64,000 nt of DNA from Anaerolineae bacterium (GCA_013178095.1 JABLXK010000004.1:1-64000), one strand, 5' to 3'. Counted from the first letter of the stretch, positions 1 through 64,000 are shown. Notes: generated by a model from the letters alone, not told the origin. Made by a program: numbers and translations.

Positions 1-31
1 CTGTGAAGGTATAATCATTTCGGTGAGTCAT
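1..31 (-). CDS. 5' end of a gene leaving the window, possibly a transposase
   Basis: An ATG on the minus strand at 31-29 is preceded by AGGAG with a 5-nt spacer and stays open to the window edge, giving MTHRNDYTFT. Start and ribosome binding site are seen directly. The ten residues, and a leader of only about 50 bases before the next unrelated gene, recall the N-terminus of IS256-type transposases. That is recollection of a family, not proof. The peptide is too short to settle the identity. Confidence 0.4.
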   Translation of the reverse strand, partial: MTHRNDYTFT

Positions 32-172
32 TTCGTCTCCTATTTTGGTGTGATGACTATGTAGGATACTTCTGACTCACCCCTTTTGTTAAGGTTCTCT
101 ATTTTACAGAAAATATGTTACACCAACGACTCTTCGAGAAAATACTATTTTGCAATAAATTACGGAATCTCC

Positions 173-1456
173 ATGACCCATTATGCCCTGAAATTCGATG
201 ATAAAGAGCTGTTCTTTGAATATGACGCGTCTAATACCTCTGTTTTCCTGCCCAATGAGACAGAATTTAAATCGAATCCCGCTGATTTGATCCAAAACGC
301 CCTGCTTGCACCACTTGGGTTGGATTATTTTGACAATAATGTCCAATTATCCGGAAAAAAGATCGCAATAGCCATCAATGACCAAACCCGTCCCCTACCA
401 CACGCGCAAATTCTGCCGGCGCTATTGGAATTCCTAATTGGAAAAGGCGCAGAAAACGACCTTATTACGTTCTATATTGCCACCGGGACACACCGCAAGC
501 TGAACGAAGAGGAAATTCTCCGCGTCTTACCGGGAAATTTGTCGAAAAAATACCGCGTTCATTGCCATCAATGCGATGATAGCGAAAATCTATCATACCT
601 GGGGACGACTCAACAAGGAACTCCCGTTTACGTGAACCGTGAATATTATCAGTCAGATATAAAGATCGTCGTTGGCAGCATCGAACCCCACCACTTCATG
701 GGATTTTCGGGTGGAATGAAGACAGCCGCCATCGGGTTGACCGGCCGAGAAACCATCCAGCGCAATCACAGCATGCTGCCCGATCCAAATGCGCGCATGG
801 GTCTATACAACGATAATCCTATGCGCATGGACGTGGAAGAAATCGGCCGCATGATAGGCGTGCAATGCGCGTTAAATGTAATTCTGGATGACAATAAACG
901 AATAATTCATGCTTTTTGGGGAGATCCGCAGCGCGTTATGCAAGCCGGAATACCTTTATCCCTGCAAGCCTGCCAGCTTAAAGTCCCGCAGGAAGCCTGC
1001 CAATTCGACCTGGTAATCGCCTCAGCGGGTGGTTTTCCAAAAGACATCAATTTGTATCAATCCCAAAAAGCGCTCACCAATTCCTGCCTGTTCTCAAAAA
1101 ATGGCGGAGTGATTATCCTTGCCGCCGGCTGCCGCGATGGCGCGGGCAATGACAAATTTGCCCAGTACATGCAAGGGAAAACCTCCTGGCAGCAAGTTCT
1201 GGATGATTTCCCTGCGCGGCCATTCGAAATCGGCCCCCATAAGGCTTACCAACTGGCCCAACAGGTGAAGGATCACACCATCATTCTGGTATCGCAGATG
1301 GCGCCTGAGGAGGTCAGGAAATATCTGTTGATCCCCGCCGGCGACATGCAGTCGGCGCTGCAGCTAGCGGCGGGATTCTTGCCGCAGGATTACCGCACTG
1401 CCATCCTGCCCTACGCCACGCACAGCATGCCAATCTTGCCGCGGGAGGGAAAATGA
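173..1456 (+). CDS. LarA-family nickel-pincer racemase/epimerase (DUF2088)
   Basis: 427 aa if started at the ATG at 173 rather than the TTG at 86 in the ORF track. With this start the catalytic residues fall one position from those of Lactiplantibacillus plantarum LarA (H108, H174, K184, H200): H107 in GTHRKL, H173 in EPHHFMGFSGG, K183 in GMKTA and H199 in RNHS. The lysine anchors the nickel pincer nucleotide in LarA, so this protein should be a cofactor-dependent 2-hydroxyacid racemase or epimerase, probably cytoplasmic. The DQTRP motif near residue 70 also fits. No larB, larC or larE is visible nearby. The substrate is not predictable, because LarA homologues act on several hydroxyacids. 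The stop overlaps the next start (ATGA). Confidence 0.85.
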   Translation: MTHYALKFDDKELFFEYDASNTSVFLPNETEFKSNPADLIQNALLAPLGLDYFDNNVQLSGKKIAIAINDQTRPLPHAQILPALLEFLIGKGAENDLITFYIATGTHRKLNEEEILRVLPGNLSKKYRVHCHQCDDSENLSYLGTTQQGTPVYVNREYYQSDIKIVVGSIEPHHFMGFSGGMKTAAIGLTGRETIQRNHSMLPDPNARMGLYNDNPMRMDVEEIGRMIGVQCALNVILDDNKRIIHAFWGDPQRVMQAGIPLSLQACQLKVPQEACQFDLVIASAGGFPKDINLYQSQKALTNSCLFSKNGGVIILAAGCRDGAGNDKFAQYMQGKTSWQQVLDDFPARPFEIGPHKAYQLAQQVKDHTIILVSQMAPEEVRKYLLIPAGDMQSALQLAAGFLPQDYRTAILPYATHSMPILPREGK

Positions 1457-2214
1457 AGGGCCATCACATGCCGGTGTTCCAAAACCCGCAGTTGGAAGGC
1501 AAGTCCATCTATTGGCCGGGAAACGCTACGGGCGTTTTGCTGATCCACGGTTTCACAGCCACAACTGCTGAAGTGCGCTTGCTGGCTGACGCGTTCAAAA
1601 AGCAGGGGTTAACAGTCAGCGCTCCCCTGCTGCCAGGCCATGGGACATCACCGCAAGATATGAATTGCCAGCATTATACTGATTGGATCGCTTGCGTTGA
1701 ATCCGCCTATAAAAAATTGCGCGAAACCTGCAGCAAGGTGATCGCGGGGGGTGAATCCATGGGGGCTGTTTTGACTCTATACCTGGCAAGCGAACATGTC
1801 GAACTGGATGCTCTGCTGATTTATTCACCAGCAATACGAGTCGATAACCTAAAATATGCAAGTATCCTTAAATACCTTTTCCCGATACTTGAAAAATCAA
1901 ATAATGATCCCGACGATACAAGCTGGCAGGGATATACCGTCAATCCCCTGTACGCAGCGGATGAATTGCGAAAGCTGCAGCGGGAGGTGATCGGACGGCT
2001 GAGCGTTATCAAACAACCGGCATTGATCTTGCAAGGAATCTATGATAAAACCATCCACCCTGAAAGCGGCCGGATGATTTACGACGGCATTCAATCGACC
2101 ATCAAACATTTGGAGATCATGCGAGAATCCGGGCACGTCATGCTGTTGGGAAAAGAAAGCGATCATATCATCGGAACAACCATGGGGTTCCTGAAAAGCG
2201 CCGATATCCTTTAG
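1453..2214 (+). CDS. Alpha/beta hydrolase, carboxylesterase-like
   Basis: 253 aa alpha/beta-hydrolase fold. LLIHGFTATTAEV near residue 27 is the HG oxyanion region, GGESMG near residue 97 is the nucleophile elbow with the catalytic serine, LQGIYDKTIHP supplies the acid, and ESGHVML near the end supplies the histidine. Family and length fit monoacylglycerol lipases or carboxylesterases of the Est30 type, acting on short acyl esters in the cytoplasm. No signal peptide is present. It overlaps the LarA-like gene by 4 bases (ATGA), so the two are translationally coupled. A joint role on a hydroxyacid ester is possible but only inferred. Confidence 0.85.
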   Translation: MKGHHMPVFQNPQLEGKSIYWPGNATGVLLIHGFTATTAEVRLLADAFKKQGLTVSAPLLPGHGTSPQDMNCQHYTDWIACVESAYKKLRETCSKVIAGGESMGAVLTLYLASEHVELDALLIYSPAIRVDNLKYASILKYLFPILEKSNNDPDDTSWQGYTVNPLYAADELRKLQREVIGRLSVIKQPALILQGIYDKTIHPESGRMIYDGIQSTIKHLEIMRESGHVMLLGKESDHIIGTTMGFLKSADIL

Positions 2215-2227
2215 ACTTTGAAAGGGT

Positions 2228-2233
2228 TATAAT
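2228..2233 (+). promoter_or_regulatory. Candidate -10 element before asp23-nusB
   Basis: A perfect TATAAT lies in the short gap between the hydrolase stop and the Asp23 gene. No good -35 is seen at 17 bases, so this is only a candidate promoter separating the asp23-nusB pair from the upstream operon. Confidence 0.35.
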
Positions 2234-2268
2234 TTTAGTTACAAGCGAGATTTTTAATGGAGAATAAA

Positions 2269-2625
2269 ATGGAAGAATATCCCGAAACCAAAGGCAAAAC
2301 CACCATCGACCCCGGTGTTCTGATCAAGATTGCCAAATTGACTACCATGAGCGTACCCGGAGTCAGCCGCATGGCACCTGGTTTGCACACGGTGGATAAC
2401 CTGGTTAAGAAAAATTATTCTCAGGGTGTTCGGATTGAGGTCGAAAACAACACCGTGTATGCCGAGTTATACGTGGTTTTGCGCAACGATACCGACTTGT
2501 TTAAAACCGGCCAGACTATCCAGCGCAAAGTCAGCCGCGCGATCACGGAAATGGTTGGGATGGACGTGGGCCAAATCAACGTCCACATCGAAGATATCGA
2601 TTACGCAGAACCGGAAGCAGCTTAA
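2269..2625 (+). CDS. Asp23/Gls24 family protein (YqhY-like)
   Basis: 118 aa from the ATG at 2269, which has GGAG six bases upstream; the ORF track's ATG at 2257 has no clear ribosome binding site. The family signature is visible in the N-terminal stretch ending PGVSRMAPG, the middle VYAELYVVLR strand and the C-terminal VGMDVGQINVHIEDI. DUF322/Asp23 proteins of Gram-positive bacteria bind membrane or cell-envelope partners and influence lipid and envelope homeostasis; the molecular role is poorly known. Placement directly before nusB matches yqhY-nusB of Bacillus subtilis. A second paralogue sits at 43.2 kb. Confidence 0.88.
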   Translation: MEEYPETKGKTTIDPGVLIKIAKLTTMSVPGVSRMAPGLHTVDNLVKKNYSQGVRIEVENNTVYAELYVVLRNDTDLFKTGQTIQRKVSRAITEMVGMDVGQINVHIEDIDYAEPEAA

Positions 2626-2634
2626 TATTTAAAT

Positions 2635-3072
2635 ATGAAATCTCGCACCCAGGCACGGGCGGTAGCACTGCAAGCTCTATACGAGTACGATCTATCCCAC
2701 CACCCGGTTGGGATTATTTTGAACAACCGTTTTCAGGAAGAAGAGCTGGAAGAAAAAACGCGCCAATTCTCACAGGAAATCGTCCTGGGTGTTTTTCCGA
2801 TCATCGATAAACTGGACCATATTATTGCCAGTTACGCGCCTGAATGGCCGCTGGATCAGGTGGCTTCAATCGACCGAAATATCATCCGCATTGCCCTTTG
2901 GGAATTCGCCGTGGGAAAGATCACCCCGGTAAAAGTAGCGATCAACGAAGCGGTGGAACTGGCGAAAGTATACGGCTCGGATAGCACGCCGCGCTTCATC
3001 AACGGCGTGTTGGGAAGCCTGGTAGCTAAATATGATGAATATCGAGTGGAAATCGAGACTCTTTCTAAATAA
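2635..3072 (+). CDS. nusB: Transcription antitermination factor NusB
   Basis: 145 aa all-alpha RNA-binding protein, the usual length for the family. Recognisable motifs are the N-terminal RTQARAVALQALYEYD, the middle ASIDRNIIRIALWE and the C-terminal INEAVELAKVYGSDSTPRFINGVLG. NusB with NusE (S10) binds the boxA element of rRNA leaders and supports processive antitermination by RNA polymerase. It starts 9 bases after the Asp23 gene, an arrangement shared with Firmicutes. The lipoprotein gene starts 15 bases downstream and may be read through. Confidence 0.96.
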   Translation: MKSRTQARAVALQALYEYDLSHHPVGIILNNRFQEEELEEKTRQFSQEIVLGVFPIIDKLDHIIASYAPEWPLDQVASIDRNIIRIALWEFAVGKITPVKVAINEAVELAKVYGSDSTPRFINGVLGSLVAKYDEYRVEIETLSK

Positions 3073-3087
3073 GCGGGCAACAATCCT

Positions 3088-5517
3088 ATGCAAAAAATCC
3101 AAAAATCCCTCGCGATCCTCCTGTGCGGTTTGTTCTTGCTGACTGCGCTGGTTTCATGCGAAGTTTTTTCCACCGGCGCTGAAACGCAGCAGAAAACGAC
3201 GCTGGCGGAAACCGTTTTTGAAGTGACATTAAGCGAACCGGTCAACGAGAATGAAAGCCTCTATCTGGAAATTCTCGATGAGGTAACCGGGATTGCTTTG
3301 AATCCTACCCGCTACGCAATGGAAGCCAAAGACAATCTTTCGTATTTCGTACGAATCCCATTGACGATCGGCTCGCTGCAAAAATACCGCTACGTGCGAC
3401 AGGGAACGGACGTCAATCTCATTGAACGGGATACCTTTGGCAACGTCGTTCAGTATCGTCTGGCTGCAATTAAGAAACCGGCAGTGATAAAAGATCTGAT
3501 AGCCGGGTGGGAGGAAAAAGCCTATGCGGGAAAGACCGGCGAAATCAGCGGATACGTATACGATCAAAAAACCGAAGCCCCTCTGGGCGAGATCATGATT
3601 TGCCTCAATGGGCTGCGAACGTTTTCCTCTTCAGATGGCTATTTTGAATTAAAAAATGTACCGCTGGGTGAATTCAACCTGGTAGCTTATCATCCGGACG
3701 GGAAATACAAGGTTTTCCAGCAAGGCGCAGTGATCGCCGAAAATTCGGTCACACCGGCCTCGTTCGGCATTGAACCGGCAAAGTTCGTCAAGGTAACCTT
3801 CGTGGCTACGCCTCCCGCCGGCCAAACCACCAGCGGTACGCTGCGTTTCATCAGCAACCTGTATTCGCAAGGCAACACGCTCAACGAAAACTCCGGCGGT
3901 GTCAGCGTGCTGGCTTCCCAGGCGCCGGCCATGGCGCTGCAAAGCAATGGAACATATACTCTTACTTTAGAAATCCCTGAAGGTTTCGATCTGCAATATA
4001 AATATTCCCTCGGCGATGGATTCCTGAACGCCGAACGCTACCAGGATGGAAGCTACCGCATCCGTCAATTGCTGGTTCCGGGACACGACCTGAAAGTCAA
4101 GAACAGCATCGAAACCTGGTTTTCCAGCGGCAGCAACGCGGTCACCTTCAACCTAACCGTGCCGGAAAATACACCCGCCAACGACCAAATTTCCATACAA
4201 TTTAATCCATTCGTATGGATGGAGCCGATCCCCATGCAGCAAGTTTCAGGGAATAAATGGACTTTCACGCTTTACAACCCGCAAGAATACCTGAACGGCG
4301 CTCAATTTCGTTTCTGCCGGAACGCGCAATGCGGACTGGCGGACGACGTACTGACTACAGGCCCTACCGCGCCGGGATACATTCTCAACCTGGAAGACAC
4401 CGCAGGGCAATCGATCAATTATGCGCTTGAAAAGTGGGCTGGATTAACGCAAAGTGCTTATACGTTTAAACCGGTCAGCATCCCGGCTAACAACATTTAC
4501 ATCAAGGCCATTGAATTATCTAAAAAATTCAGCAAGAAAGACATGGCGTATTTCGACTGGGGAATCGTGAATGCGGCGGTAAACGGCGCAAACATGCTGA
4601 TGATCACGCCAACCTGGACTTTTCCAGCTGCCTCCAACGCGGGCATCAGCCTGCGCCCCGGCAGCGATCTGATGCAGCCTGATCTGGACGAAATCCTGGC
4701 TTTTACCAAGGAAACCAATTTAACCCCGGCCCTCTATCCGCAGCCGCGTTTCACCTCCGGATCGGATGAATATTGGTATCAAGTAGAGCGCAGTTACAAC
4801 TGGTGGGTGGATTGGTTCCAGCATTATGAACGGTTTATCCTGCATTACGCCGATTATGCGGAGTTGAATGGCATCCAGACCCTGGTTATCGGCGGCAGCA
4901 CTGTTTCCCCCGCTTTTCCGGAAGGTAAATTGGCAAACGGCAATGCCTCCAACAGCCCGTTTGACGCGGAAGACTTGTGGAGCGCGTTGATCCAAAAAGT
5001 CCGCTCGCGTTTCACCGGACAGTTATTTTTTGCGCTGCCCTACTCTTCTAACCTGAGCACTTCGTACGGATTTATTGAGGAAGTCGATGCCGTATATGTG
5101 GAAATGAACGCGGCGTTGACCACTTCGGAAAGCCCCAGTGTGGGCGAACTCAGGGAACGCTTTTCCGCAATCCTGGACGACGACATTTATAATCTATACG
5201 CAACGTATCGGAAACCGCTGATCCTGGCTCTCAATTATGCGTCGATCGACGGCAGCGCATCCAACTGCCTCAACTTCAGCAATTCATGCGAAAAATCTAT
5301 TCGTTCCGAATCCAACCCATACAGCGGGACGGACCTGGAGGAACAAGCCTTGGTTTACCAGGCCATCATCGGAGAAGCAGTGCAGCGGGATTGGATTTAC
5401 GGTCTGGTTTCACAAGGGTACAATCCCAGCGTCCTGGTAGAAGATCATTCCTGGTCGACATATGGCAAACCGGCTGGTGTGGTGCTCTCGCATTATTTCA
5501 ACTCACTGGTGCGCTAG
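3088..5517 (+). CDS. Large lipoprotein with a glycosidase-like TIM-barrel domain
   Basis: 809 aa. A signal peptide ends in a lipobox (LVSC, Cys24), predicting a lipid-anchored surface protein. Residues about 150-215 read as a carboxypeptidase-regulatory-like beta sandwich (GEISGYVYDQKTEAPLG). Two further beta-rich segments follow, possibly carbohydrate-binding modules. From about residue 465 the sequence resembles a GH5/GH113-type barrel: MAYFDWGIVNAAVNGANMLM, TPALYPQPRF, and RFILHYADYAELNGIQTLVI. I cannot assign two catalytic carboxylates with confidence. Family membership is inferred by eye. It follows nusB closely and ends at a strong terminator. The substrate is unknown, presumably polysaccharide or peptidoglycan sugars. 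Confidence 0.7.
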   Translation: MQKIQKSLAILLCGLFLLTALVSCEVFSTGAETQQKTTLAETVFEVTLSEPVNENESLYLEILDEVTGIALNPTRYAMEAKDNLSYFVRIPLTIGSLQKYRYVRQGTDVNLIERDTFGNVVQYRLAAIKKPAVIKDLIAGWEEKAYAGKTGEISGYVYDQKTEAPLGEIMICLNGLRTFSSSDGYFELKNVPLGEFNLVAYHPDGKYKVFQQGAVIAENSVTPASFGIEPAKFVKVTFVATPPAGQTTSGTLRFISNLYSQGNTLNENSGGVSVLASQAPAMALQSNGTYTLTLEIPEGFDLQYKYSLGDGFLNAERYQDGSYRIRQLLVPGHDLKVKNSIETWFSSGSNAVTFNLTVPENTPANDQISIQFNPFVWMEPIPMQQVSGNKWTFTLYNPQEYLNGAQFRFCRNAQCGLADDVLTTGPTAPGYILNLEDTAGQSINYALEKWAGLTQSAYTFKPVSIPANNIYIKAIELSKKFSKKDMAYFDWGIVNAAVNGANMLMITPTWTFPAASNAGISLRPGSDLMQPDLDEILAFTKETNLTPALYPQPRFTSGSDEYWYQVERSYNWWVDWFQHYERFILHYADYAELNGIQTLVIGGSTVSPAFPEGKLANGNASNSPFDAEDLWSALIQKVRSRFTGQLFFALPYSSNLSTSYGFIEEVDAVYVEMNAALTTSESPSVGELRERFSAILDDDIYNLYATYRKPLILALNYASIDGSASNCLNFSNSCEKSIRSESNPYSGTDLEEQALVYQAIIGEAVQRDWIYGLVSQGYNPSVLVEDHSWSTYGKPAGVVLSHYFNSLVR

Positions 5518-5540
5518 AGCGATATCATCATCAATATAAA

Positions 5541-5578
5541 ATACCGTTTGCAGCAAACACGGCAAACGGTATTTTTTT
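5541..5578. terminator. Rho-independent terminator between convergent genes
   Basis: The stem ATACCGTTTGC / GCAAACGGTAT with a 10-base loop is followed by seven T. It is preceded by AAAA, so it can work in both directions for the convergent lipoprotein and MFS genes. Confidence 0.9.
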
Positions 5579-5611
5579 AATTGTGATTTTACGCTTTTCT
5601 GCAGGTTTATC

Positions 5612-6916
5612 TTAACCTTTGGATAACCCTGCGCGTTTACCAAGTTCCGCGTGTAAATCATCGATGTCACCGGTGATGGTCCGGGACATTATCATGTAGA
5701 AAATCCCGCACAAAATCCAGGCGCTGATGCAGATGATCAGGATGGCTGAGCCGCGCGGGCTGGGATTTTGGCTGTTGCGCAGCGAATCAGCCAGGATGCC
5801 GGTTATGAGAGGCGAAAGCGCTGCACCGCTGGATTCGATAAAATACTGGATAGCTATGGCGGTGCTGCGGATTTCGGGCAGCACGATGTCGTTCACTGTG
5901 GAAGTCACATTGGGTGAGGACATCGGGATGAACAAGGCCGTTGCACCAAGACCAATCCCGAACAACAGGCGGGCGCTGGTGGGAATGTTCATGGTAATAA
6001 AGAGCAGCAAAGCGCCGGTCAGCACACCCGTCAAGGCTACCATTACCCGCCCTTTCTTGCTCTTTTTAAAGAAATGGTCTCCCAGCGCCCCGCCGATCGG
6101 ATATCCCAGTGCCAGGATAATCACGGCAGGCGCCATGGTCATCAGCACTTCCGATTCAAGATAACCACGCTCCTCAGAAAGATAAATGAAAATAAAAGCG
6201 ATGATTGTATTCCATGGAAACACACCAAAAAATCCCTGCAGGAACAATAAAACCAGGCTTTTCTTTTTGAAAACGTCTTTTACTTTTGACCATTCAAAGC
6301 GGAAATTGGTGATCTGCTCAACATTTTCGAATTCCGGCTCGCTGGTTCCGCGCGGAACGTCTTTCACGCCGAAAAACATCACGATCGCCAGCAAAATACC
6401 CAAACTACCGGTGATGAAGAAGATATTTCTCCACCCGAGCGACACGGCAATGGTGGTAGCCAACACCAGCCCGATCAGATATCCCAACGGCTGCGTAAGC
6501 TGTAAAAAACCGTAAATTTTGCCGCGCGTTCTGGGCGGGAAATAATCCGCGATCAGGCTGTATAAACCGGGATAGCTGGAATCATCGATCCCGGTGGAGG
6601 CGCGGGTGACCAAAAACGCCCGGTAACTGGGGACAATGGCGCTCAACCAGGTGGTGGAACCCCAAATGAAAGCTGCCAGCGAGAGGAGCTTTCCCCTGGA
6701 AAAACGGTCGTACAAATAACCCCAGAGCGGATAGCACACCGAACCCACAATCAGGGCGGCGGTGGAAATGGCGCCCCATTGGGTATCGCTCAGGTTCCAT
6801 TCTTTATAAATTTGGGTTGCCAAAGGATTAATCAGCAATTTGTCGGTTTGATGCAGCAGCATAAAGAAAAAGAAAATGGACAAGATCACCCAGCGGTATT
6901 TGTTGGCTTGCTTCAT
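5612..6916 (-). CDS. MFS transporter
   Basis: 434 aa integral membrane protein with about 12 hydrophobic segments. The cytoplasmic loop after helix 2 reads YDRFSRGKLL, close to the major-facilitator signature, and loop 8-9 carries FFKKSKKGR. The fold resembles the anion:cation symporter or sugar-phosphate-type members, with TRASTGIDDSSYPGLYSLIADYF marking the helix 4-5 region. The substrate cannot be read from sequence. The ATG is preceded by GGAGGATTTT, an excellent ribosome binding site. The gene stands alone, diverging from mrfA, with its own promoter. Confidence 0.85.
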   Translation of the reverse strand: MKQANKYRWVILSIFFFFMLLHQTDKLLINPLATQIYKEWNLSDTQWGAISTAALIVGSVCYPLWGYLYDRFSRGKLLSLAAFIWGSTTWLSAIVPSYRAFLVTRASTGIDDSSYPGLYSLIADYFPPRTRGKIYGFLQLTQPLGYLIGLVLATTIAVSLGWRNIFFITGSLGILLAIVMFFGVKDVPRGTSEPEFENVEQITNFRFEWSKVKDVFKKKSLVLLFLQGFFGVFPWNTIIAFIFIYLSEERGYLESEVLMTMAPAVIILALGYPIGGALGDHFFKKSKKGRVMVALTGVLTGALLLFITMNIPTSARLLFGIGLGATALFIPMSSPNVTSTVNDIVLPEIRSTAIAIQYFIESSGAALSPLITGILADSLRNSQNPSPRGSAILIICISAWILCGIFYMIMSRTITGDIDDLHAELGKRAGLSKG

Positions 6917-6973
6917 AAAATCCTCCTGATCAAGTAAGGTGATTTGGGTGGTAAAAACATAACAATTTCGCTA

Positions 6974-7002
6974 ATTATATAGAATAAAGCCGCGAATACC
7001 AA
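6974..7002 (-). promoter_or_regulatory. Sigma-70-type promoter of the MFS gene
   Basis: On the minus strand TTGGTA (7002-6997) and TATAAT (6979-6974) are separated by 17 bases. Transcription would start near 6967, leaving a leader of about 50 bases with a GGAGG site. Confidence 0.6.
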
Positions 7003-7021
7003 TATTTTTTCGATTATCATT

Positions 7022-7027
7022 TATTAT
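7022..7027 (+). promoter_or_regulatory. Candidate -10 box 7 bases before the mrfA start codon
   Basis: TATTAT at 7022-7027 is followed by seven bases and then the ATG of the helicase gene, and no Shine-Dalgarno is present. The spacing predicts a leaderless transcript. No convincing -35 is visible. Confidence 0.4.
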
Positions 7028-7034
7028 AGAAAAT

Positions 7035-9590
7035 ATGAACGATAATTTCAGCGCCATCCGGAACTTGATCGATTTATTTCGGGACGGATCCTACAGTGAG
7101 TTGCTTACCAGTTATTGGGAAAAGCCCGAAAAAGAACCGGATTTGGTTGAATTCCCGCAGCATTTGCCTCCCATCCTGGCTGGGTATTTACGCGCCGGCG
7201 GTTTGGAAAAACTGTACCGACATCAAGGACTGGGATTTCAAATGGCCGGTGAAGGCAAGAACGTAGTGGTGTCCACCGGGACGTCCAGCGGCAAAACGCT
7301 CTGTTATTCGCTGCCGATCTTTTCGAAGATTCTCACCCACCCCGCCAGCACTGCTCTGCTGATTTTTCCAACCAAAGCTTTAACCGAAGATCAATACAAG
7401 AAAATTCAGAATTTCAGCCAATACTTGCGCCGCGAGTTGAAAACGGATGATTCACCCATCAAGGCTGGCATTTATGATGGAGATACCAGCAGCGCCAATC
7501 GAATAGCTATACGCAAAGCATCCAACATTATCCTGACCAATCCCGATATGCTGCATCTGGGAATTCTGCCGCACCATACGGCATGGTCGCATTTCCTGGC
7601 GAACTTGCGCTTTATTGTCCTGGACGAGGTGCATATCTATCGCGGCGTGTTCGGCTCGCACGTGGCCAACGTCATCCGCCGCTTAAAGAGAATCCTGAAA
7701 TTTTACGGCGCCTCACCGCAATTTATCCTTTCATCGGCCACCATTCAAAACCCGGGTGAACTGGCGGAAAAGTTGGTGGAGGAACCGTTCAGCGTGATAT
7801 CGCAGGATGGATCATATCAACCTCAAAGGACATATTTCTTTCTCAATCCCCCGGTTATCAATGAAGATTTAGGGTTGAGGCGCGGTTTGATTGACCAAAG
7901 CCTTGAAATTGAAAATGAAGCGCTCTCCAGCGGAATCCAGTCGCTCGTTTTTGCGCGTTCCCGCCGCGCGGTGGAAATCGCCTTGCGCAGGCTGCGCGAA
8001 AGTCATGTTTGTAACGCCGCGGAAAATCAGCCGGAGATACAGGGTTACCGCAGCGGATTTTTGCCGGCAGAACGCCGTGCAATTGAATCCGGTTTACGCG
8101 ACGGCGCCGTCAGCGCAGTGATTTCCACCAATGCCATGGAGCTGGGGATTGACATGGGGGGCGTGGATGCGGTCATTCTCATGGGTTACCCGGGCAGTAT
8201 CGCCAGTTTTCTGCAGCAATCCGGTCGTGCCGGGCGACGCCAGCGCCCTTCCATGTCGATGTTAATTGCTTCTTCTGCGCCGGTGGATCAATATATCATC
8301 CGCCATCCCGATTTTGTGCAGGGCAAAAATCCGGAAAAAGCGCTGCTCGACCCGGATAATCCCCTGCTGCTGCTCAATCATTTGCGCTGCGCGCTCTTTG
8401 AACTGCCTTTTGAGTCTGGCGAAACATTCGGCAAGCTGGATTGGATGCAGGTAAAGATGTACCTGGATATCCTGAAAAGCCTGTCGCAAGCGGTTGAGCG
8501 CGACCATCAATACCTGTGGATGTCCGATCAGTACCCCGCCAACTCCATTTCGCTGAGAAATATCGGAGGCCAGGCTTTTCAACTCAGATTGAACAGGCCG
8601 GATGGACGCTCTGTTTTGATTGGCGAAATTGATTACGCCAGCGCCCCCAAGATCGTCCATCCCCAGGCAGTTTATTTCCACAACGGCGAAAGTTACCTGG
8701 TGCGAACGCTGGATTATGAAAAATCCCTGGTGGAACTGGAATCTTTTCGAGGTGAATATTTTACCGAGCCGCGCGTAAATACCAAGGTCGAAATCATCGA
8801 ATCCATGCGGGAAGATATCCGGGCTCCATACCAGAAGGAGCTGGCTGAACTAACTGTAACTGAGGAAGTGATCGGTTATAAAAAGATAGACTGGCAGACG
8901 CACGAGATCCTCAATCAGTGCGAACTGGAGCTGCCCAAGAATGAACTGCGCACGGTCGGTTTGTGCCTGAAACTAAGCGAGGATACAGTCAATGCACTGC
9001 GTTCCGATGCCAAGTGGAGCAACGATCCAAACCAATACGGCCGCGATTGGCCCAGGATTCGACAGCGAATCCTGGAAAGGGATCAATATCGCTGCCAGAT
9101 TTGCGGAAACAACATCAATAGTGCGCTACTGCACGTCCACCACAAGATTCCGTTTCGAAATTTTCAAAACATCGAAGAAGCTAACCGGACGGACAATTTA
9201 ATCACATTATGCCCCAATTGCCACAAATTGGCTGAACAAAACGTGAGGATTCGCAGCGGCCTGGGCGGATTCAGCTACCTGTTCGCGCAAATCGCGCCCC
9301 TGTATTTAATGTGCGATCAGTTCGATATCGGCGACTTCGTCGATCCGCAATCGAAATTCAATGCCGGGCTGCCCATGCTGGTGATTTATGACCGTTTTCC
9401 CGGCGGGATCGGCCTGGCGGCGGAATTGTTTAATTGCGCGGAGGAGGTTATGCGGAATTGCCGGGAAGTGATCGAAAATTGTACCTGCAAGGATGGCTGC
9501 CCGGCTTGCGTGGGTCCGGCAGGCGAGAATGGCGCGGGAGGAAAGGAAGCCGCCCTGCAGATCATTCTGAAATTATTGGGCGCAGCGTGA
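7035..9590 (+). CDS. mrfA: MrfA-like DEAD/DEAH repair helicase with an inserted HNH domain
   Basis: 851 aa. Walker A TGTSSGKT at 81-88, DEVH at 197-200, SSAT near 234 and the motif VI region QQSGRAGRRQRP near 394-404 define a superfamily 2 helicase. The C-terminus (MLVIYDRFPGGIGLA, then CTCKDGCPAC) is the DUF1998 metal-binding end of B. subtilis MrfA/YprA, a helicase for mitomycin-type DNA damage. Between the helicase core and DUF1998, residues about 668-735 form an HNH module: CQIC (687-690), HVHH (700-703) and CPNCH (726-730). MrfA is about 750 aa, so the insert explains most of the excess. The next gene is the MrfB-like exonuclease, which supports the assignment. Leaderless translation is likely. 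Confidence 0.85.
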   Translation: MNDNFSAIRNLIDLFRDGSYSELLTSYWEKPEKEPDLVEFPQHLPPILAGYLRAGGLEKLYRHQGLGFQMAGEGKNVVVSTGTSSGKTLCYSLPIFSKILTHPASTALLIFPTKALTEDQYKKIQNFSQYLRRELKTDDSPIKAGIYDGDTSSANRIAIRKASNIILTNPDMLHLGILPHHTAWSHFLANLRFIVLDEVHIYRGVFGSHVANVIRRLKRILKFYGASPQFILSSATIQNPGELAEKLVEEPFSVISQDGSYQPQRTYFFLNPPVINEDLGLRRGLIDQSLEIENEALSSGIQSLVFARSRRAVEIALRRLRESHVCNAAENQPEIQGYRSGFLPAERRAIESGLRDGAVSAVISTNAMELGIDMGGVDAVILMGYPGSIASFLQQSGRAGRRQRPSMSMLIASSAPVDQYIIRHPDFVQGKNPEKALLDPDNPLLLLNHLRCALFELPFESGETFGKLDWMQVKMYLDILKSLSQAVERDHQYLWMSDQYPANSISLRNIGGQAFQLRLNRPDGRSVLIGEIDYASAPKIVHPQAVYFHNGESYLVRTLDYEKSLVELESFRGEYFTEPRVNTKVEIIESMREDIRAPYQKELAELTVTEEVIGYKKIDWQTHEILNQCELELPKNELRTVGLCLKLSEDTVNALRSDAKWSNDPNQYGRDWPRIRQRILERDQYRCQICGNNINSALLHVHHKIPFRNFQNIEEANRTDNLITLCPNCHKLAEQNVRIRSGLGGFSYLFAQIAPLYLMCDQFDIGDFVDPQSKFNAGLPMLVIYDRFPGGIGLAAELFNCAEEVMRNCREVIENCTCKDGCPACVGPAGENGAGGKEAALQIILKLLGAA

Positions 9591-9597
9591 GAACCAT

Positions 9598-10806
9598 ATG
9601 GACGATCTCTTTGAAAAATTGAAAGCGCTTGGCTTGAAAATTGAAAAAGCCGCTGATATCGAACCATTGAGTGAAACAGCCACGCCAATGGAGGCAGCTG
9701 TCCCGGGACGGTGGCTCGATGAACTTAACCGGGGCGTCTATGTCGTTGAGAAAACCTACCCGGCAGGAAGCGGTTACGGAAAGGTTGACTTGCGTCCTCC
9801 CTTGTCAACCGATCCGCTGGAGCAATTTTTAGATTTAAAAACACATCTGAAACCGAAAAAAATCGTCTTTCTGGATACTGAAACCTCCAGCTTGAGCACC
9901 GGCGCCGGTTCAATGGTATTCATGATTGGGATGTCATTCTTCGAAAAAGAAAACCTGAAAACCATCCAATTATTCCTGGACAAGCCGGAATTCGAGACCG
10001 ATATGCTATGTTATTTTGATGACTTGCTGCAGGGATTCGATACTTTTATCAGCTACAATGGCAAAGCCTTCGATATTCCCATGCTGCGCAGCCGGTTCAT
10101 CCTCAACCGCATTCCATCGAATTTCAATGAGTTCAATCACATCGATTTGCTGCATATCGCCAGGCGGATCTGGAAAGTACGCCTCGATTCGCGGCGGCTT
10201 TCGGATATTGAAAGAGAGATCATCGAATTCACGCGCGGGGGTGAAGAAATTCCGGGCTGGCTGGTACCCCAAATTTATTTCGATTACCTGGACTCTCACG
10301 ATGCTCAGCCTCTTAAAGGGGTTTTTTATCATAACGAAATGGACGTGGTTTCGCTGGCAGCTTTATTTATTTTCGTTAATCGTTTGCTGGCGAATCAGGA
10401 AAATCCTAAATCGATTGATGGACGGGACGCGTTTGCGATCGGCAGTTACTACGGGAAAATGGGGAAAATGGATCTATCACGAAATTTCCTGAAAACCGGG
10501 ATGGAGCACGATTTGCCGGAAGAATTAAAAAAAGCAGCCGCCCGCAATTTTGGTGATACGTACAAAAAACAAGGAAAATGGGATGAAGCCATTGAATATT
10601 GGGAAGCGGCTGCCGGGATGGAAGATTTTCAGGCGTGCATCGAATTGGCTATGGCTTACGAACATCACAAACAGGACCCGCAGACCGCGTTAAAATGGGT
10701 GGAGAGAGCTTTCAACCTGCCGGTCAGCCAAAAATACCGGCAGGAGGAGTTGATCAAGCGCAAATTGCGCCTGATCCGGAAATGCGAGGCGAGACGTGAA
10801 GGATAG
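9598..10806 (+). CDS. mrfB: MrfB-like DEDDh 3'-5' exonuclease with TPR repeats
   Basis: 402 aa. The RNase H-like exonuclease core shows D93 and E95 in FLDTETSSL, D159 in YNGKAFDIPML, and H245/D249 in YHNEMDVVSL, a complete DEDDh set. Residues about 285-395 form TPR-like helices (KKQGKWDEAIEYWEAAA). This matches YprB/MrfB of Bacillus, the nuclease partner of the helicase MrfA in repair of bulky or crosslinked DNA. The start is 7 bases after the helicase stop, so the pair is co-transcribed. A small DUF2007 gene overlaps its 3' end. Confidence 0.88.
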   Translation: MDDLFEKLKALGLKIEKAADIEPLSETATPMEAAVPGRWLDELNRGVYVVEKTYPAGSGYGKVDLRPPLSTDPLEQFLDLKTHLKPKKIVFLDTETSSLSTGAGSMVFMIGMSFFEKENLKTIQLFLDKPEFETDMLCYFDDLLQGFDTFISYNGKAFDIPMLRSRFILNRIPSNFNEFNHIDLLHIARRIWKVRLDSRRLSDIEREIIEFTRGGEEIPGWLVPQIYFDYLDSHDAQPLKGVFYHNEMDVVSLAALFIFVNRLLANQENPKSIDGRDAFAIGSYYGKMGKMDLSRNFLKTGMEHDLPEELKKAAARNFGDTYKKQGKWDEAIEYWEAAAGMEDFQACIELAMAYEHHKQDPQTALKWVERAFNLPVSQKYRQEELIKRKLRLIRKCEARREG

Positions 10807-11044
10807 CAAATTGCAACTGGTTTGGAAAGCCCAAGGCTACCTGGATGCGCAGTTGATCAAAAATTACCTGGAATCTTTCGGAATTGAAGTTTTCGATTTT
10901 GAAGAGAGCGTAGGCAAGGCTTACGGGCTCACGGTTGGTTCTTTGGGAGAAGTTGAATTGTACGTGCGCAAAGAAAAAGCGCGCGAAGCGGAAGAATACA
11001 TGCGGCGTTATCTGGAAGTCAAGCCGGATGATGCGGAGGGTTGA
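10796..11044 (+). CDS. DUF2007-type small protein
   Basis: 82 aa from a GTG start with GAGG upstream, overlapping the end of mrfB by 11 bases. The sequence WKAQGYLDAQLIKNYLESFG followed by GEVELYVRKEKAREAEEY is typical of DUF2007 (putative signal-transducing) proteins, whose fold resembles a small ferredoxin-like regulatory domain. No biochemical function is established. Position suggests an accessory of the MrfAB repair pair, but the same family is found in many contexts. Its 3' end overlaps the convergent MocA-like gene by 37 bases. Confidence 0.75.
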   Translation: MKDSKLQLVWKAQGYLDAQLIKNYLESFGIEVFDFEESVGKAYGLTVGSLGEVELYVRKEKAREAEEYMRRYLEVKPDDAEG

Positions 11045-11646
11045 ATCTCTTTCAGACTTATCGCAATTTGATAATCCTCCCGCGAATCGATATCCAGCGC
11101 CAGGCGCTCGTCCGGCCAATCCACCCAACCGACTCGCCGACCTTTTAGCAAAGCTTTGGCGCCGCAGTCGCCGCTGATATCCATCATTTCCGGGAATAAA
11201 CAGCGCTTAAATGCCACCGGATTGCACTGCTGTCCGGCAACCCGCGGCGCGGCAATCTCGATCTCTTTTTCTCCAATTTTTACTGCCAGCAAGCGCAATA
11301 AATCGACGCTCACGAAAGGTTGATCAACCAGCATGATCAAGACCGCGTCCACGTCATTGTCCAACGCGGCAATTCCCGCTTTTATTGAACTGCTCATCCC
11401 GTTTTGCCAAGCCGGGTTGATCAGCACGGCAATGTCTTTATTTAATAAAACTTTCCGTACCTCTTCCGAACGGCAGCCTAGCACCAACTTGATCGGACCG
11501 ACGCCAGCCTCAAAGGCTGTATTTATAACATGGTTAATCAGATAGTCATTCCCCCATTTTAATAACTGTTTGGGAGAATCCAGCCGGCTGGATCCTCCCG
11601 CAGCCATGATCAGAATCGCAACATTATTGTTTTTTATTGAGAACAC
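11008..11646 (-). CDS. MocA-like molybdenum cofactor cytidylyltransferase
   Basis: 212 aa from a GTG at 11646, which sits after GGAAGG; the ORF track's ATG at 11688 lies deeper in the upstream gene. The N-terminal AILIMAAGGSSRLDSPKQLL is the nucleotide-binding signature of MobA/MocA-type transferases, and LIMLVDQPFVS carries the metal-binding Asp. Family members transfer CMP to molybdopterin to make the cytosine dinucleotide cofactor used by many xanthine-dehydrogenase-family enzymes. It overlaps the end of the molybdenum subunit gene by 23 bases, which supports cofactor supply to that enzyme. GMP rather than CMP transfer cannot be excluded. Confidence 0.85.
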   Translation of the reverse strand: MFSIKNNNVAILIMAAGGSSRLDSPKQLLKWGNDYLINHVINTAFEAGVGPIKLVLGCRSEEVRKVLLNKDIAVLINPAWQNGMSSSIKAGIAALDNDVDAVLIMLVDQPFVSVDLLRLLAVKIGEKEIEIAAPRVAGQQCNPVAFKRCLFPEMMDISGDCGAKALLKGRRVGWVDWPDERLALDIDSREDYQIAISLKEIQPSASSGLTSR

Positions 11647-13858
11647 CCAGGCCTTCCAGAACCCGCTCTTCCAACAGCGGAAATCCATCGAACCAGACGC
11701 CGGTGGCTTCGTGCATGGCCATCATCACCGCCGGAGCCAGCGGGATATATGGGATTTCCCCCACTCCCCTGGCGCCATTCGGCCCGATGGGATCAATATC
11801 CTCAATGATAATGCTTTCAACTTTTTCCGGGATATCCATGATGGTCGGGATCAGATATGTAGACAGGCTGTCGGTTTTGACTTTGCCTTTTTGCTGGACA
11901 AAATTTTCCAGTACCGCATATCCGCCAGCCTGCACGATGGCGCCTTCGATCTGACCTTTGACTTGCTGTTTGTTAATGGCACGGCCTACGTCATCCGCGC
12001 AGATGACTTTTTCTATCACCACTTTTCCGGTTCTGGTATCCACGCTGACTTCCACCGCATCCGCTGCGTAACCATAACAGAAGTTGGGCGTGCAGGCGCC
12101 CGTTTCCGGATCGAGCGGCGTTGTCCTGGGAGGGCGGTAAACGAAAGTCGCCTCGGCTGGCCGTTCCTCGTTCTTCCATTTCTCAAGAGCAGCTTGGGCA
12201 GCGCCCAGCACGGCATTTCCTCCCATAAAGGTCATGCGGGAAGCCGATGAACTCCCGGAGTTTTCGGTTACCGCGGTATCGGACACCACGATCTCTATGA
12301 TATCTACCGGCACATTCAATACGTTGGCGGCAATTTGGATAAAAGCGGTATGGGCGCCCTGCCCCACATCAGCGCCGGCGTGCTTCAGGATCACTTTTTC
12401 AATTTTATCTTTTCCAAGAAGAGTAATACCTGCCCAGCAATTTTCTGGCGCTCCGTAGGAAAAACCAACGTTTTTGAATCCGGCAGAAATTCCGATCCCG
12501 TGAAGAATATGTGGTGCTTTCGTGTCTTTCCAGGAAAGCCTGGGGCTCGTCCAATGGGTTCCTTTATTATCCCATCCGGCGGCTTTGGCGCAATCCCGGA
12601 TCACATGCTCGATGCTGATGCCTTTCGGCAAGGGCGAACGCACAGACGTTTCTTCGCCTTCCTTGAGGGTGTTCAATAATCGAAATTCCACGGGATCCAT
12701 GCCCAGCGCTTCCGCCAACTTATTCATCTGCATTTCCGCTGCGAAACAACCCTGCGGAGCGCCGAAACCGCGGAATGCACCATTGGGAATATTGTTGGTT
12801 GCGATCACTTTCCCATCGATCCATACATTCGGGATACGGTATGGGCCGGGAACCATAATTAGTGTATTCTCCAATACCTTGTTGGAGGTATACATATAGG
12901 CGCCCCCATCGGAAATAATATCCGCCTGCATGGCCACCAGTTTTCCGGCTTTGGTTGCGCCCCACTTGGTGTGAATTCTGTAAGGATGGCGTTTATGATG
13001 CCCGATGATGGATTCACGCCGCGTCCAAACGGTTTTGACTGGGCGATCAATGCCAATTTCGTGTAGTTTCATTACAGACAAAGCCAGTGTGATCTGGACC
13101 GACATATCCTCACGGCCACCGAAAGCGCCGCCGATGGCGGGATAAATCACGCGCACTTTGTCTTCGGGTAAATTTAAGGCATGCATGATCTGTTCGCGGT
13201 CTTCGTGTGCGAATTGTCCGGCGACGACTACAGTGATGCGCCCTGCTTCGTCAATATAAGCCATACCGGCTTCGGGCTGCAAATAGGCATGCTCCTGCGA
13301 CGGGGTTGTGTAATCGCTTTCCACGATCACATCCGCCTGCTCGAATCCTTTGTTAATATCACCGTAACGGATCTGAAAATGGCAGATTTGGTTGGATGGG
13401 CAATCGGGATGCAACAATACGGCTCCTTCCCGCATGGCCTCTTCGGGAGTGTCCAAAACCGGCAAGTCTTCGTAATTGATGTCAATTAATCCGGCAGCTT
13501 TCTCCGCGATCATCGAATTTTCCGCGATGATCAGGGCAACCTGGTCGCCTGGAAACCTGACATGGTCGGCATAAGGGATTCCTGAATCCGGACCGCATAA
13601 TACCGGTTGATCGAATTTCATCAGCCCATATTCGTTGCACGGGACGTCCTTCGAAGTGAGCACCATTAAAACGCCTTCCAAGGCTTGGGCTTTGCCGGCA
13701 TCGATGCTTTTAACGATGGCATGCGGCCGTTCAGCGAAAATGGTTTTCATGTATAACTGGTCGGGCTTATTGAAATCATTGGGGTATAGCGCGCGGCCGG
13801 TAACCTTATCCAGCGCATCGATCCTTTTGATGGGTTTTCCGATTAGAGTGTCGTTCAT
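11624..13858 (-). CDS. Xanthine dehydrogenase family protein, molybdenum-binding subunit
   Basis: 744 aa large subunit. The N-terminal IGKPIKRIDALDKVTGRALY is the aldehyde oxidase/xanthine dehydrogenase a/b hammerhead. GAFRGFGAPQG, ADVGQGAHTAF and ARGVGEIPY are molybdopterin and active-site motifs, with the conserved base Glu in GVGE. The enzyme hydroxylates a carbon next to nitrogen (purine or other N-heterocycle) or an aldehyde, using water as the oxygen source. Length and motifs are complete. It pairs with the fused FAD/2Fe-2S gene just upstream (14-base gap) and with MocA downstream. Neighbouring ssnA favours a purine-like substrate, but this is inference. Confidence 0.92.
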   Translation of the reverse strand: MNDTLIGKPIKRIDALDKVTGRALYPNDFNKPDQLYMKTIFAERPHAIVKSIDAGKAQALEGVLMVLTSKDVPCNEYGLMKFDQPVLCGPDSGIPYADHVRFPGDQVALIIAENSMIAEKAAGLIDINYEDLPVLDTPEEAMREGAVLLHPDCPSNQICHFQIRYGDINKGFEQADVIVESDYTTPSQEHAYLQPEAGMAYIDEAGRITVVVAGQFAHEDREQIMHALNLPEDKVRVIYPAIGGAFGGREDMSVQITLALSVMKLHEIGIDRPVKTVWTRRESIIGHHKRHPYRIHTKWGATKAGKLVAMQADIISDGGAYMYTSNKVLENTLIMVPGPYRIPNVWIDGKVIATNNIPNGAFRGFGAPQGCFAAEMQMNKLAEALGMDPVEFRLLNTLKEGEETSVRSPLPKGISIEHVIRDCAKAAGWDNKGTHWTSPRLSWKDTKAPHILHGIGISAGFKNVGFSYGAPENCWAGITLLGKDKIEKVILKHAGADVGQGAHTAFIQIAANVLNVPVDIIEIVVSDTAVTENSGSSSASRMTFMGGNAVLGAAQAALEKWKNEERPAEATFVYRPPRTTPLDPETGACTPNFCYGYAADAVEVSVDTRTGKVVIEKVICADDVGRAINKQQVKGQIEGAIVQAGGYAVLENFVQQKGKVKTDSLSTYLIPTIMDIPEKVESIIIEDIDPIGPNGARGVGEIPYIPLAPAVMMAMHEATGVWFDGFPLLEERVLEGLGVLNKKQ

Positions 13859-13872
13859 GACTGCTCCATTTA

Positions 13873-15291
13873 TTATTCTTTATCGGACAGCATTTCCGCT
13901 GCTTTTTCTACCGCTGAAATGATGCTGTAATAACCGGTACAACGGCATAAATTTCCGGAAAGACCTTGCTTGATCTGTTCCAGTGTTGGGTGCGGTTTTT
14001 CTTCCAATAATTTGACGGTGGACATTACGAAGCCGGGAGTGCAAAATCCGCATTGAACCGCGCCCTCGTCAATGTAGGCTTGTTGAACCGGATGCAATTG
14101 ATCGCCATGCGCAATCCCTTCAATGGTGGTGATATCACATTGATGCGCTCGCGGTGCGGGCACCAGGCAGCTGAACACCGGCAGTCCATTCATATACAAG
14201 GTGCAGGCGCCGCATTCTCCCTCCCCGCAGCCGATCTTGGTTCCAGTTAAACCGGCTTGTTCGCGGATTAGGGTGGATAACACACCATTTTGGCCCTTGT
14301 CGAAAGAATATTCCTTTCCATTGATGCGTGTTTTGATCAACTCATGCTGACCATGATCGAATGTGCGCAAGGTAGGTGTAAAGAAAGCCTTTTTTGATCC
14401 CCATAATAAAACCTGATCGTCATCATATTCCTGCCATGCTCCGCTTTCAATTTCCGCCAGCACTTTTTCTACCAGCACCGGAATTAAATAACCCCGATAC
14501 TCCTCGGAAGCCCGAACATCCGATATCGGTTTGCCATCCTGCGACGCTAACGCTGCAGCTTGTGAAATTACATCGCCAGTGAGTTTTTTTCCTATCAGGA
14601 ATTCCTCAGCTGTCCGTGCGTGAATGATGGTGGGAGCTACAGCGCCGAGCGTGATGCTGGCGGCGCTGATGATATCCTGATCGAAAGTCAGGATAGCTGC
14701 TGCATTGGCGACGGAAATGGCATGAGTTTTTCGCAGGATATATTTAATAAAATTACCTTTTTGATTAGCCGACAATTTATTGAAATGCACATCCATTACC
14801 ATTTCATTGGCTGCCAGATCGATCTTGCGCACGCCTTTGTAAAAATCAGCCAGTTTAACTCTTCGTTCGCCTTTGCAGGATCGAATGGTCAATTCGGCAT
14901 CCATCGCAATGAGTGGTGTGATGGTATCGTTGGCAGGTGAAGCTGTGATCAGGTTGCCCAGGACCGTCCCTACATTCCGAATTTGCGGAGACCCAATGGT
15001 TTGAGCAGCTTTCAGGAGGGGCAGAGCATACCGGATTAAAGGCTCCGATACCAGACACTGATTATGCGTAACAGCCGGGCCAATGGCGATCGATTCCCGT
15101 GTTTCTTTAATGATATTCAAGCCTTCAATGCGATTGATGTCGATCAGATCGCGTGTTTCAGAATGCAGCCCGTTTTTCAATTCAAGCACCAGGTCGGTGC
15201 CGCCCGCGATGATCCTCGCGGCTGCACCCTCCCTATCAAGGATTTCCAAAACATCGTCGACACTACCAGCGGTATAGTACCGTTCCCACAT
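13873..15291 (-). CDS. Fused FAD-binding and 2Fe-2S subunit of a molybdenum hydroxylase
   Basis: 472 aa. Residues 1-280 are a PCMH-type FAD-binding domain (ARIIAGGTDLVLELKN, then TIGSPQIRNVGTVLGNLI) with the CO-dehydrogenase flavoprotein C-terminal part. Residues about 310-470 are the small iron-sulfur subunit: GCGEGECGACTLYMNG for the plant-type 2Fe-2S cluster, then QCGFCTPGF and GNLCRCTGYY for the helical cluster domain. In many bacteria these are two proteins, in the order medium and small; here they are one chain. It passes electrons from the molybdenum site through two clusters to FAD. The ATG follows AGGAGG. Confidence 0.93.
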   Translation of the reverse strand: MWERYYTAGSVDDVLEILDREGAAARIIAGGTDLVLELKNGLHSETRDLIDINRIEGLNIIKETRESIAIGPAVTHNQCLVSEPLIRYALPLLKAAQTIGSPQIRNVGTVLGNLITASPANDTITPLIAMDAELTIRSCKGERRVKLADFYKGVRKIDLAANEMVMDVHFNKLSANQKGNFIKYILRKTHAISVANAAAILTFDQDIISAASITLGAVAPTIIHARTAEEFLIGKKLTGDVISQAAALASQDGKPISDVRASEEYRGYLIPVLVEKVLAEIESGAWQEYDDDQVLLWGSKKAFFTPTLRTFDHGQHELIKTRINGKEYSFDKGQNGVLSTLIREQAGLTGTKIGCGEGECGACTLYMNGLPVFSCLVPAPRAHQCDITTIEGIAHGDQLHPVQQAYIDEGAVQCGFCTPGFVMSTVKLLEEKPHPTLEQIKQGLSGNLCRCTGYYSIISAVEKAAEMLSDKE

Positions 15292-15312
15292 AAAACCAAC
15301 CTCCTGAATGAA

Positions 15313-16659
15313 TCAACCTTCCAATAAGCTAAGAATGGCGGGAACCAGTTGCTTTTTTCTGGAAACCAGTCCTTCCGCCGTTAACGTTCCATCCGAATTC
15401 CGCCGATATGGTAAATCCTCCAGGATCAACGGTGGATTATCCAGAAGCAAAATGCTGGAGCCGCTGACCACATCGGTTACCATCAAAACAGCGAAATCGA
15501 GTCCTTTACCAACCCGCATCTGTTTCAATGCATCCTCAATCTTGACCAGATGCTCATTCAATTCATAAAGATCGGTAACCTCCGCTTGCGAAATAGAGAA
15601 TTCATAATCACTGGCCTTATAGATCTTGATATCCCCTGTGACCACTTCGTTCGCCGGCCGGCTTCCAAGCCCCGTTCCGGCCGAAAGCACTTTTTCCGCA
15701 TAGCTTTTCAAGTCCTCGTTTTTCAATCGAGAATTATCTACAAATGCCCAACGCGCCAGCTTTTTGATTGCTTCATTATCGCGTTTGGTAGTGGTGGGCG
15801 ATATCAGGTTGAGCGTATCGGAAATAATCCCGGCCATCAGCAGTCCGGCAATTTCCGGCGGCAGCGCCAGACCAGCTTCTACAGTCCGCTCAGTTACCAA
15901 CGTTGAAGTGCTGCCCACCGGTTCCACCATGAATCGTATCGGACTATTGGTGGGCGGATTTCCCAGCCGGTGGTGATCGAGGATCTCCAGCAATTCAGCT
16001 TCTTCCAGCGAGGAGATCGACTGCTGCGCTTCATTGTGATCCACCAGGATCAACTTGATACGCGGCGGATTCAACAAATCTCTTTGGCGCACAATGCCCA
16101 CGTACTTCCCATGGTCATCAACAACCCAAAATTCATTATCTTCTTCGCGCAGCGCTTTTTTAACCAAATCACGGATGCGCGCTGTTTTATTGAAGCGTTC
16201 AATGGTGGTGTCGGATGCCTGATCGCAGGGCAAATCCAGGATGTCATTGATGGTAGTGTTGATCTTCACCGGATGAGGCCCGGCCAATTGATTGATCAAG
16301 TTGAACAAACTGTTGCCCGTTACCATGCCGAAGGGAGTGCCGTCAGCGTTCACAATCGGGGCCACTCCACCGGTGCGGCTGGCGATCGCCCAGGCTTCCC
16401 GCAAGGGCTGCTCCGGCAGCGCGGTATCCAGCCGATGGGTGACCACCTCGAAACGGGGAGAAGCGTCGGACAGGAGATACGGCATTTCCAGGCCTAAAAA
16501 TTCGAGCACCCAGGCCGTTTGTTTGTTGATCACACCAGAACGGGCGGCGATGACATCCGCTCCATCCCGTTCGCGCAGCAGCCAGGTATACCCGATGGCT
16601 GATGCGATGGAATCCAGATCTGGATTCATATGACCAATGACGTAAGTGGGTAATCTCAT
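15313..16659 (-). CDS. CBS-domain family II (Mn-dependent) inorganic pyrophosphatase
   Basis: 448 aa. DHH motifs are clear: GHMNPDLDSIASA at the N-terminus, LVDHNE and EILDHHRLG in the middle, and a C-terminal DHHA2 domain ending in the SRKKQLVP substrate-binding motif. About 140 residues between the first and second motif (70-210) contain a CBS pair (GVAPIVNADGTPFGMVTG; FWVVDDHGKYVGIVRQRDLL). CBS pyrophosphatases are inhibited or activated by adenine nucleotides. Cleaving PPi would pull the CofC reaction, which releases PPi, and this gives a reason for its place in the F420 operon. No DRTGG domain is evident. Confidence 0.92.
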   Translation of the reverse strand: MRLPTYVIGHMNPDLDSIASAIGYTWLLRERDGADVIAARSGVINKQTAWVLEFLGLEMPYLLSDASPRFEVVTHRLDTALPEQPLREAWAIASRTGGVAPIVNADGTPFGMVTGNSLFNLINQLAGPHPVKINTTINDILDLPCDQASDTTIERFNKTARIRDLVKKALREEDNEFWVVDDHGKYVGIVRQRDLLNPPRIKLILVDHNEAQQSISSLEEAELLEILDHHRLGNPPTNSPIRFMVEPVGSTSTLVTERTVEAGLALPPEIAGLLMAGIISDTLNLISPTTTKRDNEAIKKLARWAFVDNSRLKNEDLKSYAEKVLSAGTGLGSRPANEVVTGDIKIYKASDYEFSISQAEVTDLYELNEHLVKIEDALKQMRVGKGLDFAVLMVTDVVSGSSILLLDNPPLILEDLPYRRNSDGTLTAEGLVSRKKQLVPAILSLLEG

Positions 16660-16676
16660 GGCAGGTTTATATTGGT

Positions 16677-17675
16677 TTATTGCTGCGCGAAAGTATCGAT
16701 CAGCAAATGCACGTCACCGCCGACCGGGTACAGGATCGGGCATGTGCAGCCATTCTTGACGTACTCGTGCACCTTGGCGCGCGCCTCATCGGGCGTGCCG
16801 GATGCGGTCACGCGCATGACCACGTCATCTGAAACAAAATGTTTGGCTTTTTGGATTTGTTCGTGCGTGGCAGGCCAACCCAGGATGGATTGAATTTCGG
16901 CGACTGTCTCCATGGATACGCCTGATGCTTTGGCAATATGGGGCTGCTGCGCCAGATATTGGGTCAGTAATTCGCGGGTAGTATCGATGGCTTTATCATG
17001 GTCATGGTCGACCGAGCAAACCACCAGCTGCGGCCGGTCGATATCATCCAACGTTTTCCCGGCTTTCCTGGCGCCTTCAGCCAATAATTCGAGCGCTTTA
17101 TGGTTGTATTCCGGTTCTACACAGTAATTCATCACCACGCCGTCGGCAATTTCGCCCGCCATCTCCATCATCATGTCGCCAGTCGCGCCGATAAAGACCT
17201 GCACATTGCGGGGTTCGCGCCGGCCGTGAACGACATCCAATTCGATGCCATCCACATGGATGAATTCACCATGAAAAGTAACGCGCTCCATCGCTAGCAA
17301 GCGTTTCAGCACAGTGACAGTCTCTTTCATGGCCAGAAGGGGTTTGCTGCGCGTGATACCGACGTTTTTAGCCAGCGGATCCCACCATGCGCCGATGCCG
17401 CAAATAATACGATTGGGCGCCAGATCATCCAGTGTGAGGAAAGTCGAAGCCAACAATCCAATATTGCGAGTCCAGTTATTGATGACACCCGAACCAACCT
17501 TGATTTTCTCCGTCACAGCGGCGTATGCAGCCATGGGTACAATGGCATCACGCACCAAACGGCTTTCAGCCTGCCAGACAGCTTCAAAGCCTTTCTTCTC
17601 GGCATATTGGACGTATTCCAGACCATCCCGTAAGTCATGAGCATCTTGCAGATATAAAGCGACACGTTCTTTCAT
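16677..17675 (-). CDS. LLM-class, probably F420-dependent oxidoreductase (Mer-like)
   Basis: 332 aa luciferase-like TIM barrel. The stretches [29 protein letters not shown] and [18 protein letters not shown] match the methylene-tetrahydromethanopterin reductase (Mer) and related F420-dependent enzymes, and the NxxTRN region with the following GIGAW lies where F420 binds in this family. The substrate is unknown; assignment to true Mer is not justified. The position between cofC and the pyrophosphatase in an F420 operon strongly favours F420 over FMN as cofactor. The ATG has a GGAGG site. Confidence 0.82.
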
Positions 17676-17696
17676 ATTGATCCTCCACAGACATCA

Positions 17697-18326
17697 TTAT
17701 TTTTTTATAAAATCAAATTCATTCAACGAATAATCGGATTGCCGTAAAAATTCCAAATCTTCCGGGATATCCAGATCAAATGACAATCTATCATTATTAT
17801 ATATTTCAATGCGGATTTTTTTCTGCTCTGCCTGCTCGATGTGTTTGCGAAAAGACCACACACCGAAGTCATAATCCAGGATGCCTACGGGATTGATGAA
17901 TAATGCGTTGGTTCCGTTCATCCGGCGATCGGGGGTAATCACAATTTCAGGCGGTTTTTTGGCTTTGCCCAATAATTCCCGCACGCATTCCGGTTCAATA
18001 AATGGCAAATCCGCCGGTATGATCAAGAGCGAAGAAGCATTAAATGCTTTCGCCGCCAGGGTTCCTTTGCGCAGCGCTTTGTTAATATTTGTATTGGGGC
18101 TTTCTTGAATGGTACGGACGCCGTAATCCCGGCTGATGGTCAATGCGCCTGGATCATAACTGACAATCAGAATTTGGTCGATTTCTTTTACTTCTTTTAG
18201 ACAGGCAATGGTTTTAACCAGCAAAGTTTGATTCAATTGTTCCCGGTCTTTTTCAGACAGGACAGTCGCAAGCCTGGATTTACCGCGGCGGAGTGGTTTA
18301 ATTGGAACAATCGCCCAAAGCGACAT
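17697..18326 (-). CDS. cofC: 2-phospho-L-lactate (or PEP) guanylyltransferase CofC
   Basis: 209 aa. The N-terminal AIVPIKPLRRGKSRLATVLS is the nucleotidyltransferase signature of CofC/FbiD, and LIIPADLPFI carries the metal-binding Asp. The enzyme activates 2-phospho-L-lactate, phosphoenolpyruvate or a related C3 acid with GTP for F420 assembly, releasing pyrophosphate. Which C3 acid is used cannot be read here. cofD starts 6 bases upstream in the same operon, and the LLM enzyme follows. Confidence 0.93.
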   Translation of the reverse strand: MSLWAIVPIKPLRRGKSRLATVLSEKDREQLNQTLLVKTIACLKEVKEIDQILIVSYDPGALTISRDYGVRTIQESPNTNINKALRKGTLAAKAFNASSLLIIPADLPFIEPECVRELLGKAKKPPEIVITPDRRMNGTNALFINPVGILDYDFGVWSFRKHIEQAEQKKIRIEIYNNDRLSFDLDIPEDLEFLRQSDYSLNEFDFIKK

Positions 18327-18332
18327 AAGTTT

Positions 18333-19268
18333 TCAGATTATTTCTTTTCTTAAGAATTCCAGAATATCTTCAGCCAGCCGGATGCGATTGGGCAAGTCTG
18401 GCATCATGATATCGGTTGCCTGAAAGATTATACCTGATTGCTCGATTTCTTTACCGTAACTCACGTCCTGATTATCCAGAAAAATGCAATTTAAGAATTC
18501 CGCGTAATGCAGAGCGACATGCACAGGACTGGGTTCGATGCCCATCTCGCCATAAATCTTGGCCAGCGGGCCTTTAATGGCCTTCCCGCCCACGATTGGA
18601 GATACTGCCAGCACGTATTTTGAAGCCATCCGCTCGCGTATGCCGGGTACCGATAAAATCGGGGCGATGCTGACCAATGGATTGGACGGGCAAATGACCA
18701 CTGCGTCAGCCTGATCGAAGGCTTGAAGCACGCGTTTATCCGGTCGGGCTTGATCAATGTCTTTAAAAATGATTTTCTCCACAACCGGTTCAAAATGATA
18801 TTTAACAAAATATTCCTGAAAAGAAAGCATCCCTTGATCGCGGGTGTCCACTAAGGTGGGAACCGGTTGATCGCACATCGGAAGTATGGGATGTTTGATG
18901 TTCCAGACATCCCGGAAATGCAAGGTTATTTCCGTGAGGGACCTGCCAGCCTGCAGCAACCGTGTGCGTTCCAGATGAGTTGCCAGATCCTGATCGCCGA
19001 GCATGAACCAATCCGGGCTGCCATTTTTTTTCAACTTCTCATAGACTTTAAACGAATCATTCAGGATGCCCCAGCCGGTTGCCGGATTGGCCATACCTGC
19101 CAGCGTATACGTGACGGTATCCAGATCGGGGCAGATGTATAACCCAAAGAACGTGAAATCGTCGCCGGTGTTGACAATAATGGTCAAATCATCTTCAGGC
19201 AATACCGCTGAAAGCCCCTGAGCCAACTTTGCTCCGCCAACCCCGCCCGCCAGTGCCACAATTTTCAT
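18333..19268 (-). CDS. cofD: 2-phospho-L-lactate transferase CofD (FbiA)
   Basis: 311 aa, the normal size. MKIVALAGGVGGAKLAQGL at the N-terminus, NTGDDFTFFGLYICPDLDT and ICPSNPLVSIAPIL are family hallmarks that bind FO and the nucleotide-activated C3 acid. CofD joins the activated C3 unit to FO (deazaflavin), giving F420-0 or its dehydro form. It is immediately after cofE (no gap) and before cofC. FO synthase (cofG/cofH or fbiC) is absent from this window and must be elsewhere. Confidence 0.96.
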   Translation of the reverse strand: MKIVALAGGVGGAKLAQGLSAVLPEDDLTIIVNTGDDFTFFGLYICPDLDTVTYTLAGMANPATGWGILNDSFKVYEKLKKNGSPDWFMLGDQDLATHLERTRLLQAGRSLTEITLHFRDVWNIKHPILPMCDQPVPTLVDTRDQGMLSFQEYFVKYHFEPVVEKIIFKDIDQARPDKRVLQAFDQADAVVICPSNPLVSIAPILSVPGIRERMASKYVLAVSPIVGGKAIKGPLAKIYGEMGIEPSPVHVALHYAEFLNCIFLDNQDVSYGKEIEQSGIIFQATDIMMPDLPNRIRLAEDILEFLRKEII

Positions 19269-20030
19269 TTATCGAAAGAAATCCTTATCCTTCGGCCTCA
19301 GCACGTCCGACAGCCGGGATTCAGCCAGCGGGTAGGGAAATCCGCGCACGTGCACTACCGGCACACGCTCATCCGCCTGTCCCATCATCAGCGAAGCGGC
19401 AGCCGCCAATTCGTCCGCCGCGCCGATTTGCGTGATGCGCAAGTCGTAGCCGAACAAATCGGCTTTACCGCGCATATCCACCAGCACAGGAACGCCGGCA
19501 GTTCCGATCATGATGCCGACAATGCCCTGTCTCCAGGCGCGCCCGTGTGAATCAATGATCATCACGCCGATATTAACGCTTTCATGCTTGGAGAAATATT
19601 CGCGGATTTTGCGCGCTGATCGGTCGGGATCTTCTGGCAGCAGCAGGTACCAAATACCATCGCTGTTTTCTTTCACATTCGAATGATCCACCCCCGCATT
19701 GGCGCAAATGAATCCCAGGCGATGCTCCACGATCAATGTATCTTTCTTACAGCGCACCACTTCCCTGCTTTCGCGCAGGATGACTTCCACCAACCGCGGA
19801 TCTTTCTCGCAAATCGCGGCCATTCTCAGAGCTTCGCTAGAGGGTGTTTCCTTTTCGATGTTAACAAACCGCCCTTCGGATTTGGATACGATCTTCTGCG
19901 TCACCACCAAAATATCATTATCCCTGATTTGAATTTCATTCTCTTTCAGAGACGCAGAAATCACCCTGCCGAGGTCATCACCCGGCTGGATGATGGGAAT
20001 ATTGGATACCTGTTGCAGGACCAGATTCAT
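19269..20030 (-). CDS. cofE: F420-0:gamma-glutamyl ligase CofE
   Basis: 253 aa single-domain CofE, without the nitroreductase-like C-terminal domain of actinobacterial FbiB. Motifs include IRDNDILVVTQKIVSKSEGR near residue 35, CANAGVDHSNV near 110 and MIIDSHGRAWRQGIVGIMIG near 155. It adds the glutamate tail to F420-0 using GTP. The lack of the FbiB extension means reduction of a dehydro-F420 intermediate, if that route is used, would need another enzyme. Its stop abuts the cofD start. Confidence 0.95.
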   Translation of the reverse strand: MNLVLQQVSNIPIIQPGDDLGRVISASLKENEIQIRDNDILVVTQKIVSKSEGRFVNIEKETPSSEALRMAAICEKDPRLVEVILRESREVVRCKKDTLIVEHRLGFICANAGVDHSNVKENSDGIWYLLLPEDPDRSARKIREYFSKHESVNIGVMIIDSHGRAWRQGIVGIMIGTAGVPVLVDMRGKADLFGYDLRITQIGAADELAAAASLMMGQADERVPVVHVRGFPYPLAESRLSDVLRPKDKDFFR

Positions 20031-20039
20031 AAAGTGCCG

Positions 20040-20723
20040 TTAATCGCGCGGAACGTTGGTAATCTGGATTCCAGCAGATTTGGTTCCAGCCTGTTTGTTA
20101 ATGCGGATCAGCACTGAGGTAAAACCCTCAGCCACAATCGAATTTTCCAGCGGACCCGCGTCCCATCCGGTCAAACCGGCGGCTTTGACCAATTTCAGCC
20201 CCACTTGCCGGCTTTCTCCATCCTTGCCGCAAACCAGCACATCGCAATTGATTTTTTCGTCGGAAAGAAGCAATTCAAATGAAATATTCTGAAAGGCTGA
20301 AATGACCGATACCGAATCGCCCAATAAAAGCTGCGCCTGCAAGGCAGCGCTGCCCTCGGGCGGCACCTGGACGGTGGAGACTTTCGGAGGCACCAACGGT
20401 ACGGTCACGTCGATCAGGTATTTGCCGGAGAGTTCTGCTTTCAACGATTGCAGAATGGATTTATGGAACTCGTAGGGCACTGTTAAAACAGCAATTTGCG
20501 CTTTCCGAACGGCATCGCTATTTTCCATTCCTGTCAAACGTGCTTTCTCTTCATCCGACAATCGCTCTTCCAATTCGGCCACAGCCGCCCGGGCTTTTTC
20601 CGTGCTGCGCGAACCGATAATCACCGGATATCCGGCTTTCACCCAGCGGAACGCCAGGCCTTTTCCTTCTTTCCCCGTACCGCCGATCACGGCGATCGTT
20701 TCCAAATTCGATGTTTCAGTCAA
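20040..20723 (-). CDS. fno: NADPH:F420 oxidoreductase
   Basis: 227 aa from a TTG start at 20723, which is five bases after AGGGAGG. The ORF track's ATG at 20807 would overlap ssnA by 74 bases and add 28 unrelated residues. IAVIGGTGKEGKGLAFRW is the dinucleotide-binding loop of the Fno/NpdG family and VIIGSRSTEKA is the NADP-phosphate-binding region. Fno moves hydride between NADP(H) and F420, so it charges or discharges the cofactor made by the next three genes. Assignment is firm; direction in the cell is not known. Confidence 0.92.
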   Translation of the reverse strand: MTETSNLETIAVIGGTGKEGKGLAFRWVKAGYPVIIGSRSTEKARAAVAELEERLSDEEKARLTGMENSDAVRKAQIAVLTVPYEFHKSILQSLKAELSGKYLIDVTVPLVPPKVSTVQVPPEGSAALQAQLLLGDSVSVISAFQNISFELLLSDEKINCDVLVCGKDGESRQVGLKLVKAAGLTGWDAGPLENSIVAEGFTSVLIRINKQAGTKSAGIQITNVPRD

Positions 20724-20733
20724 AGCAGCCTCC

Positions 20734-22080
20734 CTAAAAAGAATCGTGATATCTTTTCCAGACGGCCGCGGAAATTTTACCGGCTTCCCGGATGACAGCG
20801 TCCTCATCCAGGATCGTAATGCGGCGGTCTTTCATTAACATTTTCCCGTTTACTATGGTAGTGGTAACCATGCCGTCTTCAAATCCGAAAATCAATTGCC
20901 AGGGGAAGTTTTCGATTGTCAGATCGGTGTACGGTTTATAGTCAACCAGGATGATATCGGCGGCTGCGCCGTTCTTGATGATGCCGGTTTCCAAACCGCC
21001 GAAGATCGTTTTGACCAGATTGCGATTGTTGATTACGGCCATTTGGTAGATTTTGTCTGCCGGCATGCGCCGCGGATCACGGTGCAGCAGCTTGTGCGAC
21101 AAGTAGGCAGCTTTCCACTCCTCCCACATGGAATTGGAAAAGCCGTCGTTTCCCAGGCATACTTTCACGCCCATATTCAACATGGACTCGATTTCGGGCA
21201 GCCCTACCGCATTATTCATGTTCGAGCGCGGTTGATGGCTCAACCATGTTTCCCGGCGCGCCAGCAGAGAAATTTCATGCGCGTCGATATGCACGCCATG
21301 CGCCACGATGGTTTTAGGTCCCAGAATCCCAAATTGATCCAAGCGTTCTACTACGCGCAATCCGCCTTTCCTGACGCTATCGTATTCGTCCACGATGTGT
21401 TCAGCCGCGTGTATGTGGAATCCCACAACTTGCGGACAGGCATTTTTTGCTTTTTGCAGCGTTTCATCCGAAAGGGTCAGGCTGGCATGCAGCCCGAACA
21501 AAGCGCTGATCTGTTGGCCGAACTTTCCACTTTGCGCCTCGCGAATAAAGCGTACGTTTTCTTCAATGCCCTGATCCGATCGTTCCTGACCATCGCGATC
21601 GGTCAGTTCATAACACAATGATGCACGAATGCCGGATTGCATAACCGCTTTGGCCAGAATATCCAAACTGCCGGGAATAGCGTTGGGAGAAGCGTGATGG
21701 TCGATCAGCGTAGTGGTCCCGTTGCGGATGGCATTCAACAAGCAGACCATGGCCGAATAGTAATTAGCGTCCGCGTCCAAGGCTTTATCCAATTTCCACC
21801 ATAATTTTTCCAGAATGGCGGGAAACGCGTCCGGCGCTTCTCCGGGAATATACATGCCGCGCGAATAAGCGCCATAAAAATGCGTGTGCGCGCAGATCCC
21901 GGCGGGCATCAGGTATTGCCCGTTGGCATCCAACACCTCTTCTCCATTATCCGGAACAGGATTTTCACCTGACGGGTAGATTTTTTCAATTTTTCCGCTT
22001 GAATTGATTTTCAGCGATCCCCCGGTGATGATGCGATTTGGTTCCTCGAAAGTAATTATTTTTGCATTCTTAATAATCAT
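20734..22080 (-). CDS. ssnA: SsnA-type amidohydrolase (putative aminohydrolase)
   Basis: 448 aa metal-dependent amidohydrolase. The metal site begins ICAHTHFYGAYSRGMYIPG, then TTTLIDHHASPNAIPGS, VGFHIHAAEH, and a late GNDGFSN carrying the catalytic Asp. These segments match SsnA, which accompanies selenium- or molybdenum-dependent hydroxylases in enterobacteria and clostridia. The reaction is unproven; relatives deaminate guanine and other rings. First gene of the ten-gene operon, with GAGGACC before its ATG and its own upstream promoter. Linkage to the molybdenum hydroxylase at the far end of the operon fits a purine or N-heterocycle pathway. Confidence 0.85.
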   Translation of the reverse strand: MIIKNAKIITFEEPNRIITGGSLKINSSGKIEKIYPSGENPVPDNGEEVLDANGQYLMPAGICAHTHFYGAYSRGMYIPGEAPDAFPAILEKLWWKLDKALDADANYYSAMVCLLNAIRNGTTTLIDHHASPNAIPGSLDILAKAVMQSGIRASLCYELTDRDGQERSDQGIEENVRFIREAQSGKFGQQISALFGLHASLTLSDETLQKAKNACPQVVGFHIHAAEHIVDEYDSVRKGGLRVVERLDQFGILGPKTIVAHGVHIDAHEISLLARRETWLSHQPRSNMNNAVGLPEIESMLNMGVKVCLGNDGFSNSMWEEWKAAYLSHKLLHRDPRRMPADKIYQMAVINNRNLVKTIFGGLETGIIKNGAAADIILVDYKPYTDLTIENFPWQLIFGFEDGMVTTTIVNGKMLMKDRRITILDEDAVIREAGKISAAVWKRYHDSF

Positions 22081-22104
22081 ATCCAGGTCCTCTTGTGTAA
22101 TTCG

Positions 22105-22155
22105 ATTTTAACATAGGAAGAATATTAAGCGCACACGTTTGCATTACAATATACT
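22105..22155. promoter_or_regulatory. Divergent promoter region between ssnA and the M20 peptidase
   Basis: On the minus strand an extended -10, TGT followed by TAAAAT (22113-22105), points to ssnA. On the plus strand TATACT (22150-22155) points to the peptidase gene. Neither has a convincing -35. No riboswitch fold is apparent in the 90-base gap. Confidence 0.45.
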
Positions 22156-22187
22156 ATTCGTCATTTAAGAACATGCAGGAGCGCATT

Positions 22188-23576
22188 ATGGAAACCAATT
22201 TAGAGAAAGCCACCGCTTTTTCAAAAGAACATCTACAAGATTTTATTAAAGAACTACAGGATATCCTTAGAATTAAATCCATTTCTTCGGATCCAGTCTA
22301 TAAGAGTGAAATGATTAAATGCGCTGATTGGCTGGTTGCGTATTTGAAAGGATTAGGCGTCACGGACGCTCGCAGTATGGATAGCGGTAAAAATCCGATC
22401 GTTTTCGGCAGTCTCAACCAGGCCGGCGCAGGAAAACCCACGATTTTGATCTACGGCCATTACGACGTACAACCACCCGACCCGTTGAACGAATGGACGC
22501 ATGACCCTTTCGATCCGGTGATCGAAGGAAACCTGTTATTGGCGCGCGGTTCTTCGGATATGAAAGGTCAGGCGATGATTATGCTAAGCGCGATCAAATC
22601 CATCCTGGCGTTCGGCAGCCTGCCGGTCAACCTGAAATTCCTGTTCGAAGGTGATGAGGAAGTGGGTTCCCCCAGTATTGTTTCTTTTTTGAATGAACAT
22701 AAAGAATTATTCAAAAGCGATTTCGTTTTGAACCTCGACGCCGGCATGGTGGCAAAAGACAAACCCACCATTGTCTACGGCTTGCGCGGTCTGGCGTATT
22801 TCGAAATTTCCGTCAGAGGACCGGCGCATGATTTGCATTCAGGCTTATTCGGCGGAATTGTCTACAACCCCATCCATGCATTGAGCGAATTGATCGCAGG
22901 CATGAAAGACAGCGCCGGCCGCATCACCCTGCCCGGTTTTTACGATGACGTCTTGCCATTGGATGAAAAAGAACGCGCAGCCTTGAACGCGCTGGATAAC
23001 CCGGACGCGTATTACATCGAACAGACTGGCGTGAAAGAGACATTCGGCGAGAAGGGCTTTACCAACGTTGAGCGCATCGGCGCCCGGCCGACCCTGGACG
23101 TGAACGGCATCTGGGGCGGGTATACCGGCGAAGGGCCGAAAACCGTCATCCCGGCCCGCGCTTTCGCCAAATTATCCATGCGCCTGGTTCCCCGGCAGAC
23201 GCCCGCCAAGGTTTTGCAGCAATTAACCCTTTATATGCAGCAGCACGCGCCGCGCCAGATCCAATGGGAAATCAAACAACTGGCCAGCGATCCGGCTTGC
23301 ATTACGTCGATGGATTTCTATGGCACCCGCTGCCTGGTTAAATCACTGGAAAAAGTGATGGGAAAGACGCCCGTTTTTAAACGCGAAGGCGGCAGTATTC
23401 CCATCGCAACCCATTTTCAGAATATCTTGGGGATGGAAAGCGTAATGAGCGGTTTCAGCCTGCCTGAAGACCGCGTTCACAGCCCTAACGAACAATTGGA
23501 CCTGGAATTATTCGAAAAGGGCATTGAGACAGTCATCGATTTCTTCTACAGAATGGCTGAGGAAGGCTGCAAATAA
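22188..23576 (+). CDS. M20-family dipeptidase
   Basis: 462 aa from the ATG at 22188, which has AGGAG a few bases upstream; the ATG at 22173 in the track precedes that site. Metal ligands are seen in YGHYDVQPPDP (His, Asp), ARGSSDMKGQ, FEGDEEVGSP (catalytic Glu pair) and NLDAGM, and a late REGGSIPIA. These are the hallmarks of the ArgE/DapE/carnosinase-like dipeptidases with a lid dimerisation domain. Cytoplasmic di-zinc hydrolase releasing amino acids from dipeptides; the exact specificity is unknown. The DUF1385 gene starts 4 bases after its stop. Confidence 0.92.
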   Translation: METNLEKATAFSKEHLQDFIKELQDILRIKSISSDPVYKSEMIKCADWLVAYLKGLGVTDARSMDSGKNPIVFGSLNQAGAGKPTILIYGHYDVQPPDPLNEWTHDPFDPVIEGNLLLARGSSDMKGQAMIMLSAIKSILAFGSLPVNLKFLFEGDEEVGSPSIVSFLNEHKELFKSDFVLNLDAGMVAKDKPTIVYGLRGLAYFEISVRGPAHDLHSGLFGGIVYNPIHALSELIAGMKDSAGRITLPGFYDDVLPLDEKERAALNALDNPDAYYIEQTGVKETFGEKGFTNVERIGARPTLDVNGIWGGYTGEGPKTVIPARAFAKLSMRLVPRQTPAKVLQQLTLYMQQHAPRQIQWEIKQLASDPACITSMDFYGTRCLVKSLEKVMGKTPVFKREGGSIPIATHFQNILGMESVMSGFSLPEDRVHSPNEQLDLELFEKGIETVIDFFYRMAEEGCK

Positions 23577-23580
23577 AAAA

Positions 23581-24471
23581 ATGCCAGCATCCAAGATGCC
23601 GCATTACGGCGGTCAAGCGCTGATCGAAGGCGTGCTGATGCGCGGCAAGCATTATCTGGTCGCTTCTTTTCGCAAACCAAATGGCGAGATCGTCACCGAA
23701 GAGGAAAAGCTGACCGGAATTTATCAGTCAGGGCTTGCCAAACTACCCTTTTTACGCGGTCTGGTGATTCTGTGGGATTCGCTTTCGCTGGGCATGAAAT
23801 ACATCACCATATCAGCGAATTACCAGGCTGAAAGTGAAGATGAGAAGATCGAAGGCGGCAGCCTGGCGATAACCATGTTAATCTCGGTTGGGTTGGCGAT
23901 TGGGCTGTTTTTCGTGCTGCCCACATTTCTGGCTGAATTCATCGCCAGGATCATGTCCGCTTCTTCATTCGGCGCTAATATCGTGGAGGGGCTGATGCGG
24001 CTCGCAATCCTGATCGGGTACATCTGGGTGATCGGCCGCACGCCGGATATCGCGCGTGTTTTTGCCTACCATGGATCGGAACACAAAACCATCAATGCAT
24101 TTGAAGATAACGCGGTTTTAAACGTTGACACCGTCATGAAATATCCACTGGAGCACCCGCGCTGCGGAACTGCTTTCCTGCTCACCCTGGTTGTGCTTTC
24201 CGTTCTGGTTTTTTCTCTTTTAGGACCAATGACCTTATGGTTGAAGATCCTGTCCCGGGTGGCATTAGTGCCCCTGCTGGCGATGCTTTCCTACGAAGTG
24301 ATCCGCTGGATGGGCGATCACCTGGAAAATCCGCTGGTCCGGCTATTGGTCGCCCCCAACCTGGCTCTGCAAAAATTGACTACGCGCCAGCCCGATCCCA
24401 AAATGGTAGAAGTGGCTTTAACCTCTTTCAAACAACTGTTAAAATTAGAAGAAAATGAAACAGGTAAATGA
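23581..24471 (+). CDS. DUF1385 membrane protein, YqhQ-like
   Basis: 296 aa from the ATG at 23581; the ORF track extension overlaps the peptidase gene. The family signature YGGQALIEGVLMRG lies at the N-terminus and YHGSEHKTINAFE with EHPRCGTAFLL in the middle, with four or more hydrophobic segments (for example AITMLISVGLAIGLFFVLP). DUF1385/YqhQ proteins are widespread, membrane-bound and of unknown function; conserved His and Glu residues hint at metal binding. Often found near translation-factor genes in Gram-positives; here yqeY follows 14 bases later. Confidence 0.88.
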   Translation: MPASKMPHYGGQALIEGVLMRGKHYLVASFRKPNGEIVTEEEKLTGIYQSGLAKLPFLRGLVILWDSLSLGMKYITISANYQAESEDEKIEGGSLAITMLISVGLAIGLFFVLPTFLAEFIARIMSASSFGANIVEGLMRLAILIGYIWVIGRTPDIARVFAYHGSEHKTINAFEDNAVLNVDTVMKYPLEHPRCGTAFLLTLVVLSVLVFSLLGPMTLWLKILSRVALVPLLAMLSYEVIRWMGDHLENPLVRLLVAPNLALQKLTTRQPDPKMVEVALTSFKQLLKLEENETGK

Positions 24472-24485
24472 ACAAGTGAGGAAAT

Positions 24486-24935
24486 ATGAGCGTTAAAGAA
24501 ATCCTTGAATCAGCACTGAAGCAGGCCATGAAAGATCAGGACGAAATGAAGCGCAACTCCCTGCGGCTGGCGCTCTCAACTTTAAAACTGGCCGAAGTCG
24601 ACGCGGGGAAACCATTGGATGATTTGGCAATCTTCGCGATTTTGCAGAAGGAAATCAAAACCAAAGAAGAGACTTTGGCGGAAGCATTAAAAGCCGGCCG
24701 CGACGTGATGGCACAATCCATGCAAACTGAGATTAATTTCCTTAAGGGATTTCTCCCCAAGGAACTCTCTGATAACGAGTTAGCAGAGATCATAAAAGCA
24801 GCGATCAGCGAGACCGGCGCCGCCTCCATCAAGGATATGGGGCGTGTCATGAAAATCGTCATAGAAAAAGTTGCCGGCCGCGCCTCCAATGATCGCATCA
24901 GTAAACTGGTCCGGGAATTGCTGCCTGCCCAATAA
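24486..24935 (+). CDS. GatB/YqeY domain protein
   Basis: 149 aa, the usual length of stand-alone YqeY. The start has GAGGAAAT upstream. LKQAMKDQDEMKRNSLRLAL at the N-terminus and IKDMGRVMKIVIEKVAGRA near the C-terminus match the family, which shares the helical tRNA-contacting tail domain of GatB amidotransferase subunits. The function of free YqeY is unproven; a tRNA-related role is supposed. It lies 11 bases before the 7TM-HD gene. Confidence 0.92.
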   Translation: MSVKEILESALKQAMKDQDEMKRNSLRLALSTLKLAEVDAGKPLDDLAIFAILQKEIKTKEETLAEALKAGRDVMAQSMQTEINFLKGFLPKELSDNELAEIIKAAISETGAASIKDMGRVMKIVIEKVAGRASNDRISKLVRELLPAQ

Positions 24936-24946
24936 TTTATTCTATT

Positions 24947-27049
24947 ATGTTGGCAAAAAAAATCGAGGAGTTCCTCAGAAATAACAAGATTCTGCATGTG
25001 GCCGCACCTGTAGGATTGGGGTTTGTTATATTCCTATCTTTGGTACTTCCGATTTCATTGCGTTCTTCAACTTCCCTGCTGGATATCGGCGACGTGGCTT
25101 TTCAGGATATCCATGCACCGCGCACATTCAGCTACGAGAGCCAAATTCTAACCGAGGAAGCCCGCACGGAGGCTGAAAAATCAGTCCAGCCGGTTTACCT
25201 GCCTGCCGACCCTTCCATCACCCGCAAGCAAGTTGAAAAACTGCGCGTCGTGTTGAATTACATCAGCGCCATCCGTTCGGATATTTTTGCCACTTTGGGT
25301 CAGAAGATCGAGGATCTCCAGAAGATCTCAGACCTGAAAATCAGCGGGGACGTGGCCGAAACCATTCTTTCTCTGGACGACGCGCGATGGGCGGCGGTTC
25401 AAGAAGAATCGCTCTATTTATTGGAACAGGTCATGCGCAACTCGATTCGCGAAGATCAGATTGCAAACATGCAGCGCAATCTCTCCACGCAAATCAGCTT
25501 CGACTTCAGCGATTCGGAAAGCGAGATCATCAATGACATTGTCTCGCAATTGATCACAGCCAACAGCCTTTACAGCAACGACGCCACCTCTGCTTCCATT
25601 GAAACAGCCCGCAGCAAGGTGGAACCGGTAATAAAGAAATTTGTTGCGGGCGAGATCATTGTGAGCAGCGGCGAGGTGATTGATCCGTTGGACTGGGAAG
25701 CTTTACAGGAGCTGGGATACACTGAGCCGAAAAATAAAGCGCTGGATTACATTTCCGCCGGGTTGATCACTGTCGTGATCCTTATTTACAACGTGTTATA
25801 TATCCGCCGCATCCGGCAAACTTCCGGCAAGAAAATTCAGGATCTGCCTGTCATAGCGATCACTTTTCTTTTATTCTTGTTTACAGCCAAGCTGATCATT
25901 CCCAACCATACTATTCTGCCCTACCTGTTCCCGGTTGCGGCATTTGGACTGGCAATTTCCAGCCTGTATGATTACGAGACCGGCTTGATTTTTTCCATTT
26001 CTCTTTCAATATTGGCAGCATTTAATGAAGGCAGCACTGTTGATCTTGCGTTTTATTATTTTCTGCCCACCTCGATTGGCATCTTTGTGCTGGGCCGCGG
26101 CCGCAGGATCACCACCTTCTTCATGGCAGGCCTGGCGATTGGCCTAAGCGGCGCTGCCATGGTCATCTCCTACCGCCTGTTGAATTCCTATCTGGATTTC
26201 ACGGGGGTGAGCACTTTAATTGGCGCCGCTTTCATAAATGGCTTTGGTTCGGTCAGTCTGACCTTGATTATTCAATTCATACTCTCGCAGGTAACCGGAA
26301 AAGTAACCGCACTGCAATTGATGGACCTGGCGCGGCCGGATCACCCGCTGCTGCAGGAATTGCTGCTCAACGCCCCCGGTTCATACCAGCACAGCCTGCA
26401 GGTTTCCAACCTGGCTGAGCAAGCGGCTAAGATGATCAATTGCGACGCGCTTCTGACCCGCGTTGGAGCGCTTTATCACGACGTCGGGAAGTTAAAGAAC
26501 CCGCAGTTTTTCATTGAAAACCAACCGGTAAACCAGATCAACACGCATGACAAAGTGAATCCGGTGCTGGCGTCCAAGACCATTGTCAAGCACGTTGAGG
26601 ATGGCCTGCAACTAGCCCAGCAATATAATCTTCCCCCACAGATACGAGCCTTCATCCGCGAACATCATGCAACTTCTCTAACTCGTTATCAATACAACAT
26701 GGCAGTGAAAAAAGCCGGTTCGGAAGATAAAGTGGATGCCGCGGCTTTCCGCTACCCCGGACCCAATCCAGCCTCCAAGGAGACAGCATTATTGATGATG
26801 GCTGATGGCTGCGAAGCGCGCGTACGTGCTGAATCTCCCAAAAACGTCGAGGAGATTGCGCAAATTGTTGACTCCGCCATCGACCATTACTTGAACCGCG
26901 GATTTTTATCCCAAACCGACCTTACCCTAAATGATTTGCGCCTGGTAAAACAGTCTTTTGTGAAAACTCTGAAAAATACCTATCACCAGCGCATAAAGTA
27001 TCCAGAAAATCCTGTTGAAAATGAAAAGACCGGCAAGTCCGGAGGATGA
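24947..27049 (+). CDS. PgpH-like 7TM-HD phosphodiesterase
   Basis: 700 aa. After a first membrane segment (VAAPVGLGFVIFLSLVLP) comes a roughly 240-residue extracytoplasmic domain of the 7TMR-HDED type, then seven hydrophobic helices (about residues 268-445), then a cytosolic HD domain: LLLNAPGSYQHSLQVSNLAE, ALYHDVGKLKNPQFF (His-Asp near residue 510) and IREHHATSL. This matches PgpH/YqfF of Gram-positives, which hydrolyses cyclic di-AMP. It precedes ybeY and dgkA exactly as in Bacillus (yqfF-yqfG-dgkA), a strong contextual match. c-di-AMP as substrate is inferred from the family. Confidence 0.92.
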   Translation: MLAKKIEEFLRNNKILHVAAPVGLGFVIFLSLVLPISLRSSTSLLDIGDVAFQDIHAPRTFSYESQILTEEARTEAEKSVQPVYLPADPSITRKQVEKLRVVLNYISAIRSDIFATLGQKIEDLQKISDLKISGDVAETILSLDDARWAAVQEESLYLLEQVMRNSIREDQIANMQRNLSTQISFDFSDSESEIINDIVSQLITANSLYSNDATSASIETARSKVEPVIKKFVAGEIIVSSGEVIDPLDWEALQELGYTEPKNKALDYISAGLITVVILIYNVLYIRRIRQTSGKKIQDLPVIAITFLLFLFTAKLIIPNHTILPYLFPVAAFGLAISSLYDYETGLIFSISLSILAAFNEGSTVDLAFYYFLPTSIGIFVLGRGRRITTFFMAGLAIGLSGAAMVISYRLLNSYLDFTGVSTLIGAAFINGFGSVSLTLIIQFILSQVTGKVTALQLMDLARPDHPLLQELLLNAPGSYQHSLQVSNLAEQAAKMINCDALLTRVGALYHDVGKLKNPQFFIENQPVNQINTHDKVNPVLASKTIVKHVEDGLQLAQQYNLPPQIRAFIREHHATSLTRYQYNMAVKKAGSEDKVDAAAFRYPGPNPASKETALLMMADGCEARVRAESPKNVEEIAQIVDSAIDHYLNRGFLSQTDLTLNDLRLVKQSFVKTLKNTYHQRIKYPENPVENEKTGKSGG

Positions 27050-27056
27050 TTTTTAT

Positions 27057-27500
27057 ATGGTCACTTTTCAAATTAAAAAAGAATTTCAACCTGATTTTTT
27101 GGAGGAAAACCTGCAAGCCTGGGTTAGAAAGACGTTTGAATACCTGGATGTGAATCAATGCGATCTTTCTATCGTAATCGGCAACAACGCAGAAATTCAC
27201 CAGCTCAACCGTGAATACCGGCATATCGATGCACCCACGGATGTACTCTCATTTGCCTACGACATGCGCGACCCCGAAACCAACGCCCGCTACCTGGGCG
27301 ATATCGTCATCTCGGCCGAGAAAGTATACGAACAAGCGCGGACAGCCGGGCACAGCTATCAAATGGAATCCTGTATTTTAATCGTTCACGGGATCCTGCA
27401 CCTGCTGGGCTATGACCACGAGGAAGAATCGGACGAAGTTGTGATGTTCCCGCTGCAGGAAAAAATCGTTAAAGCGGTATTTGAAAATGCAAAATCATAA
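27057..27500 (+). CDS. ybeY: Endoribonuclease YbeY
   Basis: 147 aa from the ATG at 27057, which has GGAGG 11 bases upstream; the track's earlier ATG overlaps the previous gene. Zinc motif HGILHLLGYDH (HxxxHxxxxxH) is intact, and APTDVLSFAYDMRDPE with YLGDIVIS precede it. YbeY is a single-strand endoribonuclease needed for maturation of the 16S rRNA 3' end and for ribosome quality control. It overlaps the dgkA start, so expression is coupled. Confidence 0.96.
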   Translation: MVTFQIKKEFQPDFLEENLQAWVRKTFEYLDVNQCDLSIVIGNNAEIHQLNREYRHIDAPTDVLSFAYDMRDPETNARYLGDIVISAEKVYEQARTAGHSYQMESCILIVHGILHLLGYDHEEESDEVVMFPLQEKIVKAVFENAKS

Positions 27501-27864
27501 AAACCAGGGTTTCCGCGCCGCTTTCAGGAATGCGTTCCTGGGCTTTCATTATGCGTTATCAACGGAAAAGAATCTTAAGCGTCATTTTGCCGCCGGAATC
27601 CTGGCCATTGCTGCCGGTTTGATCCTTCAGATTTCGCTTATTGAGTGGTGCATTATTATGTTGACGATCAACACGGTGATCGTGGCGGAGTTGTTGAATA
27701 CCGCATTGGAATACACAGTGGATATCGCCAGCCCGGAAAAACGCGAAATGGCGCGCCGCGCCAAGGACGTCAGCGCCGCGGCTGTGCTGGTCACAGCCTC
27801 CTGCTCCGTGATCGTCGGCTTGCTGATCTATTTACCGAAAATTCTCCCCCTGGTTGGTTTCTAA
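27487..27864 (+). CDS. dgkA: Diacylglycerol/undecaprenol kinase DgkA
   Basis: 125 aa integral membrane kinase. The family motif AELLNTALEYTVDI, with RAKDVSAAAVLV after it, is unmistakable, and three hydrophobic helices are present. In Gram-positive bacteria this protein is an undecaprenol kinase feeding the cell-wall lipid carrier pool. I chose the ATG at 27487 over the TTG at 27481; both overlap ybeY. The order pgpH-ybeY-dgkA is conserved with Firmicutes. Confidence 0.93.
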   Translation: MQNHKNQGFRAAFRNAFLGFHYALSTEKNLKRHFAAGILAIAAGLILQISLIEWCIIMLTINTVIVAELLNTALEYTVDIASPEKREMARRAKDVSAAAVLVTASCSVIVGLLIYLPKILPLVGF

Positions 27865-27873
27865 CCTTTTTTG

Positions 27874-28524
27874 TTATAGATATTCGCGCAGATTATGCTC
27901 AACCGCATAGGCTGCTGCCTCAGCGCGATTGCTGACGCCTAATTTGGAAAGAATGCTGCTGACATAATTGCGAACGGTACCCTCCCCCAGATAAAGCGCC
28001 TGGGCGATTTCGCGGTTGGTCTTACCCTCTGAAACCAGTTTGAGCACCATTTTTTCCTGCTGGCTTAGATTGAGGAATGAAGCGGCTTCTTCCTCCTTTA
28101 CGGCTTTGCGGACTTCCTGGAATACTCTTTGCGTCACCGCCGGGTCCAGCGACGCTTCGCCGCGCGCAACCGCTTCGAGCGATTTGATTAAACCTTCCGA
28201 ATCGATCTGCTTGAGAACGTAACCGGAAGCGCCAGCTTTAATAGCAGAAAACAACATTTCGTCTTCTGCGTATGACGTCAGCATCAATACTTTCGTGTCG
28301 GGATGCACGCGTTTGATTTCTTCGCAGGCTTCGATGCCGGATTTACCCGGTAGGCGGATATCCATCAACACAATATCGGGGTTATAGGTTTCCACCTGCG
28401 CAACCGCTTCCTTGGCATTGCCGGCTTCACCAACCACTTCATATTGGGAATATTGCTCGAGCAGGCTGCGCATTCCGATGCGGACAACTTCATGATCATC
28501 GACAATTACAATTCGAATTTTCAA
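27874..28524 (-). CDS. NarL/LuxR-family response regulator
   Basis: 216 aa. Receiver domain: DDHEVVRIGMRSLL, phospho-acceptor Asp in DIVLMDIRLPGKSG, TSYAEDE and VLKQID. C-terminal LuxR-type helix-turn-helix: LSQQEKMVLKLVSEGKTNREIA then GTVRNYVSSILSKLGV. The start is a TTG at 28524 with AAAGGG 8 bases upstream. No sensor kinase is adjacent, so it is an orphan regulator here. It ends 10 bases from dgkA on the other strand. Target genes are unknown. Confidence 0.93.
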   Translation of the reverse strand: MKIRIVIVDDHEVVRIGMRSLLEQYSQYEVVGEAGNAKEAVAQVETYNPDIVLMDIRLPGKSGIEACEEIKRVHPDTKVLMLTSYAEDEMLFSAIKAGASGYVLKQIDSEGLIKSLEAVARGEASLDPAVTQRVFQEVRKAVKEEEAASFLNLSQQEKMVLKLVSEGKTNREIAQALYLGEGTVRNYVSSILSKLGVSNRAEAAAYAVEHNLREYL

Positions 28525-28550
28525 TAGAGTAACCCTTTCTGTTATCTATT

Positions 28551-29312
28551 TTATTCCAGTATCAATGAAACCGGGCAATGATCTGAACCAAGTACTTCTG
28601 AGTGAACAACCACGTCTTTGGTGCGTTCCATAATTCCTTTTGTGACGAGATAGTAATCCAGGCGCCAGCCGATATCCTTGGACCTTGCGTTGAAGCGGTA
28701 AGTCCACCAGGTATATTTGATAACGTCCGGATAAATCCGGCGAAACGCGTCAATAAACCCATGTTCCAAATACCGGTCAATCCAGGCGCGTTCCTCCGGC
28801 AGAAATCCGGTATTTTTCTCGTTGGCTTTCGGATTTTTAAGGTCTATCTCCTTGTGCGCCGTATTGAAATCGCCGGTAATGATAATTTCTTTACCGTTTT
28901 TTTGCATTTGGTCGCAAAGATCGAGCAGGTATGCGTAAAAGTCCAGTTTATACGGAACGCGGGCGTTCTCTTCCCCGCCGTTGGGGAAGTAGATATTGAA
29001 TAATTCAAAGTCCGGATAGACGCAGCGGATCACGCGCCCTTCATTATCGAATCGCTCTTCTCCAAGCCCGAGAATAAATTCCGGGGAGGTGTTGCGATAC
29101 AAAACCGCCGTTCCGCTGTAACCTGGGCGCTGGGCAGGGTTGAAAACGCATTGGTATCCGATTCGGTTGATCGCTTCAACGTCGATCTGGTCTTCTTTGG
29201 CTTTGATCTCCTGCAAGCAGACAATTTCAGCCTGATTGCTTTGGATCCAATCCAAAAAATTCTTGCCAGTTGCCGCTCGTATGCCGTTGATATTCCAGGT
29301 GGTAATTTTCAT
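28551..29312 (-). CDS. xth: Exodeoxyribonuclease III
   Basis: 253 aa member of the exonuclease-endonuclease-phosphatase superfamily. MKITTWNINGIRAA, VCLQEIKAKEDQI, ITGDFNTAHKEID and GSDHCPVSLIL carry the metal and catalytic residues of the ExoIII/ExoA family. It acts as an AP endonuclease and 3' repair phosphodiesterase in base excision repair. It is transcribed toward the response regulator gene with a 26-base gap and diverges from the LysM peptidase gene. Confidence 0.95.
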   Translation of the reverse strand: MKITTWNINGIRAATGKNFLDWIQSNQAEIVCLQEIKAKEDQIDVEAINRIGYQCVFNPAQRPGYSGTAVLYRNTSPEFILGLGEERFDNEGRVIRCVYPDFELFNIYFPNGGEENARVPYKLDFYAYLLDLCDQMQKNGKEIIITGDFNTAHKEIDLKNPKANEKNTGFLPEERAWIDRYLEHGFIDAFRRIYPDVIKYTWWTYRFNARSKDIGWRLDYYLVTKGIMERTKDVVVHSEVLGSDHCPVSLILE

Positions 29313-29343
29313 GTTCTCTCAGTATGGTAAACTTATTTGGTTA

Positions 29344-29349
29344 ATTATA
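29344..29349 (-). promoter_or_regulatory. Candidate -10 element for xth
   Basis: The minus strand reads TATAAT at 29349-29344, 31 bases before the xth ATG. No good -35 was found at 16-18 bases. The same AT-rich gap must also hold the promoter of the divergent peptidase gene. Confidence 0.4.
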
Positions 29350-29380
29350 TTGAAGTACTTTTCAAGAGCAATCTCATAAT

Positions 29381-30790
29381 ATGGCGCTCAAAAGAACCCT
29401 AAGCATTATTATAGCTTTAATGTTTTTATTGACTTCAATAAAAACCGTTATCGGGCAGGATGAGCCGACCGTTCCCATTTATATCGTTCAATCCGGAGAA
29501 AACCTCACTGAAATCGCTGAAAGATTCGGCATCAGTGTTCAGGATTTAATCAACGCCAACGCCATCACCGATTCCAATCTCATTTCCGCCGGTACGCAAT
29601 TAATCATCCCTGGAATCACCGGCATCAGCGGTGTGCTGACCACCACCCCGGTTGAATTTGGTGAAACATACGCTACCATTCTAAGACGGTACCGGATCAG
29701 CGCGGAAAATTTTCAAAAGTTGAACGCAATAACCAGCCCCGCGGAAATATATATCGGTTCCAATTTAATCCTCCCCCAAGAAGATGGAGAAAACGCTTTC
29801 AACAGTTCCGTAGTAATTCAGCAGGATGGTTCACTCTTGGAAGCGGCAATCCGAAGCAAGCAAAATCCCTGGCAGCTCGCGCGCGTCAATAAAGTTGCGC
29901 CTGCCCAGGTTCTGCCAAATGACGTTTTGTTTTATTTTGCTTCCGACCAGCAAGGTTTTCATTCGACAATTTCTGAGCACATCTCCAAAGTCGAACTGTC
30001 TCCGCTGCCGGCAGTCCAGGGACACACAACCGATATCCGCATATATACGGACCAGACAGGCAGCATCAGCGGCTCTTTGGGTGATTACCAGTTGAATTTT
30101 TTCCGCGACGCATCCGGTCAATTCTATTATGCGCTGCAGGGCATCCACGCCATGGCGCAGCCCGGATTGCTGCCGCTCAAACTCACCGGTCAATTTGATA
30201 ATGGCGACACGTTTTCCAGCGAGCAGATGATGCTGATGGAATCCGGAAATTATGCGAATGAAACACTATCAGTCGAGCAAACCACCATCGATCAGGCAAC
30301 CATTGAAAATGAGAATGCGGCGATTGCCCAAATCCTGGCGCCGATTACCTCCGAAAAATTGTGGTCGGGGAACTTCCGTTTTCCGGTGGATGGAAAGCTG
30401 GAAGACAATACCATTGGATTCTCTTCTTATTTCGGGAATCGCCGTTCATATAACAACGGGCAATACAAAGGTTTTCACGGCGGGCTCGATTTTCTGGTAG
30501 TGGTGATGAGTTTCAACGTATACGCCCCGGCTCCCGGCACGGTGGTTTACACCGGAAAAATGGACATCCGCGGAAACACGATTTTCATCGATCACGGCCA
30601 GGGTATCTACACCGGATACGCCCATTTGAAAGAAATTGACGTCAATGTGGGCGACCGAGTGGAGACCGGCCAATTGATCGGTTTGATTGGCGCCACCGGA
30701 CGGGTGACCGGGCCGCATCTGCACTGGGATGTTTGGGTGAATGGAAATACTGTCGATCCATTTGACTGGGTGGATAATACCTACCCGTAG
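29381..30790 (+). CDS. Secreted LysM/M23 peptidase
   Basis: 469 aa. An N-terminal signal peptide ends near residue 25 (VIGQDEP). LysM repeats follow: YIVQSGENLTEIAERFGIS with LINANA at about 33-77, and a second, more divergent one ending LPQEDG near 131. The C-terminal M23 (lysostaphin-type) domain has HGGLDFLVV and GPHLHWDVWVNG with the HxH zinc motif. It should bind peptidoglycan and cut peptide crosslinks, or act as a regulator of amidases if inactive; the zinc ligands appear intact. It stands alone between xth and the uncharacterised module. Confidence 0.9.
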   Translation: MALKRTLSIIIALMFLLTSIKTVIGQDEPTVPIYIVQSGENLTEIAERFGISVQDLINANAITDSNLISAGTQLIIPGITGISGVLTTTPVEFGETYATILRRYRISAENFQKLNAITSPAEIYIGSNLILPQEDGENAFNSSVVIQQDGSLLEAAIRSKQNPWQLARVNKVAPAQVLPNDVLFYFASDQQGFHSTISEHISKVELSPLPAVQGHTTDIRIYTDQTGSISGSLGDYQLNFFRDASGQFYYALQGIHAMAQPGLLPLKLTGQFDNGDTFSSEQMMLMESGNYANETLSVEQTTIDQATIENENAAIAQILAPITSEKLWSGNFRFPVDGKLEDNTIGFSSYFGNRRSYNNGQYKGFHGGLDFLVVVMSFNVYAPAPGTVVYTGKMDIRGNTIFIDHGQGIYTGYAHLKEIDVNVGDRVETGQLIGLIGATGRVTGPHLHWDVWVNGNTVDPFDWVDNTYP

Positions 30791-30795
30791 CTAAT

Positions 30796-30801
30796 GTATA
30801 A
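30796..30801 (+). promoter_or_regulatory. Candidate -10 element of the uncharacterised two-gene module
   Basis: A perfect TATAAT directly after TG lies in the 47-base gap after the M23 peptidase. Transcription would start near 30808, about 30 bases before the ATG; AAAGGA lies in this leader but about 16 bases from the start. Confidence 0.45.
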
Positions 30802-30837
30802 TAATAAAGTTTTGAAAGGATTCTTATTCATAAGTTT

Positions 30838-32415
30838 ATGATCGCACCTGCATTATTGAACGATAATTATTGGACCGAGTTCAAAATTGAGCCGTCCGAT
30901 ATTGAATTTATCTATAACTTGTTAATGGAAAAAGCTGAACCGCTGCCTTCAGCGGTTTTGCTGCGAGAACTGATCAGCCATCGCATCGAACAACAGAAAA
31001 TCAGTATGCAGCAGCGAACCAAAGACAAGGGCGTTTATTACCTTCCAAAAGAACAATTTGAAAAAGGCGATCATCTTTTGTTCCCCGCATTGGATATGTG
31101 CACTGGCAAGGTCACTGCGGTCCGTGACGGTTTCAATCCGGAATTCGAAAATCTTAAAGTAATCGAAGTCAAAATGGATTCGGGAGAGATCCGATCCTTT
31201 GCCAGCAACCTGGCGGACCATGCGCTCAACACGGCTTATGAATTCAACGAGGAAGACCCCAGCCAAAAACCCGATGCGATTCTCGCAGCGCATGGCGACC
31301 TGCTGAAATCGCGTCTCTCTGATGCTTTGAAATCGCACGATGACCTCGTCAAGATTGCCGGAAGCTGGTTCCCACGTTCTCTGTTAGTGGATATCAGCGT
31401 AGGCCACCTGAACCTGGCAGAGGCAGTACTGGAAGAAGCTAACGGTGGACCAATTGCGATTGGCGAGTTAATGAAGCAGATTGAACTTGAATCCGACGTG
31501 GATGACAAGTTGCTGGAGTTCTCTTTTGACCTGGCTCTGCAGGATGATAAACGCTTTGATGAAGTCGGCCCGGCAGGAGAGACTCTGTGGTTCTTGCACG
31601 ACATGGAACCGGACGATGTCAAAGAAACCCCGGTATTTCTGAAATACACTCCCAAAGAATATTCTCATGAAAGCGTTCAGCAGTTCCTGGAGATGTTCGA
31701 AGGCAACCTTTACGACGAATGGGAAACCTGGGATTCGCCGCACCTATCTGAAAAAGAAATTTCCATCAGCCTGATCTACCCTCATTGGCGTTCAGGAACG
31801 CTGCCGTTATCCAATTCGCTCAAACAATTATTCCCCACAGCGCACGAAGCGCCGCGCGTGAATTTTACTTTTACCGATAGCTATACGCAAAAGAAATTCC
31901 CGGGCTGGGTGGTTCGCAATCAAAATTACATTTGCGGTTTAACGGATTGGTACGCGGATCACGAAATCATGCCGGGCAGCCTGATAAAAGTTCAAAAAGG
32001 AAGCCAACCCGGCGAGATATTAATCCATTACGACAAGAGCCGCCAGAACAAGGAATGGTTGAAGACTGTTTTGATCGGATCGGATAAAGGCATCGTATTT
32101 GCTATGCTGAAGCATAATATCAACGCCGAGTTCAACGAACGCATGGCGATTGCCATTCCGGACGTGGCTGCAGTGGATGAAATTTGGTCCAACCGCATTT
32201 ATGAAAAAGAACCGATCAATAAGACCATCCTGCGCATCACGCGCGAACTGGCCAAACTCAACCCGCAAGGCCAGGTGCACGCCCAGGAATTATACGCCGC
32301 GGTCAACGTTGTGCGGCGCTGCCCTCCCGGCCTGATCCTGGCGCAATTGCTGCAGGAACCACAGATCGCGCATCTGGGCGATTTATACTTCCGTTTCAGC
32401 GAGAAAGAAGCCTGA
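30838..32415 (+). CDS. Uncharacterised 525-aa protein with winged-helix-like segments
   Basis: I do not recognise this protein as a named family. The N-terminal 130 residues look like a helical cap followed by a small barrel (KGDHLLFPALDMCTGKVTAV then KVIEVKMDSGEIRSF). Residues about 205-260 (IGELMKQIELESDVDDKLLE then RFDEVGPAGETLWFLHDME) resemble a HARE-HTH-type winged helix. Residues about 340-440 are beta-rich and contain PGWVVRNQNYICGL and MPGSLIKVQKG, faintly like a DNA-binding pseudobarrel. The C-terminal 60 residues form another helical, wing-like unit. No signal peptide or membrane segment. It is followed 4 bases later by a small companion. A nucleic-acid-binding role is inferred only. 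Confidence 0.75.
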   Translation: MIAPALLNDNYWTEFKIEPSDIEFIYNLLMEKAEPLPSAVLLRELISHRIEQQKISMQQRTKDKGVYYLPKEQFEKGDHLLFPALDMCTGKVTAVRDGFNPEFENLKVIEVKMDSGEIRSFASNLADHALNTAYEFNEEDPSQKPDAILAAHGDLLKSRLSDALKSHDDLVKIAGSWFPRSLLVDISVGHLNLAEAVLEEANGGPIAIGELMKQIELESDVDDKLLEFSFDLALQDDKRFDEVGPAGETLWFLHDMEPDDVKETPVFLKYTPKEYSHESVQQFLEMFEGNLYDEWETWDSPHLSEKEISISLIYPHWRSGTLPLSNSLKQLFPTAHEAPRVNFTFTDSYTQKKFPGWVVRNQNYICGLTDWYADHEIMPGSLIKVQKGSQPGEILIHYDKSRQNKEWLKTVLIGSDKGIVFAMLKHNINAEFNERMAIAIPDVAAVDEIWSNRIYEKEPINKTILRITRELAKLNPQGQVHAQELYAAVNVVRRCPPGLILAQLLQEPQIAHLGDLYFRFSEKEA

Positions 32416-32419
32416 GTAT

Positions 32420-32860
32420 ATGACGGAACCTGTAAACCGCCCTTCTTTCGTAAGGCCAACTGTTGAAACTCTTTTCCACATCGATTTCGCATGGTGGAAA
32501 GATAACGATTCCAATTGGCGCATATTTCTGCAAAGCTACCTATGCGAAAAGCATCAGGAACTCTTCAAGAACCAGGCCGACGATGTGGTTATTGACGCTG
32601 TCGATCCTGTAACCGCCGAAGTCAAGCAGGTGGATGGTCTGCTGCACGAACTGATGAACCATTGCGCCAAACAACCGGAATTTATCGATGAGAACATGCC
32701 ACTGGTTGCCAAAGTATTTCGCATATTTTTAGCCAACGGCAACCACCCGCTGAATGCCATGCAATTGAGTGAAATGGTTAATCGCCCGGCGCTCACGGTG
32801 TTGACCACCCTGACCGGGCCGCAAATCTACAAAGGCATTCGAATTTTCCAGGAAGAATAA
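32420..32860 (+). CDS. Uncharacterised companion protein with a C-terminal HTH-like end
   Basis: 146 aa, no recognised family. The N-terminus (VRPTVETLFHIDFAWWKDND) is rich in aromatic residues, the centre is acidic, and the C-terminal 60 residues (NHPLNAMQLSEMVNRPALTV) read as a small winged helix-turn-helix. It starts 4 bases after the stop of the 525-aa gene, so the two are almost certainly co-transcribed and perhaps form a complex. A tRNA-Arg gene follows 47 bases later. Cytoplasmic. Confidence 0.7.
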   Translation: MTEPVNRPSFVRPTVETLFHIDFAWWKDNDSNWRIFLQSYLCEKHQELFKNQADDVVIDAVDPVTAEVKQVDGLLHELMNHCAKQPEFIDENMPLVAKVFRIFLANGNHPLNAMQLSEMVNRPALTVLTTLTGPQIYKGIRIFQEE

Positions 32861-32883
32861 CCTGCTTAACCTAAAAAAGCATA

Positions 32884-32889
32884 TATAAT
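32884..32889 (+). promoter_or_regulatory. Candidate -10 element for tRNA-Arg
   Basis: A perfect TATAAT lies 18 bases before the mature tRNA 5' end, placing transcription start about 11 bases upstream of the tRNA. The -35 region is poor. Confidence 0.45.
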
Positions 32890-32907
32890 AACATTCGTTC
32901 CATTCAT

Positions 32908-32981
32908 GCCCTCGTAGCGCAACTGGACAGCGCATCGGACTTCTAATCCGGCGGTTGTGGGTTCGAGTCCCACCGGGGGCG
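32908..32981 (+). tRNA. tRNA-Arg(UCU)
   Basis: 74 nt without encoded CCA. Acceptor arms GCCCTCG and CGGGGGC pair over seven positions with one T-G pair. The anticodon stem TCGGA/TCCGG encloses CTTCTAA, with anticodon TCT at 32942-32944, reading AGA. The T arm GTGGG TTCGAGT CCCAC is perfect. The 19 bases from the T loop through the acceptor are repeated just downstream. Confidence 0.96.
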
Positions 32982-33126
32982 CTATTTATTTAACATCAGG
33001 CGGCCGCGGGTTTCCTCTGCGAGGACAGGCGAGTCCCACCGGGGGCGCTATTTTATTAACATCAGGCGGCTGCGGGTTTCCTCTGCGAGGACAGGCGATC
33101 CCCAAAGGGTTTAACATTAGACGGCC
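32965..33126 (+). repeat. 66-bp tandem repeat that includes the 3' end of tRNA-Arg
   Basis: Copy 1 (32965-33030) starts inside the T loop of the tRNA and copy 2 (33031-33096) repeats it with 63 of 66 bases identical. A shortened third copy (33097-33126) keeps GATCCCC at one end and TTTAACATTAGACGGCC at the other. Each full unit carries the tRNA 3' piece GAGTCCCACCGGGGGCGC and a small CCTC-TGC-GAGG hairpin. No integrase or terminal repeats are nearby. The third copy lacks the tRNA portion. Confidence 0.9.
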
Positions 33127-33248
33127 AAAGATTGCATCAGTATGGTTTGGTAGTAGCGGGTATTTTGGTAATTTTCCGATTTTTTCCCTAAACCCTGCTT
33201 TTTCTCAATAAAGGCTTGTATGCGGTTTATTAATATGATTGAGTTTGT
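33127..33248. other. Non-coding spacer after the repeat array
   Basis: About 120 bases between the tRNA repeat array and the riboswitch promoter. I see no supported gene, hairpin or repeat in it. Confidence 0.6.
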
Positions 33249-33277
33249 TTGACAATTTCGTGTTTTGGTGCTAAATT
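33249..33277 (+). promoter_or_regulatory. Sigma-70-type promoter reading into the c-di-GMP riboswitches
   Basis: A perfect TTGACA (33249-33254) and TAAATT (33272-33277) are 17 bases apart. Transcription would begin near 33284, about 15 bases before the first aptamer, so the riboswitches form the leader of the protease mRNA. Confidence 0.75.
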
Positions 33278-33299
33278 AATAGCAGAAAATTAAAAATAG

Positions 33300-33392
33300 A
33301 GACCGACAAAGGCAAAACCAGCGAAAGCTGGCGACGCAAAGCTATGGGTCTACAGTTGCTATGGCAACCACGACCGCCAGGCCGCCGAAATT
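33300..33392 (+). promoter_or_regulatory. Cyclic di-GMP-I (GEMM-I) riboswitch, first copy
   Basis: The aptamer carries the GEMM-I core: GGCAAAACCAGC, a GAAA tetraloop, GCTGGCGACGCAAAGC, then GGGTCTACAG, and GCCAGGCCGCCGAAA at the 3' side. The CCAGC/GCTGG stem with GAAA cap and the following GACGCAAAGC segment that contacts the second messenger are diagnostic. It is followed 20 bases later by its own terminator. The family assignment is by recognition of conserved bases; a covariance-model search would be decisive. Confidence 0.88.
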
Positions 33393-33412
33393 CTGATGAT
33401 AATTCCCTGCGG

Positions 33413-33442
33413 ACCTGGTATAAAGCCAGGTTTTTATTTTTA
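33413..33442 (+). terminator. Terminator of the first riboswitch
   Basis: ACCTGG, a 7-base loop TATAAAG, then CCAGGT and a T-rich tract (TTTTTATTTTT). The CCTGG arm is complementary to CCAGG in the aptamer's 3' strand and GACC to its GGTC, so an alternative antiterminator is possible. Confidence 0.82.
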
Positions 33443-33474
33443 ATCAACGGAAGATGATGTAGTTTAAAAACAGA

Positions 33475-33572
33475 AAGCGATAAGAGCAAAGTCAGCGAAA
33501 GCTGGCGGCGCAAAGCCACGGGTCTACAGTTGCTGCGGCAACCATGACAGCCAGGCCGCCGAAATTCTCATT
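33475..33572 (+). promoter_or_regulatory. Cyclic di-GMP-I (GEMM-I) riboswitch, second copy
   Basis: Near-identical in its core to the first copy: GTCAGC, GAAA, GCTGGCGGCGCAAAGCC, then ACGGGTCTACAGTTGC and GCCAGGCCGCCGAAATTCT. The spacers between and around the two aptamers differ, so this is an old duplication rather than an assembly artefact. It is followed by a second terminator just before the protease start codon. The ORF track's start for the protease lies inside this aptamer and is not used. Confidence 0.88.
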
Positions 33573-33599
33573 TCATCGATCCCTCACATCTAAAATGCG

Positions 33600-33640
33600 G
33601 ACCCGTGCATGTGCTACGCAGCTCGGGTCTTTTTGTTTTG
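33600..33640 (+). terminator. Terminator of the second riboswitch, before the protease start
   Basis: GACCCG (33600-33605) pairs with CGGGTC (33624-33629), with an inner TGC/GCA pairing, followed by TTTTTTGTTTT. The same CGGGTC also occurs inside the second aptamer (33519-33524) and could form an antiterminator with GACCCG. Confidence 0.82.
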
Positions 33641-33642
33641 GG

Positions 33643-35913
33643 ATGTGGAAGATGATGAAAACAATTGAAAAATGTTCTGCCAAATGGCTTCAACGCGGCC
33701 TGATCGCTGTAATTATTCTTATGTTTTTTCTCACCACCGGAGTCGTGAACGTGCAGGCGCAGGAAGAAAATCCGCCTGAGCATCCCGGCGAGTCAGCACC
33801 TTCGGAGGAAGGCCAACAACCGCCAACGCAGATTCCTGAAGTCCTGCCTACCGAAACCCCTGAACCCACTTTAACGCCCACACCAACTTTGACCTTCACT
33901 CCCACCCTGCCAATCACCACAGAAACTTCTGAACCCGTTGAACCTACCCAATCTGATGCCAATTACGTTTTGGACCAACCGATGGGAATACCAACCCTGC
34001 CGGTGGAATATACAGCTGAACCAACGATCACTCCAACTGAAACCCCCACCCTGGAAGCCTCGCCCACCGCCGGGGATTTAGCGCCGCTGCTCATACCAAA
34101 GGGCGGGCCTATTCAGACTGGTCAATATATTGTAGTTTATAAATCCAGCTACAAAGTATCCAGGCACGAAACCGAAATCAAGGGTCGTATCAAGGAAAGG
34201 GGCGGCAGAGTCAAGCGGGTTTTCAGTAAATCGCTCAATGGTGTGTCCGTCAGTTTGGATAACCAGGCATTGAAAGCAATGCGTGAAAATCCGGACGTTG
34301 CCTATATCGAAGCGGATATGGTGATCAATGTGGACGAAGCACTGCTTTCAGCCAGCGCCATTCAAACCGGGGCAACCTGGGGCCTGGACCGTATCGATCA
34401 AGTCAGCATCCCCTTGAATGGGACTTATCAGTACCAGGCTTCCGGCGCGGGTGTCAACGTCTATGTCATTGACAGCGGTATTCTCTCCACCCATTCCGAA
34501 TTCGGCGGGCGGGTCAACCTGGCTTTTGACAGCGTCGGGGACGGCCAGAATGGGACTGATTGCCAGGGGCATGGCACGCATGTAGCCGGTATTATCGGAG
34601 GCAACACGTATGGGGTTGCCAAGAACGTCAATCTTTTTGCAGTACGGGTTTTAAACTGCAGCGGCTCCGGAACAACCTCGTCTGTGATCGCCGGCATCGA
34701 TTGGGTGACACAGAACCACAGCGGCCCTTCGGTGGCTAACCTCAGCCTGGGCGGGTCATCCAGCACCGCGCTTGATACGGCGCTTAATAACATGATCAAC
34801 AACGGCGTGATTGCGGTCGTTGCAGCCGGAAACGCGAATAATAATGCCTGCAGTTATTCGCCGGCGCGCGTTCCGAACGCCATCACGGTGGGATCGACCA
34901 CCTCTGATGACGTACGTTCCAGTTTTTCCAACTACGGCAGCTGCGTGGATATATTCGCCCCCGGATCAGGAATTAAATCGGCTATTGCGTCCAGCGACAG
35001 CGCAACAGCCTCCATGTCGGGAACTTCCATGGCTTCGCCGCACGTAGCCGGCGTAGCAGCGTTGTATCTGGAAGAACACCCCGGCGCTTCAGTGGGAAGC
35101 GTTACCGACGCAATACTCTCCAACGCCTCGAGCGGTGTAATCTCGGATGCAGGTTCCGGTTCTCCTAACCGCCTGGTCTATTCCCTGTTCGCAACCAGCG
35201 CAATCCCTGAAGATCAACCCACTCCAACCAAAACGCCGGTGACTCCTGTCTCGACCGAAGAGCCGGCAGCCGAAGTCCCCACTGCCGAACCCACGCGCAC
35301 ACCTACCAGAACCGCAACGCCATTACCAACCGTCAGCATCCCAAGCAAAGTGACCTCGCTCAGCCCATCTGGAAATATCTATGAAATTCAACCTTTCCTG
35401 GTGTGGGAAGCCATTCCCACCGCGATAAGTTATCATCTACAGCTTTACCGCAGCTCAACCCGTCTGGTCAATCTGGAAGTTCCCGCAACCGTATGTAATG
35501 GCGAATATTGTTTCTATCAACCTGACTCACCTTTGACAAAATACACCAAGTACAAATGGCGCGTGCGCGCCTTGGTAAATGGCGTTTGGACCAAATTCAA
35601 TGCTTTCACGGTTTTCAAATTGCTCAAACCCATTCCAACCTTGATATCTCCGCGCACCACCATCCAGGATATCCAACCAGTCTTTGTCTGGAAGAATATT
35701 CCGGTTGCCGATTATTACCAATTTGAGATTTATGATGGTTATGTTCTAAAATATATTGCCACCCTCGACCAGGATGATTGCGACGAAAGCCAGTGCGCTT
35801 ACCAGCCTGAAGCGGATTTAGTGACCAGGAAATACCGTTGGCGTGTCCGCGCCTATGCATACGATGCCTGGGCAGCTTACAGTTCATATTCAAAATTTAA
35901 AATTTCAAAGTAA
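33643..35913 (+). CDS. Secreted subtilisin-like serine protease (S8) under c-di-GMP control
   Basis: About 756 aa from the ATG at 33643; ATGs at 33652 and 33655 are equally possible, and GGAAG lies just before them. A signal peptide ends VQA-QE, then a Thr/Pro/Glu-rich linker of about 100 residues, an I9-type propeptide (GQYIVVYKSSYKV to VAYIEADMVINV), and a proteinase-K-like domain with Asp in YVIDSGI (277), His in CQGHGTHVAG (310), oxyanion Asn in AAGN (397) and Ser in SGTSMASPHVAG (462). After a second Thr/Pro linker come two related beta-sandwich repeats, each with a paired Cys and ending YKWRVRA or YRWRVRA. Probably surface-associated. The riboswitch leader predicts control by c-di-GMP. 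Confidence 0.93.
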   Translation: MWKMMKTIEKCSAKWLQRGLIAVIILMFFLTTGVVNVQAQEENPPEHPGESAPSEEGQQPPTQIPEVLPTETPEPTLTPTPTLTFTPTLPITTETSEPVEPTQSDANYVLDQPMGIPTLPVEYTAEPTITPTETPTLEASPTAGDLAPLLIPKGGPIQTGQYIVVYKSSYKVSRHETEIKGRIKERGGRVKRVFSKSLNGVSVSLDNQALKAMRENPDVAYIEADMVINVDEALLSASAIQTGATWGLDRIDQVSIPLNGTYQYQASGAGVNVYVIDSGILSTHSEFGGRVNLAFDSVGDGQNGTDCQGHGTHVAGIIGGNTYGVAKNVNLFAVRVLNCSGSGTTSSVIAGIDWVTQNHSGPSVANLSLGGSSSTALDTALNNMINNGVIAVVAAGNANNNACSYSPARVPNAITVGSTTSDDVRSSFSNYGSCVDIFAPGSGIKSAIASSDSATASMSGTSMASPHVAGVAALYLEEHPGASVGSVTDAILSNASSGVISDAGSGSPNRLVYSLFATSAIPEDQPTPTKTPVTPVSTEEPAAEVPTAEPTRTPTRTATPLPTVSIPSKVTSLSPSGNIYEIQPFLVWEAIPTAISYHLQLYRSSTRLVNLEVPATVCNGEYCFYQPDSPLTKYTKYKWRVRALVNGVWTKFNAFTVFKLLKPIPTLISPRTTIQDIQPVFVWKNIPVADYYQFEIYDGYVLKYIATLDQDDCDESQCAYQPEADLVTRKYRWRVRAYAYDAWAAYSSYSKFKISK

Positions 35914-35935
35914 AGTTAGTGTACCGAAAAAACAT

Positions 35936-35968
35936 AAAAATGAGCTTGTTTATTACAGGCTCATTTTT
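35936..35968 (+). terminator. Terminator after the subtilase gene
   Basis: AAAAATGAGCTTGT, loop TTATT, ACAGGCTCATTTTT: a 14-bp stem with one G-T pair, whose A and T tails make it work in either direction. Confidence 0.9.
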
Positions 35969-36064
35969 CATTTTCAAACTAGAAGGTTAATAAGACTTTA
36001 ATAATTAATTTACTGTAAAATTTTGTATGCTACTTCCATAATCCTTTTGTTAAAGAGGTGAACC

Positions 36065-36835
36065 ATGGGTAAGAGACTGTTTTTGATCACCAGCCTGTTT
36101 ATTCTCAGCACGCTATTATTGGCTGCCTGCGGGAATTCCGCTGGGGCTGCTCCGCAAGAATCCGAGGCCTCAAGCAGCGCTGAAGCACCCTCAACTACAG
36201 AGCAGGATACTGCTACACAGGCAACCGGATTATGCGCGAATGAGTATTTTCCCCTGCGCAGTGACAAAACCTGGAAGTATATAATTACCAGTGACAACAC
36301 CACCAGCGATTACTCTATCACTTTCAAAGACATCACAGAAACCTCTTTCACTGCGGTCCAGACTTTCCCCAACTTGACCAACGAGGTCACATGGCAATGC
36401 GGCGAGAACGGCATACTATCCAGCTCTTTCGCAAATATGAACTTTACTTCAGCGGCCGATGTCAGCATTGATACCATCAATGTTGACGGCATCACGCTGC
36501 CGCCTGAATCGGATTGGGCTGAAGGCAACATTTGGGATACTTCCTACACGATCCAGGTTACGATCAGTAACAACGATGCGCCTATTCAGGCGGAAGGTAC
36601 AATCAACCTTTCCAATAAAATCGCGTCAAAGGAATCCGTCAGCGTGCCGGCGGGAACCTACCCAGATTCTTTCCGGGTGGATTCAACTGGAGAGATGATC
36701 ATCGACTTGATGGGGACGCAAACTAGCATGCCATTGGTTTATTCCACCTGGTACGTTAAAGGAGTGGGCATGGTTAAAAGCGCTTCATCAGACGCTAATT
36801 TGACTTATGATATGGTGCTGTCGTCTTTTGAATAA
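36065..36835 (+). CDS. Small lipoprotein of unknown function
   Basis: 256 aa. The signal peptide ends in LLAACGNS, a clear lipobox, followed by a Ser/Glu/Thr-rich linker and a beta-rich domain from about residue 58 (FPLRSDKTWKYIITSDN). The remainder (DSFRVDSTGEMIID, STWYVKGVGMVKS) resembles the repetitive beta-sheet proteins that some Chloroflexota and Bacteroidota anchor on the surface. GAGGTG precedes the ATG. The gene stands alone between two terminators. Function unknown; ligand binding or envelope structure are guesses. Confidence 0.8.
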   Translation: MGKRLFLITSLFILSTLLLAACGNSAGAAPQESEASSSAEAPSTTEQDTATQATGLCANEYFPLRSDKTWKYIITSDNTTSDYSITFKDITETSFTAVQTFPNLTNEVTWQCGENGILSSSFANMNFTSAADVSIDTINVDGITLPPESDWAEGNIWDTSYTIQVTISNNDAPIQAEGTINLSNKIASKESVSVPAGTYPDSFRVDSTGEMIIDLMGTQTSMPLVYSTWYVKGVGMVKSASSDANLTYDMVLSSFE

Positions 36836-36848
36836 GTAAGAGTGGTGA

Positions 36849-36865
36849 TTCCGGTTGAACCGGAA
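36849..36865. repeat. Short perfect inverted repeat
   Basis: TTCCGGTT-G-AACCGGAA, 8-bp arms around a single base, lies 13 bases after the lipoprotein stop and just before the terminator. One-base spacing argues against an RNA hairpin; a protein-binding site is possible. Confidence 0.5.
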
Positions 36866-36877
36866 AACAAAAACAGG

Positions 36878-36910
36878 AGATTGCTTCTTGGTCCCAGAAG
36901 CAATCTTTTT
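36878..36910 (+). terminator. Terminator after the small lipoprotein
   Basis: AGATTGCTTCT, loop TGGTCCC, AGAAGCAATCT followed by TTTT. Eleven base pairs, no mismatch. Confidence 0.92.
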
Positions 36911-36925
36911 AATAATTAACATATA

Positions 36926-36955
36926 TTTACGTATACCATTCACGATTATTATTAT
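36926..36955 (+). promoter_or_regulatory. Candidate promoter of the tpx-hsp20-lon operon
   Basis: TTTACG (36926-36931) and TATTAT (36950-36955) are 18 bases apart, placing the transcript start near 36962, with AAGGAA before the tpx ATG. No CIRCE element (inverted TTAGCACTC) is present. Confidence 0.45.
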
Positions 36956-36993
36956 GTAGAATAATTCAACCTATTTTTATAAGGAATTTTCCC

Positions 36994-37533
36994 ATGATCG
37001 AACGACGAGGAATCCTGCAGTTCAAAGAAAAGGACGTTACAGTTGTAGGCATGGATTTACAGCCAGGCGGTGATGCTCCCGAGTTCCACGCAACAACACT
37101 GGATTGGCAGGAAATTGCCGCACTTGAAGCAACACGGGGCAAGGTGCGCATTATTGCCGCCATGCCCTCACTGGAAACATCCGTTTGCGACCGGGAAACC
37201 CGCCGCTTCAACCAGGAAGCAGCGCATCTCAGCCGGGACATTGCCATTTTAGTGATCACCACTGATTTGCCTTATACGCAGGCACGCTGGTGCGGCGCTG
37301 CAGGTGTAGACCAGGTGACGGTACTTTCAGATCACAAATACACGGAGTTCGGCATCAAATACTCCTGCCTGCTGAGCGAACCGCGTATCCTGCGCCGGGC
37401 CGTATTCATCGTAGACCGTACCGATATGCTGCGTTACGCAGCTTATATGCCTGCGCTGGGCGTCGAGCCGGATTATGATGAGATTTTGAAGATCGCGGGC
37501 GGATTGGCTGAGGACCCAGGTTCAAAGGAGTAA
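36994..37533 (+). CDS. tpx: Thiol peroxidase
   Basis: 179 aa, 2-Cys peroxiredoxin of the Tpx class. The peroxidatic Cys is in PSLETSVCDRETRRFN near residue 66 and the resolving Cys in ARWCGAAGV near residue 100. The enzyme reduces hydroperoxides using thioredoxin, in the cytoplasm. It is slightly longer than typical Tpx (about 167 aa) because of the N-terminus. hsp20 begins 2 bases after its stop, forming an oxidative and protein-damage stress operon with lon. Confidence 0.95.
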   Translation: MIERRGILQFKEKDVTVVGMDLQPGGDAPEFHATTLDWQEIAALEATRGKVRIIAAMPSLETSVCDRETRRFNQEAAHLSRDIAILVITTDLPYTQARWCGAAGVDQVTVLSDHKYTEFGIKYSCLLSEPRILRRAVFIVDRTDMLRYAAYMPALGVEPDYDEILKIAGGLAEDPGSKE

Positions 37534-37535
37534 TA

Positions 37536-37934
37536 ATGGATAACGAGGAAAAGAGGCAGCTAACGCAAGGATCTATCAAGATCACAGCCCAGCTATTGAA
37601 CCTCAAATTTCGGGCCACCCAGCACGCCTGGCATCCGGCAACCGATCTTTTTGAGACTTCCGATGAATATTTAGTCAAGGTGGAAATAGCCGGGATGAAT
37701 GAGGATGACTTTGCCGTCAGCGTTGAAGGCAACGTCATTCAAATCGCCGGCCAACGGCCGCTCAACAACCCGGAGGGAGCTTTCCACCGCCTGGAAATAC
37801 CTTACGGAGATTTCAGCACAACTGTCTCGATTCCCGGTGATATCCAAATTGAAAAGGTTGAAGCCTACTACCAGAATGGCTTCCTGACCATCCGTTTGCC
37901 GAAAGCCAAACCAGTCAACATTGAAATCAAGTAA
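37536..37934 (+). CDS. Hsp20/alpha-crystallin small heat shock protein
   Basis: 132 aa. The alpha-crystallin domain is visible as DLFETSDEYLVKVEIAGMNE, with NVIQIAGQRP in the middle and the closing strand YYQNGFLTIRLPKA ending in the IEIK tail motif. Small heat shock proteins hold unfolding proteins in an ATP-independent way. Packed 2 bases after tpx and 16 bases before lon, it may hand clients to Lon; that is inference from context. Confidence 0.93.
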   Translation: MDNEEKRQLTQGSIKITAQLLNLKFRATQHAWHPATDLFETSDEYLVKVEIAGMNEDDFAVSVEGNVIQIAGQRPLNNPEGAFHRLEIPYGDFSTTVSIPGDIQIEKVEAYYQNGFLTIRLPKAKPVNIEIK

Positions 37935-37950
37935 ATACAAGGATGATTGA

Positions 37951-40491
37951 ATGCCTGCCGAAAAATGGAATATTGATATCAGCGAAATCGTGGAATGGAT
38001 GATCCATGGTGAGCAAGAATTCAACAAGATGATCATGAGTTTCGATCTCGATGACCACGAAACCGATAAAAAAGAGGATTCCAGCGAGGGTGTGAATGAT
38101 CTGACGGAAGGGAATGCAGAATTCCCCGGTTTGCTGCCCATCCTGCCGTTGCGCGGCCTGGTCGTATATCCCCAAACCGCGGTGCCCCTGACCATCGGCC
38201 AATCACGATCCATCAAGTTGGTGGATGACGCGCTCTCCGGTAATCGTTGGATCGGTCTGGTGGCTTCGCGTGATGCCGAAAAAGAGAATCCCGAACCGGC
38301 GGACTTATATGAATATGGCACGGCCGCCATTATCCACCGCCTGTTCCGCGCACCTGACGGCACCATCCGTCTGCTGGTGCAAGGCGTCGGACGTTTCAAG
38401 ACCGTCAAATTTCTCCAGGGTAAATCCTATTTGCAGGCCGAAGTCAAACCCTCCCCCGAAAAGGTGGAGAAGGGTTTACGCATCGAAGCCCTCGCCCGTA
38501 ACGTGCGCGACCAATTCACGGCAATCTCCGAAATGATTCCTTCCATCCCGCGCGAATTAATCGCCACGATCAACAGCTTGCAGGACCCTTTGCAGACAGC
38601 CTATAACATTGCCAACCTGCAGCGCATGGAATTGGCGCAATCTGAAGCAATCCTTGAACTGGATTCAACCATCGAAAAATTGCGCTTGCTGGTGGGTATT
38701 TTGACCAAAGAGAGCGAAGTCCTCGACCTTGGCAAAAAGATCCAAAACGAAGCGCGCGAAGAGATCGATAAGGTGCAGCGGGAATACTTCCTGCGGGAGC
38801 AATTGAAAGCCATCCGCAAGGAGCTGGGTGAGGAAGACGCCCAATCCGCCGAGGTAGAAGAGTTCCGCCAAAAGATCCAGCAAGCCAAACTGCCTGCCGA
38901 AGCTGAAAAACAAGCCCAGCTCGAGTTGGAGCGCCTGGAACGGCTGCCGGCGGCTGCCGCTGAATACGGCGTGATCCGCACCTACCTGGATTGGCTGGTA
39001 TCCCTGCCCTGGTCGCTTACCACTGAAGAGATGCTGGATATTGCCAATGCCCGCCGCATTCTCGATCAGGATCATTATGGACTGAATGATGTAAAGTCGC
39101 GCATTGTTGAATACCTGGCCGTGCGCAAGCTTAAATTGGAACGCAAAGAGACTTTTGAAAAAACCAGACCGAAAGATGACATCCGCAAAGAACGCGAAGG
39201 TGTGATTCTGTGTTTTGTAGGGCCTCCCGGCGTGGGCAAGACCTCACTGGGTCAATCCATAGCCAAAGCGCTCAACCGCAAATTCATCCGCACATCTCTG
39301 GGCGGCATCCGCGACGAGGCGGAAATCCGAGGCCACCGGCGCACGTACATCGGCGCCATGCCCGGGCGCATCCTGCAATCGCTGCGCCGCGCCGAATCGC
39401 GCAATCCGGTTTTCATGTTGGATGAAATCGATAAATTGACCTTTGATTATCACGGCGATCCGGCGTCAGCCCTGCTCGAAGTGCTCGATCCAGAGCAAAA
39501 TTTCGAATTCCGCGACAATTACCTGGAAGTGGCCTTTGACCTGTCGCAGGTCATGTTTATCACTACTGCAAACCAATTGGATACCATCCCCGCACCCCTG
39601 CGCGACCGTATGGAGATCATTGAAATTTCTGGTTACACCGAAAATGAAAAGACCGAAATCGCCAAGGGTTACCTAATCCCGCGCCAATTGCGGGAAAATG
39701 GTTTGCTGGAAAAAGAGCTGAAATTCAAGGATGAAGCAGTGACCGAGATCATCCGCTCTTATACACGCGAATCCGGTGTGCGCAATCTGGAACGAGAGAT
39801 CGGGGCAGTTTGCCGCAAGGTGGTTACTCTGCGCGAGAAAGACAACAAGAAGATCCGCGTGATTTCCAAAACGCACATTGCCGATATGTTGGGCAAGCCT
39901 AAATTCAAACCGGCTGAGGAAGTGCTCAAGCGCACTTCCGTACCGGGCGTGGCCACCGGCCTGGCTTGGACGCCGGTTGGCGGCGAGATTCTCTTTATCG
40001 AAGCAACCAGCATGCCAGGCGACAACAAGTTCATCATCACCGGTTCATTGGGCGACGTGATGAAAGAATCGGCCTCAGCGGCTTTTTCTTACCTGCGCTC
40101 GCACCTGGCGGAATTCGGGATTGACCAGAATGTAGTGGAGCACAAGGACATCCATATTCACGTTCCCGCTGGCGCGCAACCGAAAGATGGGCCTTCCGCC
40201 GGGGTGGCCATCACCACGGCGCTGGCTTCCCTGTTCACCGGCAAAGCGCTGGATGCCTGCATCGGCATGACCGGCGAGATCACATTGCGCGGACAGGTGC
40301 TGCCGGTGGGCGGCATCAAGGAAAAAATGCTGGCAGCCCATCGCGCCGGACTTAAAAAGGTGTTTTTACCGAAAGAGAACCTGGCCGATCTGGATGAATT
40401 GCCGGAAGAAGTTCGCAAAGCGGTTGAATTCGTACCAGTAGATAACGCATCCGAAATCATCCGGCAAACCCTGATCGCCAACCGCAAGTAA
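37951..40491 (+). CDS. lon: ATP-dependent protease Lon (copy 1)
   Basis: 846 aa. N-terminal LON substrate-binding domain (LPILPLRGLVVYPQ), coiled-coil helices, AAA+ module with Walker A GPPGVGKTSLGQS and VFMLDEIDKL, and the protease domain with the Ser-Lys dyad: Ser in KDGPSAGVAI and Lys in GGIKEKMLAAHRAG. Removes damaged and regulatory proteins in the cytosol. About 50 N-terminal residues (starting MPAEKWNIDISEIVEWM) precede the LON domain and are unusual. Third gene of a tpx-hsp20-lon operon. A second lon copy lies at 48.8-51.2 kb. Confidence 0.96.
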   Translation: MPAEKWNIDISEIVEWMIHGEQEFNKMIMSFDLDDHETDKKEDSSEGVNDLTEGNAEFPGLLPILPLRGLVVYPQTAVPLTIGQSRSIKLVDDALSGNRWIGLVASRDAEKENPEPADLYEYGTAAIIHRLFRAPDGTIRLLVQGVGRFKTVKFLQGKSYLQAEVKPSPEKVEKGLRIEALARNVRDQFTAISEMIPSIPRELIATINSLQDPLQTAYNIANLQRMELAQSEAILELDSTIEKLRLLVGILTKESEVLDLGKKIQNEAREEIDKVQREYFLREQLKAIRKELGEEDAQSAEVEEFRQKIQQAKLPAEAEKQAQLELERLERLPAAAAEYGVIRTYLDWLVSLPWSLTTEEMLDIANARRILDQDHYGLNDVKSRIVEYLAVRKLKLERKETFEKTRPKDDIRKEREGVILCFVGPPGVGKTSLGQSIAKALNRKFIRTSLGGIRDEAEIRGHRRTYIGAMPGRILQSLRRAESRNPVFMLDEIDKLTFDYHGDPASALLEVLDPEQNFEFRDNYLEVAFDLSQVMFITTANQLDTIPAPLRDRMEIIEISGYTENEKTEIAKGYLIPRQLRENGLLEKELKFKDEAVTEIIRSYTRESGVRNLEREIGAVCRKVVTLREKDNKKIRVISKTHIADMLGKPKFKPAEEVLKRTSVPGVATGLAWTPVGGEILFIEATSMPGDNKFIITGSLGDVMKESASAAFSYLRSHLAEFGIDQNVVEHKDIHIHVPAGAQPKDGPSAGVAITTALASLFTGKALDACIGMTGEITLRGQVLPVGGIKEKMLAAHRAGLKKVFLPKENLADLDELPEEVRKAVEFVPVDNASEIIRQTLIANRK

Positions 40492-40508
40492 TATGTCCTT
40501 AAATACAG

Positions 40509-40545
40509 AAACGATCCCTTCCAGTTGGATGGGATCGTTTTGTAG
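40509..40545 (+). terminator. Terminator after lon (copy 1)
   Basis: AAACGATCCC, 12-base loop, GGGATCGTTTT and further T. It ends the tpx-hsp20-lon operon and also faces the convergent SH3-domain gene. Confidence 0.88.
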
Positions 40546-40589
40546 TTGAAGGTGAATCGGACCGATATACGGAATTGCTTATTGCAGCG

Positions 40590-41054
40590 TCATTCAACCG
40601 AAGCCAGATAATCCTGCGCCGACCAACCGGCTTTTTGGGCATCTGAAAGAGATTGGATCTTCCACCAGATCAAATTGTCCTTTATCACCGGACCATCAAT
40701 GACGTTGAAATACTCATCTTCATTGGCCAGAAATAAGATCGAAGCATCCATCCCGGGTTCGGAACGCATGCGCAGGCCGTTTTGACCGGTGCCAATCACC
40801 ACCACCACATTTCCGCGGGCAACCACTCCCGGCTGGATTTGCTGCGTGGGCGTTGCCTGAGCCGCATCATGTTGATTTTCATTGGAATCCCCATTCAGCG
40901 GTGTCACTGCCACCATGGCTTTTTGTTCGGAGCGAGCATTGAAATAAGGGAATACACCCACCTGCAGCAAAACCATCACACAGCACAGGATGAATGCCAC
41001 AACAATCGAGGCGATGAGCACTTCCCTGGTAAAAATCTCTTTAACCTTTTCCAT
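40590..41054 (-). CDS. Membrane-anchored SH3-like domain protein
   Basis: 154 aa. One membrane helix near residues 13-36 (LIASIVVAFILCCVMVLLQV) is followed by a polar Gln/Thr-rich linker and a bacterial SH3 (SH3b) domain from about residue 85: GLRMRSEPGMDASILFLANE, then IWWKIQ and KAGWSAQDYL. SH3b domains bind peptidoglycan or protein ligands outside the membrane. It diverges from the kinase gene over 53 bases, so the two may share regulation. Function unknown. Confidence 0.8.
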   Translation of the reverse strand: MEKVKEIFTREVLIASIVVAFILCCVMVLLQVGVFPYFNARSEQKAMVAVTPLNGDSNENQHDAAQATPTQQIQPGVVARGNVVVVIGTGQNGLRMRSEPGMDASILFLANEDEYFNVIDGPVIKDNLIWWKIQSLSDAQKAGWSAQDYLASVE

Positions 41055-41091
41055 ATTTGCTTTATTGAATTATATCGAACTAAATTGCGGA

Positions 41092-41100
41092 TGTTATAAT
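41092..41100 (+). promoter_or_regulatory. Extended -10 promoter giving a likely leaderless kinase mRNA
   Basis: TGTTATAAT (TGn plus TATAAT) ends at 41100, and the kinase ATG begins 8 bases later at 41108, where transcription itself would start. No Shine-Dalgarno is present. Confidence 0.55.
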
Positions 41101-41107
41101 TTTTCGC

Positions 41108-42157
41108 ATGGATGATTTCACGTCGGCTTTCCCGATCATCAATAACCGGTATCAAATCCACAAAACCCTGGCATCGGGCGGCATGGCGGTCATTTACCTG
41201 GCGCGCGACCTGCTGCTCGAACGGAAAGTCGCCCTGAAGATTTTAAGGAAGGATTTCTCCGACGACCAGCAATTTCAAAACAGTTTTCGGGCAGAGGCCA
41301 AAGCCAGCGCCCGCCTGTCACACCCCAACATTGTAACCACATACGACTTCGGATACGATGCCGACCGGTTGTACATCGTGCTGGAGCTGGTGGAAGGCAC
41401 TGATCTTAAATCCATCCTTGCAGCCGGCAGCCCGCTGGAGACAGAGCAAGCATTCAATTATTTACTTCAAGCCGGGAAAGGGCTTGGATACGCGCATCAA
41501 GCGGGAATTGTGCACTGCGACGTAAAACCTCAGAACATGCTGGTTTCAAATTCCGGTATCCTCAAGATCACCGATTTCGGCATCGCGCGTGCGTTGGACA
41601 GCATCTCCCGCGACGAACGGTACGACGTGGTATGGGGGTCGCCATATTACATCTCTCCTGAACAAGCCCGTGGAATGCCGCCTTCACCCGCCACGGATAT
41701 CTACTCGTTAGGGGTGATCGCCTATGAAATGCTCGCCGGTCGCCCGCCTTTCGACGCTGATGATTCCGTGGAACTGGCGCGCATGCATCGGGAGGATCAG
41801 CCGCTGCCGCTTCGCAACCTGCGCGCCGATCTCCCGCGCGAAGTTGAAGCCTTCATCCAACAGGCTATGTCCAAAGAACCTGCAGACCGCTTCGCTGACG
41901 GCAATGCCTTCGTAGAGGCATTGCAAACGGCAAGAAAAAATGCCATTTTTCCCAAAAGACCGCTTTCACCTGCCAATCCGGATCGCCGGCGAATTCAGTC
42001 AGCCCAGCAGCCACAGCGCAAGCCGGTAGATTCACCCAAAAAATCAACTAGTCAACCTTTCAACTGGCTGACAATCCTGCTCAGTTTTTTAGCGCTCATC
42101 CTGGGCGGTGGGTTGATCCCATTTTGGATTTACGTAATCCTTTCAATTAATAAATAG
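41108..42157 (+). CDS. Serine/threonine protein kinase with one C-terminal membrane helix
   Basis: 349 aa. Hanks-type kinase domain: ATP loop LASGGMAVIYLA, Lys in RKVALKILRKD, catalytic loop HCDVKPQNML, DFGIARA, and the APE-equivalent SPEQARGMPP. The usual HRD is HCD here, which occurs in a minority of bacterial kinases. The C-terminal 80 residues hold a Pro/Arg/Gln-rich linker and one membrane helix (ILLSFLALILGGGLIPF) with almost nothing beyond it, so no PASTA sensor domain is present. rpe follows 13 bases later. Target proteins unknown. Confidence 0.93.
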   Translation: MDDFTSAFPIINNRYQIHKTLASGGMAVIYLARDLLLERKVALKILRKDFSDDQQFQNSFRAEAKASARLSHPNIVTTYDFGYDADRLYIVLELVEGTDLKSILAAGSPLETEQAFNYLLQAGKGLGYAHQAGIVHCDVKPQNMLVSNSGILKITDFGIARALDSISRDERYDVVWGSPYYISPEQARGMPPSPATDIYSLGVIAYEMLAGRPPFDADDSVELARMHREDQPLPLRNLRADLPREVEAFIQQAMSKEPADRFADGNAFVEALQTARKNAIFPKRPLSPANPDRRRIQSAQQPQRKPVDSPKKSTSQPFNWLTILLSFLALILGGGLIPFWIYVILSINK

Positions 42158-42170
42158 AATGGAATAAACA

Positions 42171-42821
42171 ATGGAACCGATGATTTCCGCTTCAATACTA
42201 AATGCTGATTTCTCCAGACTGGAGGAACAAATCCAATCGGCAGAACAAGCCGGCGTCGACTGGATTCATCTGGATATCATGGATGGTCATTTTGTGCCCA
42301 ACATCTCTTTCGGGCCACAAGTAGCGTCAATTTGCCGCAAAATCACCAAACTGCCGTTGGATACTCACCTGATGATCAGCAATCCTGACCAGTTCATCGA
42401 TGCATTTGCCGATGCAGGCTCGGATTACATCAGCGTGCATGTAGAAAACAACCCCCATATCCATCGCACCCTTCAGAATATTCAGAAGAAGAATAAACAG
42501 CCCGGAATCGTATTGAATCCAGGCACCCCGCTCCAGTCGATTTTCCCTGTGCTTCACATGGTGAAATTCGTATTGATCATGACGGTCAATCCCGGTTTTG
42601 GCGGCCAGGCTTTTCTGCCGGAAACCATGCAAAAGGTAACCGAATTATCGCAGAAGATCCAGGCAGAAAACCTGGATATCCTGATCGAGGTAGACGGCGG
42701 GATCAATGCTGACACAATCAAAATTGCCAGATACGCCGGGGCAAATGTTTTTGTGGTAGGTTCCTATATATTCAACAATGCCACAGGCATCGATTCGGCA
42801 GTACGATCACTCAAGGGATAA
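42171..42821 (+). CDS. rpe: Ribulose-phosphate 3-epimerase
   Basis: 216 aa TIM barrel. SASILNADFSRLEEQIQSAE, HLDIMDGHFVPNISFGP, MTVNPGFGGQAF and EVDGGINADT cover the catalytic Asp pair and the phosphate-binding loop. It interconverts ribulose-5-phosphate and xylulose-5-phosphate in the pentose phosphate pathway. Kinase-rpe linkage resembles the prkC-rsgA-rpe cluster of Firmicutes, without rsgA here. A strong terminator follows. Confidence 0.96.
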   Translation: MEPMISASILNADFSRLEEQIQSAEQAGVDWIHLDIMDGHFVPNISFGPQVASICRKITKLPLDTHLMISNPDQFIDAFADAGSDYISVHVENNPHIHRTLQNIQKKNKQPGIVLNPGTPLQSIFPVLHMVKFVLIMTVNPGFGGQAFLPETMQKVTELSQKIQAENLDILIEVDGGINADTIKIARYAGANVFVVGSYIFNNATGIDSAVRSLKG

Positions 42822-42825
42822 ACAC

Positions 42826-42862
42826 AAAAAAGCTGCGGAAGAAAATTCCGCAGCTTTTGTTT
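42826..42862. terminator. Terminator between rpe and rpmB
   Basis: AAAAAAGCTGCGGAA, loop GAAAA, TTCCGCAGCTTTT. Long perfect stem with A and T flanks, so it serves both convergent genes. Confidence 0.92.
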
Positions 42863-42879
42863 AGGTCGGAAAAAAATAA

Positions 42880-43062
42880 TTACGCGTCTTTGGAAAGGGT
42901 TTTAATGCACTTGGCGCATAAAACTTTTCGCACCATAACACCATTCTCATACACGGAAACTGTTTGCAAGTTCGGACGGAACTTGCGATTCGTCGCGCGC
43001 AATGAAAAGCTGCGGTTATGCCCGAAAGTGGTCGTTTTTCCACAATTTTCACACTTTGCCAT
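42880..43062 (-). CDS. rpmB: 50S ribosomal protein L28
   Basis: 60 aa. MAKCENCGKTTTFGHNRSFS with a C-terminal VLCAKCIKTL: the zinc-binding form of L28 with two CxxC pairs (CENC and CAKC). Length matches short bacterial L28. AAAGGA precedes the ATG. It diverges from the Asp23 gene, as rpmB does from yloU in B. subtilis. Confidence 0.96.
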   Translation of the reverse strand: MAKCENCGKTTTFGHNRSFSLRATNRKFRPNLQTVSVYENGVMVRKVLCAKCIKTLSKDA

Positions 43063-43112
43063 AGGTCATTCCTTTCGATACGAAATCTCTACCTTGTAAA
43101 GAACAAAAAAAT

Positions 43113-43141
43113 AGTTTACCATAAACCGTAACGAATAACAA
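43113..43141 (-). promoter_or_regulatory. Sigma-70-type promoter of rpmB
   Basis: Reading the minus strand, TTGTTA (43141-43136) and TAAACT (43118-43113) are 17 bases apart. The rpmB leader would be about 45 bases with an AAAGGA site. Confidence 0.6.
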
Positions 43142-43175
43142 GTTGATTGGTTAATATAAAAAGGGTCCTGAAAAG

Positions 43176-43532
43176 ATGAGCGAAACAAAAAAAAGCATGG
43201 GTAAAATTTCAATCTCTTACAATGCGATCGCCACGATTGCCTTTCAATCCGCGCTGGAATCATACGGCGTGGTGGGTTTGGCCACTGAGAATATCGCGCG
43301 CGGAATTTCCAATTTATTCACCAAGACCCCTATCTCCGGCGTGGTTGTGCAATACGACGGAGACATCATCAACATCGACCTGTACATCATCGTTGAATAC
43401 GGCACGCGCATCGCTTCCGTTACCCAAAGCGTAGCGAACAATGTAAAATTCAACGTCGAAAAAATGGTCGGCATTCCCGTCAACGAAGTCAATGTACACG
43501 TGCGCGGCTTGCGGGTCAGCGACACGGATTAA
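43176..43532 (+). CDS. Asp23/Gls24 family protein (YloU-like)
   Basis: 118 aa. KISISYNAIATIAFQSALES at the N-terminus and VNEVNVHVRGLRV at the C-terminus are the family signature. It is the first gene of a plus-strand run through the DAK2-domain gene to recG, corresponding to yloU-yloV of Bacillus, where the pair is linked to fatty-acid kinase and envelope functions. It is distinct from the nusB-linked copy at 2.3 kb. The exact role is unknown. Confidence 0.9.
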   Translation: MSETKKSMGKISISYNAIATIAFQSALESYGVVGLATENIARGISNLFTKTPISGVVVQYDGDIINIDLYIIVEYGTRIASVTQSVANNVKFNVEKMVGIPVNEVNVHVRGLRVSDTD

Positions 43533-43573
43533 TTTATTCTGAATTCATTCTTTGTAGTTAAGGGATCATATTA

Positions 43574-45262
43574 ATGGCTGATGTTCAAAGTAATCCACAA
43601 TCCGTGGAACAGGTAAAGTACGAACCGCTTTATTCGATCGACGGGCAATCGCTCAAGCACGCTTTTTTTGCTGCCTTAATCTGGCTGCGGAATCATCAAC
43701 AAGTAGTCAATTCGTTAAATGTATTTCCTGTGCCGGATGGCGATACCGGCACGAATATGTTTTTAACCATGCAATCCGCTTACAGCGAAATCTCGGAATC
43801 AAGCGAAACCAGCGCCGGAAAAATCGCGCACATGATCTCGCAAGGCGCATTGATGGGAGCCCGGGGAAATTCGGGCGTTATTCTTTCACAATTGCTGCGC
43901 GGATTTGCGCGCCTGCTGGACGATAAACCGGTTTTAGACGCCGATTTGTTGGTGGAAGCGTTAGGCGAGAGCCGCAACACTGCTTACAAAGGCGTTGTGC
44001 GCCCGGTTGAGGGCACCATCCTGACTGTCGCCAAAGATATGGCCAAAGCTGCCGAAGAAACACGCGCTGAATCGAACGATATTATTTATATTCTCGATAA
44101 AACCCTTAAAGCGGGCGAAGAATCCCTGAAAAATACTCCCAATTTGCTGCCGATTCTCAAACAAGCCGGCGTTGTCGACTCCGGCGGCAAAGGGTTGGTC
44201 GTGATTGTGGAAGGGATTTACCGCTATGCCACCCACCAAACGGTTGAGATCGGTGAAGTCGCAGCTGAACGCGCTCCAGTCAGCCTGGAAAGCTTGCAGA
44301 TGAGCCAAATGCATGAAGAGATCGAACCGGGCCAGGATTTCGAAATCGTGGTCGATTTCAAACCTGTAGGCGAACTGAATCTGCAATCGTTTTATGGGGA
44401 TCTGGAAAAAATCGGCACCTCAATTCAAGTGGGTGAAGGCGACGATTTGTATCGCATGCATATTCACGTCCCCACTGAGAAAAAATATGACCCGATCGAA
44501 TTGGTTGAGAAATACGGCGCGGTTCAGAAAGTTTACATCGAGAACTTGATGGAACAAATGAAGGGGAAATCCGGTGAAGAGGATTTTTCCAACCCGGTTG
44601 AAGAAGGGCAAATCGCGGTTGTCGCGATATCTCCCGGCGATGGTATATCCCGCATCTTCAAGAGCCTGGGAGTCTCGCGTATCGTCAGCGGCGGCCAGAC
44701 AATGAATCCCAGCACCAACGACATTTTCCAGGCATACAAGGATATGCCGACGGATAAAGTGATTATTCTGCCGAACAATAAAAATATTATCATGGCGGCT
44801 GAAGCTTCTAAAAAGTTATCGGACAAGCAAGTGGAAATTATCCCCACCAAAAACATCCCGCAAGGCTTATCCGCCTGTCTGCGCCTGAATCCTCAGGGTG
44901 ACATGAAAGAGATCGTCGCCGAAATGAACGAGTCGCTGGATGAAGTTGAAGCCGGTGAGATCACCACAGCCACGCGCTCAATTGAACTGAACGGTGTAAA
45001 CGTAAAAGAAGGCGAAGTGATCGCCCTGTTGAACGGCAACCTGGTGTCATCCTCCAAATCGATTGTAAAAGCCTGCGCCGAATTGCTGAAAAAATCCGGT
45101 ATCAAGGATCGCGAGCATGTGACGATATTTTACGGCAGCGACACCACCCAGGCGCAGATCGACGAAGTGACCGGTTATATTGCAAAGACTTACCCAGATC
45201 ACGAAGTTGAGGTTCACGAAGGCGGACAACCGCACTATCAATTTATCCTCTCTATCGAATAG
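43574..45262 (+). CDS. DAK2-domain protein, FakA/YloV-like kinase
   Basis: 562 aa. The N-terminal DAK2 (DhaL-like) nucleotide-binding domain shows NVFPVPDGDTGTNMFLTMQS and GARGNSGVILSQLLRGFA. The rest is the DAK1/DegV-like region typical of YloV (GGKGLVVIVEGIYRY). In Staphylococcus aureus the homologue FakA phosphorylates fatty acids bound to FakB (DegV family). No fakB gene is seen in this window. Synteny rpmB-asp23-DAK2-recG supports the YloV identity. The fatty-acid kinase activity itself is inferred. Confidence 0.9.
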   Translation: MADVQSNPQSVEQVKYEPLYSIDGQSLKHAFFAALIWLRNHQQVVNSLNVFPVPDGDTGTNMFLTMQSAYSEISESSETSAGKIAHMISQGALMGARGNSGVILSQLLRGFARLLDDKPVLDADLLVEALGESRNTAYKGVVRPVEGTILTVAKDMAKAAEETRAESNDIIYILDKTLKAGEESLKNTPNLLPILKQAGVVDSGGKGLVVIVEGIYRYATHQTVEIGEVAAERAPVSLESLQMSQMHEEIEPGQDFEIVVDFKPVGELNLQSFYGDLEKIGTSIQVGEGDDLYRMHIHVPTEKKYDPIELVEKYGAVQKVYIENLMEQMKGKSGEEDFSNPVEEGQIAVVAISPGDGISRIFKSLGVSRIVSGGQTMNPSTNDIFQAYKDMPTDKVIILPNNKNIIMAAEASKKLSDKQVEIIPTKNIPQGLSACLRLNPQGDMKEIVAEMNESLDEVEAGEITTATRSIELNGVNVKEGEVIALLNGNLVSSSKSIVKACAELLKKSGIKDREHVTIFYGSDTTQAQIDEVTGYIAKTYPDHEVEVHEGGQPHYQFILSIE

Positions 45263-45288
45263 AGAGCCCGGACAATCAAGGCAGCCGC

Positions 45289-45310
45289 ACACCGTTGCAT
45301 GCAGCGGTGT
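45289..45310. repeat. 22-bp near-perfect palindrome before recG
   Basis: ACACCGTTGCA / TGCAGCGGTGT with a single T-G mismatch and no loop, between the DAK2-gene stop and the recG start. The absence of a loop suggests a protein-binding site rather than an RNA hairpin. Confidence 0.55.
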
Positions 45311-45324
45311 ACAATATTTTTATC

Positions 45325-47721
45325 ATGTCGGGTTTTTTTTCAACGCTGAAGGGAATCTTAACCCTTGAAGTCAAAAGGGGATTTTTAAATACGTCTGTGA
45401 TGGGCGGTTTTGCCAGATTCAGACCATTTATCGAAAAAAACGGCCCAAAAGACCAAGTTAATGCCGAGGATATCCACAATTTATTGATATTTACGGATCA
45501 ATACGCTGCCTGGCCTGCCGAATCCCGGAAAAAGGCAGTCTCCGCCTGCCTGGACTGGTTGAACGGTAATCCATTGAAAAATCGCCTGGTTCTTGACCTC
45601 TCCGATTTGCCCAATTCGATGACCAAGCTCAAGGAGTCCCAAGACCCGGCATTGTTCGGTCCGATCCAGGCCATCCGCGGGATCGGGGACAAGAACTTCG
45701 CGTTGTTCCACAAATTGGGCATCCGCACTATATATGATCTGCTGCGCTATTTCCCGCGCAGGTATCAGGATTTCAGTAAACTGAAAACCATTAACCAATT
45801 GGAATACGGAGAAGAATTGACCGTGATCGGCACGCTCACCAATGACCTTTACGCGCATTCTTCAAAGCGGGGAAACCTGAAGATCATCGAGGGCACGCTG
45901 AGCGACGGCACCGGCAGCCTGCGCCTGACCTGGTTCAATCAACCATACTTAACCACCCAGCTTGGCAAGGGTTCAGCGATTGTGGTCTCTGGAAAAGTCG
46001 ATATGTATTTGGGACGCCTGGTGATGAACAGCCCGGATTGGGAACCTTTGGACAGCGAGCAATTGCATACCAATCGCATCGTACCCATGTATCCATTGAC
46101 AGCCGGAATCTCGCAGCGGCAGATCCGCCGCATTATCCACCAGAATCTGCCCTTTTGGAGCAGTAGAGTAAAAGAATACCTGCCGCAAGAGGTGCTGGAG
46201 CAGGAACCTTACCCGCTCATTGCGGCCGCATTGAAACAGATGCATTTCCCAGATTCCTCTGAGGAATTGGATAGCGCGCGAGATCGGTTTGCTTTCGAGG
46301 AAATTTTCTTTCTTCAATTAGGCGTCATGGCGCAAAAGACGGAATGGAGCGAACAGAAAGCCGCATCTTTTTCCATTACAAATGAAGAATTGGCGCAAAG
46401 CACCGCGAGATTGCCTTATACCCTCACAGACGCCCAACGCAACGCCATTCACGCCATTCTATCCGACCTGACGTCTGGCCGCCCGATGAACCGGCTGCTG
46501 CAAGGCGATGTTGGATCCGGGAAGACGGTGGTGGCCAAGTTTGCCATCCAGGCAATTTTGCGGGGAAACGCCCAGGCGGCCGTGATGGCCCCCACATCCA
46601 TTTTAGCCGAACAACATTTCCGCACGCTCTCGGACCTGCTGGTATCGGATGGTTTAATTGAAGACGAAGAAATTGCTTTATTGATCGGTTCCACGCCTGC
46701 TAAAGCCCGCGAGGAAATTCTCGCGAATCTTGCCAACGGAAAATTGAAAGTCCTTATTGGCACGCATGCCTTGATTGAAGGGCCAGTGGCGTTCAAAAAT
46801 CTGCAACTGGCTGTGATTGATGAACAGCACCGCTTCGGCGTGGAACAACGCGCCATTCTGAGAAAAAAAGGCAGCAGCCCACATCTGCTGGTGATGACTG
46901 CCACGCCCATCCCGCGCTCGCTGGCCTTGACCGTTTATGGAGATCTGGATGTGACCACCATCGACGAGATGCCCGCCGGCCGGCTTCCGGTCGAAACCCG
47001 GCTGCTGCTGCCCGGGCAGCGCGAGGATGCTTACCGCCTGATCCGCGAGCAAGTCGCGCTGGGTTTTCAGGCTTTCATTATTTATCCGCTGGTGGAAAGC
47101 GAAGAGGAGGAAGAGGAAGAGTTCAAAGCCGCCGTGAATGAGTGCCGCCGGCTGCAGAAAGAAATTTTCCCGGATTTGAAGGTCGGTTTGATGCATGGAA
47201 AATTAAAACCGGCTGAAAAAGAAAAAGTGATGATCGATTTTCGCGATCGCAAATATCACATCCTGGTATCCACCACAGTGATCGAAGTAGGCGTGGATAT
47301 ACCCCGCGCGACCATCGTATTGATCGAGGGCGCCAATCGTTTCGGCCTGGCGCAATTGCACCAAATCCGCGGACGCGTTGGCCGCAACGGCGAAAAATCG
47401 TATTGCCTGTTGGTCCCTGAAAACGATTCGAAAGCCGAGAATGAAAGGCTGGCTGTGATGGTGTCAACCACGGATGGCTTTAAATTGGCCGAATTCGATC
47501 TGCAGCAGCGCGGACCGGGAGAATTTCTAGGCACACGCCAGTCCGGATACGCCGGGCTGCGTTTTTCGAGCATTGCGGATACCCGGTTGATTGAAAAATC
47601 CCGCAGTTACGCAACAGCCGTCTTTGCTGCCGATCCGCGCCTGGAAAAACCCGAAAACCAACTGCTGCTGGAGCAATTAAGGTACTTCTGGCCTGGTATA
47701 CAATTAAATTTGAATAACTAA
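45325..47721 (+). CDS. recG: ATP-dependent DNA helicase RecG
   Basis: 798 aa from the ATG at 45325; the TTG used by the track at 45295 lies in the palindrome. The N-terminal wedge/OB domain (LKTINQLEYGEELTVIGTL) is followed by helicase motifs: Walker A LLQGDVGSGKTVVA, DEQHRFG, TATPIPRSL, and the C-terminal QIRGRVGRNGEKSYC. RecG reverses stalled replication forks and remodels Holliday junctions and R-loops. About 100 residues precede the wedge and are less conserved. coaD follows 14 bases later. Confidence 0.97.
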   Translation: MSGFFSTLKGILTLEVKRGFLNTSVMGGFARFRPFIEKNGPKDQVNAEDIHNLLIFTDQYAAWPAESRKKAVSACLDWLNGNPLKNRLVLDLSDLPNSMTKLKESQDPALFGPIQAIRGIGDKNFALFHKLGIRTIYDLLRYFPRRYQDFSKLKTINQLEYGEELTVIGTLTNDLYAHSSKRGNLKIIEGTLSDGTGSLRLTWFNQPYLTTQLGKGSAIVVSGKVDMYLGRLVMNSPDWEPLDSEQLHTNRIVPMYPLTAGISQRQIRRIIHQNLPFWSSRVKEYLPQEVLEQEPYPLIAAALKQMHFPDSSEELDSARDRFAFEEIFFLQLGVMAQKTEWSEQKAASFSITNEELAQSTARLPYTLTDAQRNAIHAILSDLTSGRPMNRLLQGDVGSGKTVVAKFAIQAILRGNAQAAVMAPTSILAEQHFRTLSDLLVSDGLIEDEEIALLIGSTPAKAREEILANLANGKLKVLIGTHALIEGPVAFKNLQLAVIDEQHRFGVEQRAILRKKGSSPHLLVMTATPIPRSLALTVYGDLDVTTIDEMPAGRLPVETRLLLPGQREDAYRLIREQVALGFQAFIIYPLVESEEEEEEEFKAAVNECRRLQKEIFPDLKVGLMHGKLKPAEKEKVMIDFRDRKYHILVSTTVIEVGVDIPRATIVLIEGANRFGLAQLHQIRGRVGRNGEKSYCLLVPENDSKAENERLAVMVSTTDGFKLAEFDLQQRGPGEFLGTRQSGYAGLRFSSIADTRLIEKSRSYATAVFAADPRLEKPENQLLLEQLRYFWPGIQLNLNN

Positions 47722-47735
47722 TGAGGTTTTAAATA

Positions 47736-48260
47736 ATGGTTAGAGCAATTTTTCCCGGAACTTTCGACCCGATCCACTTCGGTCACATCGATATCGCGAC
47801 GCGCGCGGCCAAAATTTTCGATGAGTTGATTGTCGCGGTCTACGACCGCCCGCTGAAAAACCTGTTGTTTACTCCACAGGAACGAATCGAGTTGACCCGC
47901 GAAAGTTTTCGGGATAATCCCCGCATCAAAGTCGTCGGTTACAACAGCTTGACGGTGAATTTTTGCCGCGAAATGGCCGCCAACGTGATCGTGAGAGGGC
48001 TGCGCGTTTTTTCAGATTTCGAGCACGAATTCGCCATGGCGTTGGCCAACCACCGTTTGGCGCCGGATATCGAACTGGTCGCGCTTATCACCAGCGAGGA
48101 ACACACATTTCTATCCTCCACCACTGTGCGGGAAATTGCTTCTTTGCAGGGAGACATCTCCACCATGGTGCCCGCCCATGTGCAAAAGGCTCTATTTAAA
48201 CGCATGCAGGAAATCAGCGATACCAGCCGGATTAATCAATATACATCGCTAAAAGATTAA
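47736..48260 (+). CDS. coaD: Phosphopantetheine adenylyltransferase
   Basis: 174 aa. The nucleotidyltransferase motif FPGTFDPIHFGHIDI and the C-terminal FLSSTTVREIASLQGD are diagnostic. It converts 4'-phosphopantetheine and ATP to dephospho-CoA, the penultimate step of coenzyme A synthesis. The ribosome binding site is only a weak GAGG. The recG-coaD order recurs in Gram-positives, usually with rsmD between; rsmD is missing here. Confidence 0.96.
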   Translation: MVRAIFPGTFDPIHFGHIDIATRAAKIFDELIVAVYDRPLKNLLFTPQERIELTRESFRDNPRIKVVGYNSLTVNFCREMAANVIVRGLRVFSDFEHEFAMALANHRLAPDIELVALITSEEHTFLSSTTVREIASLQGDISTMVPAHVQKALFKRMQEISDTSRINQYTSLKD

Positions 48261-48300
48261 TACAAACACATGTAAAATAAGATAAACATCAGGATTGGAT

Positions 48301-48798
48301 ATGGATATTCTGCATCTGGTAGATCGCCTGGAAGAGTTGTTCAACGAAAGCAGTTCCGTGCCCTTGACGCATAAAGTCATGATGGACGAGGGACGGCTGC
48401 TGGACTTGATCGATCAGATGCGCCTGGCGATACCTGAAGAGATCAAAAAATCCCAGCAGATCATCAGCCAGAAAGAGCGCATCATCGCGCAGGCTCACGA
48501 AGAAGCCAACCGCACTATCGAACTTGCCAAAGAACAATGCCAGAAATTGGTGGAACGCGACGAGATCGTCCAAAAAGCGCAGGTGATGGCTGAGGACATC
48601 ATCAATAAAGCCAGAGAAGAGAACAACCAGATCAAGCAGGAAGCGGATTTCTACGCAATCGACTCGCTGGAGCATCTCGAAATCGAGATGACCAAGATCC
48701 TGGCGCAAGTTCGTAATGGCATTCAAACGCTAAAATACGATAAAACTTCCGAAAAAACGCAATCCGGGGGCAGCCGAAACGGAAATCAACAAAATTAG
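48301..48798 (+). CDS. Coiled-coil protein of unknown function
   Basis: 165 aa from the ATG at 48301. Residues about 35-115 are a long charged coiled coil (EIKKSQQIISQKERIIAQAH, then ANRTIELAKEQCQKL) resembling the stalk of ATP synthase subunit b or DivIVA-like proteins. No membrane helix. It sits after coaD, where related Chloroflexota genes of unknown function are common. A scaffold or division-linked role is a guess. Its stop overlaps the convergent lon copy 2 stop by 4 bases (TTAG). Confidence 0.8.
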   Translation: MDILHLVDRLEELFNESSSVPLTHKVMMDEGRLLDLIDQMRLAIPEEIKKSQQIISQKERIIAQAHEEANRTIELAKEQCQKLVERDEIVQKAQVMAEDIINKAREENNQIKQEADFYAIDSLEHLEIEMTKILAQVRNGIQTLKYDKTSEKTQSGGSRNGNQQN

Positions 48799-51206
48799 GG
48801 CTGCAGAGCAATCCGGATCACTTCGTCCATAGTGCTGACCTTGTGAATTTTAAGGGCTTCTTTGACCTGTCTGGGAATCTCCACCAGGTCTTTTTCGTTC
48901 TTTTTAGGAATGATCATCTGTTTTAACCCGGCGCGATGCGCAGCGTAAATTTTCTCGCGCAATCCACCCACCTGCAGCACGCGGCCGCGCAGCGTCAATT
49001 CGCCGGTCATGCCGATATCCATACGGACCTTCTTGCGTGTAAGCGCGGATAACAGCGCCAGGCAGATCGTGATGCCAGCGCTGGGCCCGTCTTTTTGAAT
49101 GGCGCCTTCCGGAATGTGAATGTGGATATCCAGTTTCTCGAATTCTTCCGGATCCAGCTTGAAGGCTTTCGCGTGCGATTTGACATAGGAGAGCGCCGCC
49201 TGGGCGGATTCCTGCATGATCTCACCGATCTTTCCGGTTATCTGCATGTTGCCCTTGCCTTCCATCACCAGCACCTCAACCGGCATAATTTCTCCGCCGT
49301 TTTCTGTCCAGGCAACGGCGGTTGAAACGCCGATTTCATCTTTCGCATCCGCCTCAAAGGCAAAATATTGCTGCGGGCCCAGATACTTCTCCACCAAATT
49401 TGAAGTTATATTTTTGGGGAAAGCTTTGGATTGGGTTTTATTTTTGGCAATTTTCCGTAAAGCCCGCGCAATTTCACGTTCCAGGTTGCGCACCCCGGCT
49501 TCATAGGTGTAATCCCGGATAATTCTGATAATTGCCTCGTCGTCAAATGCCAGCCCCTCATTCTTTAAACCGTTCTCGGTAATCTGGCGCGGTATCAGAA
49601 ACTCACGTGCAATCCTTACTTTTTCCTCTTCCAAATAACCCGGAAATTCGATGATCTCCATGCGGTCAAGCAGCGCCGGCGGGATATTATCAGTATTGTT
49701 GGCGGTTGCAATGAACATTACGTTGGAAAGATCATAGGGAATTTCCAGATAGTGATCCGAAAAAGCGTTATTCTGTTCCTGGTCGAGAACTTCGAACAAC
49801 GCTGCCGCGGGATCGCCGCGGTAATCGTCGCCCATTTTGTCGATTTCATCCAGCATGAACAGCGGGTTGATCGAACCGGCGCGCTTCATGGTTTGAATGA
49901 TACGTCCCGGCAGCGCGCCAATGTACGTTCGCCGGTGCCCGCGGATTTCGGCTTCATCGCGGATCCCACCCAGGGAGACGCGCACAAAATTTCTGCCTAA
50001 CGCCTCAGCCATTGATTTCCCGATGGAGGTCTTGCCGGTTCCGGGCGGACCCAGGAAACACAACACCGGTTGGCGGGATTCCTCGCCGGCCAGGTTCTTC
50101 ACCGCAATGTATTCCAACAGCCGCTCTTTTTGTTTTTCGAGACCGTAATGATGCAGGTCTAAAATCTTGGCGGCATTGCGAACGTTCAAATTATCTTTTG
50201 TTGCTTTCTTCCAGGGCACCTCAAACAACCAGTCCAGATAATTGCGAATGATACCGGTCTCTGGTGACATGGCCGGGCTGAGCGACAGTTTCTTGATTTC
50301 ACTTTTTAATACTTCCCGAACGGCATCCGGGAGTTCCGTTTCGGATAACTTGCGGTTATAATCCTGAATTTCCTGCTCCCAGATATCGCCCTCGCCAAGC
50401 TCGACCTGGATGGCTTTGATTTGTTCGCGCAGATAGAATTCACGCTGGCTGCGATCGACTTCGTTCTGCACCCGCGACTGGATCTCGTCTTCAATGTGCA
50501 GCACATCCAATTCTTCCGCCAGAAGTCGATTGACGTAGATCAACCGTTCGCGTACGTCCACCAAATGAATGATTTCTTTGCGTTGTTCGATTTCCGGCGA
50601 AATGGCAGTTGCCACCATGTCCGCCAGCCAGCCCGGGTCGGTGATATTGATCGAGAAAAAATGCGCCTCATCAGGGATCGAACGGTCATACTGCACCACC
50701 TGTTCGAATAGCGAACGCGTTGTTTTGACCAGCCCTTTCAACGCGCTATCCATCAATACGCCGCTATCTTCCAACAGTCTGGCTTTTACCAGCAGATAGG
50801 GATTCTCCTGCAGGATATCGACGATTTCAATCCGGTTTCTCCCCTGGATCAGGGCTGAATAATTTTTATCCGGTAATTCCAGAACACTGCCGGCGGCGAC
50901 CTCCAGCCCCATTTCTTCAAAGGTCAGGCTTTCCTCATCTTCCTGTTCTTTTGGGATCAAGGTGATGAGGGTTTGTTTTTCTTTCTGGGCTGCCAGTATA
51001 GCCTCCAGGTTAGGCCCGGGCTGGATAAAGACCGGTGTTACCATATGCGGCAGCACGACCACATCATGAAAGACCACCGCCGGCCTGATGAAACAGCCGT
51101 TTTGATCGACGCGTGCGTTCTCGATTTGGTAGAGCTCGTCCGTTCGTTGATAGAGGGATGCGTTGACGTCGTCTTGTCCAAACATACCGGATACGGGTTG
51201 TTTCAT
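48795..51206 (-). CDS. lon: ATP-dependent protease Lon (copy 2)
   Basis: 803 aa. N-terminal LON domain (AVVFHDVVVLPHMVTPVFIQ), AAA+ Walker A GPPGTGKTSIGKS with FMLDEIDKMG, and Ser-Lys protease: Ser in KDGPSAGITI and Lys in GGLREKIYAAHRAG. It differs considerably from copy 1, so the two are probably long-separated paralogues with different clients. It is translationally coupled to the upstream folC (TAATG overlap of one base). Confidence 0.95.
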   Translation of the reverse strand: MKQPVSGMFGQDDVNASLYQRTDELYQIENARVDQNGCFIRPAVVFHDVVVLPHMVTPVFIQPGPNLEAILAAQKEKQTLITLIPKEQEDEESLTFEEMGLEVAAGSVLELPDKNYSALIQGRNRIEIVDILQENPYLLVKARLLEDSGVLMDSALKGLVKTTRSLFEQVVQYDRSIPDEAHFFSINITDPGWLADMVATAISPEIEQRKEIIHLVDVRERLIYVNRLLAEELDVLHIEDEIQSRVQNEVDRSQREFYLREQIKAIQVELGEGDIWEQEIQDYNRKLSETELPDAVREVLKSEIKKLSLSPAMSPETGIIRNYLDWLFEVPWKKATKDNLNVRNAAKILDLHHYGLEKQKERLLEYIAVKNLAGEESRQPVLCFLGPPGTGKTSIGKSMAEALGRNFVRVSLGGIRDEAEIRGHRRTYIGALPGRIIQTMKRAGSINPLFMLDEIDKMGDDYRGDPAAALFEVLDQEQNNAFSDHYLEIPYDLSNVMFIATANNTDNIPPALLDRMEIIEFPGYLEEEKVRIAREFLIPRQITENGLKNEGLAFDDEAIIRIIRDYTYEAGVRNLEREIARALRKIAKNKTQSKAFPKNITSNLVEKYLGPQQYFAFEADAKDEIGVSTAVAWTENGGEIMPVEVLVMEGKGNMQITGKIGEIMQESAQAALSYVKSHAKAFKLDPEEFEKLDIHIHIPEGAIQKDGPSAGITICLALLSALTRKKVRMDIGMTGELTLRGRVLQVGGLREKIYAAHRAGLKQMIIPKKNEKDLVEIPRQVKEALKIHKVSTMDEVIRIALQP

Positions 51207-52567
51207 TATTCCCTTGCCTTCCGTTCGCCCCAGATTTCTTTAACAGCCCCGGCGATAAAAATGCTGCCGGCAGCCAGAATCGCGGAATTATGTTGATATT
51301 GGTTCAAAGCGTATTCCAAAGCCTCTTCTACAGACCCAGTTACACGGTTGCGCATTCCCAATCGCATGGCCCGATCCTGGATTTCGCAGCCATGCAGCGC
51401 TCTGGGGTGCGCAGCCTGAGTGATCACTAACAAGTCAACTTGCGGTCTGATGATCTTTAACATCAATTCTACTTCCTTATCCTCCGATGCGCCGAAAATC
51501 AGGATTTTTTTCTTTCCTTGCAGATATTCAGCCATGGTCCGTTCCAGTTTTCGGAATGAATCGCGGTTATGCGCCCCGTCGATAATCAACAGCGGATCGC
51601 GATTGAGGATTTCGAAGCGGCCCGGCCAGTTGAGCGTTTCAATCCCATTTTGGATTGATTCCAGCGAAAACTGATATCCTTTGTTTTCCAACTCCATGAT
51701 ACATGTCAAGGCTGTGCGCGCATTTTCCAATTGATGATCCCCCAGCAGCGGCAGGGTCAGTTCCTGGCCATACGGCATCGATTTACTTATCTGCCGGCCG
51801 CTATTTCTCACCGGTTCGATGCGGAATATCTGACCATCCAGCGATGAAGAAATCTTGGTCAATCTAATCCATTCATGAGAAGCAATCAATTTAGCAGCCT
51901 GCTTTCCGGCTGCCTCGCGGATCACCTGCCCGGCGGCTTTCTTTTGCAGAGCAACAACCACCGGCACGCCGGGTTTTATGATGCCGGCTTTCTCAGCAGA
52001 AATTTTCTCCAGCGTTGCGCCCAACACTTTCATATGGTCGTGTGAGATTGAAGTGATCACCGAGAGCACGGGGCTGACAACATTGGTCGCGTCCAATCGC
52101 CCGCCCATCCCTACCTCGATAACCGCGAAATCGACTTTTTCCTGCGAGAAATACTGAAAAGCCAGACTGGTCATGATCTCAAAGGTGGTCAATTCTTTTT
52201 CTCTGGCAACGTAGGGTTTGATGGCTTCCACCAGGGCAACCAGGCGCTCGCGCGGTATTTGACGGCTGCCAATCCGAATTCTTTCGCAAAAGTCGATCAT
52301 ATGCGGCGACGAATAGAAGCCGGTTTTGTAACCTGCGCAAGTCAGGATATTGGTGATCAGCGCTCCGGTTGACCCCTTGCCTTTGGTTCCGGCAATATGG
52401 ATAACGGGATAATCATGCTGCGGATTTCCGATGCTGTGTGAAAAGCGCGCCATACGGGACAAATCGAACTTTTCAGCCGAATAGCGCAAATTCCTGGTCA
52501 GGCTGTAATCGATAAATGCATACAGGTAATTGAGCGCTTCTTCATACTGCGAATCGATTGTCGCCAT
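51206..52567 (-). CDS. folC: Folylpolyglutamate/dihydrofolate synthase
   Basis: 453 aa from the ATG at 52567, which has AAGGAG a few bases upstream; the track start at 52585 precedes that site. The Mur-ligase P-loop is seen as HIAGTKGKGSTGALITNIL, with GMGGRLDATNVVSP for the metal loop and LLIDGAHNRDSF in the C-terminal domain. It adds glutamate to folates (and may first make dihydrofolate). It runs toward lon copy 2, diverging from the DUF503 gene. Confidence 0.96.
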   Translation of the reverse strand: MATIDSQYEEALNYLYAFIDYSLTRNLRYSAEKFDLSRMARFSHSIGNPQHDYPVIHIAGTKGKGSTGALITNILTCAGYKTGFYSSPHMIDFCERIRIGSRQIPRERLVALVEAIKPYVAREKELTTFEIMTSLAFQYFSQEKVDFAVIEVGMGGRLDATNVVSPVLSVITSISHDHMKVLGATLEKISAEKAGIIKPGVPVVVALQKKAAGQVIREAAGKQAAKLIASHEWIRLTKISSSLDGQIFRIEPVRNSGRQISKSMPYGQELTLPLLGDHQLENARTALTCIMELENKGYQFSLESIQNGIETLNWPGRFEILNRDPLLIIDGAHNRDSFRKLERTMAEYLQGKKKILIFGASEDKEVELMLKIIRPQVDLLVITQAAHPRALHGCEIQDRAMRLGMRNRVTGSVEEALEYALNQYQHNSAILAAGSIFIAGAVKEIWGERKARE

Positions 52568-52633
52568 GCGGCTCCTTATAATCACAAAAAGTATTGTAGA
52601 ATTTTACTCTACTGATAATGGAATACATGCTTG

Positions 52634-52918
52634 ATGGTGATATGCTCTTTGATTTGCGAACTTTTAATCCCTGGCTGCCGGTCGTTGAAAGAAAAGCGCA
52701 GTCAGATAAAACCGCTGGTAGAACGGTTGCACCGCGAGTTCAATGTATCCGCCGCAGAGATCGATCGCCTGGATAGCCGGGATAACACTGTCATCGGATG
52801 CGTGATGGTCAGCAACCAACATGCTTTTTCTGAAAAATACATGCAGCAAGTCATCAGATTTATTGAGGATCACTATCAAAACCTGCAAATCATTCATTTC
52901 CGCATTGAATGGTATTAA
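52634..52918 (+). CDS. DUF503 family protein (YlxP-like)
   Basis: 94 aa, ATG at 52634 chosen over the TTG at 52631. IPGCRSLKEKRSQIKPLVER and FNVSAAEIDRLD are the DUF503 signature. YlxP belongs to the nusA-infB-rbfA region in Firmicutes and has been proposed as a ribosome-assembly factor; here it is separated from that region. The SDR gene follows 26 bases later. Function unproven. Confidence 0.9.
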   Translation: MVICSLICELLIPGCRSLKEKRSQIKPLVERLHREFNVSAAEIDRLDSRDNTVIGCVMVSNQHAFSEKYMQQVIRFIEDHYQNLQIIHFRIEWY

Positions 52919-52944
52919 TATAAAGAATCAAGGAGATCACGATT

Positions 52945-53730
52945 ATGGATTTGGGATTAAAAGATAAGGTAGCGTTAGTGAGCGGAGCCAGCAAGGGGCT
53001 GGGATTCGCAACCGCAGGGGTGCTTTTGGAAGAAGGCGCCAAGGTCGTCATCACCAGCCGCAGCCAGGCAAACCTGGACGAGGCAGCCGGTAAATTGGGA
53101 AATCCGCAAACGCTGCTGGCGGTGGCCTGCGATGTAACTCAGGCGCAGGATTGTGTTCGTTTGATCGAGCAAACTGTGGCTGTCTTCAAAAAGCTGGATA
53201 TTCTGGTTGCCAATTGCGGCGGGCCGGACCCCGGAACGTTTGAAAAGCTAAGCGATGAACAATGGGAACAGGCCATCCAAAAATCCTTCATGAGCAACGT
53301 CTATTTGATCCGCGGCGCGCTGCCATTCCTGAAGAACTCCGATTCTCCCAGTATTTTAACCATAACCTCCTTTACCACCAAGATGCCGATGGAGAATATG
53401 CTGCTTTCGAACTCCCTGCGAGCCGGAACTATTGGGTTGACAAAGACACTCTCCTTTGAATTTGGCGCTTACCACATCCGCGTGAATTCCATCCTGCCGG
53501 GTTGGACGCTGACCGACCGGGTTAATTCCTTGCTGGATAATCGCGCCAAACTGAATGCCACTACCCCTGAAGAAGAGCTGCGTAAAATTTCGAAAGAAAT
53601 CCCGTTAGGAAGGATGGGCGATCCGCTGGAATTCGCCCGCGCTGCAGCTTTCCTGGTTTCTCCGGCGGCATCTTTTGTCAACGGCGTGATGTTGAACGTG
53701 GATGGCGGTATCAATAAAGGATTATTTTAA
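52945..53730 (+). CDS. SDR-family protein lacking the usual Tyr-Lys catalytic pair
   Basis: 261 aa Rossmann fold. The nucleotide loop ALVSGASKGLGFATA and NCGGPDPG are normal. At the catalytic position the common YxxxK is replaced by SNSLRAG (in MLLSNSLRAGTIGLTK), so both the Tyr and the Lys are absent. A 3-oxoacyl-ACP-reductase-like subgroup with this alteration is known; its members may bind NAD(P) with another chemistry or act without catalysis. The C-terminal VDGGINKGLF is typical of SDRs. RBS AAGGAGA precedes the ATG. The substrate is unknown. Confidence 0.88.
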   Translation: MDLGLKDKVALVSGASKGLGFATAGVLLEEGAKVVITSRSQANLDEAAGKLGNPQTLLAVACDVTQAQDCVRLIEQTVAVFKKLDILVANCGGPDPGTFEKLSDEQWEQAIQKSFMSNVYLIRGALPFLKNSDSPSILTITSFTTKMPMENMLLSNSLRAGTIGLTKTLSFEFGAYHIRVNSILPGWTLTDRVNSLLDNRAKLNATTPEEELRKISKEIPLGRMGDPLEFARAAAFLVSPAASFVNGVMLNVDGGINKGLF

Positions 53731-53744
53731 ATTACCGGTGATGA

Positions 53745-55592
53745 TTGACACAGACAATTGAAACTTTTCTAAACCGCTACCTGGTAACTGTCTCAAAACC
53801 CGGCCGTTATGCGGGCGGCGAGTTCAACCAAATCGTCAAGGATTGGGGAAAAACCGCAGTGCGCCTGGCACTGGCATTTCCCGATACGTACGAAATCGGC
53901 CTGCCCAATTTGGGTTTGTCGATTCTCTATGACCAGGTAAACCGGCGTGATGATGCCCTGGCAGAACGGGTTTACTGCCCCTGGGGGGACATGCAGGATT
54001 TGATGCGTGAACATCAGATTCCATTGTTTTCTTTGGAGAATAAAGTTCCCTTAAAGGATTTTGACGTAATCGGGTTCACCCTGCCGTACGAATCCCTTTA
54101 TACCAACCTGTTAAGCATGCTGGATCTGAGCGGTATTCCGCTCCGCAGCTGCCAGCGCAGCGAGAAAGATCCCCTGATCATCGCCGGCGGCCACGCCTGC
54201 TTTAATCCTGAACCCATATCACCTTTCCTGGATGCTTTTGTCATTGGCGAGGGCGAAGAAGTGATCCATGAGATCCTCGACCTTGTAAAAGATCACAAGA
54301 GAGATGGCGCAACACGGCGCGAATTACTTCGAAAACTGGACGATATTCCCGGCCTTTACATCCCGTCTTTTTTTGAGGTTGCTTACCATTCCAACGGTTT
54401 GATCAAGGAAATCCGCCATGTTTTCAAGCCGGAAAAACATACTGTTACAAAACGTTTTGTGAAGGAACTTCCGGAACCCGTCACCAATTTTTTAGTACCG
54501 AATATCCAGACAGTCAATGAACGCGTGTCGATCGAGATCATGCGCGGGTGTTCGCGCGGCTGCCGTTTTTGCCAGGCCGGCATGATCACCCGCCCCATCC
54601 GCGAGCGGTCCGCCAATCAGGTTCTGGCAGCATTAAAGAGCGCCACCGAAAGCACAGGCTTTGAAGAGATTTCACTGCTTTCGCTCAGCACTTCCGACCA
54701 TTCACAAATTACCGAGATCATGCAGGGTGTGATGGAAATAAGCCAAGCCAGGCAGCTTGCATTTTCACTGCCATCCTTGCGCGTGGAATCATTCACGCCT
54801 GAATTGATCGCCACCATGGCAGGAAAACGCAAGGGCAATTTCACCATCGCACCCGAAGCCGGCAGTCAAGCCTTGCGCAGCCGCATCAATAAATCAATCA
54901 GCGACGAGGAAATCCTGGCAACGGCCACCCAGATCTTCCGTATGGGCTGGACCAATTTAAAGCTGTACTTCATGATCGGCTTTCCGGATGAAACCGATGA
55001 GGATATCCAGGGCATTATTGACCTTTGCCGCCAGATCAAAGCCGCCGGAAAGCGGCTGATTGGCGGCAGGCTCAAAATTCACATTTCTGTTAATACGCTC
55101 ATCCCCAAAGCGCATACACCCTTTCAATGGCTGCCCTTCAGCAACCGGGAGGAAACAGCCCGGAAATATCGCTTGATCTCGGATGGTTTGCGTAAAACAG
55201 GGATTCAGATCGATCGGCCGGATTTCCGCCATTCCCTGTTGGAAGTTTGGTTGTCGCGGGGAGACCGGCGGCTGGCGGATGTCATAGAAACTGCCTGGAA
55301 GAATGGCGCGAAATTCGACGCCTGGAATGAAAATTTCGACAGCCAGAAATGGCTGGCGGCTTTCCAAACCTGCAATATCGACCCGGAATTCTATGCTTCC
55401 CGCGCGCGCGAGATGGATGAGATTTTGCCCTGGGATCATATCTCCAGCGGAATTTCCAAGAATTTCCTCATCAGGGAATATGAAAAAAGCCGCCAGGGAG
55501 AAATCAGCCCGGATTGCCGTTCGGTTTGCCATGCCTGCGGTATACAATCCAATTTTATGATCTCCTGTTCCGAACTAAGGACGAGGGTTTAA
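53745..55592 (+). CDS. B12-binding radical SAM protein (TIGR03960 type)
   Basis: 615 aa, TTG start with GGTGATGA just before it, and no better ATG. A B12-type N-terminal domain is suggested by ALAFPDTYEIGLPNLGLSIL and by the linker region that follows. The radical SAM cluster CxxxCxxC is in RGCSRGCRFCQAGM near residue 270, followed by LKLYFMIGFPDETDED. A partner of the DUF2344 family follows directly. The family has no settled reaction; a role in tRNA or ribosome modification has been suggested. Widespread in Clostridia and Chloroflexota. Confidence 0.9.
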   Translation: MTQTIETFLNRYLVTVSKPGRYAGGEFNQIVKDWGKTAVRLALAFPDTYEIGLPNLGLSILYDQVNRRDDALAERVYCPWGDMQDLMREHQIPLFSLENKVPLKDFDVIGFTLPYESLYTNLLSMLDLSGIPLRSCQRSEKDPLIIAGGHACFNPEPISPFLDAFVIGEGEEVIHEILDLVKDHKRDGATRRELLRKLDDIPGLYIPSFFEVAYHSNGLIKEIRHVFKPEKHTVTKRFVKELPEPVTNFLVPNIQTVNERVSIEIMRGCSRGCRFCQAGMITRPIRERSANQVLAALKSATESTGFEEISLLSLSTSDHSQITEIMQGVMEISQARQLAFSLPSLRVESFTPELIATMAGKRKGNFTIAPEAGSQALRSRINKSISDEEILATATQIFRMGWTNLKLYFMIGFPDETDEDIQGIIDLCRQIKAAGKRLIGGRLKIHISVNTLIPKAHTPFQWLPFSNREETARKYRLISDGLRKTGIQIDRPDFRHSLLEVWLSRGDRRLADVIETAWKNGAKFDAWNENFDSQKWLAAFQTCNIDPEFYASRAREMDEILPWDHISSGISKNFLIREYEKSRQGEISPDCRSVCHACGIQSNFMISCSELRTRV

Positions 55593-56234
55593 ATGCGCAT
55601 CCGCATCGTTTTTTCAAAAACAGCCAATCTGCGCTATACCAGTATTCTCGATGTTCAGAAAATATGGGAAAGAACCGTACGCCGCGCCGGTTTTTATTTG
55701 CAGTATTCGCAGGGTTTTCACCCCCAGGCCAAAATACAAGCGGCCAATCCGCTTCCCCTGGGTTATGACGGCTTGGAGGAATTGGTCGATTTGTGGCTGA
55801 CAGGTGGTCCGGCTCCCGACCTGATCGTTCAACAGCTTTCAGAAGCGCTGCCTGACGGAATATCAATCAAGCGGATCGAAATAGTACCGGAAAATGCGCC
55901 ATCTCTGCCAAAACAGGTAGATTTTTCCGATTATTGCATCCGCTTGCACGATTCTGAGCAGGATTTTGCAGGGATTTTGGAAAAAATAAAGTCGTTATTG
56001 GCGCGTGAAACGCTCCCCAGAACACGAAATGGAAAAAACTACGACTTGCGTCCATTAATTTTGGATTTGGCAGCGGAAAGGATCAGCGGCGATTCAATCG
56101 AGATATACCTGCGCATGCCTTCTAATCCAGGTAAAACCGGCCGTCCTGAAGAAGTGATGTTTGAATTGGGCTTTGAATGGCAGGACTTCCAAATAGTCCG
56201 CAGGCGCCTGATTTTGGGAGAACCCGAGCCATGA
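55593..56234 (+). CDS. DUF2344 protein linked to radical SAM (TIGR03936 type)
   Basis: 213 aa. RIRIVFSKTANLRYTSILDV and QYSQGFHPQAKIQAANPLPLGYDGLEE are the signature of this family, which is either separate from or fused to the preceding radical SAM protein. The start immediately follows the upstream stop with no gap, and its end overlaps the methyltransferase start (ATGA). It is presumed to be the substrate-handling partner of the radical SAM enzyme. Function unproven. Confidence 0.9.
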   Translation: MRIRIVFSKTANLRYTSILDVQKIWERTVRRAGFYLQYSQGFHPQAKIQAANPLPLGYDGLEELVDLWLTGGPAPDLIVQQLSEALPDGISIKRIEIVPENAPSLPKQVDFSDYCIRLHDSEQDFAGILEKIKSLLARETLPRTRNGKNYDLRPLILDLAAERISGDSIEIYLRMPSNPGKTGRPEEVMFELGFEWQDFQIVRRRLILGEPEP

Positions 56235-56866
56235 CGGTTATCCGCGAATGCGTCAATCCCGAATGCACATTCCGCTACCCCGACCATGATTCCAGCCATC
56301 CGATCGCCTATTGCCCCAAATGCGGGCAGCGGGCGGAGATTTGCGGGATATTTCCGGAATCAAACCAACTTTCCTTTTTGGAAAAAAAGAATCCCTCTTT
56401 TCATTTATCTATCCTTTTAGATAACGTCCGCAGTATCTACAATGCCGGATCGATCTTTCGCACTGCCGAGGGTTTTGGTATAGAGGAACTTTTCTTATGC
56501 GGCATCACCCCCACACCGCAGCATGCGCGTTTCAGCAAAACCAGCCTGGGCGCCGAGCAGCATTTGAAATGGTCCTACCATCCAAACGCAGTCACGTTAT
56601 GCGATCAATTGAAAAAATCGAAAACTGTTATCATTTCCCTGGAGAATTCCGCGCAAGCCACTAATCTATACGCATTTCAAGAGAATATTTTTAATAAAAA
56701 CGCGCTTCTGGTGGTTGGAAACGAGATTTCAGGGGTCGATCCGCAGCTCCTGCAAATGAGTTCTTACATTTTTGCCATTCCAATGGCAGGGTTCAAACAT
56801 TCTTTCAACGTCGCGACTGCGTTCGGAATCGCAGTCTCGTATTTTTATTCGCTTTCATTAAGCTGA
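56231..56866 (+). CDS. TrmH/SpoU-family RNA methyltransferase with N-terminal zinc ribbon
   Basis: 211 aa from the ATG at 56231, which overlaps the preceding stop by 4 bases. The first 40 residues carry CVNPEC and CPKCG, a four-cysteine zinc ribbon. From about residue 60 comes a SPOUT-fold domain: ILLDNVRSIYNAGSIFRTAE, VVGNEISGVD and IPMAGFKHSFNVATAFGIA, which form the SAM-binding knot. Probably 2'-O-methylates a tRNA or rRNA ribose; the target is unknown. The fused zinc ribbon is unusual and may add RNA binding. Confidence 0.88.
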   Translation: MTVIRECVNPECTFRYPDHDSSHPIAYCPKCGQRAEICGIFPESNQLSFLEKKNPSFHLSILLDNVRSIYNAGSIFRTAEGFGIEELFLCGITPTPQHARFSKTSLGAEQHLKWSYHPNAVTLCDQLKKSKTVIISLENSAQATNLYAFQENIFNKNALLVVGNEISGVDPQLLQMSSYIFAIPMAGFKHSFNVATAFGIAVSYFYSLSLS

Positions 56867-57387
56867 TTGAGCATGTTTTCGATTAAATTCGCTGTATCCG
56901 TATCCGCATTGATGTTCTGTATGGCTGCATCCGGCCACCTGGATAATGCTTTATCGATCAACTCCGGTCTGACGACGACGAACGCGCAACGATAACGGCC
57001 TGCATCTAACCTTTCAAACGCCGCCGTCCAGCCGCGGTTTTCTTCGAACTCCAGGTACCCCAATTCATCAAAAATCAGTATTTCTGCGTCCGGCATGTTT
57101 TTTAATCGTTCATTCAGCCAATTGATCGCGTCAAAATCGAATCGCCATACCCTTTCGGGGTGTTTTTCATCCCAACCAGGCGTATAGTCCGCGATTCTGC
57201 GGCGTTCACCACTGAGAATATCTTCCGCCAAAATTCCGATTCTCTTCCCAGCCCGATATAAACCTGGTGAAATCACCCCCGCGTGGGATTTTCCGAGGTC
57301 AGAAAGAGCGTTTTTCAAGGAAATACAGAGCATGGTCTTGCCCGCACCGCGATCTCCGCTGATCAGGATGATTTTTCTCTTTTGCAT
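56845..57387 (-). CDS. P-loop nucleoside-triphosphatase (THEP1/DUF265-like)
   Basis: 180 aa. Walker A ISGDRGAGKTMLC at the N-terminus and a Walker B-like ILIFDELGYLEF in the middle, with VVVRPELIDKAL near the end. These match the NTPase_1 (THEP1-like) family, small nucleotide-dependent phosphatases of unclear biological role, often neighbouring metal or cofactor genes. It follows the PadR gene by 50 bases on the same strand, and its 3' end overlaps the convergent methyltransferase by 22 bases. Confidence 0.8.
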   Translation of the reverse strand: MQKRKIILISGDRGAGKTMLCISLKNALSDLGKSHAGVISPGLYRAGKRIGILAEDILSGERRRIADYTPGWDEKHPERVWRFDFDAINWLNERLKNMPDAEILIFDELGYLEFEENRGWTAAFERLDAGRYRCAFVVVRPELIDKALSRWPDAAIQNINADTDTANLIENMLNQLNESE

Positions 57388-57437
57388 AGCGCGGCCGGCC
57401 TTCTATGTACCTCTTCCTGTTGGTTAATAATAATGGT

Positions 57438-57974
57438 TTAGCTGAAATTCTTATTACACCATTCGAGCCAGTGAATGTACCCGCGAATCTGTGTCTGCCT
57501 GAAATTGTGAACAATACGGGTAAAATCAGGCTGCGGATTCTCCCTGGGGGATATTTCTAAATCCGCCAGCCATGTTTCGCAGGTTTTTTTTTGATTGGCG
57601 ATTAAAAGGCCGATATCTTGCTTGCCGCTTCGAAGCGCAAAATACATTTTAAGCAGGAAGACAATCCGAAATTCCCTGCCCTTTTGAACCGGCTGCACCT
57701 GCCAGTCATCAAATTTCTTTTTTCCGGATTCAGTGATTGAATATTGGTTGCGCTGCGGGCGATTTCCCTGTTGGGTGATGGTGCAATCCACCCACTTGTT
57801 TTCTTCCAAGCGGTGCAGCATCGCATACAGGTGTCCCATTTTCACGTGCCAAACCAATCCTATACCTGAGAGGCTGGTAATTTCTTTATACAGATCGTAG
57901 CCATGCTTGGGCTGGTAATAAAGAAAACCCAGCAAGGCCACTTCCAATTCATCCGAGTATTTATTTTTACCCAT
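57438..57974 (-). CDS. PadR-family transcriptional regulator
   Basis: 178 aa. The winged helix reads LLGFLYYQPKHGYDLYKEI then HLYAMLHRLEENKWVDCTIT, and YSITESGKKKFDDW closes the wing. The C-terminal helical part (FLLKMYFALRSGKQDIGLLI) is the PadR dimerisation domain. PadR regulators sense small molecules and repress adjacent transport or detoxification genes. The nearest candidate target is the downstream NTPase gene and itself; the effector is unknown. Confidence 0.92.
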   Translation of the reverse strand: MGKNKYSDELEVALLGFLYYQPKHGYDLYKEITSLSGIGLVWHVKMGHLYAMLHRLEENKWVDCTITQQGNRPQRNQYSITESGKKKFDDWQVQPVQKGREFRIVFLLKMYFALRSGKQDIGLLIANQKKTCETWLADLEISPRENPQPDFTRIVHNFRQTQIRGYIHWLEWCNKNFS

Positions 57975-58069
57975 ACGTAATCATCATTTTAGCATGTAAA
58001 GCAAATGGTTATAGTCAAAAATCAAAATGCTTGATAAGATTATGCGAATTTGTTTGTGGAGTTTAATTT

Positions 58070-58294
58070 ATGCCGATTTATGAATACCGATGCAACACTT
58101 GCGGATCGATTTTTGATGCTATTCGGCCGATGCATGCGGCAGATGATGCCATTTCCTGTGAAAAATGCGAGAGCAAAGACACAACGCGCCTGCTTTCCAA
58201 GTGTTATAGCCATAATGAACACGGTTCGATCAGCGGCCAGGCGAATTCCTGCGGGAATTGTTCAGGCGGTTCCTGCAGCTGCTGCGGCCATTGA
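58070..58294 (+). CDS. FmdB-family zinc-ribbon protein
   Basis: 74 aa. MPIYEYRCNTCGSIFD and ISCEKCESKDTTRLLS carry the paired CxxC motifs of the FmdB regulatory-type zinc ribbon; the C-terminus is Cys/Gly-rich (CGNCSGGSCSCCGH), giving nine cysteines in all. GGAG lies about 9 bases before the ATG. Family members are common next to formamidase or energy genes and may bind nucleic acid or metal. Function unknown. Confidence 0.88.
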   Translation: MPIYEYRCNTCGSIFDAIRPMHAADDAISCEKCESKDTTRLLSKCYSHNEHGSISGQANSCGNCSGGSCSCCGH

Positions 58295-58329
58295 GCAACC
58301 GGCAAAAATATTTTAAACAGGAATTCAGT

Positions 58330-59142
58330 ATGGTTGATCCGACATTTTCCGGCAAGAATATCTTAATATCAGGCGGATCCAGTGGTATCGGGTTCGCCAT
58401 TGCGAAAATTTTTGTCCAATCAGGTGCCAACATTACTCTTTTAGCGCGCAGAAAAGCCCTGCTGAATTCAGCCTGCCAAGATTTAGAAGTTTACCGGAAA
58501 TCCGGCGATCAGATCATTCGGGCTTTCTCCGCAGACGTCAGCAATTATCCGGCATTGGAAAAAGTTTACGGCCAAATCCAAACTTCTTTCGACGTGCTGG
58601 TCAATTGCGCTGGAATTGCCTACCCGGGGGAGTTTATCAACCTGGATGCAAAGATTTTCGAGGAGGTCATCAACATCAACTATCTCGGTACGGTAAACCT
58701 GACTAAATTGGTTTTGCCGGGCATGCTTGAGAAGCGTTCGGGTTATATCGTCAATGTCGCATCATTGGCGGCTTTGATCGGCATCTATGGATACACTGCG
58801 TACGCGCCCTCAAAATACGCCATCCGGGGCTTTTCCCGCTGTCTGCGGGCAGAATTGAAAGCCTATGGCATTGATGTCTCGGTGGTTTTCCCGCCCGATA
58901 CCGATACGCCGCAGCTGGCATTCGAACATTCTATTATCCCTGAAATCACGCGCAAGATCAATTCCACTGGCAGCGTGATGAGCGCGGATAAAGTGGCTGA
59001 AGCTGTGATTAAGGGAATCAGACGCAGGCAATTCTCAATTGTCCCGGGATGGGAAGGTAAATTGCTTTATCTATTTCCCTCGCTTTTTGGCCATTTCTTT
59101 TATCATTTAGCTGTCAACGAGTCAAAAAAATCGCTCCGATAA
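58330..59142 (+). CDS. SDR resembling 3-ketodihydrosphingosine reductase
   Basis: 270 aa from the ATG at 58330 with AGGA upstream; the track start overlaps the FmdB gene. NAD(P) loop ILISGGSSGIGFAIA, NCAGIAYPGEF, the catalytic YAPSK in TAYAPSKYAIRGFSRCL, and the distinctive VVFPPDTDTPQLAFE. The PPDTDTP stretch and ordering resemble 3-ketodihydrosphingosine reductase (KDSR) more than FabG. Serine palmitoyltransferase is not seen nearby, so a sphingolipid role is unproven. The C-terminal hydrophobic helix near FPSLFGHFFYHLAV fits a membrane-associated lipid enzyme. Confidence 0.83.
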   Translation: MVDPTFSGKNILISGGSSGIGFAIAKIFVQSGANITLLARRKALLNSACQDLEVYRKSGDQIIRAFSADVSNYPALEKVYGQIQTSFDVLVNCAGIAYPGEFINLDAKIFEEVININYLGTVNLTKLVLPGMLEKRSGYIVNVASLAALIGIYGYTAYAPSKYAIRGFSRCLRAELKAYGIDVSVVFPPDTDTPQLAFEHSIIPEITRKINSTGSVMSADKVAEAVIKGIRRRQFSIVPGWEGKLLYLFPSLFGHFFYHLAVNESKKSLR

Positions 59143-59173
59143 TTGTATAAAACTTCATATAAATTCCAGTTAA

Positions 59174-59210
59174 TTCCTCATTGATAAGAATGAGGAACTA
59201 ATGCTATACT
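59174..59210 (+). promoter_or_regulatory. Promoter and overlapping inverted repeat before argF
   Basis: TTGATA (59181-59186) and TATACT (59205-59210), 18 bases apart, with an extended-10 TG at 59202. A perfect 9-bp inverted repeat, TTCCTCATT-GATAAG-AATGAGGAA (59174-59197), covers the -35 element, where a repressor would block polymerase. It lacks a T tract, so it is not a terminator. It does not look like a classical ARG box. Confidence 0.65.
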
Positions 59211-59239
59211 GCTTGGGCAGTCAAAATAGAAGAGGTGTT

Positions 59240-60160
59240 ATGAAAAAGGATTTCATCGCAATTGCTGATTACTCAGCAGAAGATCTCAAGAGAATGCTTG
59301 ATTTGGCTGTCAAGCTGAAAAAAGAATATTTTGAAAAGGGGAACGAGCCAATCCTCAAGGGGAAAGTACTGGCAATGCTTTTCAGCAAACCGAGCTTGCG
59401 CACGCGCATCAGTTTTGATATGGGCATGCGCCATCTGGGCGGGGATGCCCTTTTCATCTCCCCCGACGAAATTGGTTTGGGAAAGCGTGAAGCCATCTCG
59501 GATGTCGCCCGGGTTCTTTCCGGGTATGTCAGCGGGATCATGGCGCGCGTTTTCGCTCATGAGCACGTGCTTGAATTGGCGAAGTGGGCTTCCATCCCGG
59601 TGATCAACGGTTTGAGCGATTACAACCATCCCTGCCAGGCTTTGGCGGACGTGATGACCATCTATGAAAAATTCGGCCATATGGACGGCTTAAAAGTAGC
59701 ATTTATTGGGGATGGCAACAATGTAGCCACTTCTCTGCTGCACGCCTGCGCCAAATTGGGCATGGATTTTACTATCGCTTCACCTGAAGGATATGACCTC
59801 AGTGATAAAGTCCTGGCGGATGCCAGAGAAATGGCAAAAGTCAGCGGCATCAGCATCAAAACTTTGCGCGACCCGAAAGAAGCGGTTTCAGGCGTCGATG
59901 TGATCTACACGGATACGTGGACCAGCATGGGCCAGGAAGCGGAAACTGAAAAACGCAAAGCGGTCTTCCCGCCCTACCAGGTGAATAATGCCTTGCTTAA
60001 GCTGGCCAGCCCGAATGCCATCGTCATGCACTGCCTGCCGGCTCACCGCGGTCAGGAAATCACCGATGAAGTCGCCGATGGCCCGCAATCTGCCTTGTTC
60101 CCGCAAGCGCACAACCGCTTGCATGCCCAGAAGGCTATTCTGGTGGAATTGCTGGCGTAG
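59240..60160 (+). CDS. argF: Ornithine carbamoyltransferase
   Basis: 306 aa from the ATG at 59240 with AGAGGTG upstream; the track start would add 13 unrelated residues. [14 protein letters not shown] (carbamoyl-phosphate site, with SLRTR where STRTR is usual), [24 protein letters not shown] and HCLPAHRG (ornithine site) identify OTC rather than aspartate transcarbamoylase. It converts ornithine and carbamoyl phosphate to citrulline, or the reverse in catabolic forms. The adjacent ornithine aminotransferase starts right after its stop. Confidence 0.95.
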
Positions 60161-61366
60161 ATGCCTATGAAAAACCAAGACTACATCGATCTGGAGGATC
60201 GATACGGCGCCCATAATTACAAACCCTTGGATGTCGTTCTTACACGCGGCGAAGGTGTTTGGGTTTATGACGTCGAAGGCAAGCGATATCTGGACTGCTT
60301 AAGTGCTTACAGCGCGCTCAACCAGGGCCACGTGCATCCTAAAATCCTGGCTGCCATGCAGGACCAGCTGCAGAAGATCACTTTAACGTCGCGCGCTTTC
60401 CGCAACGACCAGATGCCCTTGCTATTCAAAGAACTCTCGGATTTAAGCGGCTACGAGATGTCGCTTTTGATGAACAGCGGCGCTGAAGCGGTTGAAACCG
60501 CCATCAAGTTAGCCCGAAAATGGGCGTACCGGGTTAAAGGAATCGAACGAAATCACGCCGAGATCATCGTCGCGGATGGCAATTTCCACGGCCGCACGGT
60601 GACCATTGTCTCATTTTCTTCTGATGAGTTGTATCGGGAGGATTTCGGTCCGTATACACCCGGATTTATCTCGGTAAGATACGGCGACGCTGCTGCCGTC
60701 GAAGTAGCCATTACGCCCAACACCGCCGCTGTCATGTTGGAACCGATCCAGGGTGAAGGCGGCGTGATCATTCCGCCGGTTGGTTATCTTAAAAAAGTCG
60801 CCGAAATCTGCAAGAAAAACAATGTGCTCTTTATTGCGGATGAAATCCAAACCGGATTGGGCAGGACCGGGAAGTTGTTCGCGTGCGATCATGAAAACGT
60901 CAAGCCGGATATGATGATCATCGGCAAGGCGCTGGCGGGAGGTTTTTACCCGGTTTCTGCGGTTCTTTCCTCCGCAAAAATACTGGGGTTGTTCCGCCCC
61001 GGTGAACATGGTTCCACTTTTGGCGGTAATCCGTTGGGAGCCGCTGTAGCCCGTACTGCCCTGAAAGTACTGGTTGAGGAAGGCATGATCGAAAACGCAG
61101 CCGCCATGGGCGAATATTTCAGCGAACAATTGGCAGAGATGCCCCAAAAGAACATCCGTGAAATACGATCACGGGGTTTGCTGATCGGCGTGGAAATGAA
61201 AACCGAGGCCGGACCAGCCAGGGGATATTGCGAAGGGCTGCAAAAGAAAGGCATCCTGGCGAAAGAAACACACGATACCACCATCCGATTCGCGCCTCCT
61301 TTAATCATCGATAAAGCGGTCATCGACTGGGCGATGCCGATGATCCGCGACGTTTTGGCAAAATAA
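60161..61366 (+). CDS. rocD: Ornithine aminotransferase
   Basis: 401 aa (or 399 if the ATG at 60167 is used). Class III PLP aminotransferase: [43 protein letters not shown], and the PLP lysine in [17 protein letters not shown]. It resembles RocD-type ornithine:2-oxo acid aminotransferase, making glutamate-5-semialdehyde on the way to proline or glutamate. Start to stop of argF is contiguous, so ornithine metabolism is organised in one operon. Another omega-aminotransferase specificity is less likely. Confidence 0.93.
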
Positions 61367-61385
61367 ATTACCTTTCTGATATACT
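61355..61385 (+). promoter_or_regulatory. Promoter for pyruvate kinase, probably leaderless
   Basis: TTGGCA (61355-61360) inside the end of rocD and TATACT (61380-61385), 19 bases apart; GATATA two bases earlier would give 17. The pyk ATG begins 6 bases after TATACT, with no Shine-Dalgarno, predicting leaderless mRNA. Confidence 0.5.
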
Positions 61386-61391
61386 GAATCT

Positions 61392-62849
61392 ATGAAAAGA
61401 CGCGCAAAAATCGTAGCCACCATAGGTCCAAGCAGCGAAAGCAGAGAAAGTTTGAGCGCACTGATTCAAGCGGGCATTGACGTTGCCCGCTTGAATTTTT
61501 CCCACGGGTCGCACGAGGAGCATCAGGCTAAGATCAAACTCATCCGCGAATTGTCAATTGAATTCAACAAACCGATATCGATATTACAGGATCTTCAGGG
61601 TCCGAAATTACGGGTTGGAACCCTGCCGAAAGCCGGCGTATCGCTGACAGCAGGCGAAGTCTTGAATATGGAACTCGATCTTGACAATCGTCCGCTTGAC
61701 TTCATCGAGGGCAAGGAAAAAACCATTTTCCTGGAAATCCCGAATATTCTGCATAGTCTGAAAGTCGGCGGAAGAATCCTCCTGGACGACGGCGAGCTGG
61801 AAATGGAAGTGCTGGAGGTTTACTCTCGAGGTTTCAAAGCCAAAGTTATCCTGGGTGGAATATTGTACTCCCACAAGGGCGTCAATTTACCCGGAACCGA
61901 GCTGGATATTCCCGGTTTTACCGAAAAAGACCAGGCGGATTTGGAGTTTGGTCTGGAGATGGGTATCGACGCGGTCGCCATCTCATTCGTTCGGGATGCG
62001 GATGATGTGAACTGCATTCGGGAATTTATCCGGCGGAAAAAGCCTGCCCGGTTAAACATGCCGATCATCGCCAAGCTGGAACTCCCGCAGGCGGTCGAAA
62101 ACCTCGATAGCATTTTGGATGCTGCTGATGGGGTAATGGTCGCGCGCGGCGACTTGGGCGTTGAGACCTCACCGGCCGATGTACCGGTCATTCAAAAACG
62201 CATTATCCTGGCAGCCAATCGCAAGAATAAGCTGGTGATCACCGCCACCCAGATGCTGGATTCCATGATCGAGAATCCCCGCCCCACGCGCGCTGAGGCT
62301 TCGGATGTGGCCAACGCCATTTTCGACGGTACGGATGCCGTCATGCTTTCAGGCGAATCCGCCAACGGCAAATACCCGGTGGAAAGTGTGCGCATGATGG
62401 ATGCGATCACGTTAAAAGCCGAAAGCAACATTGCAGATTGGGGTCACTTATACCAACCCACCATCGGAAAGGATCAGGACGACGCGTTTGCGATTGCGAT
62501 AGCGGCTCGGGAACTGGCCCATGATCGTGAAGTGGCTTGTATTGCCGTTTTCACACAATACGGGCGCTCCGCCTTGCTGCAATCCAAAGCCAGGCCTCAG
62601 GTGCCCATTCTGGCTTTCACCCCAATCGAAGAAACTTACCATAAGCTTGGCTTGTATTGGGGCGTCATCCCTTACCTGGTGCCCTTTTCATCTTCCATTG
62701 AGGATATGATCTACCACGTGGAAACAGCTTTGCTGGATTCGGCAGCCTTGCTGCCGGGGCAGAAAGTCGTGTTGATTTCCGGTTTCCCGATCAGCGCGAT
62801 GGGCATGCCCAATCTGGCGTTGCTGCACACCATCGGTAGTCTAAAATGA
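61392..62849 (+). CDS. pyk: Pyruvate kinase
   Basis: 485 aa. KIVATIGPSSESRESL and VARLNFSHGSHEEH at the N-terminus, VMVARGDLGVETS and the signature ITATQMLDSMIENPRPTRAE in the barrel, and VMLSGESANGKYP. It makes ATP and pyruvate from PEP in glycolysis; the C-terminal regulatory domain is present at normal length. Its stop lies 7 bases from the convergent korB stop. Allosteric effectors cannot be read here. Confidence 0.97.
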   Translation: MKRRAKIVATIGPSSESRESLSALIQAGIDVARLNFSHGSHEEHQAKIKLIRELSIEFNKPISILQDLQGPKLRVGTLPKAGVSLTAGEVLNMELDLDNRPLDFIEGKEKTIFLEIPNILHSLKVGGRILLDDGELEMEVLEVYSRGFKAKVILGGILYSHKGVNLPGTELDIPGFTEKDQADLEFGLEMGIDAVAISFVRDADDVNCIREFIRRKKPARLNMPIIAKLELPQAVENLDSILDAADGVMVARGDLGVETSPADVPVIQKRIILAANRKNKLVITATQMLDSMIENPRPTRAEASDVANAIFDGTDAVMLSGESANGKYPVESVRMMDAITLKAESNIADWGHLYQPTIGKDQDDAFAIAIAARELAHDREVACIAVFTQYGRSALLQSKARPQVPILAFTPIEETYHKLGLYWGVIPYLVPFSSSIEDMIYHVETALLDSAALLPGQKVVLISGFPISAMGMPNLALLHTIGSLK

Positions 62850-62856
62850 CCCGGAT

Positions 62857-63897
62857 TTACTGAAAACTCAGATTGATCATATCCAGCGCTTTTCGATCCG
62901 GCCGTAGTTTTTCGGCCGGTATTCGATTAAGTGATTCGCTGCTCATCGAATACATGTCAAAGATGGTCGGCGCATTGGGATCGACGTAGATCAGGCCGGT
63001 GATCAGCCAATTGCGGCGGATAGCCTGTTCCAACAAGCGCACCGCTTCGGTGCGGTTGGTCGGGTCGTACTGTCTCTCCAGTTTTTTGAATACAATCACC
63101 GACCCATCATGCATGGTCACCTCGCGCACGGTGCCGTTTTCAAAATCTTCCACGGTGATTTCCTCGCGCGGCATGACAAACTCCACCTCATGCAACGGCG
63201 CTTCGTGCCCTTTTCCCCACGAGTATGAATGCAGCGAATAATCTTGATTATTGAATGTTACACACGGGCTGATGATATCCAGCACTGCCGTACCGTCATG
63301 GCTCAAAGCAGCTTTAATCAGTTCTTTTACCTGTTTTGGGTCGCCGGCGAATGACCGCGCGACGAACGATGCATTGGCCGCCACCGCTTCCAGGGCAATG
63401 TCCACCGGCAAATAAGGATTTTCACCCTGCCGTTTCAATTTCAACCCTTTCTCGGCGGTGGCGGAGAACTGCCCTTTGGTCAGGCCATACACGCCATTGT
63501 TTTCCACGATATATACCATGGGCAAATTGCGCCTGACCAGGTGCTTGAACTGGCTTAGGCCGATATTGGCGGTATCGCCATCTCCGCTGATCCCGATCCC
63601 CTTGAGTGTCCTATCAGCGAACAATGCCCCTTCCGCCAGGGAGGGCATGCGCCCGTGCAGGCCGTTGAATGCGAAGGACCTGTCCAGGAAATAGGCAGTC
63701 GATTTGCTGGAACAGCCGATCCCGCTGAATTTGACGATCTTTTCAGGTTGAAGCTCCAATTCATAACAGGCGGAAACGATCATATTCGCAATAGAATTAT
63801 GCCCGCAGCCTTTGCACAGTGTGGTCGGCAATCCCAGATAATCGCTGCGGTTATACCCTAAAGCATTCGGATAGGATCGTTTTAATGTCGTTTCCAT
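62857..63897 (-). CDS. 2-oxoacid:ferredoxin oxidoreductase, beta subunit
   Basis: 346 aa from the ATG at 63897 with GGAAGG about 10 bases upstream; the track start lies inside the upstream gene. The TPP-binding region is LPTTLCKGCGHNSI, GIGCSSKSTAYFL, GISGDGDTANIGLSQ (the GDGD..N motif) and NNGVYGLTKGQFSAT. It decarboxylates a 2-oxoacid to an acyl-CoA while reducing ferredoxin, with the alpha subunit encoded just upstream. 2-oxoglutarate, pyruvate or branched-chain substrates are all possible. The tail of about 60 residues after the TPP domain is longer than in many KorB. Confidence 0.93.
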   Translation of the reverse strand: METTLKRSYPNALGYNRSDYLGLPTTLCKGCGHNSIANMIVSACYELELQPEKIVKFSGIGCSSKSTAYFLDRSFAFNGLHGRMPSLAEGALFADRTLKGIGISGDGDTANIGLSQFKHLVRRNLPMVYIVENNGVYGLTKGQFSATAEKGLKLKRQGENPYLPVDIALEAVAANASFVARSFAGDPKQVKELIKAALSHDGTAVLDIISPCVTFNNQDYSLHSYSWGKGHEAPLHEVEFVMPREEITVEDFENGTVREVTMHDGSVIVFKKLERQYDPTNRTEAVRLLEQAIRRNWLITGLIYVDPNAPTIFDMYSMSSESLNRIPAEKLRPDRKALDMINLSFQ

Positions 63898-63902
63898 ATT
63901 GA

Positions 63903-64000
63903 TCAACCTTCCATTTTTTCTATTTGGCTCACAATCCATTCGGCGCTCAGCGAAAGCCCGTCGCACCTGGCAGCGCTGCGGAGTTTTGCTGCATAGTCAG
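63903..64000 (-). CDS. 3' end of the oxidoreductase alpha subunit
   Basis: Read on the minus strand, 31 codons end in TGA at 63905-63903, 5 bases before the beta-subunit start. The reading includes CDGLSLSAEWIVSQIE, which fits the C-terminus of 2-oxoacid:ferredoxin oxidoreductase alpha chains, where a KYDGxPFxxxEI-like stretch is usual. The rest lies outside the window. It was absent from the ORF track because it lacks a start here. Confidence 0.75.
   Translation of the reverse strand, partial: DYAAKLRSAARCDGLSLSAEWIVSQIEKMEG

Follow-up and report, generated by a model that had tools for sequence, protein, structure and literature searches.

The leader of a secreted subtilase gene in an Anaerolineae genome contains two cyclic-dinucleotide riboswitches arranged in series, each predicted to act as an OFF switch, such that the protease would probably be shut off when the "stick to surfaces" messenger is high. 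While this kind of control is already known, the leader is unusual in combining mixed G20 and A20 ligand pockets and in using two different antiterminator strands in near-identical units. The strong association of such leaders with proteases in Anaerolineales is likewise unusual. The identity of the ligand, the sign of control in the cell and the biological purpose of the leader are what we infer from the evidence below.

Organization of the Leader and Its Gene

The window, i.e., the entire 64-kb stretch of DNA that was analysed, belongs to a draft genome of 2.94 Mb that is 94% complete (G000). The leader and its gene contain the following features, all on the plus strand:

33249–33277 (+): sigma-70-type promoter, TTGACA-17-TAAATT with an extended −10, 10/12 matches, 23 nt before aptamer 1
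about 33301–33389 (+): unit 1 GEMM-I (c-di-GMP-I) aptamer; RF03167 63.6 bits, E 1.1e-12; RF01051 73.7 bits
33376–33385 (+): unit 1 antiterminator strand, the aptamer 3′ strand GCCAGGCCGC; pairs with 33409–33419
33409–33443 (+): terminator 1, hairpin GACCTGG..CCAGGT (33412–33432) plus U-tract; −11.2 kcal/mol
33449–33459 (+): GGAAGATGATG followed by TAG, a copy of the protease ribosome-site/start region after terminator 1
33475–33563 (+): unit 2 GEMM-I aptamer; RF01051 69.8 bits, E 1.3e-11
33518–33525 (+): unit 2 antiterminator strand ACGGGTCT, the 5′ strand of P3; pairs with 33599–33606
33599–33639 (+): terminator 2, hairpin GGACCCG..CGGGTC (33599–33631) plus U-tract; −17.7 kcal/mol
33647–33657 (+): Shine-Dalgarno-like GGAAG and protease start codon(s)
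33655–35913 (+): secreted proteinase-K-type S8 subtilase, 752 aa; Peptidase_S8 E 1.8e-45, Inhibitor_I9 E 7e-7

Both GEMM-I aptamers were matched by Rfam (E of about 1e-11 to 1e-12), with scores above the gathering cut-offs of the covariance models (59 bits for RF03167 and 35 bits for RF01051), and the GNRA loop, the GCAAA and CGCAAAG cores and the P2 and P3 helices are present in the alignments and sequences. The two aptamers are identical at 75 of 89 positions. Among the differences is the ligand-contacting base equivalent to G20 of Vc2, which is a G in unit 1 (within AAAGGCAAA), as in c-di-GMP-selective GEMM-I aptamers, and an A in unit 2 (within AAGAGCAAA), as in the GEMM-Ib (cGAMP) class. 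Because of this A, unit 2 is not filed as c-di-GMP-selective. Two complete aptamer–terminator units in a single leader constitute a tandem of the multiple-expression-platform kind.

The promoter is composed of TTGACA at 33249 and TAAATT at 33277, with a TG preceding the second hexamer. A lone match of this quality is not significant, as 3.8 are expected at 9/12 or better in the region; TTGACA promoters also lie 5–23 nt before the aptamer in other GEMM-I leaders of the genus, including a TTGACA-17-TAAATT at 22 nt before the aptamer in G003. The terminators begin 22 nt (unit 1) and 35 nt (unit 2) after their aptamers and use no aptamer bases. The second U-tract ends at 33639, only 3, 12 and 15 nt before the candidate ATGs at 33643, 33652 and 33655, respectively, and therefore leaves no space for a further promoter. 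The protease can thus only be reached through read-through of both terminators or from an internal promoter, and no internal promoter that would allow its transcription without both terminators was seen in the leader.

The encoded protease has a hydrophobic N-terminal segment that reads, by eye, as a signal peptide, followed by a Pro/Thr-rich stretch, an I9 propeptide (residues 172–224), an S8 domain (264–494) and a C-terminal repeat region. Its Asp, His and Ser motifs are intact, and the nearest solved structures, keratinase 5wsl_A (E 2.1e-113) and aqualysin-1 4dzt_A, belong to the proteinase K group; the S8 domain with these motifs, together with the I9 propeptide, places the protein among the proteinase-K-type S8 subtilases. 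A hairpin with a T-run on the 3′ side of the gene (about 35930–35970, by eye) suggests that the protease is transcribed as a single-gene unit. The best homologues of the protease in G001 and G003 have no nearby GEMM-I match, and riboswitch control of the orthologous proteases of the genus was rejected on these grounds.

An earlier note on this DNA, made from the sequence itself, had described a TTGACA-N17-TAAATT promoter, two GEMM-I aptamers within 33290–33580 that each carry their own rho-independent terminator, a second terminator ending 3–12 bases before the protease start, and a secreted, propeptide-bearing protease, and all of these agree with the results above. Its designation of the pair as tandem c-di-GMP riboswitches is upheld in that both are GEMM-I aptamers and unit 1 carries G20, but is less secure for unit 2, where A20 falls outside the c-di-GMP-selective class. 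Similarly, its picture of near-identical cores with differing flanks fits the overall identity of the cores, but the ligand-contacting base differs between them, and the flanks share GGAAGATGATG.

Switching Mechanism

Pairing probabilities and energies were obtained by ViennaRNA folding of truncated transcripts, a calculation that takes in neither ligand, ligand energy, tertiary contacts nor kinetics. In unit 1, a 10-bp pairing with one bulged A joins the terminator's switching arm, GCGG-A-CCTGGT, to the 3′ strand of the aptamer (mean P 0.90), and it forms both before and after the terminator 3′ arm emerges. In unit 2, the arm GGACCCGT pairs with the P3 strand at P 0.78 until the 3′ arm emerges. 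These competing pairings disrupt the aptamer in both units. Under enforced aptamer pairing, the optimal fold of either unit includes the terminator hairpin, and ligand should therefore favour termination (OFF). Enforcing the aptamer costs 10.2 kcal/mol in unit 1 and 4.7 kcal/mol in unit 2 relative to the free MFE, a gap that ligand binding would have to pay. Detached terminators whose 5′ arms alternatively pair with the aptamer are the hallmark of Cd1-type transcriptional OFF riboswitches, and the OFF reading is backed by this match to the published Cd1 architecture, with its antiterminator formed through an aptamer strand (PMC9262584).

The OFF logic proposed in the earlier note is thus supported computationally, both by the alternative arm pairings and by the terminator that forms once the aptamer is enforced. 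The pairing on which that proposal was built, between a terminator GACC or GACCCG and the aptamer's GGGTC, was recovered in unit 2; in unit 1 its probability is 0.00, and the 3′ strand is used instead. Covariation bears on the generality of each pairing. Across 53 dereplicated leaders with a detached terminator, among which some relatedness remains, terminator arms were paired with their own or with other leaders' aptamers in 10,000 permutations. Arms and their own aptamer 3′ strands gave −12.29 kcal/mol when matched versus −10.35 kcal/mol when mismatched (0/10,000 permutations), while arms and GGGTC strands showed no covariation (6171/10,000). Together with the P of 0.00 in unit 1, the latter result led to rejection of a GACC/GGGTC antiterminator as a general rule. 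In unit 2, the GGGTC pairing reaches −18.2 kcal/mol, with 0 of 76 other arms as good, and the pairing of its arm with the 3′ strand is ordinary (35 of 76 as good). The unit 2 antiterminator is therefore idiosyncratic; its GGGTC pairing is not conserved elsewhere, so it rests on one sequence.

In the proposed mechanism, transcription would start ~17 nt before aptamer 1 and proceed through the two cyclic-dinucleotide aptamer–terminator units into the protease gene. The 5′ arm of each terminator would have two alternative partners: its own 3′ arm, giving the terminator, and a strand of the aptamer before it, giving the antiterminator. For the latter, unit 1 would use the 3′ strand GCCAGGCCGC and unit 2 would use ACGGGTCT. 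Once bound, the ligand would lock the aptamer and free the arm, whereupon transcription would terminate. Since two serial OFF switches would multiply read-through, the protease would be made only at low messenger. Unit 1 would operate with a standard c-di-GMP pocket, and unit 2 would most likely still answer to c-di-GMP, perhaps at another threshold, or to both c-di-GMP and 3′,3′-cGAMP.

The Ligand of the Second Unit

The unexplained base change in unit 2 may alter the ligand that it senses. In Geobacter and D. acetoxidans, aptamers with A in place of Vc2 G20 are associated with cGAMP binding (PMC9481103, PMC6456294). Of 153 GEMM-I aptamers of related genomes, 122 carry G at the equivalent base, 28 carry A and 3 carry C; more than one aptamer occurs in 32 of the 110 GEMM-I leaders of these genomes, and several of the doublets mix G and A. 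For example, a second tandem GEMM-I leader of G000 (C18:95634–95889, minus strand; L054), located before a sortase gene (NF053836, 243.9 bits), has G and then A at the specificity base, as in the window, and similar tandems occur in G001, G003, G035 and G147. Among the matches listed, similar mixed tandem leaders were also found in named Chloroflexi/Anaerolineales records, from which an Anaerolineales placement of G000 seems likely, and A20 aptamers were found in Clostridia, Bacilli, Chloroflexi, Elusimicrobia, Gemmatimonadota and others.

A cGAMP synthase was sought in the genomes. The readable GGDEF domains of G000, G003 and G147 include no Hypr-type (Ser) member, a few degenerate or motif-less domains being unassignable, and no AGS_C or SMODS domain occurs in G000. 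Neither of the known kinds of cGAMP synthase (Hypr GGDEF or CD-NTase) is therefore evident in G000, where, at 94% completeness, a gap is possible. Given this result and the presence of A20 in many phyla, the ligand of unit 2 could be c-di-GMP, cGAMP or both. Of these we favour c-di-GMP, perhaps sensed at another threshold, for several reasons: the position contributes to selectivity without being a hard filter (PMC9262584); c-di-GMP affinity fell only slightly in a natural A-bearing variant from D. acetoxidans (PMC9481103); no synthase was found; A20 is widespread; and the second unit of the sortase leader, an orthologous position, has G in two genomes (G001 and G003) and A in two others (G000 and G035). 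Direct sensing of cGAMP by unit 2 was set aside as a first choice, since no Hypr or CD-NTase was found and A20 is widespread.

It is quite conceivable, though held tentatively, that both units bind c-di-GMP with staggered affinities, the A20 unit being the weaker, and that the leader would give a two-step or wider, not a sharper, response. Consistent with this, one pocket base differs between the units and so do the antiterminator strengths (10.2 vs. 4.7 kcal/mol); the latter difference implies that the two units would differ in their ligand demand.

A two-input device, in which unit 1 would sense c-di-GMP and unit 2 3′,3′-cGAMP, with either silencing the protease (NOR logic), appears unlikely. 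Unit 2 does carry A at the position by which c-di-GMP aptamers (G) are told apart from c-AMP-GMP aptamers (A) in PMC9481103, and the sortase tandems of G000, G035 and G147 likewise mix G and A. However, the arguments that favour c-di-GMP for unit 2 all count against this device: the synthase search, the frequency of A20 among the matches listed from Clostridia, Bacilli, Elusimicrobia and other groups, the G/A alternation at an orthologous position, the nature of the position as a selectivity factor, and the affinity kept by the D. acetoxidans variant. A more general version, whereby one leader would integrate c-di-GMP (through G20) with 3′,3′-cGAMP or either messenger (through A20) in gating a secreted protease, the cGAMP coming from an unknown synthase, seems improbable to us; if true, the G/A pairing in sortase leaders would imply unrecognised cGAMP signalling in Anaerolineales. 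In any case, G20/A20 pairs both within one leader and at one orthologous position provide a natural test of ligand change versus affinity tuning only.

Origin of the Tandem

The two window units are mutual best matches (84%), followed by unit 1 of the sortase tandem (83%), which favours local duplication of a sortase-related leader; the whole leader appears to have been duplicated locally. The window and sortase leaders are alike in promoter and spacing. A common ancestral tandem for both was rejected, as a tree of the short aptamers fails to pair unit 2 with unit 2. The sequence GGAAGATGATG is present just twice in the window, once behind each terminator (33449 and 33647), and the copy after terminator 1, which meets a stop codon after two codons, is probably a vestige of the duplication.

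Such a vestige of a gene start could also be taken as a sign of decay in one unit, most likely unit 1 as the duplicated upstream copy, which would leave regulation to the other; of the c-di-GMP riboswitches predicted in C. difficile, only 11 function (PMC6366702). We doubt this for the window, as unit 1 still has the conserved elements of the aptamer (73.7 bits) and an intact terminator, and its antiterminator obeys the family-wide rule.

Upstream of the leader, two 66-bp direct repeats, 95% identical, lie at 32964–33095. The first starts inside the 3′ end of a tRNA gene (32908–32981), and the 3′ end of the tRNA is thus duplicated downstream.

Relation to Known Systems

The closest precedent is the zmpI/PPEP-1 gene of C. 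difficile (PMC6366702), a published case of a class I riboswitch that represses a secreted protease. There, as proposed here, a class I OFF switch precedes the gene for a secreted protease. The C. difficile protease, which releases surface proteins, is a zinc metalloprotease, whereas the window combines a mixed-base tandem with a proteinase-K-type serine protease. Silencing of the exoprotease at high c-di-GMP may, as suggested in the earlier note, relate to biofilm dispersal. The Cd1 OFF riboswitch of the C. difficile flgB operon (PMC9262584) shares the detached terminator (T+H) and the antiterminator formed through an aptamer strand (A); in contrast to Cd1, the window leader has two units, and the antiterminator of its unit 2 involves the P3 5′ strand rather than the 3′ strand.

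Complete aptamer–terminator units in series are also found in the Bc3-5 triple-tandem c-di-GMP-I riboswitch of B. thuringiensis (PMC4759541), for which a sharper response was demonstrated, but its units are described as ON switches for surface proteins, whereas the geometry here is OFF. A survey of tandem riboswitches (PMC9481103) gives c-di-GMP-I as the commonest tandems known, with 347 doublets and 12 triplets of the same architecture as the window leader; its available part does not single out mixed G20/A20 doublets, and its table of logic gates contains AdoCbl/c-AMP-GMP and no c-di-GMP/c-AMP-GMP pair. Finally, the GEMM-Ib 3′,3′-cGAMP riboswitches of Geobacter (PMC6456294, PMC8835794) carry A20 as in unit 2 and also occur as tandems. 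They differ in that a Hypr GGDEF makes cGAMP in Geobacter, with none found here, and in that ON switching is seen in the pilM example.

GEMM-I Leaders in Related Genomes

In a set of 61 genomes, an S8 protease lies downstream of 9 of 67 GEMM-I leaders, compared with ~0.07 expected (from ~102 S8 genes in 29 GEMM-bearing genomes and an assumed ~100,000 genes; binomial 5e-17, relatedness ignored). With nine leaders preceding subtilase genes, c-di-GMP riboswitch control of secreted proteases, as in C. difficile, would be extended to a distant phylum. In G000, single GEMM-I leaders precede genes for an InlB-B-repeat surface protein, a beta-helix protein, DUF3048 proteins, an EAL protein and others, such that subtilase control stands beside sortase, surface-protein and EAL phosphodiesterase leaders.

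The S8 leaders of G016, G039, G049 and G059 resemble that of the window in having detached terminators of the OFF type. In G006, G010 and G033, the aptamer 3′ end is itself the terminator 5′ arm, an ON geometry, and high c-di-GMP would therefore not silence subtilases group-wide. An ON switch in which ligand binding blocks termination is highly improbable for the window leader even though that geometry occurs in the same family before subtilases, as the window terminators stand apart from the aptamers and share no bases with them, so that the direct ON design is absent, and the competing pairings disrupt the aptamers; ON logic was rejected on the lack of overlap.

Several other GEMM-I leaders deserve mention. 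Secreted subtilases or trypsin-like proteases follow ON-type leaders at G006:C9, G010:C10 and G033:C5 (L080, L083 and L094), G047:C1:735541 and G060:C145. The leader at G000:C17:289163 (L059) precedes the gene for an EAL protein whose GGDEF domain is degenerate, and likely provides feedback on c-di-GMP breakdown. A20 aptamers stand before DUF3048 proteins at G000:C19:171840 (L060) and G003:C1:138085 (L076), with GGTC and a U-run directly after the aptamer, and an ON geometry is possible for both. Finally, two or three GEMM-I aptamers are arranged head-to-tail in a row, overlapping by 4–8 nt with no terminator between them, at G017:C151, G025:C346, G030:C60, G047:C1:2991443–2991705, G105:C36, G153:C238 and G154/G160/G161. 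Whereas c-di-GMP-I is classed in the tandem survey among the multiple-platform arrangements (PMC9481103), these head-to-tail aptamers apparently share one expression platform and are possibly cooperative, by analogy with glycine riboswitches.
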